Source: Planctomycetaceae bacterium
GTDB taxonomy: Bacteria; Planctomycetota; Planctomycetia; Planctomycetales; Planctomycetaceae
Reading direction: 5' to 3'
Assembly: GCA_020426325.1 (NCBI GenBank)
Contig: JAGQQG010000015.1
Coordinates: forward strand, 1 to 64,000
DNA length: 64,000 nt
How positions within the stretch are numbered: position 1 is the stretch's first letter; each line of letters opens with the position of its first letter. The translations under genes and the position numbers were made by a program. Shown piece by piece: positions 1 to 64,000 of this stretch. The notes beneath the pieces were generated by a model. The model was not told the DNA's origin. It saw only the letters and a list, made by a program, of their open reading frames with translations, and did no database searches.

Positions 1-2979
1 GTCGAAATGATCGGGGCACGGGTCGATGCGATCGAGAAAGCGGAAGGTCGCGATTCGTTTCGAGAAGCAATGTCGCGGATTGGACTCAATCTTCCAAAAC
101 AGGCCATCGTGCACTCGCTCGCTGAAGCACGGGAGGTCCTGAAGGAGATCGGGCTGCCGGTGATCATTCGGGCCAGCTACACGCTGGGGGGCGTCGGCGG
201 CGGAATCGCTTACAACAAAGACGAGTTCGAGGAACTGGTCCGCAAGGGAATCGAACTCTCGCCTGTCAACGAGGTCATGCTCGACGAATCGATTCTCGGC
301 TGGAAAGAGTACGAGATGGAGGTGATGCGTGACTGTGCGGACAACTGCGTCATCATCTGTTCCATTGAAAACTTTGACCCGATGGGAGTCCACACCGGGG
401 ACTCGATCACCGTCGCTCCGATTCAGACCTTGACCGACAAAGAGTATCAGATGATGCGGGATGCGACGTTCGCCTGCATCCGGGAGATCGGCGTCGAGAC
501 GGGTGGTTCGAACGTGCAGTTTGCGATCAATCCGAAAGATGGTCGCATGATTGTGATCGAGATGAATCCGCGAGTCTCGCGATCATCGGCCCTCGCCTCG
601 AAAGCGACCGGGTTCCCCATCGCCAAGATCGCAGCTAAGCTCGCTGTGGGGTATCGCCTCGATGAGATCCCCAACGATATCACCAAGGAAACGCTGGCGT
701 GCTTCGAGCCGACGATCGATTACGTCGTGACCAAGATCCCCCGTTGGACCTTCGAGAAGTTTCCTGACGCAGATCCGACGCTCACCGTGCAGATGAAGTC
801 GGTCGGCGAGACGATGGCCATCGGACGGACATTCAAGGAGTCGCTGCAGAAGGCCATCCGCGGACTTGAGATTGGTCACTTCGGCCTGGGGGGTGGGATC
901 AAGGACCTCTGGGGGACCGAGAAACAACCGGCGATCGATGAGATCCGCCGCAAACTCGCGACTCCGAATGCTGAGCGTTTGTTCTTCCTGCGGTATGCCA
1001 TCAAAGCGGGTATGTCGCTGGACGAGATTTTCAGTTTGACTGCCATCGATCCCTGGTTCCTCCGACAATTGCGGGACCTCGATCGTCTGGAGAATGAGAT
1101 TCGAGAGTTCAACAATCTTGAGGATGTGCCCGACGACTTGCTGCGACGAGCGAAGCAGAACGGCTACTCCGATCGGCAACTGGCCCGCTGGTGGCGGGTT
1201 TCCGAAATGGATGTCCGCACACATCGCAAGGGCCGCGGGATTGTCGCCACTTTCAAACAGGTTGACACATGTGCAGCCGAGTTCGAGGCCTATACGCCTT
1301 ACTACTACTCGACTTACGAGAGTGAGTGTGAAGCTCCGGGAAAGCTGAGAGTGGACAGGGGAGAGCAGAGAGATGGCCAGAACGCAGGATCCCTCAACCC
1401 TCAACCCTCAATCCTCAACCGAGTCATGATTCTCGGTGGTGGGCCAAACCGTATCGGACAAGGCATCGAGTTCGACTACTGCTGCTGCCATGCGTCATTT
1501 GCAATGCAGGAGTTGGGGATTGAGAGCGTGATGGTCAACTCGAACCCGGAGACAGTCTCGACGGATTACGACACGAGCGACCTGCTGTTCTTCGAGCCTC
1601 TGACGACGGAAGACGTACTCAACATCTGCGATCGTCTGGAACCAGACGGCGTGATTGTCCAGTTTGGCGGGCAGACCCCGCTCAACCTTGCGAAGGGGCT
1701 CGAAGTTGCAGGTGTGCCCATCATCGGAACGTCACCCGACATGATTGATGCGGCTGAGGACCGGGAGCGGTTTCAGGCGATCCTGCGCAAGCTCAATCTG
1801 CGTCAACCTCCCAATGGAATTGCGACGAACGTCGACCAGGCCCGTTCTCAGGCAGAGCGGATCGGTTATCCGGTGCTGGTGCGTCCGTCCTACGTGCTCG
1901 GCGGGCGAGCGATGGAGATCTGCTACGATGAACCGCAACTCGTCCAGTACATGACCCACGCAGTTGATGCGTCTCCGGACAAGCCGGTCTTGATCGACAA
2001 GTTCCTCGAAGACGCCATCGAAGTGGATGTCGATGCGATCTCAGATGGCGAGACGACTCTGGTTGGAGGTGTCATGGAGCACATCGAGGAAGCCGGTGTC
2101 CACAGTGGCGACTCTGCCTGTGCCCTGCCCCCTTACTCGCTGTCACAGTCGGTTATTGATGAGATCAAGCAGGCGACTTATGCTCTCGCAACCGAGTTGC
2201 AGGTCCGAGGCCTGATGAACATCCAGTATGCCGTGAAGGATCACGAAGTCTACATTCTGGAAGTGAATCCTCGTGCCTCTCGTACGTCGCCGTTCGTCTC
2301 CAAGGCGACCGGGCTTTCGCTGGCCAACATGGCAGCCAAGGTGATGGCAGGGGTGTCGCTGAAAGATCAGGGGATCACAGAAGAGGTCTGGCCCACGCAT
2401 ACATCCGTCAAAGAGAGCGTGTTCCCGTTTTCAAGGTTCGCCGGCGTCGACATCATTCTCGGTCCTGAGATGAGATCGACCGGCGAGGTGATGGGTATCG
2501 ACGAAAACTTCGCTGCGGCATTCGCGAAGAGCCAGATCGCAGCGGGGATCAAGCTGCCGACCGAGGGGACTGTGTTCGTGAGCATGGCCCATGCTCACAA
2601 GCAGACGATTGTCGGTCCCGTTCGTCGTCTTCAAGATATGGGCTTCAAGATTATCTCGACGTCTGGAACGGCAAAGATTCTCGAAGAGGCGGGAGTCCAA
2701 GTCGAACGGGTCAAGAAACTGCAGGAAGGACGTCCGAACCTGCTTGACCTCATGGCGAATGGTGAGGTGCAGTTCATCTTCAACACGCCGAGCGGCAAAG
2801 GGAGTCGGACCGATGAGGGACGTATTCGCGCGGCTGCCGTCACCTACGGGGTTCCTTGCGTCACCACCATGCCCGGCTGCGAAGCGATGGTCCAGGCAAT
2901 TGAGTCACTGCGGAAAGATCCACTCCCCCACGTGCGAGCGATCCAAGACTGGACGAGTGGAGTCCCAATGAACGGGTAA
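1..2979 (+). CDS. carB: Carbamoyl-phosphate synthase large subunit, 5'-truncated by window edge
   Basis: CarB makes carbamoyl phosphate from bicarbonate, ATP and ammonia supplied by CarA, feeding pyrimidine and arginine synthesis in the cytoplasm. The frame is open from base 1, so about 120 N-terminal residues of the first ATP-grasp half lie outside the window. Both halves are visible: the first has [14 protein letters not shown] and [18 protein letters not shown]; the second restarts at [20 protein letters not shown] and repeats the ATP-grasp pattern ([30 protein letters not shown]). It ends with the MGS-like allosteric domain. Oddity: the linker between the halves (after [13 protein letters not shown]) holds about 28 extra residues encoded by a heptad-repeat hairpin (1342-1420) that keeps the frame open. 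The family call is secure; whether the insert is tolerated rests on the intact frame downstream. Confidence 0.98.
1342..1420. repeat. Heptanucleotide hairpin element inside carB
   Basis: The right arm is four exact-length 7-nt units (CTCAACC, CTCAACC, CTCAATC, CTCAACC at 1393-1420). The left arm is five degenerate purine-rich heptads from 1342 (AAGCTGA, GAGTGGA, CAGGGGA, GAGCAGA, GAGATGG). The arms are imperfect reverse complements. It lies in the inter-domain linker of carB without breaking the frame. The same architecture recurs at 3701-3761 and 50628-50694. Confidence 0.75.
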
Positions 2980-3025
2980 CCGGAGAGTGATGCTTGCGGA
3001 TTAGCAGAACCGGGAGACTCCAATC

Positions 3026-4762
3026 ATGTTCTCGGGTGTCGCGAAGCCGCAAGCGATAGTCGTCGGATTGTTGCTCGTTCATGCGGCGCTCCTGGGATAT
3101 CTGGCGACTCGATATAGCCCGACCGTTGACGAAGCAGGACATCTTCCTGCCGGGTTGTATACATGGGAATTCGGTCACTTTGACGTGTTCCGGGTCAACC
3201 CGCCGCTGACGAGGACACTGGCTGCCCTGCCCGTCTGGCTCAACAGACCAGAATACGACTGGACCAGTTATCGCCGGGGCTTGACTGAACGCCCGGAGTG
3301 GAATCTGGGCAGCGACCTGATGCGGGCCAACGGTGAAGAGTCGTTGCAGTACTTCACATGGGCGCGGTGGATACTGATCCCGATGAGTCTGCTGGGGGGC
3401 TTCGTCTGCTATCGATGGGCAGCCGATTTCTACGGAATTGCTGCGGGACTGCTCGCCCTCACCTTGTGGTGTTTCTCACCAACAGTGCTGGCCTACGGTG
3501 CCCTCATCACGCCCGACCTGAGTGCAGCAGCTTGTGGTGTCACAGCTGCCTACACGTTCTGGCGTTGGCTGAAGACACCATCTGCCGGTTGGACACTTGT
3601 TGCGGGTGTGACTCTGGGGCTTGCTGAACTGACGAAGATGACGTGGATCATTCTTTTTGTCCTGTGGCCGCTACTGTGGCTGATCCGGGGACACGCTCGA
3701 AAGTCGAAGGTTGAAGGTCGAGGTGAGAGGACCCTCCACTCTCAACCTTCAACTCTCAACCAATTCGTGAAGCTGACCGTGATCCTGACACTCGGCCTGT
3801 ATGTGCTCAATGTCGGGTATGCCTTCGACGGGTCTTTCACTCGACTGGGCGACTACAGCTTCGTCAGCCGTGCTTTGAGCGGGCTGGCCTTTGACGGCGG
3901 AGAGGAGGTTGGGGGAAATCGGTTCGCTGGCAGCTGGTGTGAGCGATTGCCGGTCCCTTTGCCGGGGGACTATGTCACGGGGTTAGATCTTCAGCGTCGG
4001 GAGTTCGAGCAGGGCAAGTGGTCGTTCCTGTGTGGCGAATGGAAGCACGGCGGCTGGTGGTGGTACTACTTTTACGCAGTCTTGATCAAAGAGCCTGTGG
4101 GCACTTGGTGCTTGTTGGGGCTGGCACTTTTCGCCGCCTGTCGCGTGCCTTCGTCGAAAGTGAGTTGGTCCGACACACTCGCGGTGATAATCCCCGGTCT
4201 CGTGCTCTTCGTCTTCGTCAGTTCGCAGACGGGTTTCAACAGGTACATCCGTTACGTACTGCCTGCGTTCCCGTTCGCATTCATCTGGGCTTCTCAGGCA
4301 GTTCGGCTGATAACGGAGAGTGGTCGAAGATGGCTCATCCCGGTTGGCGGGGCGGTGATCTGGTCGATCGCCAGCAGTCTCTGGATCTTTCCGCACAGCT
4401 TGTCGTACTTCAATGAGGCTGTGGGTGGACCGGCAGGTGGTCACAAACATTTGATTGATGCCAACATCGACTGGGGCCAGGACCTGTACGAATTACGTGA
4501 CTGGGTGTCAGCGCATCCGGAATCAAATCCGATGTCTGTCGTCTGTCAGGCGTACGTGCCGCTTGAGGTTCTCCAACTCGACATGACGCCGCCGCCGCAG
4601 AAGTTGCAACCGGGTTGGTACATTCTGAGCCGTCATGACCGCCACGAGCGAACGGGGCGTTGGGACGCATTTCGTCAGCTCACACCGGTCGACCAGATTG
4701 GCGAGTCGATGGATGTCTATCATATTACCCCCGAGGACATGGCTGGTTTGCGAAAGAACTGA
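3026..4762 (+). CDS. Membrane glycosyltransferase, GT39/ArnT/PMT-like
   Basis: A 578-residue polytopic membrane protein. Near the N-terminus the pattern TVDEAGHLPAGLYTWEFG, followed by VNPPLTRTLAALP, matches the acidic periplasmic-loop signature of phospholipid-carrier-dependent glycosyltransferases (GT39/GT83 type). These move a sugar from a polyprenyl-phosphate donor to protein or lipid on the outer face of the inner membrane. Many hydrophobic helices follow. The C-terminal part (IDANIDWGQDLYEL, then VCQAYVPLEV) resembles the soluble domain of this superfamily in planctomycetes. Oddity: about 20 residues after RGHA, between two membrane helices, are encoded by a heptad hairpin repeat (3701-3761) in frame. 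Substrate cannot be told. The ATG at 3026 follows a weak GGGAG. Confidence 0.82.
   Translation: MFSGVAKPQAIVVGLLLVHAALLGYLATRYSPTVDEAGHLPAGLYTWEFGHFDVFRVNPPLTRTLAALPVWLNRPEYDWTSYRRGLTERPEWNLGSDLMRANGEESLQYFTWARWILIPMSLLGGFVCYRWAADFYGIAAGLLALTLWCFSPTVLAYGALITPDLSAAACGVTAAYTFWRWLKTPSAGWTLVAGVTLGLAELTKMTWIILFVLWPLLWLIRGHARKSKVEGRGERTLHSQPSTLNQFVKLTVILTLGLYVLNVGYAFDGSFTRLGDYSFVSRALSGLAFDGGEEVGGNRFAGSWCERLPVPLPGDYVTGLDLQRREFEQGKWSFLCGEWKHGGWWWYYFYAVLIKEPVGTWCLLGLALFAACRVPSSKVSWSDTLAVIIPGLVLFVFVSSQTGFNRYIRYVLPAFPFAFIWASQAVRLITESGRRWLIPVGGAVIWSIASSLWIFPHSLSYFNEAVGGPAGGHKHLIDANIDWGQDLYELRDWVSAHPESNPMSVVCQAYVPLEVLQLDMTPPPQKLQPGWYILSRHDRHERTGRWDAFRQLTPVDQIGESMDVYHITPEDMAGLRKN
3701..3761. repeat. Heptanucleotide hairpin element inside the GT39-like gene
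   Basis: The left arm reads AAGTCGA, AGGTTGA, AGGTCGA, GGTGAGA (3701-3728). The right arm reads CTCCACT, CTCAACC, TTCAACT, CTCAACC (3734-3761). The arms pair with each other if G-T pairs are allowed, leaving a loop of about 5 nt. The element is translated in frame as a loop between two transmembrane helices. It is the same family as 1342-1420 and 50628-50694. Confidence 0.8.
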
Positions 4763-4851
4763 CTCGCATACGATGCTGCGCTGGACGCTTGCCGATCGAT
4801 GTCGGATACTGAGAGGATCTCTTGCTCCGACTCCTTCGCGTGGAGGCTCTT

Positions 4852-6264
4852 ATGCTACTCGCTCGACTGTGGCGTCCTCATCTCAATCAGACTGTGTGGC
4901 AGGGCATTCCGAGCCGTGAGCTCACGACGCGGAGCGTCGTGCCACAATACCGGACGCGAGCAAGGTCCATTCACAGCTGGACCTGCGTGTTGTCTTCATT
5001 GATGCTCCTGTGGAGTTCAACAGCAGCACAGGCGGCGGATGCCCCGTTGATTCTGGTTGAGGTCGGCGAACTGCCGGTGTTGATCACGGCGCCGCACGGC
5101 GGTACGACGATGGTGCCGGGTGTTCCGGTTCGTGAGTCTCGACCCGGAGAACGGGTGAATCTGCGGCAGGATGAACTCACACGTCAACTGGCCATCATGA
5201 CATCGGACGAGCTTGAAAAGCTCACGGGTAAACGGCCATCACTTGTTGTCGCTGAGTTCTCTCGGCAGTCGCTGGATGCCAACCGACCGGAGGAGACTGC
5301 CTATCAGCACGGGGCCGCCACAGTTCACTATCAGGCCTATCATCGGGCCGTCGAGACAGCCGTGCAGACAATTCGAGATCAGTGGCAGCACGGTTTGCTG
5401 GTCGACCTGCATGCACAGTGGCTTCGACCGCAGACGATCATGAGAGGGACTCGCGACGGACAGACCGTGCAAGGGCTGATCGAACGCCACGGATGGGACG
5501 GGCTGCTAGGGCCGACGGGACTGGTCGGATCACTGGGACAGGCTGGGATCGATCTGTTTCCGCGGATGGGAGCGAGCGAGGGACAGTGGACCCATGATGG
5601 AAGCTACACCGTCGCCAAGTACGGGAACGAGGGGATCGATGCCATACAACTCGAGATCGGCAGCGATCTGTGTGACACTCCGGACGACATCAAACAGTTG
5701 GCACCATTGATCGCCAAAGGGATCGAGCATCACCTCCGGTTAGAGCAACAACTTCCCACGACGACGTCTGAGGTTTCAAACTTTGTGGCGGCAGCCGACG
5801 AGCCGGAAGCGGAGACACCCGCGTCAAAAGACGCCAAGGGCAATCCACTCACCGAGGCCGAAGAGGCGTTTGTCAATTTGTTGAGCGACGCTGTCCTCGT
5901 AGGGCGGTTTTCGATTGACGGTGTCGATGACAAAAATGCTCAGCCGGAACGATACAAGATCAACAAGGTGACCAAGGTTCGCGGCAAACATTGGACGATT
6001 GAAGCTCAAATCACCTATGGCAAGGTCGACCTCGCCGTCCCTGTACCGGTCGAAGTCCATTGGGCGGATGACACACCCGTGATCTCACTCACAGATCTCA
6101 TGATTCCCGGACTGGGAGAAGGCTTCACGACTCGCGTATTGTTCTACAAGGACCGCTACGCCGGATCGTGGTACCACGGCAAAATCGGCGGCCACATGTG
6201 GGGGAAGATTGAGAAAGCACCACCTGTCGGACTAGATTCTTCCTCGGACTCCAAGCCCGAGTAA
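4852..6264 (+). CDS. Secreted N-formylglutamate-amidohydrolase-like protein with extra C-terminal domain
   Basis: The catalytic-like part shows LPVLITAPHGGT, then RQDELTRQLA, and LLVDLHAQW, the metal-binding pattern of the N-formylglutamate amidohydrolase (FGase) fold, which releases formate or cleaves small amides. A signal-peptide core (SLMLLWSSTAAQA) comes just before the mature part. After a linker, a beta-rich C-terminal domain of about 110 residues contains VPVEVHWADDTPVISLTDL and DRYAGSWYHGKIGGHMWGKI; I do not recognise a function for it. The ATG at 4852 has a good GGAGG 5 nt upstream, but it gives a long leader before the signal peptide, and that leader contains a palindrome (4915-4941). 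GTG 4987 or TTG 4990 are alternative starts just before the hydrophobic core. Substrate unknown. Confidence 0.75.
   Translation: MLLARLWRPHLNQTVWQGIPSRELTTRSVVPQYRTRARSIHSWTCVLSSLMLLWSSTAAQAADAPLILVEVGELPVLITAPHGGTTMVPGVPVRESRPGERVNLRQDELTRQLAIMTSDELEKLTGKRPSLVVAEFSRQSLDANRPEETAYQHGAATVHYQAYHRAVETAVQTIRDQWQHGLLVDLHAQWLRPQTIMRGTRDGQTVQGLIERHGWDGLLGPTGLVGSLGQAGIDLFPRMGASEGQWTHDGSYTVAKYGNEGIDAIQLEIGSDLCDTPDDIKQLAPLIAKGIEHHLRLEQQLPTTTSEVSNFVAAADEPEAETPASKDAKGNPLTEAEEAFVNLLSDAVLVGRFSIDGVDDKNAQPERYKINKVTKVRGKHWTIEAQITYGKVDLAVPVPVEVHWADDTPVISLTDLMIPGLGEGFTTRVLFYKDRYAGSWYHGKIGGHMWGKIEKAPPVGLDSSSDSKPE
4915..4941. repeat. Overlapping palindromes (REP-like) in gene leader
   Basis: CGTGAGCTCACG (4915-4926) is a perfect palindrome. 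It overlaps a hairpin with arms CACGACGC and GCGTCGTG around GGA (4923-4941). The element falls either in the intergenic region or in the N-terminal leader of the formylglutamate-amidohydrolase-like gene, depending on which start is used. Confidence 0.65.
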
Positions 6265-6313
6265 GTTGGTTCACCGTCCGATACTAATCGCGATTTCAAA
6301 CGGGCACTTGCTG

Positions 6314-7315
6314 ATGATTTTGACATTAAGTCGTGGGACAGATCTGTTTCTACTTGCTGTCGCGTTTCTCGCGTCGGCTTCACTCACGATTGCGGCTGAT
6401 CCGCCATCTCTGAGTGAGACCCGAATCGTCAGCACGATTGATGGAACCGAACAGCCGATTCGCTTTTGGGCTCCCGACACGGCGACGGAGCAGTCAACCC
6501 CTGTGCTGGTATCGCTGCACACCTGGAGCAGTGATTACACGCAGGATCGTTCGGAGTGGTCTCACGAGGCATTCAAGCGTGGGTGGATCTACTTGCAACC
6601 CAACTTTCGAGGTGCCAACGATCACCCGGAAGCGTGTGGTTCAACTCTTGCGAAGCAGGATATTCTCGATGCTCTCGACTGGGCCATCGCGAAGTATCAG
6701 GTCGATCCTCAGCGGATCTATCTGTCAGGTGTCTCCGGCGGCGGTCACATGAGTCTGTTGATGGCAGCACGTCATCCGGAGCGTTTCTCCGCCGTCTCCG
6801 CCTGGGTCGGAATCACGGACCTGACAAAATGGTATGAGTTTCACACGAAAGATGGTGAACCGGGTCGTTATGCCCAGATGGTGGCTGCCAGTTGCGGCGG
6901 GCCTCCGGGCACCTCGGAGGCAGTCGATTGGCAGTATCACGATCGCTCGTCCATCCATTTTCTGCAGAATGCCGTCGGGCTGCCGCTCGATATCAACGCA
7001 GGAGTGAAAGATGGGAAAACAGGGTCGGTCCCAATTCACCATTCGCTTCGGGCCTTTAATGTGGTCGCGCAGGCTGACGGACACCCGACGATCCCTGAGG
7101 CGACGATGGATGAGTTGTGGGAACAGGGGCGGCTGGCCTCTCCTCAGCCCAGCGATGAGGCCAAAGATCCGACGTACGAGAAGGCCGTGCTGCTGCGACG
7201 CACAGCCGGGGCGGCCCGCGTGACCATCTTTGACGGCGGTCACGAGGCCCTGCCTGAGGCAGCGTGTGCGTGGTTGTCACACCAGTCACGGCTGGCCACG
7301 CTGCCGTCGCATTGA
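6314..7315 (+). CDS. Secreted alpha/beta hydrolase, prolyl-oligopeptidase-like
   Basis: The alpha/beta hydrolase fold is shown by PVLVSLHTW (oxyanion-side strand), the nucleophile elbow GVSGGGHMSLL (GxSxG), AARHPERFSAVSAWVG after it, and a late histidine in FDGGHEALP. A signal peptide ends near ASASLTIAADPP. This looks like a peptidase-S9/acyl-hydrolase type enzyme acting outside the cytoplasm; substrate unknown. The frame opens further upstream (6266), but ATG 6314 puts the hydrophobic core at the usual distance. It follows the FGase-like gene by about 50 bp on the same strand, so co-transcription is plausible. Confidence 0.8.
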   Translation: MILTLSRGTDLFLLAVAFLASASLTIAADPPSLSETRIVSTIDGTEQPIRFWAPDTATEQSTPVLVSLHTWSSDYTQDRSEWSHEAFKRGWIYLQPNFRGANDHPEACGSTLAKQDILDALDWAIAKYQVDPQRIYLSGVSGGGHMSLLMAARHPERFSAVSAWVGITDLTKWYEFHTKDGEPGRYAQMVAASCGGPPGTSEAVDWQYHDRSSIHFLQNAVGLPLDINAGVKDGKTGSVPIHHSLRAFNVVAQADGHPTIPEATMDELWEQGRLASPQPSDEAKDPTYEKAVLLRRTAGAARVTIFDGGHEALPEAACAWLSHQSRLATLPSH

Positions 7316-7457
7316 ACATTGAATTCCATGCGCTGAAGTTACCATCGCATGCGTGCGTTTGATGGGTGGAGTCACTACATTGTCCCCTCTATCGCATCCT
7401 CTTGGTGCGGATGTGAGCGGATGACGCCCTCTGTAGTTAGACAAACGAGACCGACCG

Positions 7458-7745
7458 TTGAGTTTTCAGAACATCATCGATGCTGGCGGCATCGGACTTT
7501 CCATCACGGGGATGACGATTGTCTTTGTCTCGCTGGTGCTTGTGAGCCTGTTTATCTCCTGGCTCCCTAAGGTCCTCCCCGTGGTGAACGCCATCCTGCC
7601 TGAGCTGGAAGGACACCATCATGGAGTGTCCATGCCTGCCCACGCAGCTCCGGTGGTGGCAGCTGCAGGGGGCGAAGAGGAAATTGTCGCCGCCATCGGC
7701 TTCGCTCTGCACTCTCGAGGCGGTCCATCCCAATCGTCAGGCTGA
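7458..7745 (+). CDS. oadG: Sodium-pump decarboxylase gamma subunit (OadG family)
   Basis: A small single-span membrane protein. The start is TTG at 7458. The segment GLSITGMTIVFVSLVLVSLFI is the typical OadG membrane helix near the N-terminus. It is followed by a His cluster (GHHHG) and an Ala/Pro-rich stretch, also typical of gamma subunits, which assemble the alpha and beta subunits and can bind zinc. Lying directly before the beta and alpha genes makes the assignment firm despite weak sequence conservation. The C-terminus is short and hydrophilic. Confidence 0.85.
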   Translation: MSFQNIIDAGGIGLSITGMTIVFVSLVLVSLFISWLPKVLPVVNAILPELEGHHHGVSMPAHAAPVVAAAGGEEEIVAAIGFALHSRGGPSQSSG

Positions 7746-7815
7746 CAGGTCACAAACGATTTCAGTCTGATCCCGCTTGTTCGCTTAAGAAGATTCCTCC
7801 CAACGACACTCCTCT

Positions 7816-8985
7816 ATGGAAATCCTGTTCAACTTTCTGAAGAGCACCGGCTTCGCACAGATGGAGCTGGGCAATGCGATCATGATTTTGATCGGGTGCA
7901 TCTTCATTGGCTTGGCCATCCGCAAAGATTATGAGCCTTTGTTGCTCGTGCCGATCGGCTTCGGGATCATTGTGGGGAACATCCCCTATGTGGCGACGAT
8001 GTCGCTCGGCGTGTACGACAACTGGCTACCGATTGAGGAGGGGGGCAAAGGCAGCCTGCAAGGGGCGAGCGTGCTCTCCATCATCTACTTCGGTGTGAAG
8101 TACGGTCTGTTTCCCCCGCTGATTTTCCTTGGTATTGGGGCGATGACCGATTTCTCGACCATGCTTTCCAATCCGAAGCTCGTGCTGTTGGGGGCAGCGG
8201 CCCAGATCGGCGTGTTCCTCACATTGATGGGGGCACTGTTCCTCGGCTTCAGTCCTCAGGAAGCGGCCTCAATCGGAATCATCGGCGGGGCAGATGGTCC
8301 GACGGCTATTTTTCTGTCGTCCCAGCTCGCACCGGAGTTATTGGGGGCAATTGCGATTTCAGCCTACTCGTATATGGCGCTGGTTCCGGTGATTCAGCCT
8401 CCCATTATGAAGCTGCTGACAACTCGTGAGGAACGGCTGATCCGGATGAAGCCTCCTCGTGATGTCTCCAAGCGGGAACGGATGATCTTTCCAGTGGCTG
8501 GGTTTCTCATCTGTGCACTCATTGCCCCCGGGGCTCTCACGTTGCTCGGCATGCTGTTCTTCGGCAACCTGCTCAAGGAGAGCGGCGTGACCGAACGTCT
8601 GGCGAATACGGCTCGGACGGCACTGATTGACATGGTCACAATTCTGCTGGGTCTGACTGTCGGGGCCAGCACACAGGCATCGACGTTTCTCAAGTCGGAG
8701 TCGCTGTTGATCTTCGGCCTGGGGGCCCTCTCCTTCGCCGTAGCCACAGCAGGCGGGGTGCTGTTTGCCAAGTTCATGAACCTGTTTCTCACGGACAAGA
8801 TCAATCCGCTCATCGGAGCTGCAGGGGTCTCCGCTGTTCCGGATTCGGCCCGCGTTGCCCAAATGGTCGGTCAAAAGGAAGACCCCCACAACATGCTCCT
8901 CATGCACGCGATGGCCCCCAACGTCGCCGGCGTCATCGGCTCCGCGATCGCCGCGGGAGTGCTATGGTCGGTGCTTGTGAAATGA
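7816..8985 (+). CDS. oadB: Sodium-translocating decarboxylase beta subunit
   Basis: A 389-residue integral membrane protein. It couples decarboxylation of carboxybiotin on the alpha subunit to Na+ export. The hallmark GIIGGADGPTAIFLSSQLAP, with the Asp used in Na+ transport, is present, and the conserved C-terminal part (AGVSAVPDSARVAQMVGQKEDP, then MHAMAPNVAGVIGSA) is intact. Length is typical for OadB/GcdB/MmdB. It sits between the gamma gene and the alpha gene (14 nt before alpha), forming one operon. Confidence 0.95.
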   Translation: MEILFNFLKSTGFAQMELGNAIMILIGCIFIGLAIRKDYEPLLLVPIGFGIIVGNIPYVATMSLGVYDNWLPIEEGGKGSLQGASVLSIIYFGVKYGLFPPLIFLGIGAMTDFSTMLSNPKLVLLGAAAQIGVFLTLMGALFLGFSPQEAASIGIIGGADGPTAIFLSSQLAPELLGAIAISAYSYMALVPVIQPPIMKLLTTREERLIRMKPPRDVSKRERMIFPVAGFLICALIAPGALTLLGMLFFGNLLKESGVTERLANTARTALIDMVTILLGLTVGASTQASTFLKSESLLIFGLGALSFAVATAGGVLFAKFMNLFLTDKINPLIGAAGVSAVPDSARVAQMVGQKEDPHNMLLMHAMAPNVAGVIGSAIAAGVLWSVLVK

Positions 8986-8999
8986 ATTGAGAAGTATCA

Positions 9000-10802
9000 A
9001 TGACCAAAAAAGTTACCTTCATGTGTACGGCCTTCCGGGACGGATTTCAGTCCGTTTACGGGGCACGGGTTTTCACCAAGGACTTCATCCCGGCCGTCGA
9101 GGCGGCTCGTGATGCTGGGATCTCGTATTTTGAGGCTGGGGGTGGAGCGCGGTATCAGTCATTGTACTTCTACTGCAACGAAGACGCCTTCGACATGATG
9201 GACCAGTTCAGGGCGGCGACCGGGCCGGAGGCGAACCTGCAGACGCTCGCGCGGGGCGTGAACGTCGTGGGTCTGGAGTCGCAGTCCTCGGACATCATCA
9301 ACCTGCATGCCAAGCTGTTCAAGAAGCACGGCATCACCACAATCCGCAACTTCGACGCCCTGAACGACGTGAACAATCTCGTCTACTCAGGGCGGTGCAT
9401 CGTTGACAACGGGTTGAAGCATCAGGTCTGCGTGACGCTCATGCAACTGCCGCCCGGGTGTGAAGGGGCACATGACGCTGACTTCTACGAGAAGACCCTG
9501 CGAGGAATCCTCGACGCGGAGATTCCATTCGATTCGGTCTGCTTCAAGGATGCATCCGGAACGTGCGTGCCGTCGACTGTGCATGAGACGATCAAACGGG
9601 CCCGCAAGATTCTCGGTAGCGACGCGTTTATTCATTACCACACGCATGAGACGGCCGGGATTAGTGTCTATGGAAACATCGCTGCTCTCGAGGCAGGGGC
9701 GGATGCGATCGACCTCTCGATGGCGCCGGCCTCCGGTGGGACATGCCAGCCGGACATCCTCGTGATGTGGCACGCCCTGAGAGGCAGCGAGTATGACCTG
9801 GGAATCGATCCGGACAAGATTCGTGAGGCGGAGGAGGTCTTCAAGGAGCAGATGGCCGATTACTTCCTCCCGCCGGAAGCGGTCGCCGTCGAGCCTCTCA
9901 TTCCATGGAGCCCCATGCCGGGCGGAGCACTAACAGCGAATACGCAGATGCTTCGCGATAACGGAATCATGGAGAAGTATCCGGACATGATCAAAGCGAT
10001 GCGGGAGGTCGTCGAGAAGGGCGGATTCGGCACGAGCGTCACTCCCGTCTCTCAGTTTTACTTCCAGCAGGCGTTTAACAATGTCATGTTCGGCCCTTGG
10101 GAAAAAATTGCCCCGCCCTACGGCAAGATGGTGCTCGGCTACTTCGGTAAGACGCCCGTTCCGCCGGATGCTGATGTCGTCAAACTGGCGAGCGAGCAAC
10201 TTGGGCTCGAACCCACAACGACGCCGCCGATCGAGATGAACGATGCCGACCCGAAGAAGGGCATCGAAGCGGCCCGTGCCATCTGTCGGGAAAACGGCTT
10301 CGAAGAAACAGAAGAAAACATCTTCATCGTCGCTGCCTGTCAGGACAAAGGTGTCAAGTTCCTGAAGGGCGAGGCAGAAATCGGGGTCCGCAAGATCGAC
10401 AAATCGGCACCACCAGAGCCGCGCCCGTCAGGAAGCGGCCCGGCCGCGTACGATGTCACCGTTAACGGCAAGAAGTACAATCTCCGTATCGATGGCAACA
10501 CGGCGACCGTGAACGGCAAGTCGTATTCCGTCGATTTGAGAGCCAGCAACGGAGATGGAGGAGGGGCTGCGGCCGTCGCAACGGCAGCTGCTCATGACAT
10601 CACCGCCCAGATGCCCGGTAAGGTGCACAAGATTCTCCTGCATCCCGGAAGTGCAGTCGCGGAAGGACAGGCGATTCTGGTGCTCGAAGCGATGAAAATG
10701 GAGGTGCCGGTGAACGCTACGGTCGCTGGGACAATCGCCTCGATCGATGTTACCGTCGGTGAGCAGATCGCCACCGGCCAGAAGCTGGCAAGTATCGGAT
10801 AA
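9000..10802 (+). CDS. oadA: Biotin-dependent decarboxylase/carboxyltransferase alpha subunit (oxaloacetate decarboxylase / PycB-like)
   Basis: The N-terminal carboxyltransferase TIM barrel shows FRDGFQSVYGARV (active-site Asp region), CFKDASG (lysine) and HYHTHETAG (metal ligands). A conserved helical domain follows. The C-terminus is a biotinyl domain with VLEAMKMEVPV, the Lys being biotinylated. The enzyme would move the carboxyl group of oxaloacetate or a related acid to biotin; the beta subunit then decarboxylates it with Na+ export. The Pro/Gly/Ala-rich linker (residues about 470-530) is usual. The exact substrate (oxaloacetate or another 2-oxo acid) cannot be told from sequence alone; the pairing with OadB/OadG favours oxaloacetate decarboxylase. 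Confidence 0.92.
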   Translation: MTKKVTFMCTAFRDGFQSVYGARVFTKDFIPAVEAARDAGISYFEAGGGARYQSLYFYCNEDAFDMMDQFRAATGPEANLQTLARGVNVVGLESQSSDIINLHAKLFKKHGITTIRNFDALNDVNNLVYSGRCIVDNGLKHQVCVTLMQLPPGCEGAHDADFYEKTLRGILDAEIPFDSVCFKDASGTCVPSTVHETIKRARKILGSDAFIHYHTHETAGISVYGNIAALEAGADAIDLSMAPASGGTCQPDILVMWHALRGSEYDLGIDPDKIREAEEVFKEQMADYFLPPEAVAVEPLIPWSPMPGGALTANTQMLRDNGIMEKYPDMIKAMREVVEKGGFGTSVTPVSQFYFQQAFNNVMFGPWEKIAPPYGKMVLGYFGKTPVPPDADVVKLASEQLGLEPTTTPPIEMNDADPKKGIEAARAICRENGFEETEENIFIVAACQDKGVKFLKGEAEIGVRKIDKSAPPEPRPSGSGPAAYDVTVNGKKYNLRIDGNTATVNGKSYSVDLRASNGDGGGAAAVATAAAHDITAQMPGKVHKILLHPGSAVAEGQAILVLEAMKMEVPVNATVAGTIASIDVTVGEQIATGQKLASIG

Positions 10803-10830
10803 ACAAGGGTTTTCAAACGGGAGTTCTGTC

Positions 10831-12018
10831 ATGTTGAGTCGATGTGCAGCAGAATTGATGGCATTGGTGATCCTGTGGAGCCCCCTGTTTGCCGGAGACA
10901 GTGACTCACCTACCTTCGAGCGTGTCCAAATCTCAGACGAGTACTTCGCTGAGGGTGCCGGGACCGGCGACTTCAATCATGACGGTCAGCAGGACGTCGT
11001 CTGCGGGCCGTTCTGGTGGGAGGGGCCGGACTTCGAGGTGAAACATCAGTTCTATGACGGTCATGCCTTTCCGAATGACAGCGGCTACTCCGACAACTTT
11101 TTCTCCTACGGGTATGACATCAACGGTGATGGCTGGTCGGACGTGCTTCGGCTCGGTTTTCCAGGCACGCCTGCGTACTGGTACGAAAACCCGCAGGGCA
11201 AAGACGGTAACTGGACACGGTACGAGGCGATCGCAGCCGTCGACAACGAGTCACCCGAGTTCACCGACATCAACGGCGACAACAGACCCGACATCATCTG
11301 TTCAATGGCAGGGCGGCTGGGTTATGCAACATTCGAACCCGAGGCTTCCACCTCCATGTGGACCTTTCACTCGATTTCAGATCCCGGCCCGTGGCAGCGT
11401 TTTACTCACGGGTTGGGCGTTGGCGATGTCAACGGCGATGGTCGTTCCGACATGCTGACGTCGACTGGATGGTACGAGCAGCCGGAGTCGCTCGACGACG
11501 ACCCGCTGTGGGAACCTCATCCCTACAACTTCTGCCCCGGTGGCTCACAGATGTTTGCCTACGACTTTGACGGGGACGGCGACAACGACGTGGTCACGAG
11601 CATGCAGGCCCATGCGTGGGGGCTGAGCTGGTTCGAGAACGTTGTGGGTGAGAATGGCACAATCGATTTTCAGCCGCATCTGATCATGGGCGAGAAGCCT
11701 GAAGAGAATGCGGATGGGATCGCTTTCTCACAACTGCACGCGCTGGCACTGCACGACATGGACGGTGACGGGTTGAAGGACCTTGTCACCGGCAAATGCT
11801 ACTGGGCCCACAATGGTCACGATCCCGGCGCCCGCGATCCGGCCGTGCTCTATGTGTTCCGGACAAGCCCTGGCAGCGATGCGGTCCAGTTCCCGGCGAT
11901 TGAAGTGGACGACGATTCGGGCGTCGGCCGACAGATTGTCATCACCGACGTTAACGACAACGGTCGACCTGATATCATCGTGGCCAACAAGAAGGGCGTG
12001 TTCGTCTTTCGCCAATGA
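10831..12018 (+). CDS. Secreted FG-GAP/VCBS repeat protein
   Basis: At least seven calcium-loop repeats of the form D-x-N/D-x-D-G-x-x-D are visible (for example [64 protein letters not shown]). This indicates a seven-bladed, integrin-alpha-like propeller. The N-terminal signal peptide ends near [10 protein letters not shown]. Such proteins are exported and may bind ligands or other proteins; no catalytic motif is seen. ATG 10831 fits the signal peptide. It follows the alpha subunit gene by 28 bp but is probably functionally unrelated. Confidence 0.88.
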
Positions 12019-12043
12019 TCGTTATTCTGCTTGCGTGCCTATC

Positions 12044-13609
12044 ATGACTGTTCGCACTCGTTTTGCGCCTTCGCCCACTGGTTACATGCACATAGGAGGC
12101 ATGCGGACCGCGTTGTTCAACTGGTTGTGGGCACGACACAACGAAGGGCAGTTCATCCTCCGGATTGACGACACCGATCAGGAGCGGAACATTGATGCGG
12201 CACTCGCACCCATTTTGCATGCGTTTCGCTGGCTCGGACTCGGCTGGGACGAAGGCCCTGAAGTCGGTGGGCCGCATGCTCCCTATTTTCAGTCAAAACG
12301 TGGTCACCTGTATCGACAGGCCGTCGAAACGCTGCTGTTCCGAGGTCAGGCCTATCGCGACTTCGATCCCCCCGAGCTGACACAGGCCGACCGCGAAGCC
12401 GCAGAGAAGGAGAAGCGACCCTTTCTCAATGTGCGACGGTCACTCGATCTTTCGGATGTCGAACGAGAGCAGTATCTGGCTGAGGGACGACCGCATGTGA
12501 TTCGATTCCTCGTGGACCGAAATGCCAGAATCTCGATCGAGGACCACATTCGTGGACACGTCGAGTGGGACTGCGGTCTGATCGCGGATCCGGTCATCTG
12601 TCGGGGAGACGGCTCTCCCTTATACAACTTTGCGACCGTCGTGGATGATGCGCAGCTGGAGATCACGCATGTCATCCGGGCAGAAGAGCATCTGACCAAT
12701 ACGTCCGTGCAGGCGATGCTGTTTGATGCGCTGGGATACGCCCGGCCTGAGTTTGCGCACATCCCGTTTGTGGCCGCACCCGGATCGAAAGAAAAACTGT
12801 CCAAGCGTGCGAAGAAGCTGGAGAAGTACCGTAAGAACCCACAGTTTCAAAAGCTGTTTGAGATTGCAGACGACGTGCTGCCCAAGATCGGGTTGCAACC
12901 GGGCGAATCAATGAATCCGGTGATGGTGTCCTACTACGAGGCAGTCGGTTTCCTGCCGGAAGCAATCCTCAACGGGCTGTCTCGTCTTGGCTGGTCTTAT
13001 GACGACAAGACCGAGAACATGTCGCTTGATTTTGTCACCGAACACTTCACGCTCGAGCGAGTCGTGAGGGGGCCCGCCGGTCTCGACCCGGACAAACTAC
13101 TCTCATATCAGGAACACTGGATGGCGCAGCGATCGACAGAAGAACGGGTCGATGGGTGCCTGCCGTTTCTGGTCAAAGCAAAGTACATCGGCAACCCCAT
13201 TGAGGCATCCGACGTCCGCTATGTGACTCATCTGATCCAGGCACTTGGAGAACGGCTGAAGCTCTTCAGCGACATTCTGCAGTACGACGAGTACTTTGTC
13301 AGTGATGCGGATCTGACATTCGACGAGAAGGCCTTCGACAAACGACTGCGAAAGCCGGAAGAGGCCGGGACGCTGCTGCGCGACTTCCGAGAGGAACTGG
13401 CCTCAGCGGAGTCCTTCGATGCGGAGTCGCTGGAGGCGCTGTTGCATCACTGGGTCGATCAGCAGGAAATCAAAATCGCTCAGGTCATTCATGCTCTGCG
13501 CGTCGCAACGACCGGCAAACCGGCGGGACCGGGCATGTTCGACTGTCTCGCGCTGCTTGGCAAGGACCGATGTCTGGCACGGATCGACCGGGCGCTGGAG
13601 TTGATCTAA
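12044..13609 (+). CDS. gltX: Glutamyl-tRNA synthetase
   Basis: Class I aminoacyl-tRNA synthetase that charges tRNA-Glu in the cytoplasm. The HIGH-type motif is in [21 protein letters not shown] and the KMSKS-type motif is [23 protein letters not shown] and [12 protein letters not shown] are standard active-site segments. 521 residues is slightly long because of an insertion after the KLSKR loop ([14 protein letters not shown]), which I believe is usual in planctomycetes. The frame is open upstream, but ATG 12044 starts directly at the conserved [13 protein letters not shown]. Confidence 0.97.
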
Positions 13610-13632
13610 CTCCAGAACTTCAACCGATCGAT

Positions 13633-13830
13633 TCAGTTTCCGCCGGAGAGGCGCTGCATGCGGGCGCGTCGCTCGGCACGGCGACGTGCACGGCGGGCGA
13701 TGTCGCTCGGCTTTTCGTAATACTCGCGTCGGCGCATTTCTTTCTTGATGCCGCTGTGTTCAACCGCCTTGCGAAACCGTCGAACTGCGTCTGCGATAGA
13801 CTCATTCTCACGTAACCGAAGCTTAACCAC
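13633..13830 (-). CDS. rpsU: 30S ribosomal protein S21
   Basis: 65 residues beginning [19 protein letters not shown] and continuing with [25 protein letters not shown], the standard S21 pattern: a conserved N-terminus and a very basic C-terminal helix. It binds the small subunit near the anti-Shine-Dalgarno region. It is convergent with gltX, with 23 bp between the stops. Confidence 0.97.
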
Positions 13831-14019
13831 GCATGTCTCCAGGAGAGAAAAGATTCTTGCTGAGTCACCCCAGTATCAGACTTTGGTCCGCTGAGGAATC
13901 GAGCAGGATAGACGAAAATACCCCAAAACGCAAAGCGAGACTCGTGAAATGTCATGTCGAACGGTCGGTTCCGGACAATCTGGACCAGAATTCGGTACTC
14001 GGCCCCCCTGCCCTGGGAG

Positions 14020-15204
14020 TCATCTGTCGTGTCTGATGAGTTGAGGGAGGGGAGGCCCGGATCGAGGCACAGCGGCGTGATAGTCATGCCCCAGCAGGCT
14101 GGCGATACTCGCCGCAATCTGAGACTGCGTCACGGTTTCGCTCTCGGAATGGCCTGGAGGAGTCTCCGGCCCCATCACGGCGATCCAGATGGCCTGCGAG
14201 CCGGGAATCTCGTCGCTGTGACTCTTCCAGTCCTCGCGAGTATCCCCCCGGCCGTGATCGGTGGTCAGCACGAGCGATGTTTTCCCCGCATATTCGGGCA
14301 TCTTCTGCATGGTCTTCCAGAGTCGGGCGATGTACTGATCGGTTCGCCGGGCTGCATCGAGGTACAGGTCGTACCGGCCAGCATGCGCCCAGTCATCCGT
14401 CTCGCCAAAAGCGACGTACAGAACGCGGGGCTTCTCATACTCGATGCACGCGAGAGCCCCTCGGAAGGTGAAGTAGTCGTAGCGGACGTTTTCCCAGTAA
14501 TGCGGGAGTTGGTCCGCCGTATGGTCAAGGGCCTTGAGGACGGTCGGCCCACCGTCGTACGCCAGAGGTTGCCAACCGGCGTTTACGGGGATGCCGCTGC
14601 GTTCGCTGTTGATGATGTACGGGAAAACGTCCCATGAGCAGAATGCACGAATCCGATTGTTGAAGCCGGGCAACTGGTGCAACCATTCGAGCACGGTGAC
14701 ATGCGGATTGGGGTTCTTGTCGTTCGAGTCGATCGAGGGGTCGGCGATGCCGGTCAGGATTTCGTTGTAACCCGGGTACGAGAACATGTGCGGATTCTCG
14801 ACCCGTGCGATGGAATCGTGTTCCGGGTTTCCATACACGCGGCCCTGCTTTGCGATCGTGCTCCAGAAGAAGGGCATCAGCGCGTTGCATCGCCGATGCT
14901 GCGTATCTCGCAAGAACCGCTGCTTGAGTGCATCAATGTCCTTTACGCCGCCGAACTCCTTATCCATGTAGGACTCATCAGCACCTCCAAAAACCTCCTG
15001 CCAGCGGAGTCCGTCGATGGTGACGAGCAGGACGTTTTCCGTCTGCCGCTTAACAGGATTTGAATTTGTGTCGGGTTCATCACTCATTCCACGTGCTGGC
15101 GTCCAGAGCAGCACGGCGGTTAGAGTGAGCAAGCAAATGTTGCGTCGAGATGACCGGAGTACAGCGGTGACTTGTGATCCGAGCCAGGTTGAAGAGGGCT
15201 TCAA
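14020..15204 (-). CDS. Secreted alkaline-phosphatase-superfamily enzyme (phosphodiesterase/phosphopentomutase-type fold)
   Basis: The start of the mature part, NVLLVTIDGLRWQEVFGGAD, carries the first metal Asp and nucleophile region of the alkaline-phosphatase/sulfatase superfamily. Late ligands follow in YVAFGETDDWAHAGRYDLY and LVLTTDHGRGD (Asp-His). The overall pattern resembles the nucleotide pyrophosphatase/phosphodiesterase branch, not sulfatases; no C/S-x-P-x-R is seen. An N-terminal membrane/signal segment (LLTLTAVLLWTPARG) exports it. I prefer TTG 15204, which has AAGGAG about 7 nt upstream; the longer frame to 15246 would overlap the divergent gene's ribosome-binding region. Substrate unknown. 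Confidence 0.8.
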   Translation of the reverse strand: MKPSSTWLGSQVTAVLRSSRRNICLLTLTAVLLWTPARGMSDEPDTNSNPVKRQTENVLLVTIDGLRWQEVFGGADESYMDKEFGGVKDIDALKQRFLRDTQHRRCNALMPFFWSTIAKQGRVYGNPEHDSIARVENPHMFSYPGYNEILTGIADPSIDSNDKNPNPHVTVLEWLHQLPGFNNRIRAFCSWDVFPYIINSERSGIPVNAGWQPLAYDGGPTVLKALDHTADQLPHYWENVRYDYFTFRGALACIEYEKPRVLYVAFGETDDWAHAGRYDLYLDAARRTDQYIARLWKTMQKMPEYAGKTSLVLTTDHGRGDTREDWKSHSDEIPGSQAIWIAVMGPETPPGHSESETVTQSQIAASIASLLGHDYHAAVPRSGPPLPQLIRHDR

Positions 15205-15249
15205 AAGAGACACTCCTTGAATTCTCACTGAATGTGTTGGGAGCAAAGC

Positions 15250-16065
15250 ATGAGAGATAATCTGATGGTCGTCGGCTGGTTCTTCATTCTACTGCTCGCC
15301 AGTCAACCGTTACACGCGGAGGAGGTGACGCCCCTGCGGCAAGCCCATGCTCACAATGATTACCACCATAGCATGCCATTGCATGATGCGCTCGAATGCG
15401 GCTTCACGAGCGTGGAAGCTGACATCTATCTAGTCGACGGCGACCTACTGGTCGGACATGCCCGTTCCGAGTTGCAGCCCGAACGCACTCTGCAGAGGCT
15501 CTATCTCGACCCCTTACGGGAACGACTTCGAGAGCATAATGGCCATGTCTATCACTCCGACGAGCAGTTCAAATTACTGATCGACATCAAGTCGCGGGGA
15601 GCAGAGACGTACGAGGTTTTGGACAGCGTCCTGGCCGAGTATGCGGACATGTTCACCCGGACCGAGCATGGCACGGTCTCGCAGGGACCGATCCTCGCCG
15701 TCGTCTCCGGCAACCGGGACCGTCGTGTGATTGATGTCGACAGCACACGGTTCGTCGGCGTCGACGGACGTTTATCCGACCTCGGGAGCAAGCATTCGCC
15801 CGATCTGCTTCCCTGGATCAGTGACCGCTGGGGCGCCCACTTCAAATGGGATGGTACTGGTGAGATCCCTGATGACGAGCGTCAGAAATTGGCGGACATT
15901 GTGGAACAGGCTCATCGGGAGGGGCGAGCCGTTCGCTTCTGGGCAACTCCCGAAACCAGGGCGATGTGGAAAGTCCTCGCGGACGCAAAGGTCGACATGA
16001 TTAACACCGACGACCTCACCGGGCTACGCGACTTTCTGACGGAGAATCAATCAGGTGTCGAGTGA
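15250..16065 (+). CDS. Secreted AIM6/PI-PLC-like phosphodiesterase
   Basis: The mature part begins with QAHAHNDYHHSMPLHDAL, then SVEADIYLVDGDLLVGH, and later LLIDIKS. These place catalytic-type His, Glu and Asp as in the PI-PLC-like/glycerophosphodiester phosphodiesterase TIM-barrel superfamily, specifically the AIM6-like branch. The end (VRFWATPETRAMWKVL, then MINTDDLTGLRDFL) fits the last barrel strands. The N-terminus is a signal peptide (GWFFILLLASQPLHAEE). Its gene is divergent from the phosphatase-superfamily gene with about 45 bp between the chosen starts. Substrate unknown. Confidence 0.8.
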   Translation: MRDNLMVVGWFFILLLASQPLHAEEVTPLRQAHAHNDYHHSMPLHDALECGFTSVEADIYLVDGDLLVGHARSELQPERTLQRLYLDPLRERLREHNGHVYHSDEQFKLLIDIKSRGAETYEVLDSVLAEYADMFTRTEHGTVSQGPILAVVSGNRDRRVIDVDSTRFVGVDGRLSDLGSKHSPDLLPWISDRWGAHFKWDGTGEIPDDERQKLADIVEQAHREGRAVRFWATPETRAMWKVLADAKVDMINTDDLTGLRDFLTENQSGVE

Positions 16066-16188
16066 TCAGTTCAACAAGCCGGGCGTCTGGATCGAAGGTT
16101 CTCTTCCGGGAATGTCAGCAGCCCCGAGTTACTGTTCGCTCCAGTTGAGACCACCCATGCCAGATTCATCTCGACTCGACTTGACGAT

Positions 16189-16258
16189 CATGTGTACACA
16201 TGTTAACTTAACGCTCCCTCGGGAGAAGACTCGGAGTATATGAACTCGTTCATGAACG
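16189..16258. promoter_or_regulatory. Cluster of palindromes upstream of the CsrA-like gene
   Basis: Three close dyads lie between the AIM6-like gene and the CsrA-like gene: CATGTGTACACATG (16189-16202, perfect), CTCCC-TC-GGGAG (16214-16225) and CGTTCATGAACG (16247-16258, perfect). They could be operators or RNA hairpins in the 5' UTR. The third lies inside the small open frame described next. Function is inferred only from position. Confidence 0.35.
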
Positions 16259-16323
16259 CCGTTTCTCGTACCAATCTCTTCAGGATTGTGGGCCGATTCG
16301 CCAGACAAGGAGGTACTGAGTGA
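16240..16323 (+). CDS. Possible 27-residue leader peptide coupled to the CsrA-like gene
   Basis: ATG 16240 is preceded by CGGAG. The frame runs 27 codons (begins MNSFMNAVSRTNLF, ends RFARQGGTE), and its TGA (16321-16323) overlaps the GTG start (16320-16322) of the CsrA-like gene. Its last codons contain that gene's strong AAGGAGG. The arrangement fits translational coupling, but an open frame this short could be chance. Confidence 0.35.
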   Translation: MNSFMNAVSRTNLFRIVGRFARQGGTE

Positions 16324-16520
16324 TCATTCTTGAACGTCGTGCTAACGAAGACGTTGTTCTCGATGAACAATCAACAGTGACGGTGATCAGCCTGTCTACT
16401 GACCGCGTGAAGCTCCGGTTGAAAGTCCCGTCAAACGTCAGTATCCAGCGCTGTGAGTTCCCCGAGACACTCGATTGCGAAGCCGTGCTGGTATCGAGTG
16501 GCGATACAGTTCTTCCTTGA
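16320..16520 (+). CDS. Divergent CsrA-family RNA-binding regulator
   Basis: 66 residues starting MIILERRANEDVVLDEQ, then VTVISLSTDRVKLRLKVPSNVSIQR. This keeps the CsrA strand pattern (M-[IL]-x-L-x-R-[RK], E-x-[IV], V-x-V, R-V-[KR]-[LI], P-x-x-V-x-[IV]-x-R). CsrA dimers bind GGA motifs in mRNA leaders to block or promote translation. The arginine equivalent to R44 (SIQRCEF) is kept, but the usual acidic residue after it is Cys, and the C-terminal tail is unlike typical CsrA. The GTG start has AAGGAGG 6 nt upstream. A more canonical CsrA lies at 41250-41477. Confidence 0.75.
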   Translation: MIILERRANEDVVLDEQSTVTVISLSTDRVKLRLKVPSNVSIQRCEFPETLDCEAVLVSSGDTVLP

Positions 16521-16708
16521 ATCAAGAGGCGATCTTCTTCAAGGAATGATCTTTGCCAAGCGATATCTCCACCATGGTCCTTGAGGTCATGCCGCTATCA
16601 TTTTGTGTTGCGGACGCTTTTGGTTGACCTGCCCCCTTCGGGACAGCAGACTGGTGCTTCGATTACTGTCGCTGTTCCAGATCTCACTCCAACGCCAGGT
16701 TGCTATTG

Positions 16709-17461
16709 ATGAATCCGTACATCGCGGAATTGATCGGGACGACGATCCTGGTCTTGCTTGGGAACGGTGTTGTCGCCAACGTCGTCCTCGCTAACACCAA
16801 GGGACACGATTCCGGTTGGGTCGTGATCACTCTCGGCTGGGGATTTGCCGTCTATACGGCTGTCTTGTGCGTGGCTGAATACAGCGGGGCGCACATTAAT
16901 CCGGCCGTCACAATTTCGCTGGCCGTTGCACGCCTGTTTGCATGGAATCTAGTTCCGGGGTATCTCGCTGCTCAAATGGCAGGCGGTATCCTGGGTGGAA
17001 CGCTGGTGTATCTTGTTTACCGTGTACATTATGCCGCCACGGAGAATCCAGATTCCAAACTGGCAACCTTCTGCACATCTCCTGCCATTCGCGGAGTCGC
17101 AGACAACCTGTTCAGTGAAGCTGTAGGGACGTTTGTGCTGGTTTTTGCAGTGCTGTTGACCAGCAACCCAACGTTTCAAATCAGCACGGCAGGAAGCACC
17201 GAACCGGTCGAGGTTGGTCTGGGGTCAATTGGTGCGTTGAGAGTTGGATTCGTTGTGCTCACGATCGGACTGTGCCTGGGAGGGACGACCGGATATGCCA
17301 TCAACCCGGCCCGCGATCTGGGCCCTCGCATCGCTCATGCCTTGCTCCCGATTCCCGGAAAAAGAGACAGCGACTGGTCGTATGCGTGGATTCCTGTTGT
17401 CGGTCCTCTCATCGGAGGGATCGCAGCAGCATTCGCTTTCATGGCAATCCCTGCTCCTTGA
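16709..17461 (+). CDS. Aquaporin / glycerol facilitator (MIP family)
   Basis: Six membrane helices with both half-helix signatures, HINPAVTISLAVA and YAINPARDLGPRIAHA. The Asp after the second NPAR (NPARD) is the marker of aquaglyceroporins (GlpF-like), so glycerol or a similar small polyol is more likely than water alone. About 250 residues is normal. TTG 16700 is possible, but ATG 16709 begins directly at the conserved MNPYIAELIGT. No glycerol kinase or dehydrogenase gene is adjacent, so the physiological substrate stays open. Confidence 0.93.
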   Translation: MNPYIAELIGTTILVLLGNGVVANVVLANTKGHDSGWVVITLGWGFAVYTAVLCVAEYSGAHINPAVTISLAVARLFAWNLVPGYLAAQMAGGILGGTLVYLVYRVHYAATENPDSKLATFCTSPAIRGVADNLFSEAVGTFVLVFAVLLTSNPTFQISTAGSTEPVEVGLGSIGALRVGFVVLTIGLCLGGTTGYAINPARDLGPRIAHALLPIPGKRDSDWSYAWIPVVGPLIGGIAAAFAFMAIPAP

Positions 17462-17555
17462 TTCCCTCTCCATCAGGTCGCGCTACCAAGTCACGGGCGA
17501 TAGAACCGGCTCATCATTCCTTGCAGTCCTCACTCACCCCGAGGCCTTTGCAGCT

Positions 17556-18677
17556 TTATTGGAACTCACTTGGAGAATCCGCCACCGTGGATTTGACAAG
17601 CAGTTCAAACGCTCGATTACCATCTTCCCGGTTTTGGTGAAGTTCTCGGTCAGTGATCCAGCTGACGATGATCTCTTGTGTGGGGAATACGGCCATGCCT
17701 TCGCGCCCCCCGTGACCGAAACAAGCGTAGAAGTCGGTTGGGACGTCAGCGAACCAGAGGTTGCCGTCTCGGGCAGTCCGGTTGAGCCACCACATCCAGC
17801 TGTATCCTCCGTTGTGATCACACTGATTGCCGCGGCCACCAATCGTTCGCAAGGGAAAAACGGTATCCGACTTTTCCCCGTGTGTACGAGCAATGCTGAG
17901 CGGTAGTGGATCGGAGATGGCCATTCTGGCGAGATCCTCACGGAGGACCTGCTTGCCGTTCCATCGTCCTTGATGCATGAATAAAAGGCCGAATCGACAG
18001 AAATCTCGAGCAGAAACCTGAAATCGACCCGTATGGTGTTGCAGAATGTTCCGAGTGCCATCCTGAAACTGAAGCGGTTCGCTGAGGAGAGGTCCGATCA
18101 CCTGCTTCTCAGCCTCTTCCCACGGAATGCCATAAACCTTGTTGATGAGCGTGTCCCAGAAAAAGCCCATCGTACCGTCGTTGTAATCGAAGGTCGTTCC
18201 CGGCGACTCGGTATACCCCAGGCAACCCACCTGAAATCCGAGATGCCGAAACGTCAGCTGCAGGTCGGGATGATCCGGAGAGTCCTTGAACGCGGGTAAT
18301 TCGTTCCAATAGTTGGAGACCGGCTCGTCGAAGTCATGGAGCTTTCCGCTGGCAACGGCCTGTAACATCAGGTAGCTGTAAAACGGCTTGATTGCTGAAG
18401 CAATATCGTGTGGGCGATCGTAGTCACCCCAGCTGTCAACGAGATAACCGTGCCGCACGACACAGCCACGACCGCCCACGAACTCACGAAACTCTTCGAG
18501 TTTTCCAGCATCCAGACCCACCTCTTCGGGAGACCGACTTTGCCATTCTTTCCTGGGAAAGGCCGATTCTCTCGAGGAGTGCTCCTCTGACATCACGGGT
18601 GTTCGAATTCCGACGAGCGTGAATCCAAGAACAAGCGAGAACAACCACCATCGGATTCCGGAAGAAGAGCTCACCAT
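17556..18677 (-). CDS. Secreted serine hydrolase, class C beta-lactamase fold
   Basis: The penicillin-binding/beta-lactamase fold is indicated by the S-x-x-K pair in DIASAIKPFYSYL, a Y-x-N-type motif in FDYNDGTMGFF, and the C-terminal GHGGREGMAVFP, which stands for the K/H-T/G-G box. EEVGLDAGKLEEFREFV is the usual start of this esterase-like family. A signal peptide or anchor (WWLFSLVLGFTLVG) precedes it. These proteins are usually esterases, D-aminopeptidases or transpeptidase relatives; nothing points to drug resistance. It is convergent with the aquaglyceroporin gene (about 95 bp between ends). Confidence 0.85.
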   Translation of the reverse strand: MVSSSSGIRWWLFSLVLGFTLVGIRTPVMSEEHSSRESAFPRKEWQSRSPEEVGLDAGKLEEFREFVGGRGCVVRHGYLVDSWGDYDRPHDIASAIKPFYSYLMLQAVASGKLHDFDEPVSNYWNELPAFKDSPDHPDLQLTFRHLGFQVGCLGYTESPGTTFDYNDGTMGFFWDTLINKVYGIPWEEAEKQVIGPLLSEPLQFQDGTRNILQHHTGRFQVSARDFCRFGLLFMHQGRWNGKQVLREDLARMAISDPLPLSIARTHGEKSDTVFPLRTIGGRGNQCDHNGGYSWMWWLNRTARDGNLWFADVPTDFYACFGHGGREGMAVFPTQEIIVSWITDRELHQNREDGNRAFELLVKSTVADSPSEFQ

Positions 18678-18756
18678 GGGAATGACTTTACTGACTATTC
18701 AGAGACAGAGTTTGTTGAGAGGCAGGTTCTGGACTAGAGGTAGCGAAAAAAAATCA

Positions 18757-20100
18757 CTACTTACTATTCCAGCCGGTGCCGTTTTCGTGGGCAGCCCACC
18801 AGAGTTGCCAGGTTCGTTCGTCGAAACCGAAGTTCTCTCCGGAGAGGGTTTTCAGTGCCTCCAGGACTTCGACATTGCGTTCGGTCCGGGTGACGGTTGT
18901 GGATTTGGTGACGGTGCCACCCGGCGGCGGAATGACGACGGCTCCATAGGGGAGTTGTCCCGTGCGCATGAGACCCTCGACCTCAGGCGTGAGACCGGAT
19001 GTGGTTCCGGCAAAGCCAATGTTGCCGTCCGAACTGAGCGCATAGGTGGGCGTGGCTTCCTGATAGGTCACCTGATACTGGTGTTGCGTAACAAGAGCAG
19101 CGATCAGAGCCGGGATAGCTGAACGGTCGCCGATCTGTCCAAGCGCATATCCTGCACGACGAACCACGATACGGGCTTTATTCTCCAGAGCAGCAATGTA
19201 CAAATTGATTGCAGGCGGGCGCCGTGGCTCGTCAATGGCCTTGATCGCAGCCTCACGCACCTGACCATCGACGTCCAGCAGGGATTGTTGAACCAAAGGG
19301 CCGACCGACCGCGAGTCTGGGATGTTGGTGAGCAGTTTCACGAGAAACAATCGAACATCCCGATCCTGAGAATCGGCCATCACCTTGACGAGTGCAGCGA
19401 TGGCATCCGGGTCCGTGATTTGACTGAGCTTTTGCCGTCCGTCAGCTTGGCGATCCGCATCTCGTCCTGTTGCCCAGCCGAACCAGAGACGGACCTTGCC
19501 GTGCCAGACCTGCTCAGCCTGTCGCTGAGCATCGGTCCGTTCAATCAGATCCAGTTCCTGTTGCGTGATGTATTTGCCCCGATGACGGATGTACCCGCGA
19601 GAGGTCATGAGCTCGTCGCGCGTCATCCATCGTCCATTGTGGAGGGAACGGCCGAGTCCACGTTGTGCCTCCTCATGGTTCGGGTCAAGACGGATGATGT
19701 GATCGAGTTGCTCGTCCCGTTGTTGCTTGAGGTGCTGCTCTCGCGCCCATTCCGCGAGCTTCCAGTGGGCATCGACCGTGTCGGGAATGGTTCGTGCCTG
19801 AGTTTCGTACTCCTCGATCCGCAACGACCGAGGCGAGATAAAATCGACATCATCTCCGGGAATAGTAACGCGAGCACCAGTCAGGGTGTTGATCGTGACG
19901 CCATCCGCTCGACCACCGTTATCCTGTGACTCGACCTCGCCGCGAATTTGTCCGCCATTTTTCAATCGAATGACATCTGCATGCATGACCGACGTCGACA
20001 CTCCCAGCAGTGAGAGTGTTGCCAGCGAAGTTGCAATCAGTCGCTGAAACCAGCTGACACGCTGAGAAACGTCATATCCGAGCGGGTTCATCCTGTGCAT
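18757..20100 (-). CDS. Secreted HEAT/TPR-type repeat protein
   Basis: After a signal peptide (LIATSLATLSLLGVSTSVMHA) there is a short beta-rich part (DVIRLKNGGQIRGEVES, typical of planctomycetal exported proteins). A helical region follows (AHWKLAEWAREQHLKQQRDEQLDHIIRLDPNHEEAQRGLG is TPR-like), then HEAT-like units (LVKVMADSQDRDVRLFLVKLL; VRRAGYALGQIGDRSAIPAL). It probably acts as a protein-binding scaffold outside the cytoplasm; no catalytic motif is seen. The frame opens further upstream; ATG 20100 (MHRMNPLGYD) or ATG 20091 gives a sensible signal peptide. It is divergent from the PQQ-propeller gene. Confidence 0.75.
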   Translation of the reverse strand: MHRMNPLGYDVSQRVSWFQRLIATSLATLSLLGVSTSVMHADVIRLKNGGQIRGEVESQDNGGRADGVTINTLTGARVTIPGDDVDFISPRSLRIEEYETQARTIPDTVDAHWKLAEWAREQHLKQQRDEQLDHIIRLDPNHEEAQRGLGRSLHNGRWMTRDELMTSRGYIRHRGKYITQQELDLIERTDAQRQAEQVWHGKVRLWFGWATGRDADRQADGRQKLSQITDPDAIAALVKVMADSQDRDVRLFLVKLLTNIPDSRSVGPLVQQSLLDVDGQVREAAIKAIDEPRRPPAINLYIAALENKARIVVRRAGYALGQIGDRSAIPALIAALVTQHQYQVTYQEATPTYALSSDGNIGFAGTTSGLTPEVEGLMRTGQLPYGAVVIPPPGGTVTKSTTVTRTERNVEVLEALKTLSGENFGFDERTWQLWWAAHENGTGWNSK

Positions 20101-20433
20101 GGTCCCTGATCGAGAAGCAAGATCGCCCAGTCGGTGATTGTACGGCGAACGATCGCAACGGAGAACAGTCATATTCTGCTGGTCGTATCGATTGGTTGAA
20201 TTGAATGGATCGAGTCACGCTCGTGACATGTCGTCGAGGAATCGGGTTTTGACGTTGCACGGGGCAGCTGGATAAACTTTGATGAACGGATTCTGATCAT
20301 ACGATTCAACAGATGTGCGCCTTTGGGTGTACGATGTCCGGAGCAGGAGGCTCGCCCCGGGGTGGGAGGTGACGGCGTCATCACCCAGCCTTTCAATAAC
20401 TCTGCTGTCGCTACGATGCGACCAGGTGAGCCC
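20101..20433. other. Divergent intergenic region
   Basis: This gap lies between the start of the repeat-protein gene (leftward) and the start of the PQQ-propeller gene (rightward) and must hold both promoters. I see no convincing gene, repeat or clear -35/-10 pair in it. The frame of the PQQ protein stays open upstream to 20323, but without a signal peptide at that start. Confidence 0.5.
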
Positions 20434-21714
20434 ATGATCCGTCGAGCTTCGCATTCGCTGACCTATGTGCTGTTTCTGTCACTGGTCGCCACAGCCTCTG
20501 GCCAATGCTGTCGTCAGTCAGCACTCCCCTCGCCCCGCGAACTGGAACGGTTCGGACTCGAACGGGCATGGTGGTCACAAGCGACACTCAACGTAGAGAC
20601 GGACCTGCTCTTGCACCTGACGGCTGACGAAGAGTTGTTGTACGCCCAGTCACGGACGGGAATTGTCACTGCATTTGATGCCGAGACGGGTGAGCGTCTG
20701 TGGTCACGACTGTTGGGAACCCCCGAGGCGCCGAGTTTCCCGGTCGCTACGAACTCGGATCAGTTAGTGCTGGCCACGGGCATGAACCTGTTTGCACTCG
20801 ACAAGTTTAACGGCAAACTCCTCTGGCGATTGAATCTGCCCACCCATCCTTCGACCGCCCCTGAGATCAACGATTTGCAGGTCTACGTCGGTGCATTGGA
20901 CGGCACAGCCTATGCGTTTGATCTGGCAACAATCCGGCAGTTGTTCGAAGACCAATTACTCCCAGATTTCTCCGACCTTACGACCGTCTGGCGGTTTCGA
21001 GCAGGGGGTGCGATTACATCTCCGCCAGTGGCTGCCGGAGCACGAGTCATCTTCGCCAGCGAGGACGGGTCTGTCTATTCGGTGAACCTGGACGACGGAA
21101 AGCTGCGTTTTCAATTTCAAACAAATGGACCGATTCAGGCCCCCATGGGCCGAAGCCAGGATGCGCTGTTCATCGCATCAGATGATGTCCGTTTCTTCTG
21201 CATCAACCTTTCGGAAGACAACCAGCTGGATGGCAGACTGCGATGGACGTTTGTCTCCGGCCTGCCGATTCTGAAGAAACCACGGATCGTGGGGCAACAG
21301 GTATTCATCACTCCTGAGCGATCCGGAATGACCGCTCTTTCGGTTGATCGGGGCAAGGCGATGTGGCGCCAAACGAAGGCCACTGATTTCCTCGCAGCAT
21401 CAGACCAATCGGTCTATGCCTCAGACGATACAGGGAATGTCCTGATTCTCTCACGATTTGACGGAGCCATCACTGGCGCCTTACCCCTGCGAGAAATGTC
21501 CGTAAGGGTCAACAATGACCGCACCGATCGCATCTATCTTGCGACACAGCAAGGACTCATCATGTGTCTGCGAGAGATCGGAGCAGACTTCCCGAGATAC
21601 CACAAGTTCCCCGAAAGGCAGCCAATGCTGCCCGAATTTACCGACGAACAGTCGGAAGTTCCGGAGGATGTACCTGCAAACCAGCCGGGTGAAGGCGATC
21701 CAGCTGCTTTATAA
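20434..21714 (+). CDS. Secreted PQQ-type beta-propeller protein
   Basis: Repeated WD/PQQ-like blades are visible: GIVTAFDAETGERLWSRLLG, NLFALDKFNGKLLWRLNLP, GSVYSVNLDDGKLRFQFQT and SALSVDRGKAMWRQ-type units (x-A-x-D-x-x-x-G-x-x-x-W). The N-terminus has a signal peptide followed by a Cys pair (ATASGQCCRQ). Without dehydrogenase active-site residues this is a BamB-like or generic binding propeller and not a quinoprotein enzyme. ATG 20434 is chosen for the signal peptide. The end is Glu/Pro-rich (EVPEDVPANQPGEG). Confidence 0.85.
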   Translation: MIRRASHSLTYVLFLSLVATASGQCCRQSALPSPRELERFGLERAWWSQATLNVETDLLLHLTADEELLYAQSRTGIVTAFDAETGERLWSRLLGTPEAPSFPVATNSDQLVLATGMNLFALDKFNGKLLWRLNLPTHPSTAPEINDLQVYVGALDGTAYAFDLATIRQLFEDQLLPDFSDLTTVWRFRAGGAITSPPVAAGARVIFASEDGSVYSVNLDDGKLRFQFQTNGPIQAPMGRSQDALFIASDDVRFFCINLSEDNQLDGRLRWTFVSGLPILKKPRIVGQQVFITPERSGMTALSVDRGKAMWRQTKATDFLAASDQSVYASDDTGNVLILSRFDGAITGALPLREMSVRVNNDRTDRIYLATQQGLIMCLREIGADFPRYHKFPERQPMLPEFTDEQSEVPEDVPANQPGEGDPAAL

Positions 21715-21846
21715 TGGTCGAGTGCACCCCGGGACTCTCTCTGAGTGTTTAGTGGTTGATTCGAGAGCCTGGGAGTCGATAGCGTTCGAAGGCAGAGAGA
21801 CGTAAAGTGGAGACATACACTATCTCCCATTACGAAGTTGACTTTG

Positions 21847-22917
21847 ATGTCTGCGACTCTGCCCCTCACACGACTGACCGATCTCGACCGTGCCGGACTG
21901 TCTGACTGGTGTGTCGAGCAGGGTGCGGACGCGTACCGTGCTGATCAAATTCGGCGATGGATCTTCGGCAAACGTGTCGGTCACTTCGACGAGATGCATG
22001 ATGTCCCCGTCGCATTACGCGCGAAGCTGAAAGACCAGTTCATGCTCTTCGACGCCCAGGTCGTCAGGCATCAGGTCGCCAGTGACCGGACTGAGAAGCT
22101 TCTGTGTGAGCTGTCCGATGGCGAACATCTCGAATGCGTGCTCATGCGCGAGACGAGCCGCAGGACCGTATGCATCAGCACGCAGGTCGGATGTGCAATG
22201 GGTTGTGTCTTCTGTGCCAGTGGCTTGAACGGCGTCAAACGAAACCTGGCGACCGGCGAAATCCTCGAACAAGTTTTGCGTCTCGATCGTCTGCTTGGTC
22301 CGGAGGAACGGATCACGAATGTTGTCGTGATGGGGATTGGCGAACCGCTTGCAAACCTCAAAGCTTTGCTGCCTGCACTCGATACGCTGAACGAAAAAGG
22401 AGCACTTGGCCTTGGTGCACGACGCATCACCGTCTCCACAGTCGGACTCCCCGACGGGATCCGAGCGCTCGCTGCCCACGGCAAACCCTACAATCTGGCG
22501 GTATCTCTTCATGCTCCCAACGACGAACTTCGCAATCGGATCGTGCCGGTCAACGCGAGGATCGGCCTGGATGCCATTTTGGCTGCTGCAGACGACTACT
22601 TCGACAAGACCGGCCGTCGTGTGACTTATGAATACGTCCTGCTTCGCGGGATCAATGATGAAGTCGAACATGCCCGGCAATTGGGAGCCTTACTCAGTGA
22701 CCGCAACGCCCATGTGAATCTGATCCCCATGAACCCTGTGGAGCCGCTTCATTTGGACGCTCCCTCTGTCGTGCAAATGAGAAAGTTTGTTAATCGACTT
22801 GAGCAGGCGGGAGTGAACGTGACTCTGCGCAAACGCAAGGGGGCTGACATCGACGCTGCCTGTGGACAGTTACGTCTTCAGGAGCAGGTGGGAGCGATTC
22901 AACCATCACCGACATGA
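21847..22917 (+). CDS. rlmN: 23S rRNA (adenine2503-C2)-methyltransferase
   Basis: Radical-SAM enzyme that methylates A2503 of 23S rRNA and, in many bacteria, A37 of some tRNAs. The iron-sulfur motif is CAMGCVFC (C-x3-C-x2-C) after RRTVCISTQVG. The mechanistic second cysteine lies in ADIDAACGQL near the C-terminus, and the glycine-rich VVMGIGEPLANL is standard. About 356 residues is typical. TTG 21838 is possible, but ATG 21847 is preferred. It stands alone between an exported propeller and an exported protein of unknown role. Confidence 0.96.
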   Translation: MSATLPLTRLTDLDRAGLSDWCVEQGADAYRADQIRRWIFGKRVGHFDEMHDVPVALRAKLKDQFMLFDAQVVRHQVASDRTEKLLCELSDGEHLECVLMRETSRRTVCISTQVGCAMGCVFCASGLNGVKRNLATGEILEQVLRLDRLLGPEERITNVVVMGIGEPLANLKALLPALDTLNEKGALGLGARRITVSTVGLPDGIRALAAHGKPYNLAVSLHAPNDELRNRIVPVNARIGLDAILAAADDYFDKTGRRVTYEYVLLRGINDEVEHARQLGALLSDRNAHVNLIPMNPVEPLHLDAPSVVQMRKFVNRLEQAGVNVTLRKRKGADIDAACGQLRLQEQVGAIQPSPT

Positions 22918-22990
22918 CTCACATAAAAACTGTGCACTCGTCAACCACGACTTCTGGTAGAATACACTGACCACCAACGACGGAGGCCGG

Positions 22991-23797
22991 ATGATGAGAA
23001 GACAACTTACAACTTTAATATCCGGAGTCGTGTCCCTGGGGCTCTTCGCCGTGGTTATGGGTCGGGTCGTGGGAGATGAGCCGGAGACCTCCAATCCTGA
23101 GCAAGTTCAGGAGGCTACGCCGACACCGGAGGACCAGCTGGAGGGGCAATTCAAGGACGACTTTTCGGCTGCTGGAGGAGGTCGTCAGGTGCAGGTCGAC
23201 GGTGGCGACGCGGTCAGCGAGGGAGACGTGCACAGCAAGATGTTCTCGTTCGCACGACTGCCTCGTGAGATTCCAGGACATCTCAAGCTGATCATGACGG
23301 AGGACGACTCGACGAGCGGCCCGGATGAAAAGCCCGGTGTCTTAAGAATGGAGATCGCGGAAGTCCCTCACGCTCCGAGTATTCTGGGTTTTGTCTACCA
23401 GGGGAACGAGACGTCCGGTGAGATCACCATGCCGGAGTGGGAAGGCAATCAGATCTCCTTGAATGATCTGCGCAGGGCATTCATCACTTTCCGCTTCCGC
23501 GCCGAAAACCGGGAAGACCCCAATTCACTCGGCGCCACTTTCAAGTTTCGCTTCGATCCGGGAGTGCCTAAAAGCCGTAGATTCGGGGCGGATTTTGGAA
23601 CACTGATCGCAACGAGCCGCTGGAGAACATTTCGACGACCGCTGGCGTCTGCGGATAACCTGCAGGCCTTTCTCGAAGTTGTGAACGGTGAGAATCCCAA
23701 GGCATACAAACTGGTGTGGAGCCAGGAAAACACCCTTTCCGACAACCGTGCCGGAGACTCGCTATTGATCGACGACTTGGAGATTTCGGTCGAGTAA
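22991..23797 (+). CDS. Exported protein of unknown function
   Basis: I do not recognise this protein. It has a signal peptide (LISGVVSLGLFAVVMGRVVGDE), then a Pro/Glu/Gln-rich stretch. A beta-rich domain follows, ending FLEVVNGENPKAYKLVW and SLLIDDLEISVE, a pattern like carbohydrate-binding or concanavalin-type jelly rolls that end with LxIDDVxI. Catalytic residues are not obvious. ATG 22991 has an upstream GGAGG (cggaggccgg) at good spacing. The jelly-roll idea is inference from strand pattern only. Confidence 0.65.
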   Translation: MMRRQLTTLISGVVSLGLFAVVMGRVVGDEPETSNPEQVQEATPTPEDQLEGQFKDDFSAAGGGRQVQVDGGDAVSEGDVHSKMFSFARLPREIPGHLKLIMTEDDSTSGPDEKPGVLRMEIAEVPHAPSILGFVYQGNETSGEITMPEWEGNQISLNDLRRAFITFRFRAENREDPNSLGATFKFRFDPGVPKSRRFGADFGTLIATSRWRTFRRPLASADNLQAFLEVVNGENPKAYKLVWSQENTLSDNRAGDSLLIDDLEISVE

Positions 23798-23851
23798 CGA
23801 TTTGAGGACTCAACTTTCCGGATTCTGCAACTTGTCACAGGAGTAGAGACA

Positions 23852-24109
23852 ATGGGACTCGCTTCAATTATCGGCTGGATTGTGTTTGGATTCATCGTCG
23901 GGCTGCTGGGACGTCTGCTCGTTCCCGGTCGACAGCCGCTTGGCTTCATCGGCACAACACTCCTGGGGATCGCAGGCTCTTTTGCGGGTGGATATCTGGG
24001 ATCTCTGTTCGGTGGGGCCGGTGGTCCCTCAGCCAGTTGGATCATGTCGAGCATCGGTGCAGCGATCGTTCTGGCGATTTATCTGTTCTTTGCGCGGCGT
24101 GCCAAGTGA
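23852..24109 (+). CDS. GlsB/YeaQ/YmgE-family small membrane protein
   Basis: 85 residues, three hydrophobic helices with glycine-rich turns (GWIVFGFIVGLLGRLLVPG; TTLLGIAGSFAGGYLGSLFGG; IGAAIVLAIYLFFARR). This is the pattern of the transglycosylase-associated protein family (GlsB/YeaQ/YmgE), small stress-related inner-membrane proteins of unclear function. Length and start are typical, with AGGAG upstream (acaggagtag). It is followed closely by a sterol-desaturase-like gene. Confidence 0.9.
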   Translation: MGLASIIGWIVFGFIVGLLGRLLVPGRQPLGFIGTTLLGIAGSFAGGYLGSLFGGAGGPSASWIMSSIGAAIVLAIYLFFARRAK

Positions 24110-24131
24110 CGATCAGTCAGGTGAATTGATC

Positions 24132-24839
24132 ATGCTGGCTCCCTGGCTATGGCAATGCTCCTTTCCAGATGCGGCCTGGTTCTTTCTGATCGTTAACGGT
24201 CTGATTGTCCTGCTGTCCGTACTGTTGTGGATTCTTGTCCGCTGGGCATTCTCTTCTCAGCCGGTGTTTGATCACGTCAGACCGATCAGTTCGTCCGATA
24301 TTGTCATGACCTGTGGGGCAGTGGTGATGAACGCGGTCGTTTCTCTGGGAGGCTGGTGGGGATGGAAAGCAGGCTACTTCTCACTGGCAGCATTCTCATG
24401 GGAGCGCGTGCTCTTCGATTTTGTCGCCATGCTGGTGCTGATGGATCTGGGGATGTATGTGACCCATCGGCTCGCTCACATCCCGGTCATCTATGACATT
24501 GTGCATCGCAAACATCATGACCACACGGAGACCAACGCCCTTAGCCTGTTTGTGCTCAGTCCGCTGGAGGTGCTTGGATTTGGCACATTGCTCGTAGGAG
24601 TGACGGCCTTGATTGGTCCTTGCGAAGCCGGACTCTCAGCCTATCTGGCAATGAACCTCCTCGTCGGTACCATCGGACATACAGGAGTTGAGCCACTGCC
24701 GCGTCGCTGGCTGATGCGGCTACCGCTGGGACTCCTCGGGACGAGCACCTTCCATGCTCGACATCATGCGGACCGAAACCACAACTTCGGCTTCTACACG
24801 ACGATCTGGGATCGCCTCGGCCGAACGCTGGGAGATTGA
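24132..24839 (+). CDS. Sterol desaturase / fatty-acid-hydroxylase-family membrane protein
   Basis: A membrane di-iron oxygenase with the histidine boxes in order: THRLAHIP (H-x3-H), HRKHHDH (H-x2-HH), then GHTG and FHARHHADRNHNFG near the C-terminus. The family hydroxylates or desaturates lipids, for example fatty acyl chains, sterols or carotenoids; the substrate here is unknown. ATG 24132 (MLAPWLWQCSF) begins 22 nt after the YeaQ-type gene; the longer open frame overlaps that gene and is not credible. About 235 residues is within the family range. Confidence 0.85.
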   Translation: MLAPWLWQCSFPDAAWFFLIVNGLIVLLSVLLWILVRWAFSSQPVFDHVRPISSSDIVMTCGAVVMNAVVSLGGWWGWKAGYFSLAAFSWERVLFDFVAMLVLMDLGMYVTHRLAHIPVIYDIVHRKHHDHTETNALSLFVLSPLEVLGFGTLLVGVTALIGPCEAGLSAYLAMNLLVGTIGHTGVEPLPRRWLMRLPLGLLGTSTFHARHHADRNHNFGFYTTIWDRLGRTLGD

Positions 24840-24848
24840 GAGGGGCCG

Positions 24849-25568
24849 TCACTCCGTCTCACGCGGGGCATCGTAGAAGATCTCCAGTCCCTCTCGGGTT
24901 TGGAGTGCCTTGCGACCGCCGAGGAGGGCGCGAAAGGCCAGGCCGAGTAACTGTGAGGTCGAATACAGCCGGGCCTTTCGTGCAGACGTCAACACCGACT
25001 CGCGCAGAATGACGAAGCGTCCCTGTGCTTTCAGTGCTTGCGAGATGAACCGTTCCTCGGATGCGAAATAAGTCTCGTCAAAGCCACCCACGGCTTCAAA
25101 TGCCTGTCGGGTTGAGAAGATGAAACAGCCTGCAGCCCAGCGGCACATCCTCAACCATAAGAAAGCAAACATGGCGGCGAGGATGCGGACAGGGCCTGTC
25201 AGTTCTTCAAACTCGACCCCGGCTCCTCCACCAACAGCTCCGTTTTCCATGGCTTCCCACGCAGAAATCAGGGTTTCGCTCGGCAGTCGAGTATCAGCGT
25301 CGAGGAACACGAGCCGATCCCCCAATGCCGCACGGGCACCCGCGTTTCTCACCGCTCCAATGTTATGAATCTCGACATCCAGAACTCGCGCCCCATGCTC
25401 CCGTGCGATGTCAGCAGTCCTGTCCGTCGAGCCGTCGTTCACGACGATGCACTCCCAAGGTTGACCAAGCGCATCTCCTGCTCTGCGGACGGAATCCAGA
25501 GTTGCCCCCAATTCGAACTCCTCATTCCGGGCAGGGATCACGATCGACAGGCGAGGCGATGGAATCAT
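24849..25568 (-). CDS. Family 2 glycosyltransferase
   Basis: The GT-A fold is seen in RLSIVIPARNEEFELGATL, CIVVNDGSTDRTADIA, then VFLDADTRLP (D-x-D metal motif) and GGFDETYFASEERF. It would transfer a nucleotide-activated sugar; acceptor unknown. At 239 residues it is a short single-domain member with one hydrophobic stretch (ILAAMFAFLWLRMCRWAAG). Its ATG overlaps the stop of the upstream alpha/beta hydrolase gene by 4 bases, so the two are translated together from one mRNA. Confidence 0.9.
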   Translation of the reverse strand: MIPSPRLSIVIPARNEEFELGATLDSVRRAGDALGQPWECIVVNDGSTDRTADIAREHGARVLDVEIHNIGAVRNAGARAALGDRLVFLDADTRLPSETLISAWEAMENGAVGGGAGVEFEELTGPVRILAAMFAFLWLRMCRWAAGCFIFSTRQAFEAVGGFDETYFASEERFISQALKAQGRFVILRESVLTSARKARLYSTSQLLGLAFRALLGGRKALQTREGLEIFYDAPRETE

Positions 25569-26488
25569 GAATTGACCTCAAGCCATTTGGCGAGCGTCTG
25601 CACCGTGCGGGGATGGATGAGGTAGCCGGTCCCCTCATGAGGATTCGGCTTCCCATCGCGAGTTGCTGGATTATAGATGCGGTGGTCAATGATCCGACAT
25701 CCGGAACGCTTCATCAGACGGAAGTCGTTCGCCACGGTCTGGTCATGCGCAATGATGTCATCTTCCGCAGCGATATTGATCCACCGTCGCAGATTTGTCG
25801 GATAACGAAACTCATCAGGCACGTTGGCTCCCTTGAGGTTCTTGCGAATGGTCTCGTTGGCGAGCGGAGCACCGAGCGTGATCAGCAGATCGACCCGTCG
25901 ATTCCACGACTCATGTCGGTACTCGCTGTAATGAGACAGCTTCCAAAGCACGTCATAACAGACGAGCGTTCCTAGGCTGTGCCCCACCAGACAGATCGGC
26001 CCCTCACGCTTCATCGCCTTTCGCAAGACCTGCACCAGCCGAAAGCGAACGTCACCGCCAAAGTGGACATCCGCCCAATACTCACGAATCTCGGGTGCAT
26101 AGAGCTCGAAGAGATGTTCCCCCAGTTTCAGGAACGAGATCGGATGATCAAGCGTATCGGCCAGTCCTTCCAGCCAATGTTCGTGCCCACGCTGCTTCAG
26201 ATAGTAGCTGCGACCAAACTGCCTGCGAGTCAGTTGCTTCAGGCCGTCAAGCGTTGCCTGGCGCATGTCCAGGTCATTTTCAACGGGTCGCTGACCGATG
26301 GCACACAGCCACTTGGCAGACAGATCAGCGTAATACACCATCGAGATATCCGCGTTGAGCAGCCGAGGCAACAGATCAGGACGGTCCCGCTGAAATCCTG
26401 CGGTGATGGCATCCAGCCACAACCGCATGTATCGGGGTTTTTGCGGCTTGAACCCGCGTCCATGGACGAGAATAATTTGTACAGTCAT
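25565..26488 (-). CDS. Cytoplasmic alpha/beta hydrolase (lipase-like)
   Basis: It starts MTVQIILVHGRGFKPQKP, with the HG oxyanion motif after the first strand. The nucleophile elbow is CLVGHSLGTLVCYDVLW (GHSLG), and a late histidine may be in the GTGYLIHPRTVQ segment. There is no signal peptide, so it probably acts inside the cell. The middle region (residues about 60-150) has no motif I recognise. It overlaps the GT2 gene by 4 bp downstream, which suggests a shared process, perhaps lipid or glycan modification (inference). Confidence 0.8.
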   Translation of the reverse strand: MTVQIILVHGRGFKPQKPRYMRLWLDAITAGFQRDRPDLLPRLLNADISMVYYADLSAKWLCAIGQRPVENDLDMRQATLDGLKQLTRRQFGRSYYLKQRGHEHWLEGLADTLDHPISFLKLGEHLFELYAPEIREYWADVHFGGDVRFRLVQVLRKAMKREGPICLVGHSLGTLVCYDVLWKLSHYSEYRHESWNRRVDLLITLGAPLANETIRKNLKGANVPDEFRYPTNLRRWINIAAEDDIIAHDQTVANDFRLMKRSGCRIIDHRIYNPATRDGKPNPHEGTGYLIHPRTVQTLAKWLEVNS

Positions 26489-26682
26489 GTTGGCTGGCGA
26501 TGTTGATGCGTGAGTTCCGATCTGTCCCCTCAGAAGACTCTCACACTCCTACTCTCGGCCCTCCGCGAATTCAATCCAGAACTTCGCTACGTCGGTTTTG
26601 CCAACGGTCATGACTTCGAGTACATTGATAGATTCAATCCCTCCTGCCTGATCTCACCTGCGTTCCAAACGGAGAATAATTC

Positions 26683-28059
26683 ATGAGTGACTCCCTGACC
26701 TCCGGGATTTCCCGCCGCAATCTCTTGAAAGCCTCCGGCACTGTCGCGGCTGCTTCTGCTCTGGCAAGCCTTTCGCCGTCTTTATACGCCGCCGAGGATA
26801 ACAACATTCGAGTGGCGCTGGTGGGCTGTGGTGGCCGGGGAACGGGAGCGGCCTCTCAGGCGATGTCTGTGCCGAACGAGCAGATCAAGCTCGTTGCCAT
26901 GGCTGACGTCTTCGATGGCAAGTTGTCGCTGAGTCACAACGGCTTGAAGGCCAAGCACGGCGACCAGGTGGATGTGCCGGAGGACCGGCGATTCATCGGT
27001 TTCGACGCATACAAGGAGGCGATGGACGCCTTGAAGCCGGGAGATGTTGTGATCCTGACCACCCCGCCGGCGTTCCGCTGGGTGCAATACTCGTATGCGA
27101 TCGAGAAAGGGCTCAACGTCTTCATGGAGAAGCCGGTCACGGTCGACGGGCCGACCACCCGAAAGATGCTGGCCCTCAACGAACAGGCCAAGGCCAAGAA
27201 TCTGAAAGTCGGCGTCGGACTGATGTGCCGTCACTGCAAGGCACGCGGTGAACTGTTTGATCGGATTCAGGACGGACAGATCGGGGACGTGCTTTTGATC
27301 CGTGCCTATCGCATGCTCGGCCCAACCGGCAATACGCCCGTCAAGCCCAACCCCGGCGAACTCAGCGACCTGCTGTACCAGATCAAGAACTTCCACGGCT
27401 TCCTGTGGTTGAGCGGCGGAGCCTACAGTGACTTCCTGATTCACAACATCGACGAAGGCTGTTGGATGAAGAATGACTTCCCCGTCGAAGCGATTGCCTC
27501 CGGCGGACGTCACTATCGAGGAGACGACATCGACCAGAATTTCGACAGTTACTCGGTTGAGTACACCTTTGCAGATGGGACCAAGATGATGCTCGAAGGT
27601 CGCACGATCTTCGGCTGCCATCAGGAGTTTGCTACCTTCGTCCACGGATCAAAAGGGTCTGCGATCTGCTCGACGTCCTCACATATGCCGGCCAAGAGCC
27701 GCATCTTCAAGAACCAGCGTATGGTCAACGACGAGCTTGTCTGGGAGTTCCCGCAGCCCGAACCAAATCCGTATCAGCTGGAGTGGAACGATCTGATCGA
27801 GGCCATCCGCAACGATCTGCCGTACAACGAAGTCGAACGAGGGGCGAAGTCGAGCCTTGTGACTTCCATGGGACGCATGGCTGCTCACACCGGACAACTC
27901 ATCACCTATGATCAGATCCTGAATCTTGATCACGAGTTCGCTCCGGACATCGACAAGCTCACACTCGAGAGCGACTCGCCCCTGATGCCGAACGCCGAAG
28001 GCAAATATCCGGTTCCACAGCCCGGCCTGATCACCAAGCGTGAGTATCAAGTGCTCTGA
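26683..28059 (+). CDS. Tat-exported Gfo/Idh/MocA-family oxidoreductase
   Basis: The N-terminal twin-arginine signal SRRNLLKASGTVAAASALA sends a folded, cofactor-bound protein out of the cytoplasm. The NAD(P)-binding Rossmann fold is seen in IRVALVGCGGRGTGAASQA, and the family motif EKP is in VFMEKPVTVDG. The catalytic part includes GGAYSDFLIHNIDEGCW. This type is common in planctomycetes for exported sugar or cyclitol oxidation or cofactor-recycling glycosidase chemistry; substrate unknown. 458 residues is normal. It is preceded by AACGGAGAAT as ribosome-binding site. Confidence 0.92.
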   Translation: MSDSLTSGISRRNLLKASGTVAAASALASLSPSLYAAEDNNIRVALVGCGGRGTGAASQAMSVPNEQIKLVAMADVFDGKLSLSHNGLKAKHGDQVDVPEDRRFIGFDAYKEAMDALKPGDVVILTTPPAFRWVQYSYAIEKGLNVFMEKPVTVDGPTTRKMLALNEQAKAKNLKVGVGLMCRHCKARGELFDRIQDGQIGDVLLIRAYRMLGPTGNTPVKPNPGELSDLLYQIKNFHGFLWLSGGAYSDFLIHNIDEGCWMKNDFPVEAIASGGRHYRGDDIDQNFDSYSVEYTFADGTKMMLEGRTIFGCHQEFATFVHGSKGSAICSTSSHMPAKSRIFKNQRMVNDELVWEFPQPEPNPYQLEWNDLIEAIRNDLPYNEVERGAKSSLVTSMGRMAAHTGQLITYDQILNLDHEFAPDIDKLTLESDSPLMPNAEGKYPVPQPGLITKREYQVL

Positions 28060-28195
28060 CCGAGATTTTCACCTCGACGATTTGACCCGAGCCAATTCGA
28101 CGGTCGCTTGCGGATTAGCAAAACATTCCGCCTTGGTATGACCCCAAGGCCATGCGAACCCGCACGCGACATCCGTCGGATCACATTGCGAAGAG

Positions 28196-28873
28196 TCACA
28201 CGCCGCGAGTGTTGCCCCAGAGTTCAACGTGTAGCCGGGGCGACAAACGCCAGCCGCGGGTTTTGACGATGTCTGCAAGCCAGACCGACTTTTCACGCAG
28301 CGGCTCACGGTCCGTCGCCTGAGCCATGAGATAGACACGGTCTGCTGTGACGGCTGGAAATCCTTCGAGCCAGTGCTCGACATCTGTCACATCGTCGGGT
28401 GTGTCGATGACGAACTTCAATTGATAGTCATAGTCTGCAATCAGGCGATGGATGACGTCCGGCTGATATCGACGTTCATCGTGCCGTGCGGTCCATTCGC
28501 TGCCTTGAGGTGTCGAATTGGCGAGTTTCGGACTGATGGACATCAGATCCGCCTCGACGTTGAGATCGACTGTGCCCGCGGTTTCGATCGTCAGGTGATG
28601 CCCAAGTGCAGCGAGCTGTTGTGTCAAAGGCACGAGTTCCCTGACCAGCATCGGCTCGCCGCCGGTGATCACGACATGTTCACAGTTGTATCTGACCACC
28701 TCATCGATCAGGCTTTCGATCGTGCGCTGTTCCCCTTCCTGTTGCCATGACGTGTAAGGCGTGTCGCAGAACCAGCAGCGGAGGTTGCACCCGGACGTCC
28801 GCACGAACACGCTGGGCACACCGACGTATCGGCCTTCGCCTTGGATCGAGTGAAAGATCTCTGAGATCAACAT
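28196..28873 (-). CDS. queE: 7-carboxy-7-deazaguanine synthase
   Basis: Radical-SAM enzyme of queuosine/7-deazaguanine biosynthesis; it converts 6-carboxytetrahydropterin to 7-carboxy-7-deazaguanine. It starts MLISEIFHSIQGEGRYVGVPS, the cluster motif is CNLRCWFC (C-x3-C-x2-C), and CEHVVITGGEPML is the usual SAM-binding turn. It ends with the conserved LHVELWGNTRGV. 225 residues is typical. It is the last gene of a zinc-ribbon/DUF2238/queE run with gaps of 2 and 12 bp; the partners queC and queD are not in the window. Confidence 0.95.
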   Translation of the reverse strand: MLISEIFHSIQGEGRYVGVPSVFVRTSGCNLRCWFCDTPYTSWQQEGEQRTIESLIDEVVRYNCEHVVITGGEPMLVRELVPLTQQLAALGHHLTIETAGTVDLNVEADLMSISPKLANSTPQGSEWTARHDERRYQPDVIHRLIADYDYQLKFVIDTPDDVTDVEHWLEGFPAVTADRVYLMAQATDREPLREKSVWLADIVKTRGWRLSPRLHVELWGNTRGV

Positions 28874-28885
28874 CGAGCGACCATC

Positions 28886-29533
28886 TCACAGAGAACGAAG
28901 TCGAATCAGGATCGCAGCAAGGACGCAGCCGATCAGGTTGGAGACCAGATCCCAGCCGGTGTTGATGTATCCGCCGACATTCGTTTCGGGCATCATCAGG
29001 GTGGCGGCAAACTCAACCACTTCGTTCATCGCCCCAAAACCCATACCGGCAGCTGCCGCCAAGGTCAGCATGCCGAGCGTCGGGCGGATCTTCTCTGCTG
29101 ATTCGTGCGTATGGGCTGCGAGGATACTGCGGAGTCCCTGCCAACAGAGCCATGTCGTCACGCCGAATCCAAATGCATGGACGATTTGATCGTATTTGAG
29201 AGTGTTCGGAATGATCCACCAGCTGAAGAGCACACGGACCTCACCGTTGATCGGCCAGCTCTCCGGAACTGCGACCAGTCCACCTGCCATGTGAGCCAAA
29301 CCCCAGATGCTCAGGCCCCACAGCACGCCCTGCGACAGATTGACCCGCCGGTGCACCGCGATCACTGCGGCCGCGAGAAGCACCATGACCACAAGATAGA
29401 ATGCAAACTCGCCGTTCTTGCGACTGGCAGCGACAATCGTCGCCAGGATCAAATACGCGGCATTGAAGGCCAGCAACGCGACGATGCCGGGTTGACGCAG
29501 TAAACCGGCGTCAGGTTGCTGTGAGGATGCCAT
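28886..29533 (-). CDS. DUF2238/YjdF-type integral membrane protein
   Basis: Six or so membrane helices with the family's conserved DQIVHAFGFGVTTWL and GAMNEVVEFAATLMMPETNVGGYINTGWDL segments (acidic and His residues in membrane context). It is similar to the DUF2238 group, whose role is unknown; the His/Glu/Asp placement recalls metal-dependent membrane hydrolases, but that is inference. It sits 2 bp after the zinc-ribbon gene and 12 bp before queE, so it is almost certainly co-transcribed. Confidence 0.8.
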   Translation of the reverse strand: MASSQQPDAGLLRQPGIVALLAFNAAYLILATIVAASRKNGEFAFYLVVMVLLAAAVIAVHRRVNLSQGVLWGLSIWGLAHMAGGLVAVPESWPINGEVRVLFSWWIIPNTLKYDQIVHAFGFGVTTWLCWQGLRSILAAHTHESAEKIRPTLGMLTLAAAAGMGFGAMNEVVEFAATLMMPETNVGGYINTGWDLVSNLIGCVLAAILIRLRSL

Positions 29534-29535
29534 CG

Positions 29536-30468
29536 TCAGTAGCCATTATCGATCGAGTGGAGAACATGATCGAAGATCGGCTGATACTCCTCCCACTTCC
29601 GCTTAGGGCACTTGGCGACAACGTTGATCTGCCATTGGACGCTCGTCATGGTCATGCGATAGCCCCGGATGGAAGAGCCAAAGCCCTCGCTGGCGGTAAA
29701 CTCAGAGATGCGGACTTCGCCCCAGGGGATCTTGACGTTCTTGCCTGGCTGTTCCTCGTAGTCAGAATAATCGACGGCGATCCTTTCCTTTTGAAATTCG
29801 TGCATCTTGCCGATTGGCGTGAGTTCTTCCGGGATCTCTTCGTCGAGACCTCCGGGGTTCTGAGAGGCTCCGAACATATCACTCACTACGGAACCGGCCG
29901 GATTGCCTTTGATGGAAATGGTTGCCGTCCCATCCTCAAATCGCGCCCAAGGGGGGACGCCTCCGGTTCCGCCAGCACCATCGGTTTTCCAACCGTCCGG
30001 AGCGTCCGCAGAGAAATGGCCCTCCTGGGATTTGTACTGCACATACTTTTGCGGTTCCGGCGGTGCCTTCGTCGCGGTCGCTGCGGACATCACGACGTAC
30101 CCCACTCCGCCACCTCCGATCAGTCCAAACAGCACCAATGCCACGAGAATGAGTGTCTTCCGACTCTTCGACGGATCACGGCGCTGGTCACTCTCCTCGG
30201 ACCTGCGACGTTTGCGTTTGACGTTGACCAGCGGCGGCGGAGCAGCTGCAACCGGACGCGTATCGCGGGCAGAGTCGTCATCGAATTCGAATTCCTCGGA
30301 CTTTGGTGCAGCAGTGTTCCGTGAAGAGGACTTGGTTACCGCAGGAACGGGAGCTGCCTCAGGAACACGCAAGGTTTTCTTGCAGCCTTTGCAGACCATC
30401 TTACGGCCCGCATTGGCCTCGGAAACTTTGTAGGCTTTGCCACACGTGCAACGGAATTTGATGGACAT
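29536..30468 (-). CDS. Zinc-ribbon membrane-anchored protein of unknown function
   Basis: The N-terminal cytoplasmic zinc ribbon begins MSIKFRCTCGKAYKVSE and closes with MVCKGCKKTLRVPEA (C-x-C and C-x2-C pairs), a module common at the start of planctomycetal proteins. A charged linker with KRKRRR follows, then one membrane helix (TLILVALVLFGLIGGGGVGYVV). The extracytoplasmic part of about 160 residues begins KSQEGHFSADAPDGW and ends FDHVLHSIDNGY; it looks like a PsbP/DUF1795-type beta fold, which is inference. The frame opens to 30507, but ATG 30468 starts at the zinc ribbon. Confidence 0.75.
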   Translation of the reverse strand: MSIKFRCTCGKAYKVSEANAGRKMVCKGCKKTLRVPEAAPVPAVTKSSSRNTAAPKSEEFEFDDDSARDTRPVAAAPPPLVNVKRKRRRSEESDQRRDPSKSRKTLILVALVLFGLIGGGGVGYVVMSAATATKAPPEPQKYVQYKSQEGHFSADAPDGWKTDGAGGTGGVPPWARFEDGTATISIKGNPAGSVVSDMFGASQNPGGLDEEIPEELTPIGKMHEFQKERIAVDYSDYEEQPGKNVKIPWGEVRISEFTASEGFGSSIRGYRMTMTSVQWQINVVAKCPKRKWEEYQPIFDHVLHSIDNGY

Positions 30469-30766
30469 GTGATTTCGATGAGGACATTCCGGAAACCAAG
30501 CTGACACCTCCTATTGTGACATGGATTCATCGTTCATCCAAGCGAATGCACCAGATTGTCCACCTAAACTCACAATCCACCTAAGAAATCCGTCGGATGA
30601 TGTCACCCCTGCCCTGATTCTCGACGAGCTCCACTCAGCAAGATTTGAGCCGCAAATGTTAAGTTTTTGTGAATGCCCATGAGTGGCCATGTCATGGCAG
30701 TCAGAGAGCGTTACAATCCCCATCCTGATCGATTTCCCTCTTTTCCCTGAGCGGCCAAGGAATCCC

Positions 30767-32404
30767 GTGGACCTGGACAAGATCCTCGAACTTGTGTTCG
30801 GCCTTGTTGGCGGACTGGGCATCTTTCTGCTGGGCATGAAGAACATGTCTGAGGGGATGCAAGCCGTCGCTGGCGCCGGCTTGCGTCGCATGATCGCTGC
30901 CGTCACGACCAATCGGGTTCTCGCGACGCTGGTTGGCATGTTCGTCACTTGCGTCATCCAGTCCAGTTCGATCACCACCGTGATGGTCGTGGGATTCGTC
31001 AACAGCGGCTTGATGACACTCACGCAGGCGATTGGTGTCATCATGGGAGCCAATATCGGCACGACGATCACCGGCTGGATTCTGGTTTTGAAAGTTGGAA
31101 AGTACGGCCTGCCCCTGCTCGGAGCATCCGCGTTCACATATCTCTTCTCCAAGGGAGATCGCCCACGATACTGGGCCATGTTCTTTATGGGCGTGGGAAT
31201 GGTGTTCTTCGGCCTCGAACTCATGAAGGACGCCTGTGAGGTCATTCGAGACACTCCCCAGTTTGAGGCCTGGTTCCAGCGTTTTCAGGCGGACAGCTAT
31301 TGGGGTGTGCTCAAGTGTGCAATGGCAGGATGTATCCTCACGATGCTTGTGCAGTCATCGTCCGCCACGCTGGGCATCACGATCACGCTCGCCACGACCG
31401 GTGTGATTGAGTACCGCACGGCCGCCGCACTCGTTTTGGGTGAGAACATCGGCACCACGATCACGGCCATCCTGGCGTCATTGGGAGCGACCACTAATGC
31501 CAGACGGGCAGCCTACTTTCATGTGATCTTCAACATGCTGGGCGTGTTCTGGATCACGCTCATCTTTCCCTGGTATATCGACCTGATCCTGCGGATGGTT
31601 CCCAACGACGTGACGATGCAGATCGCCACGACTCATACCGTATTCAACATCGCTAACACGCTGTTGTTTCTGCCGTTCGTCGGTGTCTTCGCCAAGCTGT
31701 TGGAGCGAGTAGTCCCGGGCAAGGTGCTCAAAGAGAAGCCCCACCTCACCGACCTGGACATCCGCATGCTCGAGACCCCTGCCCTCGCCATCGAACAGTC
31801 CCGGAACGAGATCCTCAAAATGGGGACCGGGTGCATCAAGATGCTGGGTTGGCTGAATGAGTTATTGAATCAACCAGAGCAGGACGCCCAACTGGTCGAA
31901 CGCCTCAAACATCGGGAAAAAGTGCTCGACAATGTGCAGGACGAAATCTCACACTTTGTGACCCATCTCCTGTCTGGGAATGTCCCCCTCGCCATTGCTG
32001 ACGAAGCGCGTCAGCAACTCCGCCTGGCCGATGAATACGAATCCATCAGTGATTACATCGACACCATTCTGAAGTTCGACCAGAAGCTGCGTCGGGTGAA
32101 CTTACGCTTCAGCGAGGGTCAGCTGGAAGAACTTCACAAGCTCAATACGCTGGTGACGGACTACCTGACTGGTGTCAACCTCGCTTACCGCGACGACAAC
32201 CCTGATGCGATTCGGAAGTTGGACACGCTCAACAGTCAGATCCGCAAGCAGATCAAACAACTCCGCAAGGAACATCTGGATGATCTTTCCACTCGTGAGA
32301 TTGCTCCTCAAGTGACGGTTGCTCACTTGAACGCGCTCAATGCCTTCGGACGTGTCCGCGACCATAGCCAGAACATCGCTGAGGTTGTCGCCGGGGAGAA
32401 GTAG
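30767..32404 (+). CDS. Na/Pi cotransporter family protein with PhoU-like tail
   Basis: The N-terminal membrane half contains the two inverted repeats of the family: LGMKNMSEGMQAVAGAGLRR, QSSSITTVMVVGFVNSGLM, GANIGTTITGWI, then again QSSSATLGITITLATTG and GENIGTTITAILASLG (QSSS and G-x-N-I-G-T-T motifs). The C-terminal half is helical and PhoU-like. It probably imports phosphate with Na+. I choose GTG 30767 (PVDLDKILELVFG); the frame is open to ATG 30683, which would add about 28 poorly conserved residues. Confidence 0.9.
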   Translation: MDLDKILELVFGLVGGLGIFLLGMKNMSEGMQAVAGAGLRRMIAAVTTNRVLATLVGMFVTCVIQSSSITTVMVVGFVNSGLMTLTQAIGVIMGANIGTTITGWILVLKVGKYGLPLLGASAFTYLFSKGDRPRYWAMFFMGVGMVFFGLELMKDACEVIRDTPQFEAWFQRFQADSYWGVLKCAMAGCILTMLVQSSSATLGITITLATTGVIEYRTAAALVLGENIGTTITAILASLGATTNARRAAYFHVIFNMLGVFWITLIFPWYIDLILRMVPNDVTMQIATTHTVFNIANTLLFLPFVGVFAKLLERVVPGKVLKEKPHLTDLDIRMLETPALAIEQSRNEILKMGTGCIKMLGWLNELLNQPEQDAQLVERLKHREKVLDNVQDEISHFVTHLLSGNVPLAIADEARQQLRLADEYESISDYIDTILKFDQKLRRVNLRFSEGQLEELHKLNTLVTDYLTGVNLAYRDDNPDAIRKLDTLNSQIRKQIKQLRKEHLDDLSTREIAPQVTVAHLNALNAFGRVRDHSQNIAEVVAGEK

Positions 32405-32464
32405 CGCGACAATCGATCGAGCGTTTCTCGGTCATCTCGTGTTGCTGAGCGAAAGAGGCAAGTG

Positions 32465-33244
32465 ATGAGTCGGTCCAGATGGGGTCTGTCTTGGTTGTCT
32501 TGTCTGGTCCTCTGGTCCATCTCTGCGCCAAGTTCAGCTGGCGAAGAGCGAAAAACATCACCCGATGATTCTCCTCAGACTCCCCTCGTCGCGACATTCT
32601 CGATCGTCGCGTTTGATCCTCAGACCCAGGAGTTGGGCATCGCGGTCCAGTCACGCTTGCCCGGGGTGGGAGCAATCGTCCCCTACGCACAAGCCGGAGT
32701 CGGTGCGGTCGCAACGCAATCGTTGGCGAACACGCGTTTTGGCCCGGAAGGTCTCAAGCGACTGATCGCGGGCAAGTCTCCCCAGGAAGCAATCGACGAA
32801 ATGATTGAAGCGGACCCCGAGCGGGAGGCCCGCCAACTCGGAATCGTCGACGCCCAGGGACGAGTCGCCTCCTTCACTGGCGATGAGTGTCTCAACTGGG
32901 CCGGTTCCAAAACGGGAGAAAACTACACCGTGCAAGGAAACATCCTCACAGGTCCCGAAGTGATCGACGAAATGGCTCGCGCTTTCGAGAAGACCGAGGG
33001 CGTCCTCGCTCTTCGGTTACTGGCAGCACTTGATGCCGGTCAGAAAGCCGGAGGTGACCGTCGTGGGATGCAGTCGGCAGCCCTCCTCATCGTCCGTGAC
33101 GGCTGGGGATACGACGGCCAGTCCGATCGCTTTCGCGATCTCCGTGTTGACGATCACGCGTCACCCATCGAAGAACTCCGCCGCATCTACCACGTCCATC
33201 GCAAGGTCTTTCGACGTCCAGTGCTGATCTCCGATCCAGAATGA
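32465..33244 (+). CDS. Exported DUF1028-family protein (Ntn-hydrolase-like)
   Basis: After a signal peptide (LSCLVLWSISAPSSAGE) the mature part carries TFSIVAFDPQTQELGIAVQS, GVGAVATQSLANTRFGPEGL and RQLGIVDAQGRVASFTGDEC, then YTVQGNIL. This is the DUF1028 family pattern, thought to have an Ntn-hydrolase fold; activity is not established. The usual C-terminal peptidoglycan-binding extension found in some members is missing. GTG 32462 directly precedes ATG 32465. Function unknown. Confidence 0.88.
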   Translation: MSRSRWGLSWLSCLVLWSISAPSSAGEERKTSPDDSPQTPLVATFSIVAFDPQTQELGIAVQSRLPGVGAIVPYAQAGVGAVATQSLANTRFGPEGLKRLIAGKSPQEAIDEMIEADPEREARQLGIVDAQGRVASFTGDECLNWAGSKTGENYTVQGNILTGPEVIDEMARAFEKTEGVLALRLLAALDAGQKAGGDRRGMQSAALLIVRDGWGYDGQSDRFRDLRVDDHASPIEELRRIYHVHRKVFRRPVLISDPE

Positions 33245-33341
33245 TCGACGCATCCAGCGATACTCTTGATCAGAATACTGATGTGAGTCGTCGGGCGTTC
33301 TGCCATAATCGGCGGAACTCACATCTGATTCAGGAGTCTCG

Positions 33342-34157
33342 ATGTCATTCAATCGTTTTCAGGGAACCGACACGTACCTGGTGACCCCCGAACTGCGAGA
33401 CGCGGTCAACGTCGCCATCGCATTACAGAAGCCGTTACTCATTCGGGGTGAACCTGGGACCGGGAAAACAGTCCTCGCGGAGGCCGTTGCTGAGAGCCTG
33501 CAGATGAAGTTATTGACTTGGAACATCAAGTCCACATCGAAGGCTCAGGAAGGACTGTATGTCTACGACACGGTCCAACGCCTGAACGACGCCCGGTTTG
33601 GTGAGGGAGACATCAGCGACATTCGGAGATACATCAAGCTGGGTCCGCTCGGAAAATCGCTCACGAGTGAACAACGGGTCGTCCTGCTGATCGATGAGAT
33701 CGACAAAGCCGATATGGAGTTCCCCAATGACCTGCTGCACGAACTCGACCGCATGAGTTTCTCTGTGGCGGAAACGGGCGAACACTTTTCGGCGAAGGAA
33801 CGACCGATTGTGATCATCACCTCCAACAACGAGAAGGAACTGCCGGATGCTTTTCTTCGTCGATGTGTGTTCCACTACATCGCGTTTCCTGATCGCACGA
33901 TCATGGCGGACATTGTTCGCGTGCATCACCCGAACGTCGAGGAAGAGCTTCTCAAGCAAGTGCTCCTGAGGTTCTACTGGCTGCGTGACCTCCCCACGAT
34001 CCGCAAACGACCATCAACCAGCGAACTGGTCGACTGGATTGCCGCACTGCAGCGCGGAGGCATCAGCACATACACACTCGCCGCAGAAATGCCCTTCCTC
34101 GGCGTCCTCCTCAAGAGAGAGAACGACGTCGAAGCTGTGCTGGCGATGCGAAACTGA
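33342..34157 (+). CDS. MoxR/CoxD-type AAA+ ATPase
   Basis: AAA+ ATPase with Walker A GEPGTGKTVLAEAVAE, Walker B VVLLIDEIDKAD, sensor 1 IIITSNNEKELPDAFLRRCVF with the arginine finger, and a C-terminal lid (KRPSTSELVDWIAALQRGG). MoxR-type ATPases work as chaperones that load metal or ligand into a partner, usually together with a VWA protein. The CoxE-like VWA gene 100 bp downstream is that partner. No CO dehydrogenase or other metalloenzyme gene is nearby. Start and length (271 aa) are typical of the CoxD/YehL-like branch. Confidence 0.92.
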   Translation: MSFNRFQGTDTYLVTPELRDAVNVAIALQKPLLIRGEPGTGKTVLAEAVAESLQMKLLTWNIKSTSKAQEGLYVYDTVQRLNDARFGEGDISDIRRYIKLGPLGKSLTSEQRVVLLIDEIDKADMEFPNDLLHELDRMSFSVAETGEHFSAKERPIVIITSNNEKELPDAFLRRCVFHYIAFPDRTIMADIVRVHHPNVEEELLKQVLLRFYWLRDLPTIRKRPSTSELVDWIAALQRGGISTYTLAAEMPFLGVLLKRENDVEAVLAMRN

Positions 34158-34170
34158 CGATCACCCATTC

Positions 34171-34240
34171 GTAGCTGAACTCGCCAGAGTTCAGACTTCC
34201 CGACAGATTATTCTTGCTGAATTCTGGCGAATCCAGCTAC
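34171..34240. repeat. 24-bp inverted-repeat element, copy 1
   Basis: Left arm GTAGCTGAACTCGCCAGAGT plus TCAG (34171-34194); right arm CTGAATTCTGGCGAATCCAG plus CTAC (34217-34240); 22-nt loop. The arms pair with three mismatches. Both arms are identical, base for base, to those at 47569-47637, while the loops differ. It sits in the 99-bp gap between the MoxR gene and the VWA gene, 16 bp before the latter's ATG. Confidence 0.85.
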
Positions 34241-34256
34241 ATCTTCCACAGCCAAG

Positions 34257-35474
34257 ATGTTCGTCGACTTCTTCTATCACCTGCGACGCTTCGGCCTGAA
34301 GGTCACGATCACCGAATGGCTGTCTCTGATGGAAGCGCTCGTGGTGGGGCACGAACGCGCGAGCCTCGATGCGTTCTATCACCTCGCACGTTGCCTGCTC
34401 GTCAAACGGGAGACGGACTACGACACATTCGACCGGGCATTTGCTGCCTACTTCCGAGGTATCGAGAATGGACCGGACATCACTGAAGAGTTGTTGAACT
34501 GGCTTGAGGATCCGCTTCTTCCGGACATCAGCGTGGAAGACAGAGCCAAACTCGAAGCCCTCGAACTCAACGAGTTGCTGCAACGTTTTCATGAATTGTT
34601 GGAGGAACAGAACGAACGTCATGACGGTGGCAATCGCTGGATTGGGACCGGCGGCACTTCCCCGTTCGGTCATCATGGGGTCAATCCGGCCGGCATCCGT
34701 GTGGGAGGCGGCGGAAGTGGCGGCGGTTCAGCCGTGCAGGTGGCAGAGTCCCGCAGGTTTCAAAACCTCCGATCCGACCGAATCCTCGATACGCGTCAGA
34801 TCGGCGTCGCACTGCGTCGACTGAAACGCCTCAACAAATCAGACGGACCGGAGGAACTCGATCTTGAGGCTTCGATCGATGCCAGTGCCCGTAACGCGGG
34901 CGAGATCGAACTGGTGTTCGCCCCGCCACGTCGCAACCGCATCAAGCTGATGCTGCTGATGGACGTCGGCGGCTCGATGGACCCGTTCACGACCCTGTGC
35001 GAGCGACTCTTCAGCGCAGCTCACGCAGCCAACCACTTCAAAGAGTTCGAACATCGCTTCTTTCACAACTGTGTATACGAGACCCTGTATACGGACATCT
35101 CCCGCTGGGAAGGGGAACCAACCACTAACGTCCTGGCGAATCTGGACCACACCTGGTCAGTGGTGTTCGTCGGAGATGCATGGATGGCTCCCTACGAACT
35201 GACGAACGTCAACGGGTCCCTCAACTATTTCCATCGCAACTCGATCACCGGCCTCGAATGGCTCCAGCGAATCCGCGAACGTGTTCCCAACTCTGTCTGG
35301 TTGAACCCGATGACGAGCGAACACTGGGGAGCCACGTCGACGCGACTCATTCATAGCGTCTTTCCCATGTTTGAACTTTCGATCGACGGCCTCACGGAGG
35401 CGATCGACGTTCTCAGGGGCTCACGTCCCAACCGTCCACTGACTGCACCGCTCAGCAAGACGTCCTACTTCTGA
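34257..35474 (+). CDS. CoxE-like VWA-domain protein
   Basis: The N-terminal alpha-helical part (MFVDFFYHLRRFGLKVTITEWL) is typical of the VWA/CoxE-like family. A glycine-rich linker follows (IRVGGGGSGGGSAVQ). The VWA core has the metal-ion site LLMDVGGSMDPF (D-x-G-x-S) and later HFKEFEHRFFHNCVYE and VVFVGDAWMAPYEL. Together with the adjacent MoxR ATPase it would form a two-part chaperone/insertion pair as in CoxD-CoxE. The client is unknown. Translation may be influenced by the hairpin just upstream of the ATG. Confidence 0.88.
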   Translation: MFVDFFYHLRRFGLKVTITEWLSLMEALVVGHERASLDAFYHLARCLLVKRETDYDTFDRAFAAYFRGIENGPDITEELLNWLEDPLLPDISVEDRAKLEALELNELLQRFHELLEEQNERHDGGNRWIGTGGTSPFGHHGVNPAGIRVGGGGSGGGSAVQVAESRRFQNLRSDRILDTRQIGVALRRLKRLNKSDGPEELDLEASIDASARNAGEIELVFAPPRRNRIKLMLLMDVGGSMDPFTTLCERLFSAAHAANHFKEFEHRFFHNCVYETLYTDISRWEGEPTTNVLANLDHTWSVVFVGDAWMAPYELTNVNGSLNYFHRNSITGLEWLQRIRERVPNSVWLNPMTSEHWGATSTRLIHSVFPMFELSIDGLTEAIDVLRGSRPNRPLTAPLSKTSYF

Positions 35475-35599
35475 CCGAAAGTAGCCATCATGTTCCGCGT
35501 AAGAGGCGGATCAGGTGCAGACTCCCGTTAGATTCGCACCCGTCAGAGCGTCACTGCCATCAAGCTGAGCGTGACGATTACTTTCACTGGCGACCATCC

Positions 35600-36460
35600 T
35601 CAACTGGCTCGCCTGAGTCCATCGCTTGCCTGAGCACGCAACGTCCGCTGCAAGTCCGCGTGGATGTTCCACCACGTTGTGCGGGGCGATGGTTCCACCA
35701 CTTCAAGTGACGTCATAAACCTGACCACTCGCGTCAGGATCGTGTAAGTTGTCTCCCCCTTCAGCTGCCACGGCTTCTGCGGACCGTAGTAGTGAATCAC
35801 CCTGATATCGTCCTCGATGCGTCTCCACGCCTTTGCATAAAAAGCAAGCAGCCATGGCACGTTGTATGCGAACGGGAGCCGCCGATCAGCTGGACCGGTG
35901 TACCAGTCAGCATAGTACGAATTGAGAAACCCCTGATCTCCGCCGTCGTATGACCCCAATTCAGAGAGTTGTATCACCATGTCATCAAAGACAATCTGCG
36001 ACGGCGTAAGCACCATGACTCCCGAGTTGAACTGATCTGGAGCTGTCCCGCAGGGACCAGCCGCAAAATCAGGGCGGTCGAGCAGCTCGGTCAAATCTCC
36101 GACGACAGTCGTGTCAGCATCGAGGTAGATGATCTTCGCATACTCGGTCTGCTCCCACACCCGCAACTTCGTGTATGTCGTCGCAAAGCTGGCGAACCCC
36201 AGTTGCTTGCGAGCGTTGGGATTGGCAATCGCCACCACTTCGACGACACGATCCCACACCAGCAGCAATTCGTCACGTGCGTCCGGACCGACATCATCCG
36301 TCACGTACACAACCAATTCATGCGGCCACTTCTGCTGTCGAAGCGAATGACCGAGGACCATGGCACCGATGACGTACTTCGGAGTCGTCACGACCGTCGC
36401 ACACGCGTAACGACAACTATCCGTGACAGTGCTCAGGTGGCGGTTCATACTCATGGACAT
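35600..36460 (-). CDS. Family 8-like glycosyltransferase (glycogenin-type fold)
   Basis: The GT-A fold of GT8 is visible in YVIGAMVLGHSLRQQ, KIIYLDADTTVVGDLTELL (D-x-D), FNSGVMVLTPS, GGDQGFLNSYY and IHYYGPQKPW (His for Mn2+). It would transfer glucose, galactose or a similar sugar from a nucleotide sugar; acceptor unknown. There is no signal or membrane helix, so it is probably cytoplasmic. The frame opens to 36538; ATG 36460 (MSMSMNRHL) is chosen because conservation begins soon after. ATG 36454 or 36448 are equally possible. Confidence 0.88.
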   Translation of the reverse strand: MSMSMNRHLSTVTDSCRYACATVVTTPKYVIGAMVLGHSLRQQKWPHELVVYVTDDVGPDARDELLLVWDRVVEVVAIANPNARKQLGFASFATTYTKLRVWEQTEYAKIIYLDADTTVVGDLTELLDRPDFAAGPCGTAPDQFNSGVMVLTPSQIVFDDMVIQLSELGSYDGGDQGFLNSYYADWYTGPADRRLPFAYNVPWLLAFYAKAWRRIEDDIRVIHYYGPQKPWQLKGETTYTILTRVVRFMTSLEVVEPSPRTTWWNIHADLQRTLRAQASDGLRRAS

Positions 36461-36770
36461 TCCCGATCCCCTCAACTTGATCCAGTTGACGGCCCGTATC
36501 TGAGCTATTTCGTCAGAAGTCCCAAGAGATATCCACACAAACTGAACTGGTGTCCGCGATGAATGAATTCACCTCAGTAACACCATGATCACTCACGCCG
36601 ATGGGGACTGGATTGAAGAATCTGAAAGCCGACAACCGCGCCAATTGTCACAACCGGTACCGATGAAGATCGGGAGGTGGTCGCTTCTCCGGGCCTATGC
36701 AGACGAGTGTCGTAGACTCAAAAAGAAACTTGTGTCTGTCAAACAATCGATCCCCGGTGAAATCATCGCC

Positions 36771-37265
36771 ATGAACTGTTCCAATTGCGGTGCCCCGCTC
36801 TCTTCGTCGGTCCATCAACGTTCTCTGCTCTGCGAGTATTGCCGATCCCATCGGCACCTCACAGACGATCTGGTCAGCGATGAGGGCGTCGTTGACCTCC
36901 ATCACCCGGGAGACCACGACTGCCCGACCTGTCACACGCCCTTGCATCGAGGGTTGATGGAGGAGGCACAGATCGAACACTGTCCGCGGTGCTGTGGACT
37001 GCTCCTGCCGGGCGATCTGTTTCGCGAAGTCGTCCACAGTCGACGCGCTGCCTACTCCAGTGCGGATGACAAACCTGCCCCCATCGATCCTGTTGCTCTC
37101 AAGACTCACCGCAACTGTCCGACCTGCCGTCAGTGGATGGACACGCACCCCTATTACGGCCCGGGCAACACCGTCATCGACTCCTGCTCCCACTGCGACC
37201 TCATCTGGCTCGACGCAGGCGAAATGACCACCCTCGTCCGCGCCCCCGGCCGACGTGGTTGGTAA
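36771..37265 (+). CDS. Double zinc-ribbon protein (TFIIB-type)
   Basis: The protein is built of CxxC pairs: MNCSNCGAPLSSS with LLCEYCRSH, then CPTCHTPLHRGLMEEAQIEHC, CPRCCGLLLPGDLF, and later NCPTCRQWM paired with SCSHCDLIWLDAGEM. The last unit is the zf-TFIIB family motif (C-x2-C ... C-x2-C-x-x-x-W-L-D-x-G-E). Cytoplasmic; may bind nucleic acid or only hold zinc; role unknown. The frame is open to 36585, but ATG 36771 starts right at the first zinc ribbon. Confidence 0.75.
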   Translation: MNCSNCGAPLSSSVHQRSLLCEYCRSHRHLTDDLVSDEGVVDLHHPGDHDCPTCHTPLHRGLMEEAQIEHCPRCCGLLLPGDLFREVVHSRRAAYSSADDKPAPIDPVALKTHRNCPTCRQWMDTHPYYGPGNTVIDSCSHCDLIWLDAGEMTTLVRAPGRRGW

Positions 37266-37334
37266 GCCTCAAGCGGCACGCCTTGTTTGAGCCACCTGCC
37301 GAAGCCATACTTCATCAGGAATGATGGAGGTTTC

Positions 37335-37946
37335 ATGGCAACCGAAGCAGTGCGAGGACGAGTCCCGACGCGAGGCTGGTGTCCGATCTCATTGGGCATG
37401 CTGCTGATCCTGGGGACCACGTCATGTGCACCCTCAGGCAGTACGGGAAGTGCAGCGATGAAAGCAGGGGATGTCGTTTTCAGCGGCGGACATGAGACTG
37501 ATCCGCAGGATCACGGACGCCCGGTCGTGCTCATCGCTCATGCGTTGGATGTGAAACCCGAGGTCTTTCGCCAGGCGTTCAGCGGCGTGAACCCCTCACG
37601 CACCGGCCCTCCCACTCCAAGCCGGGCTCGCGCCAACAAGAAGGTGCTGATGGATGCACTCGGCAAATACGGCGTCACCAACGACCGGCTCGACGAAGTG
37701 TCCGATTACTACCGGTACAACCCCCAGTCCGGAGAACTCTGGACACACACCCCAGCATCCGCGACCGCGATCATCCAGGACGGAAAAGTCACCGGTTTCA
37801 AAATCACAAACCCCGGCTCCGGCTATACCACACCACCCACCGTACGAGTCATCGGATACGACGGACTCAACGTGGAGGCCCAGATTGAATTCACAACCGA
37901 CCTGAAGTCAAACGGCCGGGTCAGTACACTGACGCTGAAAGACTGA
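37335..37946 (+). CDS. Possible lipoprotein with beta-strand repeat domain
   Basis: The N-terminus has a signal-like core ending in a Cys (LGMLLILGTTSCAPSG); the lipobox is weak, so lipid attachment is uncertain. A region of helices follows (KVLMDALGKYGVTNDRLDEV, then DYYRYNPQSGELW). The C-terminal strand pattern (GKVTGFKITNPGSGYTTPPT, then VEAQIEFTTDLKSNGRV) matches the short beta unit G-x-G-Y-x-x-x-P-x-V common in secreted repeat proteins. Function unknown. ATG 37335 is used; the frame opens to 37287. Confidence 0.6.
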   Translation: MATEAVRGRVPTRGWCPISLGMLLILGTTSCAPSGSTGSAAMKAGDVVFSGGHETDPQDHGRPVVLIAHALDVKPEVFRQAFSGVNPSRTGPPTPSRARANKKVLMDALGKYGVTNDRLDEVSDYYRYNPQSGELWTHTPASATAIIQDGKVTGFKITNPGSGYTTPPTVRVIGYDGLNVEAQIEFTTDLKSNGRVSTLTLKD

Positions 37947-38281
37947 AAGTCCACAGTGTTTGACCACGTTTCCCACATCTGTGGAGAGCGGAGCTAGGTA
38001 GTTGTTTGGTATTTTCACCGATGGTGATTTCAATGTGCGAAGTCAAGATTCACTTGGTCACCTCCAAGACTCTTCCCGGTTGACTGTGTCGTCTTGGCTG
38101 GCCCGATCCAGACAAGCGACCTGCCCCCTTTGATTTCTCCCACGAAATGGGAAGGCTACCGTGTGCGATCCGAGACTGGTTGCGAACCACAACCCGACAA
38201 TTGGTGTCAACGCTAGCGACACAGCAGTGTTCGCACAAAACTCCATGTCCTTCGATGGAGAACCGGCTCTCACCAACTAGA
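37947..38281. other. Gap without a recognised gene
   Basis: About 335 bp between the possible lipoprotein gene and the nuclease-like pseudogene. I see no believable coding frame or strong repeat, only short dyads such as CCACATCTGTGG near its left end. Confidence 0.5.
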
Positions 38282-39019
38282 ATGGCTGAAGTCATGCGCC
38301 AGTCGAAAGCCAAAACAGAGTCTGAATCCTTGTTCGAACAGTATCTTTGCGCGAACGGCTACGAGGATTGGAGCTACGAGCCGGAGGTAGGCCAACAGAG
38401 CAGACATCCCGATTATCTACTGCGCTACGCGGGTGGTGAATTGCTCTTCGAAGTGAAGGAACTTCGCTAAAAGAGGCCTCAACCAGATGGACTCATACCC
38501 ATCGATCCCTACCGATCTCTTCGTTCAAAAATCGACGAGGCACGTAAACAGTTTCAACAGCTCAAGCATCACTGTTGCGTTCTAGTGGTGAGCAACATCG
38601 ATGATTGGGAGGCTAGGCTTGATCCCGAAGTGGTTCTTGGGGCAATGCTGGGCGACCTTGGCTTCGCCATAGGCTTCGACCATGCGAGCGGGAGATTGGT
38701 TCCCGGTACCGAGCGGAACAAGTTCTTGGACGGTGGCAAAATGATCCGATACAAGACAGGCGATGCACAAAACACCACGATAAGTGCAATCGTAGTGTTG
38801 GAGAGATTCCGGATACCTGATCTTGCGTTTCAAAAGGTCGTGAATGAGGAAATCTTGCGTCGTGAGGAAGCAACACGTCAGACACTAAGCGATCGCGAGA
38901 GGCTTGACGTGCGTTTCGCCATGTACGGTAATCACTCTTTGCAGACTCGCGACGCGCCACGAGTCTGCGTCGTTGAAAACCCAGTTGCTCGCAGACGTTT
39001 TCCAGAAGATCTGTTCTGA
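38282..39019 (+). pseudogene. PD-(D/E)xK nuclease-like gene broken by one in-frame TAA
   Basis: Reading one frame from ATG 38282 gives RQSKAKTESESLFEQYL, then RHPDYLLRYAGGELLFEVKE, the D and E-x-K layout of the PD-(D/E)xK fold. A TAA follows at 38468-38470 (codon 63). The same frame then continues open through KRPQPDGLIPIDPYRSLRSK and into a typical-looking 3' part (DDWEARLDPEVVLGAMLGD ... VVLERFRIPDLAFQKVVNEE) up to 39019. One base change (for example CAA, AAA or GAA to TAA) would explain it. The second part could restart at GTG 38585. Either the gene is dead, or the stop is a sequencing error or is suppressed. No partner methylase is seen. Confidence 0.65.
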
Positions 39020-39436
39020 GGTGAGTTGGACGAACATTGGCGATTGTCTACCAATCTGGAACGAACGTTCGCTGGGCGCCTATTGACAGACATCGAGCGG
39101 GCGGAAGTGAAGTAGGTCATGTTCCGCATGACGTTCCTGGACACTCGCTTGTACGAGAAGAATGGGATCGAACATGCCCATCCGATTCGTCATGCACAGC
39201 ATGACCTACTCGGTTTGGCAGCGTGTTGAGTCCCGAAAGCGGTGCGTCCCTTGAAAGCGTGGGGACGGGTGGGACAGAAGCGGGCGACCGGTTGGCAGCA
39301 ATCAGTGTTGGTCGCGGGAGAAAGAGCAGCATCTGGTCACGTCGTTGCGACCAAGATGCTCAGCGGGGAGTCAGACCGTCGTATTCAGCTCATGGTGTCA
39401 AAACAAAGTGGTCTGCTAATCGCCCCCGGTTGCTCT
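39020..39436. other. Gap without a gene, holding one inverted repeat
   Basis: About 417 bp between the pseudogene and the end of the S41 protease gene. The only clear structure is the inverted repeat at 39111-39210. The small frames here lack credible starts and motifs. Confidence 0.5.
39111..39210. repeat. 23-bp inverted repeat
   Basis: Left arm AGTAGGTCATGTTCCGCATG plus ACG (39111-39133) and right arm CGTCATGCACAGCATGACCT plus ACT (39188-39210) are reverse complements apart from three central bases. A 54-nt spacer separates them. It lies just behind the pseudogene. Confidence 0.7.
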
Positions 39437-41149
39437 TTACAGGGAGAAGTTATTCACTCCCTGACGGTTCGAGGTGCTGCCGGCTCGGTTGGCCATGTCG
39501 GCGGGGCGTCCGTCGTCGGCCAGTCGAATCGCGGCGATGATGTCACCGTCCTGCTCTGGTGAAAACTCCAGTCCGGCGGTTGCAGCGGGAACGTTTACGT
39601 CGGGGATGACGCCTGCTCCGGCCATTTCGCGTCCGTTCGGGGAGTAGAACTTGGCGGTGGTCAACTTCAGGTCGCCTGATGCGGTCCGCAGTGGAAAGTG
39701 CGTCTGCACGGTCCCCTTGCCGTAAGACCGACGTCCGACGATCACGCCTCGGTTGTTCTCCTGAATGGCCGCTGCGAAGATCTCACTGGCGGAGGCACTG
39801 TTCTCGTCGATCAGCACGACCATTGGAATCTTCCAGGTGCGGTCAAAGGTGGCAACTTCCTGTGTGTTGTCCTCAGCGTTCCGCCCCTTGGTCGAGACGA
39901 TGGAACCGCTGGTGATGAACTTGTCCGAGATCGAGATGGCTTGCGTCAACAGTCCACCCGGGTTGCCTCGCAGGTCGAAGACGAGCGTCTTCATGCCGTC
40001 CTGGTAGAGCTTCCACAGAGCCGCGTCGAGGTCCTTAGTGGATGACTCGGAGAACTGCTTGAGGCGGATGTAGCCAACCTTACGGGACGGGTCGAGCATC
40101 TTCACACCGGTCACACTGCTGACGTACACGCTGCGGCGAGGCAGAGTGACGTTGCCGGTGCTTCCGTTACGATTCACGGTCAGATTCACGCTGGTGCCTT
40201 CCGGTCCGGTGATCATGTCAGCGGCCTGATTGAGGCTCATGCCTGCGATCGACTGGTTGTTGATCGCGGTGATGATGTCACCCTGTTGCAGCTTGGCTGA
40301 CTCAGCCGGTCCACCTTCGATCACACCGACAATGTGCATCCCTTGGTCGTGAGCCTTCAATTCGACGCCGATGCCGACGATCCGCTCTTCGAGTCCTGCA
40401 CTCGGTGCCTGTGCCGTTGCAGCAGGAACGAAGGAGGAGTACTTGTCGAGTGAGTCGATCGTGCCATTGATGAACTCAAGGGCGGTCGCTTCCATCGGGA
40501 TACCGAGTGAGCGGTTGAGGACACTTGCTGCATACTGCATGACGCCGAGGGCTTCCTTAGCACTACGAGCCGGCTGACGGCTGGCGAGTCCACTCAGTTC
40601 GCTTTGAGCCTGTTGAACGTTGGCCGAGTATCCGTTCGCCCGAACAGCTTGCAGGAAGGTCGGGTTCTGGATGGCACGTGCCAGCGAAGCCAGGGCTCGC
40701 TCGGTGCGCTGCTCATAGGAACTCGGACTGACGTGCCGCTGATCAATCATCTGCGACATCTCCATATACAGAGAGGTCAGCTGATTCATCGAGGTCGAAT
40801 GCAGGAATCCCAGCATCCGTGGATCGGTGTAGCGGTAGGTCAACTCGTCGTCGATGCTCGGCTCTGCATGGGAAGGAGCCGGGCTGACCGGTTGCTGCTG
40901 GTAGGGCGACTGGTTGAAGAGCTGGTCGCCGTAGTTCGGCACGCTGACCGGTGAAGTCGACGGGAACAACTCATTGCTGTTGATGGGGAGGTTCGGACGG
41001 AAATTCGTGTGGGTTGTCGGCTGGCCGGCTCCCGGACGAACGGCATAACGTTCCTGGGCTGACGCGAGCGTCGAGAGTGAGAGGAGCAGACTGCAGGCGA
41101 GTGCCCAGCGGCTGATCCAGGTCTTCAGTTTGGTGCGATGAGTCTTCAT
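39437..41149 (-). CDS. Exported C-terminal-processing protease, S41 family with PDZ domain
   Basis: A signal peptide (SRWALACSLLLSLSTLASAQE), then a low-complexity Pro/Gln/Thr part and a helical region. A PDZ domain follows (VGIGVELKAHDQ; IEGGPAESAKLQQGDIITAI). The S41 catalytic domain has GYIRLKQFSESS, LVFDLRGNPGGLL, the Ser in ENSASASEIFAAAI and the Lys in RRSYGKGTVQTHFPL (Ser-Lys dyad). It processes or degrades envelope proteins in the periplasm, as CtpA/Prc does. The N-terminal 100 residues are longer and less conserved than in CtpA. The csrA gene lies 100 bp upstream on the same strand. Confidence 0.93.
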   Translation of the reverse strand: MKTHRTKLKTWISRWALACSLLLSLSTLASAQERYAVRPGAGQPTTHTNFRPNLPINSNELFPSTSPVSVPNYGDQLFNQSPYQQQPVSPAPSHAEPSIDDELTYRYTDPRMLGFLHSTSMNQLTSLYMEMSQMIDQRHVSPSSYEQRTERALASLARAIQNPTFLQAVRANGYSANVQQAQSELSGLASRQPARSAKEALGVMQYAASVLNRSLGIPMEATALEFINGTIDSLDKYSSFVPAATAQAPSAGLEERIVGIGVELKAHDQGMHIVGVIEGGPAESAKLQQGDIITAINNQSIAGMSLNQAADMITGPEGTSVNLTVNRNGSTGNVTLPRRSVYVSSVTGVKMLDPSRKVGYIRLKQFSESSTKDLDAALWKLYQDGMKTLVFDLRGNPGGLLTQAISISDKFITSGSIVSTKGRNAEDNTQEVATFDRTWKIPMVVLIDENSASASEIFAAAIQENNRGVIVGRRSYGKGTVQTHFPLRTASGDLKLTTAKFYSPNGREMAGAGVIPDVNVPAATAGLEFSPEQDGDIIAAIRLADDGRPADMANRAGSTSNRQGVNNFSL

Positions 41150-41249
41150 CGATCGGAGTCCTTTCTTGGTGAGATGTCGCCGATCAGGTTTGGCGAGTCA
41201 CTCGGTCTTCAAGTGGTGAGAGACAAAATTGAGGTTTCAGGTTCAGGGA

Positions 41250-41477
41250 TCAGACAAGGGCAACTTCGTAGGTCATTGTCAGACTTGGGTCCGACTCAGA
41301 CTCGTCAGCGTCAACGGAATCACATTCCGTTGGGTTCAGCTCTCCCCGGCGAACTCGGACCGAATTCGGGGCTTCGATTCCGATTTTGACTTTGCCGCGG
41401 CCAGTTGCAATCACTTTGACAACAACGTTTCCACCGATGTGGATGGTTTCATTCTGCTTGCGAGTAAGGACGAGCAT
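41250..41477 (-). CDS. csrA: Carbon storage regulator CsrA with acidic C-terminal tail
   Basis: It starts MLVLTRKQNETIHIGGN and continues VVVKVIATGRGKVKIGIEAP, then SVRVRRGEL, a full CsrA core with the RNA-binding arginine (VRVRRGE). CsrA dimers bind GGA-containing mRNA leaders and adjust translation or stability. The tail after GEL is longer than usual and acidic (ECDSVDADESESDP), ending TMTYEVALV. ATG 41477 has AAGGAG at good spacing (ccaaaaggagattggaaATG); the frame opens further but without a better start. It is the more canonical of the two CsrA-type proteins here. Confidence 0.93.
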   Translation of the reverse strand: MLVLTRKQNETIHIGGNVVVKVIATGRGKVKIGIEAPNSVRVRRGELNPTECDSVDADESESDPSLTMTYEVALV

Positions 41478-42202
41478 TTCCAATCTCCTTTTGGTTGACT
41501 TCATGTGAGGCTCGAAAGTGTCGCATGACTTGGGTGTCATCTCGGTGACACCTCTTGTGATGTCAATCGTGCGACAGTTTCATACATATGCATGTGGCGT
41601 GCCGAATGCCAACAGTACCGATCAACACACGACGTAAATTTCATCATTGAAACACTTTGCACGTGTCAATGCGAATCTCAGAAAAATCCAGTTGTTAAAC
41701 TTTGCGGAGTAGCATTTACCAAGAACCTCGATCGACGCATTGTCAATACGACAATTCGACCAGCGTCGTGACATCCTGTTGACTACAGGCAGTTTCAGCC
41801 GGTCTAGTCATTTTGACTGACAACATGCCCCTGATCAGCAAGGTACGGGCGGTGATCGACTTTGGAGGTGCGTCTCCTGCAGATGATGGCAGAGTCATCC
41901 TCATCACCTGAGAAGACCTCAAAAGAGGTCTGCCAACTCATTGGTCGTCAGATATCACTGGAGAGTTGCAGTCACGTCTCGGGGGATGACCAGATGGATC
42001 TTGCCGATCGATGAGAGCTGGAACGTCAAAGCGAATGAGTGCGAATCATCGCAGTGTGTGTACGGCTTGAGTTGCGAATCAGAACTCGAGTCGGTTGAAC
42101 AATGTCTCAACTCTTTTCTGCAATCCTTTCGATGCGTCGAGTCCACTGATACACTGTCGGCTCCTCGCTGATAGTTACCCGCCCCGTAAGAGATTGCCCG
42201 CC
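41478..42202. other. Long non-coding gap between csrA and the DUF3311 gene
   Basis: About 725 bp with no convincing gene. It is more AT-rich in its first half than the genes around it and would hold the csrA promoter (leftward) and the DUF3311/symporter promoter (rightward). A short hairpin AGACCTC-AAAA-GAGGTCT lies at 41914-41931. An open frame of 76 codons at 41941-42171 lacks motif and start quality. Confidence 0.5.
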
Positions 42203-42433
42203 ATGAAATTCGTCGTCTGGGGACTCGTGCTCCTGCTGGTAGTGATTCACCAGGACCTCTGGAATTGGGACAACGACCGTCTCGTTCTGGGATTTCTTCC
42301 TGTCACTCTGGCCTTTCATGCCTGCATCTCCCTCGGAGCCGGCCTCGCCTGGTTCCTCGCAATCAACTTTGCCTGGCCGGAAGGACTTGACGATGACGCC
42401 GATGCTGCATCTCACAAAGGAGGTGCAGCATGA
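42203..42433 (+). CDS. DUF3311-family small membrane protein (symporter partner)
   Basis: 76 residues, two membrane helices: MKFVVWGLVLLLVVIHQDLW and GFLPVTLAFHACISLGAGLAW, with NWDNDRLVLG between them. This is the DUF3311 pattern, usually found directly before a sodium/solute symporter gene and presumed to help it. Its TGA overlaps the symporter ATG by 4 bases (ATGA), so translation is coupled. Confidence 0.88.
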   Translation: MKFVVWGLVLLLVVIHQDLWNWDNDRLVLGFLPVTLAFHACISLGAGLAWFLAINFAWPEGLDDDADAASHKGGAA

Positions 42434-44127
42434 GTCCAGGCATGATCAAAGTCGTCATCATCGGATGCTATTTGGCGTCGCTGCTCTTTCTAGGGGTCTT
42501 CTCTTCCCGACTGTTCAAGGGCACGAGTAAGGACTACCTGCTGGCCAGTCATTCGATTGGCCCATTTCTCCTGTTAATGTCGTTGTTTGGCACAACGATG
42601 ACCGGTTTTGCTCTTGTCGGCTCGACGGGTGAAGCATTCGTCGAGGGTGTGGGCGTGTATGGCATGCTTGCCTCTTCGAGCGGAATCATTCACTCGCTCT
42701 GCTTCTTTGTGCTGGGAATCCGACTGTATTCCTGGGGCAAGAAGTATGGTTACACCACTCAGGTCGGATTCTTCCGAGATCGCCTGGCCAGTGACAAGAT
42801 TGGACTCGTGCTGTTCCCGATTCTCGTTGGTTTAGTGGTGCCGTACCTGCTCGTCGGAGTCATCTCAGCAGGCAAGTCGATCGAGGGTGCGACGCGAGGT
42901 GATTTCCCCGGGCTGTCGGAGAACGGCGGCATTCCCCCCTGGCTGACGGAACTGGTGATCTGTCTGGTGGTGCTGGTCTATGTGTTCTTTGGCGGGATGA
43001 GAGGCACCGCATGGGCCAACACGTTCCAAACGCTGGTGTTCATGATCCTGGGAGTCGTGACGTTCTACATCATCGCGACCAGTCTGGCGGAGAATGCCGT
43101 AGCTGAGGGACGTGTGCAAATGGAGAACGGCGAAGTGCGGACCGAACCGCCGAGTGGATTCATGGATTCTCTCCACATTGTCAGCCGTGAGATTCCAAAG
43201 GCGAGACGGGTCCGGGCAGAAGTGACAGAGGCTGATCAGATCGAGACGGTGGAGGCTCCTCCGCAATTCCGGACACGGCATCGCCTCGACCCGTGGATGT
43301 TCTTTACCTACATGCTGATCCCCTTCTCGGTCGGCATGTTTCCCCACCTGTTTCAGCACTGGTTGACAGCTCGCAGTGCCTCTTCCTTCAAACTGGCGGT
43401 CGTGTGTCATCCAATCTTCATCATGATCGTGTGGGTGCCTTGCATCCTGATCGGCGTTTGGGCCACAACGGGACTGCTGACACTGCCGCCACCGTTTCTT
43501 GCCAATCAGAGCGAGAATGCAAACAAGGTGCTCGGCTTCATGGTCAAAGCCCTGTCGGGTGATGTGCTCGGCGGGTTTCTGCTCGCGGGCATCCTCGCAG
43601 CCATTATGTCGAGCCTCGACAGCCAGTTCTTGTGCATCGGCACGATGTTCACCAAGGACATCGTGGTGCACTATGGTGGAGAGGACCGATTCACTGACAA
43701 GCAGGTGATTCTCATTTCACGCTGTTTCATCATCGCGGTGGTGGTAGCAACATACGCATTGAGTCTGACGGAGATTGCCCAAACTCGAGTTTTCCAATTG
43801 GGTATCTGGTGCTTCAGCGGCTTCTCCAGTCTGTTTCCGTTAGCGTTCCTGGCGGTGTACTGGCGTGGACTGACGAAGTGGGGAGCTTACGCTGGCGTGC
43901 TGACAGCGGCCGGACTTTGGGTCTACCTCTTCCGGATGTCGAACTTCGGTGAACGCGAAAACTGGTCGCTCGACTTCACACTTGGTGATCAGACAATTCA
44001 CACCATGCCTGTGGCAGCCATGTTTCTTGCCTCACTCGTGGTCACAGTGGTCGTGTCGCTCACCACCCCTAAACCAGATGCCGAGACCCTGGACAAGTTC
44101 TTCCCGAAAAAGACCCACGGGGCGTAG
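42430..44127 (+). CDS. Sodium:solute symporter family transporter
   Basis: A polytopic LeuT-fold SSS transporter of 565 residues. Segments such as FKGTSKDYLLASHSIGPFLL, FGTTMTGFALVGSTGEAFVE and GILAAIMSSLDSQFLCIGTM (the Na2-site region with SSLDSQ) are characteristic. It imports an organic solute with Na+; substrate unknown. A loop of about 60 residues (residues 220-280) is longer and more charged than usual. The last codons and TAG lie inside a REP palindrome (44112-44139), giving the C-terminal residues THGA. Confidence 0.92.
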   Translation: MSPGMIKVVIIGCYLASLLFLGVFSSRLFKGTSKDYLLASHSIGPFLLLMSLFGTTMTGFALVGSTGEAFVEGVGVYGMLASSSGIIHSLCFFVLGIRLYSWGKKYGYTTQVGFFRDRLASDKIGLVLFPILVGLVVPYLLVGVISAGKSIEGATRGDFPGLSENGGIPPWLTELVICLVVLVYVFFGGMRGTAWANTFQTLVFMILGVVTFYIIATSLAENAVAEGRVQMENGEVRTEPPSGFMDSLHIVSREIPKARRVRAEVTEADQIETVEAPPQFRTRHRLDPWMFFTYMLIPFSVGMFPHLFQHWLTARSASSFKLAVVCHPIFIMIVWVPCILIGVWATTGLLTLPPPFLANQSENANKVLGFMVKALSGDVLGGFLLAGILAAIMSSLDSQFLCIGTMFTKDIVVHYGGEDRFTDKQVILISRCFIIAVVVATYALSLTEIAQTRVFQLGIWCFSGFSSLFPLAFLAVYWRGLTKWGAYAGVLTAAGLWVYLFRMSNFGERENWSLDFTLGDQTIHTMPVAAMFLASLVVTVVVSLTTPKPDAETLDKFFPKKTHGA

Positions 44128-44179
44128 CCCGTGGGCTTTCGAGACGTGATCAAAGCCCACGGGCTACGCCCCGTGGGTC
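44112..44179. repeat. Perfect 28-bp inverted pair of REP palindromes
   Basis: Arm 1 (44112-44139, GACCCACGGGGCGTAGCCCG plus TGGGCTTT) and arm 2 (44152-44179) are exact reverse complements with a 12-nt spacer. Each arm is itself a hairpin (CCCACGGG ... CCCGTGGG). It contains the symporter stop codon and ends 19 bp before the transposase ATG. Confidence 0.95.
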
Positions 44180-44198
44180 AATCGATGGAGTCAGCGCC

Positions 44199-44750
44199 AT
44201 GTCTCCACCAAACACACCCACCAGCTGGCGATGGTTTCATGTCATCCTCGGCACTTACGGCTCGTGGCTTCCCGGTGATCCCCGCGGGTTTCGAACTCGG
44301 CATCACCGAGATCATGTCGATGGCGACTACAAGAACCCGCCACCGACCGGTCTCTATGACGGACTCAACGGAGCAAGTCATTCCAGTTTGAAGTCATCTC
44401 CTGTCGTTCTCACTTGGGACCAGCGTGTGATCGTCGGCAATGCGCTCCGATGTCGGCTTGAAGAACTCAAATCGACCGTCGCCTGCTTAGCGATCAGTCG
44501 ACAACATGCTCATCTACTTGCCAAACTTCCACCGCAACAGGTCAGAGACACCGTCGGAAATGCGAAGAAGACGGCATGGTTCAAAATGCGCGAAGCGGGA
44601 TTCCCGCAGAAGCTTTGGGCCAAGCGAGCAAAATGTGATCCCATGAATGACCGCCGTCATCAACTCAACGTCTATCACTACATCCTGCGCCACGAGCGGG
44701 AGGGTGCATATGTGTGGAGGTATGTGGATGTGTACGGTGATCGGGCCTGA
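44199..44750 (+). CDS. REP-associated tyrosine transposase (RAYT, IS200-like Y1)
   Basis: 183 residues. It starts with the aromatic strand pattern SWRWFHVILGTYGSWLPGD; the HUH metal motif is in LAISRQHAHLLAKL (HAH at residues about 103-105). The helix with the catalytic tyrosine is VYHYILRHEREGAYVW. RAYTs are thought to cut and move REP palindromes as single-stranded DNA. The gene is bracketed by matching palindromes: an inverted pair upstream and a single copy that overlaps its own TGA. All conserved parts look intact, so it may be active. Confidence 0.88.
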   Translation: MSPPNTPTSWRWFHVILGTYGSWLPGDPRGFRTRHHRDHVDGDYKNPPPTGLYDGLNGASHSSLKSSPVVLTWDQRVIVGNALRCRLEELKSTVACLAISRQHAHLLAKLPPQQVRDTVGNAKKTAWFKMREAGFPQKLWAKRAKCDPMNDRRHQLNVYHYILRHEREGAYVWRYVDVYGDRA

Positions 44751-44776
44751 CCCACGGGGCATAGCCCGTGGGCTTT
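44749..44776 (+). repeat. REP palindrome, downstream copy
   Basis: 28 bp, direct copy of the left arm of 44112-44139 with one change (GGCGTAG to GGCATAG). It overlaps the last two bases of the transposase stop codon and ends 7 bp before the haemoglobin gene's stop. Confidence 0.95.
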
Positions 44777-44783
44777 AGGGAGT

Positions 44784-45155
44784 TCAAATCTCGACGATTT
44801 CTACCTTCAGACTCTCAATGAAGGCGGTGACCTCCGCACGTTCGATCGAGGGGACCGCGAAGGAGTCGAGGGTTGCGTTCACGTGACCGAGAAAGATTGT
44901 CCAATCGGATTGGCTGATGCGCATCCCCTCGTGGCAGAGTTTCATGTTTCGACCGCGATAGTAGACAGGGCCACCGGCCACCGAGCAGAGAAAGTCGATC
45001 AGCAGTTGTTTCTCGCGGGCGATCCCGTCGCTGCCACGATGCGCCCAAAAGCGCCCGAGTTGTTCATCCGTCTGCAGACGGGGCAATAGATTCTCTGCAA
45101 CCGCAGAAATCGCATCGTAGCCACCGAGTCGCTCGTAGAGTGTCTTCTCATTCAT
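44784..45155 (-). CDS. Truncated haemoglobin, group I type
   Basis: 123 residues with the start TLYERLGGYDAISAV typical of group I truncated globins. The proximal-histidine region GPVYYRGRNMKLCHEGMRIS and the two-over-two helix pattern are there. It binds oxygen or NO; its role is often NO detoxification or oxygen sensing. Cytoplasmic. No partner reductase is adjacent. Confidence 0.93.
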   Translation of the reverse strand: MNEKTLYERLGGYDAISAVAENLLPRLQTDEQLGRFWAHRGSDGIAREKQLLIDFLCSVAGGPVYYRGRNMKLCHEGMRISQSDWTIFLGHVNATLDSFAVPSIERAEVTAFIESLKVEIVEI

Positions 45156-45213
45156 TTCGTGTCACCAATCTGTTGATTTGGTTGATGGTCGAACATACGA
45201 CAAAGGGCTTTTC

Positions 45214-45645
45214 TCATGATGGCGCAGGGAGGCGGAGCCGCATGACCTCGAACCCGGTCTGGTCATGGGTCTTCACATTGATGAGTTCAAAACCCTGCTT
45301 GGCATAGAAACCGCGGCCGATTTGATTGTTGGTGAAGACCTCGACTTGCAGTTCGCCTCGCAACTTCCTTGCTTTCTCAATCAAGGCATGTCCTATCCCG
45401 GAGCGGTGGTGGTCGGGATGCACGAAGAGCGCACCGACCTCGTTCCCCATCAGCGCGACAAAGCCCACCACACAATCGTCCATTTCGGCGACCCATGTTT
45501 CCGTATTAGGGAGATACAGATTCGGGATGTTCACTCGCTCCTGATCCAGAAACTCTGGAGAGAGAAACGGATGTGCGACAGCCGATGCAGCTTCCCACGT
45601 GTCGAGCAGGTCCTCGAGATCGGGGTCTGTATAGGGGCGAATCAC
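45214..45645 (-). CDS. GNAT-family N-acetyltransferase
   Basis: 143 residues with the acetyl-CoA loop HPDHHRSGIGHALIEKARK (R-x-x-G-x-G/A) after ALFVHP, and the later GRGFYAKQGFELINV. The start MIRPYTDPDLEDLLDTWEA is typical of the YjaB-like branch. The substrate amine is unknown. It starts with GTG immediately after the sulfatase TGA (no gap), so translation is probably coupled. Confidence 0.92.
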   Translation of the reverse strand: MIRPYTDPDLEDLLDTWEAASAVAHPFLSPEFLDQERVNIPNLYLPNTETWVAEMDDCVVGFVALMGNEVGALFVHPDHHRSGIGHALIEKARKLRGELQVEVFTNNQIGRGFYAKQGFELINVKTHDQTGFEVMRLRLPAPS

Positions 45646-47463
45646 TCAGTTCTCCTTTGACGAATCGAATGCCTGCTCGACCAGTGTCAGCGTGATACGC
45701 CGCACATCCATGACGTTTTCTCCGGGGATTTCGAGGGCTCTCAGGACCAGCATGCCCTGCCCCTTCTTCAGCTCCATCTCTCCAAGGTTGAGTGAGCGGA
45801 ATTCCTTCATCTGTGACTCAGCCGGCGGTCGAGGGAGCGTGTCCTGATTCGTGTACAGCGGTGGGTCCCAGCCGGGGGTCACGTGACCGTTGAGCCGGCC
45901 GTCGCCGAAGCTCAGTTCAATCAGGGAACCGACATCCGACTCGGGGCAAGTGTAATCGATGTCGACCTCATAGCGACCGGTTGTATGGACATCAATGTTC
46001 CAGACCATGCAATCGTCGGGGCTAGTCCAATTCACGAAGTAGGAACAGTTCGGGGCGTTGCTGCTTCGTTTGACATCGCCGAACGGCTCGCCATCACGAG
46101 CGGGGAGCATGGTGATCGGGAATTCCCGGTAACCAACTGGCAGAGGACGTGGATCGACGGACCTTCTGCCGGAGTTGAGCGGTACGGTCTGTTCGAATTC
46201 GTCAGACATTTCCTCTCTCCAGGCGGCAACGGCCTTTGTCAGTCGGGATGCGATCTCCGGTGCTTGCACAGTGATGGGAGTCGCCTGCCCCGGATCAGCC
46301 AGCATGTCGTAAAGTTCGCCCTGATGATCAAGTCGGAATTGCTGAGTCCGCACACTGTCGCGACCGGCCCAGGTCGAGAAGAGCATCCGATCGGGCCAAT
46401 CGGCATCGTTGCCGTGTATGAGCGGGCTGAGGTCACACCCATCCAGAGGTTTGTCACCTACACGGTCAATGCCTGCGAGAGAGGTCAATGTGGGGAGTAG
46501 ATCGATTGCCCCACAGATCTGGCTGACGGTATGCCCTGCTGGGAGAATGCCGGGCCAACACATGTAGCCCACACTACGAACGCCTCCTTCGTCGGTGCTC
46601 CCTTTACGCCCCTTCATGCCCCCGGTCCAGCGAAAGCTGTTCGGTCCGTTGTCCGAAAAGTAGAACACGATCGTGTCGTCAGTCAGCCCATGCTCTTTGA
46701 GTTTGTCGAGGACACGTCCGACGTTGCGGTCCTGATTCTCGATCATCGCGAGGGCACAACGGGTCTCGTCGAGCAATTCCTGATTCGGGTCGGTTGCCTG
46801 CTGTGTGATGGGTTTGTCTTTGAAACGAGCCCAGTCCTCCTCTGGCGCCGCCCAGGGAGAGTGCGGCGTGGAGAAGGGGATGTAACACAGGAACGGCTGC
46901 GAGTGGTGACGCTCTATGAAGTCGAGTGCCCGGTCGGTGCAGATGTCGACAATGTAGCCTTTTTGCCGGACCATCCGGCCGTTCTCTTCCAGGGGCGGAT
47001 CGAAGTACTCGCCCCAGTGACCGGCGGTGTGTCCGAAGTATTCGTCGAAGCCACGTGCGGTCGGGTGATAGGGCCATTGCGAGCCGTTGTGCCATTTGCC
47101 GAAGGCACCGGTCGCATAACCGGCAGCCTGGAAGGCTTCCACGAACGTGTGCTCGTCGAGGTCGAGTCGCTCCTGGCCGAGAGACGTTCCCCAGACGCCG
47201 CCGCGCGGGTGATAGCGGCCTGTCAGGAACTCGGCTCGTGTGGGCGAACAGACCGGACAGACGTAGAACCGGTCCAGCGTCACACCCCGCTCCGCAATCG
47301 AGTCGATGTGCGGGGTGCTGACCTGTCGATTGCCCGAGTGACTGTAGTCCCCCCAGCCAGCGTCATCAGCAAGAAAGATAACCACATTCGGTCCCGCAGA
47401 CGCCGAACTCGTCAACAGACAAGACAGCACAGAGAAAATGAGTGGCATCAGTCGTCTGGTCAT
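45646..47463 (-). CDS. Exported sulfatase (formylglycine type)
   Basis: Type I sulfatase with the modification motif C-S-P-T-R in VCPVCSPTRAEFLTGRYHPR, where Cys becomes formylglycine. The metal ligands are in NVVIFLADDAGWGDYSHSGN and IVFYFSDNGPNSF. It removes sulfate from polysaccharides or other sulfate esters in the periplasm or outside; this is a typical planctomycete trait. The C-terminal 150 residues (VNWTSPDDCMVWNIDVHTTG; LELSFGDGRLNG-like) form a beta-sandwich addition of unclear role. ATG 47463 gives a clean signal peptide (MTRRLMPLIFSVLSCLLTSS); the longer frame runs into a hairpin repeat. Confidence 0.95.
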   Translation of the reverse strand: MTRRLMPLIFSVLSCLLTSSASAGPNVVIFLADDAGWGDYSHSGNRQVSTPHIDSIAERGVTLDRFYVCPVCSPTRAEFLTGRYHPRGGVWGTSLGQERLDLDEHTFVEAFQAAGYATGAFGKWHNGSQWPYHPTARGFDEYFGHTAGHWGEYFDPPLEENGRMVRQKGYIVDICTDRALDFIERHHSQPFLCYIPFSTPHSPWAAPEEDWARFKDKPITQQATDPNQELLDETRCALAMIENQDRNVGRVLDKLKEHGLTDDTIVFYFSDNGPNSFRWTGGMKGRKGSTDEGGVRSVGYMCWPGILPAGHTVSQICGAIDLLPTLTSLAGIDRVGDKPLDGCDLSPLIHGNDADWPDRMLFSTWAGRDSVRTQQFRLDHQGELYDMLADPGQATPITVQAPEIASRLTKAVAAWREEMSDEFEQTVPLNSGRRSVDPRPLPVGYREFPITMLPARDGEPFGDVKRSSNAPNCSYFVNWTSPDDCMVWNIDVHTTGRYEVDIDYTCPESDVGSLIELSFGDGRLNGHVTPGWDPPLYTNQDTLPRPPAESQMKEFRSLNLGEMELKKGQGMLVLRALEIPGENVMDVRRITLTLVEQAFDSSKEN

Positions 47464-47568
47464 TGTTGGGACCTGTACATGCAGAGGAAGATTCCGTACG
47501 GGCAATGTCCTGCCCAGGCGGTGCGTCAAAGTGTGATTCTGGCTTGCGAGCCGTTGAATGACCAGCTT

Positions 47569-47637
47569 GTAGCTGAACTCGCCAGAGTTCAGACTCATCT
47601 ATGCATACAGCTGCTGAATTCTGGCGAATCCAGCTAC
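47569..47637. repeat. 24-bp inverted-repeat element, copy 2
   Basis: Arms at 47569-47592 and 47614-47637 are identical to those at 34171-34240, including the same three mispairs; the 21-nt loop differs. It lies between the divergent starts of the sulfatase gene and the small membrane protein gene, so it could affect promoters or transcript leaders on either side. Confidence 0.85.
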
Positions 47638-47675
47638 AGCTCCACTGCGTCTGCCTCTTGAGGGGTTTGCCGAAC

Positions 47676-48047
47676 ATGCAATCAGAACGCTTCATCCGCA
47701 ATGTGCTATGGGTTAGCGTGGGGTTCAACCTCCTCGGCGCAATGGCTTTCCTGTTTCCCGCGACCGTTGGTCAGTTATCCGCATTACCGACACCCGTCCC
47801 TCGCCTGTACACGTGGCTTCTGGCGTCGATGGTACTGCTGTTCGGTGGAATGTACGCGTGGTTGGCGATGCAATTGGAGATCAATCGCCCTTTGCTCGCA
47901 ATCGGGGCCATCGGCAAGTTGCTGGTGTTCTGTGTGTTCACTGCATGCTGGATGCTTGGCGATGTTTCCCCGCTTGCCGTTGCTGGAGCGTCAGGCGATC
48001 TGGCCTTAGCTGGCCTCTTTACCTGGTGGCTGATCAGCGGCTGTTGA
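47676..48047 (+). CDS. Small four-helix membrane protein of unknown function
   Basis: 123 residues with four hydrophobic helices (FLFPATVGQLSALPTPVPR in between; LLFGGMYAWLAMQL; LLVFCVFTACWMLG; DLALAGLFTWWLISGC). I see no known catalytic motif. ATG 47676 is used; the open frame to 47601 begins in the hairpin repeat. Its 3' end overlaps the next, convergent gene by 42 bp. Confidence 0.7.
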   Translation: MQSERFIRNVLWVSVGFNLLGAMAFLFPATVGQLSALPTPVPRLYTWLLASMVLLFGGMYAWLAMQLEINRPLLAIGAIGKLLVFCVFTACWMLGDVSPLAVAGASGDLALAGLFTWWLISGC

Positions 48048-48383
48048 AGCGGACTTCGATTGGTCGAAGTATGCACAAACGAGAGCGAGCACACCGGGCA
48101 GGAAACAAAAGGGGAACACGGGGCCTCCCGGAAGCTTTCCGGAGGCTGCAAAGTTCAGCCCGTAGAAGGCGATCATGCCTGCGAGTGAGATCGCTCCGCC
48201 GATTCCTTCTCGCCACCAGAGTACGACCATTCCCACGAGCGCCGTCAGCAGCGCGACCAGCATGCCCAGTTCGACTCCCTTGAACTGCATCGGATCGAAT
48301 CCTTCACCGACCGCGAAAAGACTCAAAAGCCCGACAAGCAACAAGCCAACGATTCGTGCGGTCCAGCGAAACAGACTGATCAT
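48006..48383 (-). CDS. Small membrane protein of unknown function
   Basis: 125 residues with four hydrophobic segments (RIVGLLLVGLLSLFAVGE; GMLVALLTALVGMVVLWW; AISLAGMIAFYGLNFAA; GGPVFPFCFLPGVLALVCAY). It is not assignable to a characterised family. It overlaps the convergent small membrane gene at the 3' ends by 42 bp, which is unusual here. Stop and start look normal. Confidence 0.7.
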   Translation of the reverse strand: MISLFRWTARIVGLLLVGLLSLFAVGEGFDPMQFKGVELGMLVALLTALVGMVVLWWREGIGGAISLAGMIAFYGLNFAASGKLPGGPVFPFCFLPGVLALVCAYFDQSKSASTAADQPPGKEAS

Positions 48384-48560
48384 GATCTGTATTTCACCTC
48401 CCCAAGATCACTTTTTTCATCTCTCAAGGCGAGAATTCTGTTCAGATCTCATGGCGTTTTCAAAAATGTTTGCAGAGTTGTAGACTGTCAGCACGTCCTC
48501 GTCTTGTTGAGATTAAGCAGATCTGCGATCGACCGTCTTCTTCTTGGGTGAAATTGAACA

Positions 48561-49571
48561 ATGAACAAAAGCCTTTCACGGACCGTCCATCACGGATTTG
48601 TGCTCCTGTTGCTGATGGCATCGGGACAGTTTGCTGTTTCGGACGTCTTTCCCGGCGCGGATGTGTTTCCCGGCGCCCCGGATGCGCCCGACGGATACTC
48701 GTCCGAGTTGACGCTCAAGGCGGCTTTCGCGTTCGGTCAGGTCAAATTGATCGAACTTCCCAAATCGATTCCGGCTGACATCACCGAATACAAGGACATT
48801 GAGTACGCCAACGTCGATGGTCGCAGTTTGCAACTCAACTTGTACGTCCCCAAGGGAATCACCAAGCCGACCCCCTGCCTGGTGTTCATTCACGGCGGTG
48901 GCTGGAGCAAAGGGAACAAAGACGACTACCTGTTTTACAATCTGGCATTCGCAAAGAAGGGTTACATCACCGCATCGCTGGGATATCGCCTGTCGGGCGT
49001 TGCGAAGTTTCCAGCCGCGGTCCACGATGTGAAGTGCGGCGTTCGTTGGTTGAGGGCTCATGCTGAGAAGTATCACATCGATCCGGAGAAACTGGTTGCC
49101 ATCGGCGGTTCCGCGGGCGGGCACCTCGCGATGATGGTTGGTTATTCAGACGATCCTCAATTGGAAGGGGAACTCGGGTACGCAGATCAGTCGAGTCGCG
49201 TGCGAGCCGTGGTCAACTTCTACGGAGTCGCGGACAGCACAACACAGAAGGCGAAGGATGCTCATCAAGTTCAAGGCTTCATCGGCGGTACCTATGATGA
49301 GAAACCGAAGATGTATCATCTGAACTCACCGATGGAGCATCTGACTGCCGATGATCCCCCGACGCTGACGTTCCACGGCTCGATCGATGAACTCGTGCCC
49401 GTTTCACAGGCAACACACCTGCATGAAAAACTGGACGAACTCGGCATTGAAAACCAACTCGACGTCCTAGTCGGCTGGCCGCACACAATGGACCTCCAGG
49501 TCGACGTCAACCGGCGCTGTCAGTTCATCATTGGCGAATTCCTCAAGAAGTACGCCCCCTTGCCTGAGTGA
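48561..49571 (+). CDS. Exported alpha/beta hydrolase, esterase/lipase (HGGG type)
   Basis: HSL/BD-FAE-like esterase. The oxyanion-hole motif is in CLVFIHGGGWSKGNKDDY, the nucleophile in VAIGGSAGGHLAMMVGYS (G-x-S-A-G-G), the Asp in FHGSIDELVPVSQA and the His in GWPHTMDL. A signal peptide (GFVLLLLMASGQFAVSD) precedes a short duplicated piece (FPGADVFPGAPDA), which comes from a small tandem repeat. It probably hydrolyses ester bonds, for example acetyl groups on polysaccharides; substrate unknown. It could work with the nearby sulfatase on decorated glycans (inference). Confidence 0.88.
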   Translation: MNKSLSRTVHHGFVLLLLMASGQFAVSDVFPGADVFPGAPDAPDGYSSELTLKAAFAFGQVKLIELPKSIPADITEYKDIEYANVDGRSLQLNLYVPKGITKPTPCLVFIHGGGWSKGNKDDYLFYNLAFAKKGYITASLGYRLSGVAKFPAAVHDVKCGVRWLRAHAEKYHIDPEKLVAIGGSAGGHLAMMVGYSDDPQLEGELGYADQSSRVRAVVNFYGVADSTTQKAKDAHQVQGFIGGTYDEKPKMYHLNSPMEHLTADDPPTLTFHGSIDELVPVSQATHLHEKLDELGIENQLDVLVGWPHTMDLQVDVNRRCQFIIGEFLKKYAPLPE

Positions 49572-49624
49572 GTCATGTCCCTCCCTCAAGGAGAGGGGGA
49601 TTCATAGAAACGAGATCCCGAGCT

Positions 49625-50107
49625 ATGCAGAAAACCGCTCCTTCACTGGATCACACGCTGACTGTCGGAGAGGGCCGTTACGCCATCGTCGCGGCTCGAT
49701 GGCATGCGGAGATCATGGATTCGCTGATCGACGGAGCCCGCAGCGCGCTGTCGTCACGGGGGGCAACGGAGTCGCAGATCGATGTCCTGCGGGTTCCCGG
49801 GTCCTTCGAACTGCCGCTGGCCTGTGAACAGGCAGCCCTGTCGGGGAAGTATGTCGCTGTGATTGCCTTGGGAGTGGTCATTCAGGGGGAAACGTCACAT
49901 CACGACTACATCAACATGTCTGCGGCATACGGATTGATGCAGGCGGGACAGAAGACGGGAATTCCCGTCTTGTTCGGTTTGTTGACCTGCCATACGATAG
50001 AGCAAGCGCTGGATCGCGCTGGCGGCAAGGTCGGCAACAAAGGTGAAGAAGCCGCACTGGCCGCAATCGAGATGGTAAACCTGCTCAGGACCATCAAAGG
50101 CAACTGA
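49625..50107 (+). CDS. ribH: 6,7-dimethyl-8-ribityllumazine synthase
   Basis: Penultimate step of riboflavin synthesis. The substrate-binding VLRVPGSFELPLACEQA and the segment with the catalytic His, GVVIQGETSHHDYI, are intact, and GIPVLFGLLTCHTIEQALDRAGGKVGNKGEEAALAAIEM is the typical helix-strand end (shown as the run around its Thr/Glu core). 160 residues assemble into pentamers or icosahedra. ATG 49625 is used although the frame opens to 49568. nusB follows on the same strand, a common pairing. Confidence 0.96.
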   Translation: MQKTAPSLDHTLTVGEGRYAIVAARWHAEIMDSLIDGARSALSSRGATESQIDVLRVPGSFELPLACEQAALSGKYVAVIALGVVIQGETSHHDYINMSAAYGLMQAGQKTGIPVLFGLLTCHTIEQALDRAGGKVGNKGEEAALAAIEMVNLLRTIKGN

Positions 50108-50206
50108 CGCCCACTCCCCTGAGCCACCTCCTGATCGAGACGATCAGCCCCTCCGAGCATCCGGTCCCCGGTGCGCCAGGAGTGTTCCCCACGAGAGACA
50201 ACGGAC

Positions 50207-50641
50207 ATGGCCCGCCGCAGTTTGGCACGAGAAGTCGTTTTGCAGATGCTTTTTCAGGTCGACCTGAACCCTGATGTCGGTGCGCAGGCCGTCGCAGGGA
50301 TGATGAAGGAACGCCTGCAGGATCCTGAGTTGCGAGAGTTTGCGTGGGTCCTGTTCTCCGGAGTCCAGGAATACCGTGCTCTGCTCGACGAGAAAATCAC
50401 ATCGGTGGCGGAGAACTGGAAGATGTCCCGCATGGCGGCGACCGACCGCAACTGCCTGCGGCTCGGTGCCTTTGAACTCCTGCAGACGGGCACCCCGCAT
50501 CGCGTGGTGATCGACGAAGCCCTCGACCTCGCCCGGAAGTTCGGCAACGAAAACTCGGCACCTTTCGTCAACGGCATCCTCGACAAACTGGTGCCGGAGG
50601 AGAAGCGAACAGCCAGCAGTGAATCGAGTATGGAGAATTGA
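50207..50641 (+). CDS. nusB: Transcription antitermination factor NusB
   Basis: Helical RNA-binding protein that, with NusE (S10), binds boxA in rRNA leaders. It starts MARRSLAREVVLQMLFQVDL and contains MAATDRNCLRLGAFELL and PHRVVIDEALDLARKFG, then FVNGILDKLVPEE, all typical. 144 residues. It follows ribH, the classic ribH-nusB order. Its last codons and TGA (50639-50641) lie in the left arm of the heptad hairpin 50628-50694. Confidence 0.96.
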   Translation: MARRSLAREVVLQMLFQVDLNPDVGAQAVAGMMKERLQDPELREFAWVLFSGVQEYRALLDEKITSVAENWKMSRMAATDRNCLRLGAFELLQTGTPHRVVIDEALDLARKFGNENSAPFVNGILDKLVPEEKRTASSESSMEN

Positions 50642-50694
50642 GGATCGGGAATCGGGCCGATACAAACTCCGATCTTTATCCTCCATCCTCCATG
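50628..50694. repeat. Heptanucleotide hairpin element at the nusB / ABC-permease junction
   Basis: The left arm is four heptads (GTATGGA, GAATTGA, GGATCGG, GAATCGG at 50628-50655). The right arm is four heptads (CTCCGAT, CTTTATC, CTCCATC, CTCCATG at 50667-50694). It contains the nusB TGA on one strand and the permease TAA (50676-50678) on the other. It belongs to the same family as 1342-1420 and 3701-3761 and may also work as a bidirectional terminator. Confidence 0.8.
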
Positions 50695-52232
50695 CCAGCA
50701 CTGTTCTCCAGCGGGACACCAGCATCTGCCTCGTCTGGCGTGCGCGGCTTCACATCCGCAAACACGACCTCCGCAATCCCCTGCTTCATGGCCCGCAGAT
50801 TCACCAGCAGGGCAAACACAGTCCCGATGCCCAGAACAATGAGAATGATCGTGGCGGAACTTCCGTTGTTGCTGAGGTGGAAGAACGTGGCAAACGGATT
50901 CAGCAACATCGTGATATTGTAACTCTGTCCGTAAAACGGCTGCCACAACATGGGTGCATAAGGCAGCATGCAGCCGATCACCAGCAGGATCAGCGTCAGC
51001 ACGCGGATATGTCCAGCTCGTATGTCTGAGGACAGTCCCAGACACCAGCGTGCGAGCGCACAGGCGATCCCCAGATCGATCACCAGATAACAGGTCATGG
51101 CAAGCGGCACGTCCAGACTCCAGTCTGACGAACTCACGAGGAACGGGACGGTCGCAACATTGATGGCGGTGAGAATTGCCAGATGCACCAGCACATAGGC
51201 ATATCCGCGGTTTCCACCATGAAGGAACGGGGCCATGAGCAATCGCCGCAGAGAACTCTCAGGCAGGTTCCGTCGAACTCGGCGTGACAGGTACGGATCT
51301 TCTGTTACAGCGAACAGTCCCACAGCTCCCCAGTGAATGAAAGAAAGAATGGTCGCAGGAATGATGACGTCTTCATCCAGCCGGAAGGTCGTCGGCGCCA
51401 ACCATGTCAGCGCCAGAATTCCCCCCCACAGCAACAGGAACTGGCCACTGAAGACCATACGAATCCCGGACGTACGATCATCCGATTCGAAGGTGAGATG
51501 GGCCGTCGCAACTTTCTGAAAGAGCAGGAAGTAGCTGGCAGCAATCGCCAGACCAAACGCCAGAGCCCACCAGCCATCGCGATCAACAAGGCTGAAGTTC
51601 GTCACGAAACTCCCCACGAGCGACAGCAGAAACATGGTCTGAATGATCAGCATGCCCAGCATCACCAGTGAGGTGAACGCCTGAAACTGACGATGCTTGG
51701 TCATTGCGCTCGAAGCAATCGCGATCATCGAGGAGAGCATGGCCAGCAACAGGGTGATCACCAGCATGAAGCCGACCATCACGAAGTCGAATCCCTGCAG
51801 CAGCGACGTGAATGCAATGAACGGTGCGATTGCCGAGTAGAAGATCAGCACCTGTACGATCGCACTGAGCAGTTTTCCCCAAACGATCTGTCGCGGCGAG
51901 AGGGTCGTGATGCTCAACAGGTCGTACGTCGTTTGATCCCGCTCCGCCAGCAGACTGCGGTACGCGCCGAACGGAACCAGCACGAGTACCGCGAAGGCCA
52001 GGATCACGTAAAAGAACCAGAAGAACTGATTCCCGATCGCGCCGAACTCGATCGCATCCCCACCCAGCATCACCCCCAATGTGAAGATGAACCAACTCGC
52101 AGCGAGGAGCAGCATGAACGTCACGACAAACTGCCGACTTTTCAGCGACTGCCGCGTCTCCTTCACAAGAATCGGATTCGCATGGTCCCCCACACGTTCC
52201 AACATATCGATCGATTGTTCGATGGTACTCAT
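50676..52232 (-). CDS. ABC-2-type transporter permease (module 1)
   Basis: An integral membrane protein with about 12 hydrophobic segments. The start ANPILVKETRQSLKSRQFVV and then FGAYRSLLAERDQTTYDLLSITTLSPRQIVWGK-type region (amphipathic coupling helix) match ABC-2/GldF-like permeases. The ATP-binding protein gene lies 54 bp upstream on the same strand, so the two form one exporter. Cargo unknown. The C-terminus is set by the right arm of a heptad hairpin. Confidence 0.85.
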   Translation of the reverse strand: MSTIEQSIDMLERVGDHANPILVKETRQSLKSRQFVVTFMLLLAASWFIFTLGVMLGGDAIEFGAIGNQFFWFFYVILAFAVLVLVPFGAYRSLLAERDQTTYDLLSITTLSPRQIVWGKLLSAIVQVLIFYSAIAPFIAFTSLLQGFDFVMVGFMLVITLLLAMLSSMIAIASSAMTKHRQFQAFTSLVMLGMLIIQTMFLLSLVGSFVTNFSLVDRDGWWALAFGLAIAASYFLLFQKVATAHLTFESDDRTSGIRMVFSGQFLLLWGGILALTWLAPTTFRLDEDVIIPATILSFIHWGAVGLFAVTEDPYLSRRVRRNLPESSLRRLLMAPFLHGGNRGYAYVLVHLAILTAINVATVPFLVSSSDWSLDVPLAMTCYLVIDLGIACALARWCLGLSSDIRAGHIRVLTLILLVIGCMLPYAPMLWQPFYGQSYNITMLLNPFATFFHLSNNGSSATIILIVLGIGTVFALLVNLRAMKQGIAEVVFADVKPRTPDEADAGVPLENSAGMEDGG

Positions 52233-52286
52233 GTGTTCTTCTGAGGGATGCGAATTGCCAGATTTCCAACGATTCTATTTCCCGAT

Positions 52287-53375
52287 CTACTGCGTAATTC
52301 CCTCGGTGATGGCCATGAATGCGTCTTCGAGGCTCTGTGTTTTGCCGGTGAACTCCAGCAACTCGAACTTTTGCTCAACAATCCGCCGCAGCAGGTCGCA
52401 TTGAGCGGCAGCATCTCCTGCGAACGTGAAGGAGACCTGCTGTGGACCCGTATTGACCTCGCTGATGTAGGGCTGTTCCAGCAGCCAGCGTTCCAGCCGT
52501 TCGACCCCGCTCATGACACGGGCAGCGAGAATCGTCGTGTGAGCTTCGTCGTCAAGCGATTCGGCCTCTCCAGTTCCAGTGTCAGTTGCCCCCGCAATGG
52601 TTGAGAGGGCTTTGCGACGCTTTCGCTGGGCTTGGATTTCCTGAATCGTGCCATGAGCGAGAATCTCTCCAGCTTCAATGATGGCAGCTGAGTCACAGAT
52701 TTCGCCCAACTCCGTGAGGATGTGCGAGCTGATCAGCACAGTCTTCTTCATCTCGCTGGCGAGCAACGCGATCAGTTCTCGCAACTCTACCCGTGCACGG
52801 GGGTCGAGACCGGCTGCCGGTTCGTCGAGGACGAGGACTTCCGGATCATGAATCAGTGTGCGTCCCAGGCACAGCCGTTGTGACATCCCCTTCGAAAGTG
52901 AGGTGATCGGCTTTTCCGCCAGCTTGCGCAGCTCCGTAAAGACCATCACCCGCTCGACTGCGTCACGACGAGCCGCTCCCCGAAAGCCATACGCTCGTGC
53001 GAAAAAGTCCAGATACTCGACAACATCCATGTTCGGGTAGCGTCCGAAGCTGTCAGGCATAAAACCCAGTACCCGTCGCACCTTGTCAGGATCGTCGATC
53101 ACCGAGTGTCCGCAGATGAACGCGTCTCCCGCGGTCGGCGTGTCCAGCGTCGCGAGAATCCGCATCGTGGTCGTCTTGCCGGCACCGTTCGGTCCGATGA
53201 ACCCCATCACCTGCCCGGCATACGCCCGGAACGAGACATTGTTGACAGCCTTCAACTTGCCGAAAAAGCGATGCAGATTACGGATCTCCAGCGTCGGCTC
53301 GCCACGCCCGTTGGAAGAGGGGGCGTTGGGAAATGGAGAGGACTGTTGATCCGAAATCATCGCTGTCTCACTCAT
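52287..53375 (-). CDS. ABC transporter ATP-binding protein (module 1)
   Basis: Walker A is GFIGPNGAGKTTTMRIL, the signature is TSLSKGMSQRLCLGRTL, Walker B is VLVLDEPAAGLDPRAR, and the switch His is in ISSHILTELGEICD. An extra 100-residue C-terminal part follows (EVNTGPQQVSFTFAG; SLEDAFMAITEG), as in ABC-A/GldA-type exporters. It energises the adjacent permease. The linker LSTIAGATDTGTGEAES is low-complexity and longer than usual. Confidence 0.95.
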   Translation of the reverse strand: MSETAMISDQQSSPFPNAPSSNGRGEPTLEIRNLHRFFGKLKAVNNVSFRAYAGQVMGFIGPNGAGKTTTMRILATLDTPTAGDAFICGHSVIDDPDKVRRVLGFMPDSFGRYPNMDVVEYLDFFARAYGFRGAARRDAVERVMVFTELRKLAEKPITSLSKGMSQRLCLGRTLIHDPEVLVLDEPAAGLDPRARVELRELIALLASEMKKTVLISSHILTELGEICDSAAIIEAGEILAHGTIQEIQAQRKRRKALSTIAGATDTGTGEAESLDDEAHTTILAARVMSGVERLERWLLEQPYISEVNTGPQQVSFTFAGDAAAQCDLLRRIVEQKFELLEFTGKTQSLEDAFMAITEGITQ

Positions 53376-53444
53376 TGTGTTCTTCTCAACGACTTGGGGG
53401 AGTACGCCTTACCGAGTACCGGCACGCAAGCCTGTCTCCTCCCC

Positions 53445-55586
53445 TCAATACCATCCTTGCAGCATGTGCAGTGAAGCCTGTGGACGCGTCTTCTCGACTC
53501 CCAGCTCGATTCCGGGATTCTCACTGACAATCGCGGCATAGGTCGACGGTTCGATCTCCTTCGTGTCTTTCTTCAACTGTCGAAAAGTTCTCAGACGTCG
53601 TTCGGCGATGTTTGTCGAAAAACTCGCCTGGTTCGACTGTCCGTATCCGTAATATCGATTGAAGTCCCAGTCGAACATCCCGTTCGAGTTGTAACTCTGT
53701 TTCGGCTTGGCAAGTGGAAACACGCTCGCGAGTTGCTGAAACTCCCTGTGGTTCTCATCGGTCAGCAACGGCAGATGTGACGAGGCCCCGGCGGGGATGT
53801 CCTCACCGTAGAACAGTCGCCCCTGTTTGTCCGCAACGATCAGTGCTTTCAGTCCCCATTCGAGCCCATTCGTGACTTCGAGTGTGTCTCCTCCGGTGTC
53901 GGTGACGGTCAATCGCCCGCGCTCATCACGGTGAGAGACTGTCAGGAATTGAGTCCGGGTACGGGACGGTAACCATCCCGAGGCGAGGTTCTGCTGATCG
54001 GTCCAGTCGACCGCCCCGGACTCGAAGCCCGTATTCTCAGGCCAGATCGGATACACGGCTGTCTCGGTTGAGAACCGCATTCCCCCCCGCGGTGCGAGGC
54101 CCGCGAACAGAGCGATGCGGCCGATCGATACGGCCGTGTTGCTCTTCTGATCAATGAACGTCATGGTCCGTGCCCGCGACTTCGTGCTGAACCCATGTGC
54201 GAATGCGGAATAGCTGAACAGTGCCAGGCTGGTCGCCAAGGCAAACGCGGGGATCGTCAACACGAGCAGGTACAGGCGTCGCTTCCGCCATAGCCACAGG
54301 TAATTCAACGGACCGATGACGATCGTGAACAGCGTGATCAACAGCAGGAAGGCGAACACGGGGATGCCTCGCACTGACGGGATGAGAAAATCGAGAAACT
54401 CGTTACTCCCAATCCGGGCGGAGATGCCATGCCGCTTCGTCCATGTCTGCTGGTCATTCGGCAGGCTCTTGAGAAACCAGCTCCAGTCGTGAGCCGTGCC
54501 GGGAAACGGGTTCTCCTGAAACACAAACACCGTCCCGAGCATGAGTTGCCGGCTGACAAACGTCTGCTCATCGTCCGGCCATGTGAAGTCCTCAGTCTCG
54601 ATTTCTGTATCAGCCTCTTCAGCCGCTTCTTCCACCGCTGGAACGGCACCACCAAAGCCTCCTCCATCTCCAAACGGATCGGCAGGGTCAACGACATTCC
54701 CGTATTGATCCGTCTGGACGATGTTGACCTTCATCCGCCTTTTCAGGTTGGCAGATATCCAATCCGGACTGGAAGTTGATAAGGAGTTCAAGGCCAGAAC
54801 TCGTGACAGCTCCTCTGATTCAGCCGCTGGTTCTCCGACGTCGTAGACGATCAATGTTCCGCCGGAGTGCACCCACTTCAGGATGGCTGACCGATGGTCG
54901 TTCTCCAATTTGATCAAGGTATTCAGCGGGATGGCTACGAGGTCGAGGCCGGAATAGTCAATCCATGACTCAGGGAGTAGAGAGGGTTCCACCACCTGAT
55001 TGTCCTCACCCGACGATCCGTAGTACGCGCCGCCGTAAGCGGAGGAGGTGGCACCCATGATGCTCGACGTCACGGCTGCCTCAAACGCGGTCGCGTCCAC
55101 GCTAGTGGGAGAAATCACCAGCAAGGCCGGTCGCCGAGTGCCGTATCCGATGTCCGGCAGCGAGATGTTTCTCGTCAAATCTTTGATGAGCCGCCCGTTT
55201 TGCAGAACTCGCAACGAGCCATAGGTCCCGGCGCCCACACAGGGAATCGACAGCGTGACGTTTGCAGTCGCATTCTGTGACAGGCTCAACGAGCGGCGTA
55301 CGGTCGGAACCGCTGGAACCGAATCAGTGTGATACTCAAAGGTAATCACGCGATCCAGACTCTTGTTCGTCACCTGAATCCGGATCGGATAATACCCACC
55401 GTCGCGACACCCGGCCCAGCGGCTGTCCACTGCCAACTCAAGATCAGCTGCCCGCATCGTGTATTCTGTTCCAGCTGCGAAAGCGGACGTTGGTTGGAGT
55501 CCCGTCAGGATGATGAGTAGCAGAATGCCCGCCACCCGCCACCCGAACGCCCCTCTGCTCACTGCGATCGCAAATTGATCGGACAT
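53445..55586 (-). CDS. Membrane protein with two ectodomains around a central membrane segment
   Basis: 713 residues. A signal peptide (ILLLIILTGLQPTSAFAAG) leads to a beta-rich ectodomain (YYPIRIQVTNKSLDRVI), then a GATase-like/Rossmann part (GLDLVAIPLNTLIKLEN; WVHSGGTLIVYDVGEP). Next come central membrane helices (GIPVFAFLLLITLFTIVIG; LYLLVLTIPAFALATSL) and a second ectodomain (TFIDQKSNTAVSIGRI ...). The plan matches the protein at 62561-64000, and both are next to ABC genes. Role may resemble GldG-like adaptor proteins (inference). An acidic linker (EEAAEEADTEIETED) is notable. It ends 70 bp before the ABC ATPase start. Confidence 0.75.
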   Translation of the reverse strand: MSDQFAIAVSRGAFGWRVAGILLLIILTGLQPTSAFAAGTEYTMRAADLELAVDSRWAGCRDGGYYPIRIQVTNKSLDRVITFEYHTDSVPAVPTVRRSLSLSQNATANVTLSIPCVGAGTYGSLRVLQNGRLIKDLTRNISLPDIGYGTRRPALLVISPTSVDATAFEAAVTSSIMGATSSAYGGAYYGSSGEDNQVVEPSLLPESWIDYSGLDLVAIPLNTLIKLENDHRSAILKWVHSGGTLIVYDVGEPAAESEELSRVLALNSLSTSSPDWISANLKRRMKVNIVQTDQYGNVVDPADPFGDGGGFGGAVPAVEEAAEEADTEIETEDFTWPDDEQTFVSRQLMLGTVFVFQENPFPGTAHDWSWFLKSLPNDQQTWTKRHGISARIGSNEFLDFLIPSVRGIPVFAFLLLITLFTIVIGPLNYLWLWRKRRLYLLVLTIPAFALATSLALFSYSAFAHGFSTKSRARTMTFIDQKSNTAVSIGRIALFAGLAPRGGMRFSTETAVYPIWPENTGFESGAVDWTDQQNLASGWLPSRTRTQFLTVSHRDERGRLTVTDTGGDTLEVTNGLEWGLKALIVADKQGRLFYGEDIPAGASSHLPLLTDENHREFQQLASVFPLAKPKQSYNSNGMFDWDFNRYYGYGQSNQASFSTNIAERRLRTFRQLKKDTKEIEPSTYAAIVSENPGIELGVEKTRPQASLHMLQGWY

Positions 55587-55588
55587 GG

Positions 55589-56626
55589 TTACACCTCGAT
55601 ATCCTGAGGCACAGGTCGACCGACTTCCGGGACCGCTTCCACCAGCCGCTCGACCATCCGGACCGGAGTCCAGCCTTCCAACCGGGCGGAGTAGTCCAGG
55701 ACCAAGCGATGGCCCAACACACTCACGGCCACCCGTCGGACTTCATCGAAACCCACATTCGGTTTCCCAGCCAGCAGGGCAGCAGCTCGTGACGTGCCCG
55801 CAAGTGCGATCGCTGCTCGAGGTGAAGCACCGTACCTCACATACTTGCGACATTCCTCAGGAGCATCAGCCGCCGTGGGGTGCGTCGCATTGACCAGTCG
55901 GGCAATATAGTTCGCCACTGCTTCCGGCAGATGGACGCCGTCAACCAGATCAAAAAGTTGTTCCATCTCTTCATGCGTCAGCACTTCGGAGAGTGACGGC
56001 GGCTGACCATGCTGTCGTTTGGAGATGATCTGCTGGAGCGTATCACTCGACACTCCATACACGTTGATTTTGAACGTAAACCGATCCAGCTGAGCCTCCG
56101 GCAGCGGATAGGTCCCTTCCAGTTCAATGGGGTTTTGTGTGGCCAGCACGAAGAACGGACGAGGCAACTCGTGTGTCTCTCCCATCACCGTGACACACCG
56201 CTCCTGCATTGCCTCCAGCAGGGCCGACTGTGTTTTGGGTGTGGCCCGATTGATTTCATCCGCGAGGAGCAGGTTCGCGAAGATCGGCCCTTTGTGAAAG
56301 ACCAGCTTTCGCGAACCGTCCGCATCCTGCAGGATGGGCGATCCAACGATGTCACCTGGCAGCAGGTCAGGCGTGAACTGCACACGTCGGAACCCCAGTC
56401 CGAGCAGGGCCGACAGCGACTTGACCAGTTCCGTCTTTCCCAATCCCGGCAGACCTTCCAGGAGCATGTGCCCCCGCGCGAGCAAACAGATGGTGACCAG
56501 CTCCAGCAACTCCTGTTGTCCGAGAATGGCTGTGCCGAGCCCGCCGACCAGCTTGCCGATCATCCCTTTCGCCCGCTCGACCTCTTCCGGTGAGAGTAGA
56601 CGTTGTGCCGTTGCGGTGTCGGTCAA
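55589..56626 (-). CDS. MoxR-family AAA+ ATPase
   Basis: A full MoxR: Walker A LEGLPGLGKTELVKSLS, Walker B LLLADEINRATPKTQSALLEAM, sensor FVLATQNPIELEGTYPLPEAQLDRF and the lid domain (YGASPRAAIALAGTSRA; DEVRRVAVSVLGHRL). MoxR proteins act as chaperones for envelope or metal-cofactor proteins. It sits 2 bp before the double-ectodomain protein gene and is co-transcribed with it. Usually a DUF58 gene follows; here it is absent, at least in the window. Confidence 0.95.
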   Translation of the reverse strand: MTDTATAQRLLSPEEVERAKGMIGKLVGGLGTAILGQQELLELVTICLLARGHMLLEGLPGLGKTELVKSLSALLGLGFRRVQFTPDLLPGDIVGSPILQDADGSRKLVFHKGPIFANLLLADEINRATPKTQSALLEAMQERCVTVMGETHELPRPFFVLATQNPIELEGTYPLPEAQLDRFTFKINVYGVSSDTLQQIISKRQHGQPPSLSEVLTHEEMEQLFDLVDGVHLPEAVANYIARLVNATHPTAADAPEECRKYVRYGASPRAAIALAGTSRAAALLAGKPNVGFDEVRRVAVSVLGHRLVLDYSARLEGWTPVRMVERLVEAVPEVGRPVPQDIEV

Positions 56627-56667
56627 GGTGTGTCTCCGTGGTAAGTCGCGGTTGTGTTATTTCGTCA

Positions 56668-56701
56668 GACAAGGGGACAAGGAGAGGGGGGAGACAAGGA
56701 G
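56668..56701 (+). repeat. Purine-rich direct repeats (GACAAGG)
   Basis: GACAAGG occurs at 56668, 56676 and 56693 in a purine-only or nearly purine-only tract between the MoxR start and the coiled-coil gene end. On the coding strand it is a pyrimidine tract in the mRNA between the two genes. No pairing arm was found. Confidence 0.45.
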
Positions 56702-56721
56702 CTACTTTCGACGACGAAACC

Positions 56722-58101
56722 TCACTCACTTTCCGCCGAGTCAAAAAACTTCCGCACAGCCCCCCTGTGCCGCGGACGCAGCTTCCGGTTCCATGTCTCG
56801 CGACCGGCTGCGGGATCGTTCGCGCGTGCTGCTTTCCGAGGAGCTGATGTTGCGGGATCGACCTCCGGCTCGGAGCGTGTGATACCAATCACGTCATCCT
56901 TTGGATCTTCCTGCATTCCCGGAGGGAGAACGGTTTCCTTGAACAGGATCCCCGCATCGTCAGACTCGTCGCCCCATGCCATCTCAGCATCCCCCCGGCC
57001 ACGACTGATGCCTCCTCGCCCCGGCTTGTTGCCGTTGCAGGCCTCACACTGACCACCTTCACAGTCGTTGCCGCAGTTCTGACACTGTCCCCCTTCGCAT
57101 TCGCTGCGGAGTTCGCTGAGCTTGTCTGCCTCCTGCTGAAGGAAGTCCGACAGCTCGTTGAGGATTTCCTCTCGTTCCGCGGCGTCTTCAGGGAGCTGGA
57201 GTTGCCCGCTTTTCATCAGCCTTTGCAAGTCGTTCTTGCTGAGCCCCATCTTGCCCGCACCCGCAGAGAGGCTGCCGTTTTCGGACATCTTCCGGAGCGT
57301 TTCGATCAGGTCTTCTTCCAATTCCGCGAGCCGCTCGGCTGACAACTCACCGTTCTCTCCATTGGCGGCGCTTGCCAGGATGGCCGCCGCCTGAGCAGCC
57401 TGAGCGATGCCGACACTGGCCTCCTCCAACTGCATCCGCATGCGTTGTTCGAGTGCATCGACGGTCTCCCATTTCTCATGGGTGAGCGGAGCCTCCTCGG
57501 TTTCCTGCTGAAGTTTTTCGATGGCATCGCGGAGTGTCTGCTCCTCCTGCTCATCAAGCACCTCAGCCTCTTCGAGGGCCTCCAGCATGTTCTCAAGCTC
57601 GGACGTTGCCTGTTGACCAGCCGTGTTTTTGACGATCGGGTTCGCAGAGATCTCTCGCAGCGGCACGAAGCAGGCCCCGATTGTGAACAACAGCGGCATC
57701 GCCAGTGACCCGGCGAACCGCTTGGGGCGAATACGAGGCAGACTCTCGCGCCAACGCTGCTCGACCTGCGGGAGATGTGTCTCCCAATCCTCATCCGGAG
57801 CTTCGGTGAGCGTCATCAGCAGACCCCCTGCCCTCAGAGAGCGATCAAGCAGTGCAACCGATTCGCCTCGAGTGAATTGACCAGTCCTCGACGTCCACCA
57901 CGCCAGCAGCATCACCGGCAGGGCTCCCAAGGCCACCCACAGGACGTGCGGCCATAGGGCGGGCGTGGTCAACTTGACGACGAGCACGATCGTACCGAAG
58001 CAGAACAGGTAAACCGTCAACCATTCGACGGCACGTTGCAGGAACTGCCCGAATCGCAGTCGACGAAGGTGCCGGTCGATCCAATGATCACGTGCGGTCA
58101 T
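56722..58101 (-). CDS. Membrane-anchored coiled-coil protein with duplicated Cys motif
   Basis: 459 residues. Two N-terminal membrane helices (WLTVYLFCFGTIVLVVKL; VLWVALGALPVMLLAWW) and another hydrophobic segment near residue 155 precede a long coiled coil (LENMLEALEEAEVLDEQEEQ; then KLQQETEEAPLTHEKWETV) and a helical part. A Cys cluster then repeats C-EGGQ-C-x2-C twice. It ends Arg-rich with RHRGAVRKFFDSAESE, a tail I associate with proteins in planctomycete MoxR clusters. Function unknown; perhaps a scaffold for the ABC/MoxR system (inference). Confidence 0.7.
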   Translation of the reverse strand: MTARDHWIDRHLRRLRFGQFLQRAVEWLTVYLFCFGTIVLVVKLTTPALWPHVLWVALGALPVMLLAWWTSRTGQFTRGESVALLDRSLRAGGLLMTLTEAPDEDWETHLPQVEQRWRESLPRIRPKRFAGSLAMPLLFTIGACFVPLREISANPIVKNTAGQQATSELENMLEALEEAEVLDEQEEQTLRDAIEKLQQETEEAPLTHEKWETVDALEQRMRMQLEEASVGIAQAAQAAAILASAANGENGELSAERLAELEEDLIETLRKMSENGSLSAGAGKMGLSKNDLQRLMKSGQLQLPEDAAEREEILNELSDFLQQEADKLSELRSECEGGQCQNCGNDCEGGQCEACNGNKPGRGGISRGRGDAEMAWGDESDDAGILFKETVLPPGMQEDPKDDVIGITRSEPEVDPATSAPRKAARANDPAAGRETWNRKLRPRHRGAVRKFFDSAESE

Positions 58102-58249
58102 GACGTCAGCTCCCTATAAACCCGGACCTTCCACGATCACGTACGCACATTCTACCGCAAGAGTTCAAATGAAACCTCTCGTGGGGGCGAGAATTGTGCA
58201 GAAACACCACGCGGTTTCTTCCGTAATGACCGGGGAATGTGTCAGATGT

Positions 58250-60661
58250 TTACTCGCCGGTCGTGTGAATCGTATTGTAGACCACCCCTTTGACTTCCTC
58301 GCCCTGCTCGTCCAGGAGGCGGTAGTCGATCTGCATCTGCATGACCGGGACGAGGTTAGGCACCGTCAGGAAAACTTCGTAACCATCAGCGCTGACTGAT
58401 GCGTTTGCGATCGGGACTTCATCCTGTCCTTCTTCTTTAGGAGCCTTGACCGAGTAGCGGGCTGATCCGTACTCGCCGCTCCACAGGTAGTTCCACTGCT
58501 CAATGTGATACCGCTCCTTCTGAGCAGCGATGCTTCGGTCGAGCGGCTCGCTGAACGTCAGACGGATTCCGGTCGGTTCAATCTTCAGGTCGACGGGGGA
58601 CATCCAGCGCTTGCCGGTGTAACGCACCCGTTGCAGACAACCATCGACGATCGCTGCCGTCTGCCAGCCGTCCATTCCGACCAGATACAGATGACCATCC
58701 TTCGAGCGGAATCGTCCCCTTTGAATCCCTGAGTCGAATTGAAGACCCAAGTCAACAGCACCGGCTTGTTCGATGTCTCCGATCTTCTGCATCATCAGGA
58801 GCATCAGTCGGCATCGGCCAAAACTCATGTGCAGAGTGTGACCGGCCAGGTGTCCCCAATGATCGTCGGGCACGCTGACCTCTCCACCGGCTGAACCGTC
58901 CAACTGACGCGGCAACCAGCAAAGCGGGCCGTCATAGGTCTCCGGCGGTGTCTCGCGATGATGGGCACGAAAGTCTCCGTAGAATCCCCCTTTGCGATAG
59001 ATGTCGATCCGTGTCGAGGGCATCCAGTTCCCCTCCTGGTCTGCCCCCGTGATACGTCCATCCGGCAGCACCCCCATGCCAATGGGATGACGAAACCCGG
59101 TGCAGAAGACTTCGCTTGTCTGTCCGTCAGGGGAGACTCTGATCACGGTCCCTCCCGTCGGCACCTGCGGATCCCCCGTTGAATGGAAGTAGAAGTTTCC
59201 TGTCGGATCCGTCTCCAGACAGGTGTCAAACGAATGTTCGCCCCCTGCGACGTGCCAGTCGGCGTTGAAGGACTCGTAGAAGTCGGCCTCGCCATCGTTG
59301 TTGAGGTCATGCAGACGAGTGAGTTGTCCTCGCTCCAGCACCATCACCTTGCCGTCGACCACCTTGAGCCCCAACGGCTGATACAACCCGGTCGCATACC
59401 GTTGCCACTCGACCTCATCCAGCGTGTCATCAACACCGGTCAACTTCCACACGTCGCCATGCACAGTCGAGACGAATACGTCATCACCAATGAAGTCGAC
59501 ACCGCTGAGGAACATCAACGCCTTGTACGGATTCTCGAACGGCACATCGACCGTATCGATGACATAGGCTGCATCTTCGGGAGCAATCTTCCCCTCGGTG
59601 ACAATGCGTTCGGTCCATTGCCTTTGATCAGGAGAAATCCATTTCTCGAAATCGTCAGTGCCGGGGAACTGCATCTGCCCGAACAGGTTGACGGCTTGAA
59701 GCAGCTGCGCGTAGTCCGGTCGTTGTCCGTCAGCCGTATCAGGAACAACGGACCATGACACCTGTACGACTTTCGGCTCGTCGAACTGAGGCAACGACAA
59801 CACAACGCGACCAGTCCCATCGACTGTCGTGCGGAGGACACAACCTTCCTGTTCGCTTCGACACGAAAAGACCATGATGCCTTGTGGAGTTTCGACGTAG
59901 GCAAACTTTTTTTCGTCCGGATCAGGCTGCAGAATCGAATCCGTATCGGTTGACAACAGCAACACTTCACGAGGAGCATCGAGTCCACTGATCTGGAAGG
60001 TGCGAGAGAAGACGACCTTGCCCTGCTGGTGATCGACCCAGGGCGACTCCAGAACGTGTCCGCTTTTACCGACGGAATAACTGAGCACTGTTCGTGGGCC
60101 ATGTCGATACATCCCCTCGAAATGGGCCCAGTCATTCGGCAGAGGACCGGTCGCCCCAGGAGCGTCCGGCCATCCATCGTTTTCACTTGACCAGCCCGGC
60201 CCAGGAGACGTGGAGAGCAGCACTTCTCCTGACGGCTGCGGAGTGTTGAGCAGTCCGAACCGGCGATCGCTATGCGTGAGATAGTCGCCGGTCCACAAAC
60301 AGGCCCAGCGAAGTTGGTTGCGGTCAAAGATGATGGCCGCTTCCCCCTCTTCACCGATTCGAATGGCGGTTCCCTTGAAGGAACGCTCGACGGTCGGTTC
60401 ACTCTGGTTGCCGCTGACGAGTGGATAGCGGAACGTCGCATTCCATGTGCGGCCTGTGTCCATCTGTTGCAATCGCGGATCGATCCAGTCCTCGTCTGTC
60501 TCTTTCACATAAGCAGGAACGTCTCCCGCTTGCGGTCGCGGAGTCCAGTCAGGATCGAAATCCAGCACACGCCTGGGTTGTGCCCAAACTGGTGACACCG
60601 AGGTGAGGCACAGACAGATCAGGCAAAAGAAACGAAGGAACGGATGCTTGAGCGGGGACAT
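58250..60661 (-). CDS. Exported propeller protein, sorbosone-dehydrogenase-like
   Basis: 803 residues with a signal peptide (FFCLICLCLTSVSPVWAQP). The first 350 residues are beta-rich (TWNATFRYPLVSGNQSEPTV; AAIIFDRNQLRWACLWTGDY). The middle looks like a glucose/sorbosone dehydrogenase-type propeller (GVDFIGDDVFVSTVHGDVWK; LTRLHDLNNDGEADFYES; GFRHPIGMGVLPDGRITGAD). The C-terminal part (RLTFSEPLDRSIAAQKERYH) is a fibronectin/Ig-like addition. No haem c motif (CxxCH) is visible, unlike many planctomycete relatives. Substrate unknown. It lies inside the ABC cluster but has no obvious link to it. Confidence 0.75.
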   Translation of the reverse strand: MSPLKHPFLRFFCLICLCLTSVSPVWAQPRRVLDFDPDWTPRPQAGDVPAYVKETDEDWIDPRLQQMDTGRTWNATFRYPLVSGNQSEPTVERSFKGTAIRIGEEGEAAIIFDRNQLRWACLWTGDYLTHSDRRFGLLNTPQPSGEVLLSTSPGPGWSSENDGWPDAPGATGPLPNDWAHFEGMYRHGPRTVLSYSVGKSGHVLESPWVDHQQGKVVFSRTFQISGLDAPREVLLLSTDTDSILQPDPDEKKFAYVETPQGIMVFSCRSEQEGCVLRTTVDGTGRVVLSLPQFDEPKVVQVSWSVVPDTADGQRPDYAQLLQAVNLFGQMQFPGTDDFEKWISPDQRQWTERIVTEGKIAPEDAAYVIDTVDVPFENPYKALMFLSGVDFIGDDVFVSTVHGDVWKLTGVDDTLDEVEWQRYATGLYQPLGLKVVDGKVMVLERGQLTRLHDLNNDGEADFYESFNADWHVAGGEHSFDTCLETDPTGNFYFHSTGDPQVPTGGTVIRVSPDGQTSEVFCTGFRHPIGMGVLPDGRITGADQEGNWMPSTRIDIYRKGGFYGDFRAHHRETPPETYDGPLCWLPRQLDGSAGGEVSVPDDHWGHLAGHTLHMSFGRCRLMLLMMQKIGDIEQAGAVDLGLQFDSGIQRGRFRSKDGHLYLVGMDGWQTAAIVDGCLQRVRYTGKRWMSPVDLKIEPTGIRLTFSEPLDRSIAAQKERYHIEQWNYLWSGEYGSARYSVKAPKEEGQDEVPIANASVSADGYEVFLTVPNLVPVMQMQIDYRLLDEQGEEVKGVVYNTIHTTGE

Positions 60662-61000
60662 GCGAGCTTTCTGTCGAGGTCGTTCGTGCTATAGAGGCCT
60701 GTGACGTATGAGGTTATTCTGAGGTCACATCCTGCGGGATGCAATCTCGCCAGTGATAACAAGTGAGTACGATCCAGTGTTTCACAGTCGGGTAGCACCG
60801 GTTGTCCCAACCGGTGCCGCGCCAGGGGACAGAAGCATTTGCAAGAGCGACCAGTACCCTGACATCGTACGTCTTCTGGAATGCTTCTCGTTGCTTCGCA
60901 ACACGGGTTGACACAACCCGTGCTACCCGGTGCGATCGATGGCCAAATACAGATCATCACCAGGATTAGCGACCGTTCGCAGAACGGCGCGGTCATGGTC
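60662..61000. other. Gap with hairpin repeats
   Basis: About 340 bp between the propeller gene start and the ABC permease gene end (both leftward). It holds the REP-like pair at 60790-60928. The small frames over it (up to 125 codons) run through the palindromes and are not believable genes. Confidence 0.5.
60790..60928. repeat. Pair of facing REP-like hairpins
   Basis: Left hairpin GCACCGGTT-GTCCC-AACCGGTGC (60795-60817) preceded by GGGTA; right hairpin CACGGGTT-GACAC-AACCCGTG (60902-60922) followed by CTACCC. The two blocks are inverted relative to each other (60790-60816 against 60902-60928), about 85 nt apart. The stem bases differ in a matched way between the two hairpins (CCGG/CCGG against CGGG/CCCG). 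Confidence 0.75.
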
Positions 61001-62554
61001 TCAACGGGCAGCTGCCTGTCGCACGCCGATCGCGATGGATATCTGCAGGAGCACGCAGAATGAAAGGCCGATGTAGATCACCGGAGAGACGAGGGCCGAC
61101 TCCTCCTCAAAGGTCGCCATCAGACTTTGAGCCACCAGCCAGACGGGCAATGCCAGCAGTGCGTTCACGACGAGCAGGGTCGCAACAGACAGTGCGAGTG
61201 CTCCCCATTTCACGGTCAGGGAGAGCAGCGCTGTCAAATGCAGCAGGACCAGGAACTCCATTCCGATGAGCCACCAGCCCGGCTCACGCCACAACTCCTC
61301 CGATTCCTTCGCTGGCGGGACTAACAGGACCAGTACGCCGAGGACGATCAACCCGGGAATGATGCCCAACAGGCACCCCAGTGCCTTGCTGTAAGCCGTC
61401 ACGACGACCGGTTGCGGCAGCGAGGCGACACTCGGTAGCGTGCCCCACTTGAGTTCTTCATGAAACATCCGCGACGCGGAAACAACCAGCTCGCCACCAA
61501 TGATGATCAGCATCACACGCCGGGACAGCGAGGGGAAATGCAGGCCGGTCATCGTTTGGAGGGCTTCCTGATAACGCCACATCAGCAGCAGCAGCAACGG
61601 GTAGACCGCCAGCTTGATGATCGCGAGAGCATGTCCGCCAGCGATGAAGTGATAGTCCTTCCAGACGAAGGCCCACTTCCAAGGGCGACCAACGAGCAGT
61701 CTCCATCGGGTCTTGCTCCGAGGCAACCAGCCCCGTGCGGGCTTCGATACGTCCGAGTAACGTGTGAATCGCTCGAATGACAACCACGACAGCAGAAACG
61801 CGACCAGTCCAGCCGCCAGATGCAGCCAGACCTGTGCACCCGTGATCGGTCCGCTGAATCCCGTCTCGAGAACCTCGTTGATCCGGGTCACAATCGAGAC
61901 CTTGTCGAGCGCCGTCAGGGCATCTGTGCAGAATGTCACGAGCGGAGAGTCGGCAGCGACAAACTTACGTCGCACAAGTTGGGCCAGACTGTCGTCACCG
62001 TAGTAGACGCCCAAAAGCAAGGCCGTCAATCCGAGGAACATCCACGAACAGGCTGTCCCCGATCGCTGGCACAACACAGACAACAACAGGGCAACGTTTG
62101 CGACCATAATCAGAAACGCGGCCAGAGACACATCGATCGCGATGATCTGCTCCGCTGTGACGCCGCCCAGCGTAATCGCCAAGAGCGCGAAAGGGAGTTG
62201 TCCCAGAAAGACCAGCAGAACGGAGATGAGCCGCGAGGTCGACTTTCCCATGAGCAGCCCGAGCGGACTGACCCCTGCCAGATGCAACAGACCGAGAGTC
62301 CCCTGCTCTTTCTCTTCGGTGATGGCTGTCGCAAAGTAGCTCGAACCGGCCAGAACGATGAGTGCCAGATTCAGAAACGAGATCAACTCGAAGAATCGCA
62401 GTCCGGGAGAACTGACACCGCGAGAAGAAGCGTGAGCGACAATGAGAAACAGAAAGATCAGTACCGTCCCCGCCAGCCGAAACAGGTGCGGTCGCGGACG
62501 ACTCGCGTCTTCACGCAAGGCTCGCATCAACAGGGTCGGGGCACCGTGGAGCAT
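61001..62554 (-). CDS. ABC-2-type transporter permease (module 2)
   Basis: 517 residues with about 12 hydrophobic segments. The N-terminal coupling region FATAITEEKEQGTLGLLHLAG (E-K-E-x-G-T-L) is a hallmark of ABC-2 permeases. It differs enough from module 1 to be a separate transporter. Its ATPase is not within the window and may lie upstream, beyond 64 kb. It is followed by nothing on the same mRNA for 340 bp. Confidence 0.85.
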   Translation of the reverse strand: MLHGAPTLLMRALREDASRPRPHLFRLAGTVLIFLFLIVAHASSRGVSSPGLRFFELISFLNLALIVLAGSSYFATAITEEKEQGTLGLLHLAGVSPLGLLMGKSTSRLISVLLVFLGQLPFALLAITLGGVTAEQIIAIDVSLAAFLIMVANVALLLSVLCQRSGTACSWMFLGLTALLLGVYYGDDSLAQLVRRKFVAADSPLVTFCTDALTALDKVSIVTRINEVLETGFSGPITGAQVWLHLAAGLVAFLLSWLSFERFTRYSDVSKPARGWLPRSKTRWRLLVGRPWKWAFVWKDYHFIAGGHALAIIKLAVYPLLLLLMWRYQEALQTMTGLHFPSLSRRVMLIIIGGELVVSASRMFHEELKWGTLPSVASLPQPVVVTAYSKALGCLLGIIPGLIVLGVLVLLVPPAKESEELWREPGWWLIGMEFLVLLHLTALLSLTVKWGALALSVATLLVVNALLALPVWLVAQSLMATFEEESALVSPVIYIGLSFCVLLQISIAIGVRQAAAR

Positions 62555-62560
62555 GCGTGA

Positions 62561-64000
62561 TCACTCCTTGGCCGGGGCAGAGTCAGGAGACAGGGCACGG
62601 GGAGCCGGCGAGGTCGTCAAATCAACCACGTACATCAGACACCCATACTGATCGGGAAACGTGTCACCCTTCGCATGAAACTCAGCCGGCATCTCAGCGT
62701 AGATCAACAGGCGGATCACATTCGGTTCCAGCGCAAGCCGCAGCGGATCGACCGTGTTGTTGAGGCCGAAGCTGTTGCCGATCAACGATCGGGTCAGTTT
62801 CTTGTACTCGTCGGTCAATGGAGGTGGTTCGGGATCCAGCCAGGACGGCCCTTTGCGCGCCAGGCCAAATCGCATGAACTGCAGTTCGGACACATCGGCC
62901 AGAAAGGAGATTCCCTGCTTGCGGTTCGAGGGGGTGATCGTCCATTCGGGGCCGTTGAGCTTCATCTCGAAGACATGGTTTTGATGCCAGGCATGAACCG
63001 ACAACGGCTTTACAGGAAATCCTTCTCCGGTCCGAATGGACAGTTGTCCAAGTTGACCGGAGTCGAAAGCGATGCGGCTGACTGCGACCCCCAGCGCGGG
63101 TCCCTCCTGCCGGGTTCGATGGATGACGGATCGAGTTGAAGCGGGCGGGATGTTCGCTTCCAGGTGTGCCTCCGGCCCGCCGACGATCCGGCCCCGGACC
63201 TTCTCAATCTCCGACCCCGCTGTGTAGATTCGCCCGGTCCCTGCGTGTTCGATGAGGTAATCGCCTCCCTGATTGACCGCTGCACTCGACCAGCCGGTCA
63301 CATCAAAGAGACCCTCATCCAGTTGCCGGGCCACAGCCACACTGCGGATGCGTGCGGTATGTGCGGCGCCCAGTCTGCCGAGGGAGACGAATCCGACCGA
63401 GAACAGCCCGACGAATGTCAGAAAGCCGACATAAAACCATTGATGCCGCTTGAGCCGGCGTCCCAGCCAATAGCAACCGGGAAACAAGGCCAGGACGTAG
63501 AGTACAGCCAGCCCGTAAATCGCAATCCAGTTGCGTTTGAAGCGGCTCAGGTCCTGAAGATGGCCCAGTAACTCTGTGTCACGATCCCAGCCACTCTGAT
63601 TGATCAACGGCATGCGGCCGTCGTACCCCTCTGTCTTCCGAAACTTCTGCCACGATTTTGTGTTGTAGCGACCCGCTTCGTCATGCAGGATCAAGTCGTT
63701 GGCCGTCTGCAGATCGATGGCGGACGCACTCACTGGAATGTGACGAACTGTCCCGTTGCCGATGGAGAATGTTTCATCGTCACGATTCAAGACCGACAAC
63801 GAGTCTCCGAAGGTCGGGTACTCCCCCTGTTCGTTCTGCAGCAGATAAACGCGTCCGCCCGAACGGAGCCAGTCGAGAAAGGCCTCTCTTCGCGCTCCCT
63901 GCCAGCGGGGTGGCTTGTCGAACACGACGCCGCGCAGTCCGTCCAAAGCCGTGATGGACGTCGGAAACAGATCGGCCGGGAATCGGTTCAGGACCCCGCC
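62561..64000 (-). CDS. Membrane protein with two ectodomains, 5'-truncated by window edge
   Basis: The frame is open to the right edge, so the N-terminus is missing. The visible part contains a GATase-like segment (GLRGVVFDKPPRW; WLRSGGRVYLLQNEQGEYP), central membrane helices (WIAIYGLAVLYVLALFPGCYW; FYVGFLTFVGLFSVGFVS) and a beta-rich ectodomain (TGRIYTAGSEIEKVRGRIV). This matches the plan of the protein at 53445-55586. It is 6 bp upstream of the module 2 permease gene, so it is presumably its partner. Function unknown; GldG-like role inferred. Confidence 0.7.
   Translation of the reverse strand, partial: GGVLNRFPADLFPTSITALDGLRGVVFDKPPRWQGARREAFLDWLRSGGRVYLLQNEQGEYPTFGDSLSVLNRDDETFSIGNGTVRHIPVSASAIDLQTANDLILHDEAGRYNTKSWQKFRKTEGYDGRMPLINQSGWDRDTELLGHLQDLSRFKRNWIAIYGLAVLYVLALFPGCYWLGRRLKRHQWFYVGFLTFVGLFSVGFVSLGRLGAAHTARIRSVAVARQLDEGLFDVTGWSSAAVNQGGDYLIEHAGTGRIYTAGSEIEKVRGRIVGGPEAHLEANIPPASTRSVIHRTRQEGPALGVAVSRIAFDSGQLGQLSIRTGEGFPVKPLSVHAWHQNHVFEMKLNGPEWTITPSNRKQGISFLADVSELQFMRFGLARKGPSWLDPEPPPLTDEYKKLTRSLIGNSFGLNNTVDPLRLALEPNVIRLLIYAEMPAEFHAKGDTFPDQYGCLMYVVDLTTSPAPRALSPDSAPAKE

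Follow-up and report, generated by a model that had tools for sequence, protein, structure and literature searches.

A probable REPtron-like locus in a planctomycete, with the stop codon of a symporter gene inside one of its palindromes

Introduction

When a transposase gene is flanked by palindromes, and one of these contains the stop codon of the gene in front of it, has the element landed there recently or has it long held its place? Here, we address this question for a locus in a 64,000-nt stretch of DNA (the window; positions 1-64,000 of contig JAGQQG010000015.1, assembly GCA_020426325.1, Planctomycetaceae bacterium, labelled G000), which an earlier note, made from the sequence alone, had read as a complete and recently inserted RAYT/REP unit. 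Genomes of the same genus used for comparison were G001, G002 (Planctomycetaceae bacterium OFTM354 in the GTDB record), G003 (incomplete) and G004.

The co-evolution of RAYTs with REPs, and the occurrence of REPs at rayt stop codons, are established (PMC2817692). Class 2 TnpAREP proteins combine a Y---NP motif with a GT[AG]G foot, and the rare TnpAY1 class 3, found in Planctomycetes, Acidobacteria and Proteobacteria, has Y----Q with a CnGA foot and is REPtron-like (PMC6006769). TIRYTs and TIRtrons, together with many tyrosine transposases and flanking repeats in Rhodopirellula baltica, are described in the portion of PMC3733652 considered here.

Results

Three palindromes were confirmed to frame the transposase gene (Table 1), as the earlier note had reported: the arms of REP1 and REP2 (28 nt each) are 100% complementary with a spacing of 12 nt, and REP3 departs from REP1 at one of the 28 positions, where a loop G is replaced by A. 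The window holds no further copies of the three REP 23-mers (shuffled-sequence expectation 0.01). Folded as a single strand, each REP has a stem of 8 bp and a loop of 6 nt, and REP1 and REP2 together form one 28-bp stem; single-stranded DNA folding of positions 44105-44185 (81 nt) gave -41.8 kcal/mol (z -14.9), with no shuffle equally good. An Rfam search returned no family. The description of the unit as complete stands for the core of REP2, RAYT and REP3, and does not extend to the right-hand fourth REP of G002 or to the small ORF of G001 and G002, both of which are absent from G000, where 8 nt separate the end of REP3 from the globin stop codon. Elsewhere in the window, a lone palindrome at 60902-60922, CACGGGTTGACACAACCCGTG, may be a decayed REP with a TTGCAA-type loop.

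Table 1. Features of the locus, in window coordinates
Feature	Position	Strand	Details
Sodium:solute symporter (PF00474)	42430..44127	+	C-terminus and stop supplied by REP1
REP1	44112..44139	+	GACCCACGGGGCGTAGCCCGTGGGCTTT; stem 8, loop GCGTAG; position common to G001 and G002
REP1-REP2 inverted pair	44112..44179	.	Potential single hairpin, 28-bp stem, 12-nt loop
REP2	44152..44179	-	Exact reverse complement of REP1; AAGCC tag at 44153-44157
Core unit REP2-RAYT-REP3	44152..44776	.	AAGCC ends outside; outer polarity as in several dispersed G002 REP pairs
HUH/Y1 transposase (RAYT-like), 183 aa	44199..44750	+	TYGxWLPGDPRG signature, H103-A-H105, Y161-x-x-x-H165; TGA 44748-44750
REP3	44749..44776	+	Direct copy of REP1, one loop change; shares two bases with transposase TGA
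Collapsed right junction	44777..44783	.	G001 and G002 have a small ORF here; G002 also a fourth REP

The encoded protein belongs to the HUH/Y1 superfamily (PF01797), with the HuH motif, the catalytic tyrosine and the Y1 fold all present. By itself it scores below the curated cut-offs of PF01797 (Y1_Tnp), NCBIfam REP_Tyr_transpos (NF047646) and IS200; among 55 relatives, 31 match Pfam Y1_Tnp and 34 match REP_Tyr_transpos at E 0.01 or better. When the PDB was compared with a profile built from the 55 relatives, the matches (E 1e-5 to 2e-4) included IS608, ISDra2, further IS200 transposases and TnpAREP 4er8, and in these alignments the HxH and tyrosine line up with the IS200/IS605 active sites. 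The AlphaFold2 model (pLDDT 88.6) was matched by Foldseek to 2vjv, 2xma and 4er8 with probability 1.00, at a TMq to single PDB chains of only 0.4-0.5. The RAYT reading depended on the catalytic tyrosine, which is retained as Y161; like H103 and H105, it is invariant in 27 relatives and in 55 relatives. Between G000 and G002, a dN of 0.144 against a saturated dS of ~1.5 (dN/dS ~0.1) points to strong purifying selection on the transposase, and with its catalytic residues retained it can reasonably be read as a probably working enzyme, as had been proposed.

The final part of the symporter is made from the palindrome. Its C-terminus reads ...FFPKKTHGA-TAG, and the REP1 codons ACC CAC GGG GCG TAG provide the last four residues and the stop (TAG at 44125-44127), so that T-H-G-A-TAG lies wholly within REP1. 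A host stop inside the palindrome, another claim of the earlier note, was thus borne out and is common to G000, G001 and G002: the G002 symporter ends in EKTHGT-TAG, with its stop within the same palindrome, and that of G001 in NAPHAA-TAA, formed by a single decayed palindrome at the same stop. The symporter lacks such a palindrome in G004 and in seven relatives at greater distance, and there it ends at or a few residues past FFPxx. An exact empty site was not found, since the G004 gene ends normally (FFPNE-stop) and the DNA downstream is non-syntenic. An old palindrome insertion at the symporter end would have replaced the original stop by THGA-TAG, a tail that the transporter presumably tolerates. 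REP1 was also considered as a transcription terminator and rejected, as there is no T tract on the symporter strand. In G004 (L063/L077), the same symporter is followed, ~23 nt beyond its stop, by a symmetrical REP, AAGCCCACGGGTTGCAACCCGTGGGCTT, so that REPs may have come to this gene end more than once. The G002 transposase, like the symporter, also ends within a REP (...GESHGA-TAG; L032 1474-2040).

The age of the insertion can be judged from G002, where a transposase with 77% amino acid identity stands behind the same symporter with two REPs on each side. Across the symporter and rpoB, G000 and G002 share ~79-82% nucleotide identity, which falls to ~50% at third positions. Because the orthologous locus is present in G002 despite saturated third positions, the insertion predates the species split unless both species gained the locus through later exchange, and by this comparison the locus is old and conserved, not a recent jump. 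The earlier note's recent insertion, in which a self-moving RAYT transposon entered the symporter end, would account for palindromes that are near-identical to each other and for the host stop within one of them. It is nevertheless highly improbable, and is contradicted by the transposase, REPs and stop shared with G002, by the single decayed palindrome that G001 has at this stop, and by the presence of one RAYT copy of this type per genome.

An old insertion could have been built in more than one order. No close transposase was found in G001, and its state could reflect either loss of the RAYT, leaving one hybrid palindrome, or a solo-REP stage before the transposase arrived. That a solo REP came first to the symporter stop, and that REP2-RAYT-REP3 landed beside it in an ancestor of G000 and G002, is a possibility we hold only tentatively; it agrees with the single REP at the G001 stop, with the rpoB tree, which weakly pairs G000 with G002 (87), and with the polarity of the core unit, which is that of dispersed REP pairs. 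The symporter tree, however, pairs G000 with G001 (bootstrap 93 and 99), which favours loss in G001, and the G001 palindrome is REP1-like on the left and has GGGTCA on the right, as at the outer end of a REP pair, a hybrid that a deletion between outer REPs would leave. Support in a four-gene concatenate tree is 57-62, and the gene trees conflict on the order of events.

A genome search for the palindrome recovered further copies, as the RAYT/REP reading had predicted: G000 has 19 exact CCCACGGG-N6-CCCGTGGG palindromes and ~30 places that match the 20-nt core of the REP with at most 3 mismatches, and the control, the palindrome pattern read backwards, gave 0 matches in the same genome. Palindrome counts were 12 in G001, 80 in G002, 4 in the incomplete G003 and 39 in G004, where most copies have different loops (commonest TTGCAA). 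Several REPs occupy orthologous places in G000, G001 and G002, even beside diverged intergenic flanks, which argues that many REPs are old. They also persist in G001 and G004, genomes where no close RAYT was found, so that retention of REPs does not need the RAYT. Most REPs sit in short intergenic gaps and some lie in frame within genes; relative to transcription, 33 have the same and 18 the opposite orientation, a weak bias that is partly cancelled by REP pairs. In the dispersed G002 REP pairs examined, the AAGCC ends are mostly outside, and by this shared polarity REP2-RAYT-REP3 may be the autonomous form of such pairs.

Several copies inside genes were observed. The carB linker of G002 (C17:43858-43929; L099) contains an in-frame REP pair belonging to the family seen in the window (...EKTHGALPVGL...), which carB lacks in G000 and G001. 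An ileS-like gene (name inferred from the translation) has three REP families at a single coding site in three species: a CCCACGGG REP pair in G002 (L097 2971-3037), a GCGGGGGACGTCAGTCCCC palindrome in G000 (L235 ~2261) and a third, AAGTCCAGGGGTTGCAACCCCTGGG, in G004 (L236). The considered portion of PMC3733652 mentions a comparable case in Xanthomonas recB. Another REP, apparently within a coding gene (L024 position 1500), is kept in G000, G001 and G002 (L111 and L101 orthologous).

A scan of GTDB genomes yielded 80 relatives, nearly all from Planctomycetota. Matched palindromes flank the gene on both sides in 42 of the 80, compared with 0-2 when partners were swapped between loci. The flanking palindromes vary among loci yet match within each locus, the pattern that co-evolution of protein and REP would produce. 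In a 94-sequence tree, 57 of 58 Y---H members cluster together (support 0.93), and 8 Q-motif members branch within this cluster; the clade is mainly planctomycete, and 57 of its 65 members have Y-x-x-x-H. Among Y---H loci with matched palindromes, AAGCC stands at the hairpin edge in 21 of 33 (shuffles 1.7) and is missing from 12, an exploratory count in that the tag was chosen after viewing the same data, and therefore one that needs independent confirmation. Y---Q loci have AAGCC in 0 of 8 and CGAG or CGGAG in 7 of 8 (shuffles 3.1).

Discussion

Among the papers compared, the closest described group is TnpAY1 class 3 (PMC6006769), with which the locus shares the HuH-Y core, mostly planctomycete hosts, a REPtron-like arrangement, atypical flanking hairpins present in several copies and, apparently, extended N-terminal conservation. 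Its signatures differ: in place of Y----Q, the window protein has Y161-x-x-x-H165, with H at Y+4 and E at Y+5, and in place of a CnGA foot there is an AAGCC edge. The bases before the 8-bp stem are AAGA in REP1, TTGA in REP2 (reverse strand) and CTGA in REP3; CnGA fits REP3 alone and is thus not a conserved foot. The Q-motif planctomycete relatives share the TYGxWLPGDxRG N-terminus with the window protein and, with CGAG or CGGAG edges and no AAGCC, look like class 3.

The E. coli class 2 TnpAREP (4er8; PMC2817692) is likewise a single-copy gene with HUH and one tyrosine, inverted cognate REPs, REP pairs, dispersed REPs and a REP at the transposase stop, the place of REP3 here. Unlike class 2, the locus has no GT[AG]G foot (at the feet, one strand reads ..GA and the other AAAG/AAGC) and has Y161-ILR-H165-E in place of Y---NP, with the H kept throughout the clade; the protein matches NF047646 and PF01797 only below threshold. 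TIRtrons and TIRYTs, as presented in the same portion of PMC3733652, are similar in that a RAYT-like gene is framed by self-complementary repeats without GTAG. IS200/IS605 TnpA (IS608, ISDra2) has the same fold, HUH-Y site and subterminal hairpins, whereas the window locus has a 183-aa protein with an N-terminal extension, in single copy at an old fixed site, and no tnpB among the neighbouring ORFs. An IS200/IS605 insertion sequence, multicopy and moving as a unit, was rejected, there being one copy in the genome. By its sequence features the locus appears to work like a REPtron, and strict membership of class 2 or class 3 fails on the signatures above; it belongs to a known enzyme family, in a planctomycete branch of which little has been described.

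We consider it very probable that the locus is REPtron-like: a single chromosomal HUH endonuclease/transposase gene of the RAYT/IS200 superfamily, with cognate REP hairpins and a modest number of dispersed REPs. The gene is framed by two inverted cognate REPs that are also present elsewhere in the genome, and it is single-copy and mostly vertically inherited (one close copy per genome; orthologous locus in G002). The identification as a RAYT/REP unit is upheld by the conserved HUH and tyrosine residues, the fold, the dispersed REP copies and the cognate palindromes of relatives. The protein would bind REP hairpins in single-stranded DNA, probably with the AAGCC edge as guide, and would use Y161 to nick beside the hairpin, H103 and H105 holding a metal. 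REPs and REP pairs would be copied or moved in trans, and the RAYT gene itself stays in place, retained by selection.

A different reading is unlikely, though worth weighing: the palindromes would be retained chiefly for a role in RNA or transcription at the ends of genes, and the RAYT would be an enzyme domesticated by the host and no longer moving them. Such a role would fit the conservation of REPs at orthologous sites beside diverging flanks, the strong purifying selection on the RAYT and the majority of copies in short intergenic gaps. Many copies, however, differ in place between species, as does copy number (19, 12 and 80), some lie in frame inside genes, the orientation bias is weak, and the symporter strand at REP1 lacks a T-rich terminator. 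The locus provides a relative date and a natural history for a REPtron: the same site and stop are found at saturated distance in one sister species and with one palindrome in another.

We give about even odds to a broader proposal, that Y-x-x-x-H proteins with AAGCC-edged hairpins form a separate, largely planctomycete REP/RAYT lineage, apart from GTAG/Y---NP and CnGA/Y----Q, with host gene ends and protein linkers as recurrent landing sites that are occupied by different REP families in sister species. What is new is modest, namely the pairing of Y---H with AAGCC and a borrowed stop codon whose history can be followed across three species; the transposase clade itself may already be drawn in PMC3733652. 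The occurrence of Y---H/AAGCC loci beside Q-motif relatives makes it possible to test directly whether residue Y+4 and the guide at the hairpin foot co-evolve.

Two further elements were noted. A second REP family, GGCGAGCGGGGGACGTNAGTCCCCTG, has 40 copies in G000 (e.g. L241, L244, L253, L265), 8 in G001, 16 in G002 and 0 in G004, with no cognate transposase among 30 loci examined. G000 also carries a second, distant HUH/Y1 gene (C70:8484-8879; L031), which has a Y---NP-like motif and is framed by a different palindrome, CCGTTTAGCCACACATTTGAAATGTGTGGCTAAACGG.
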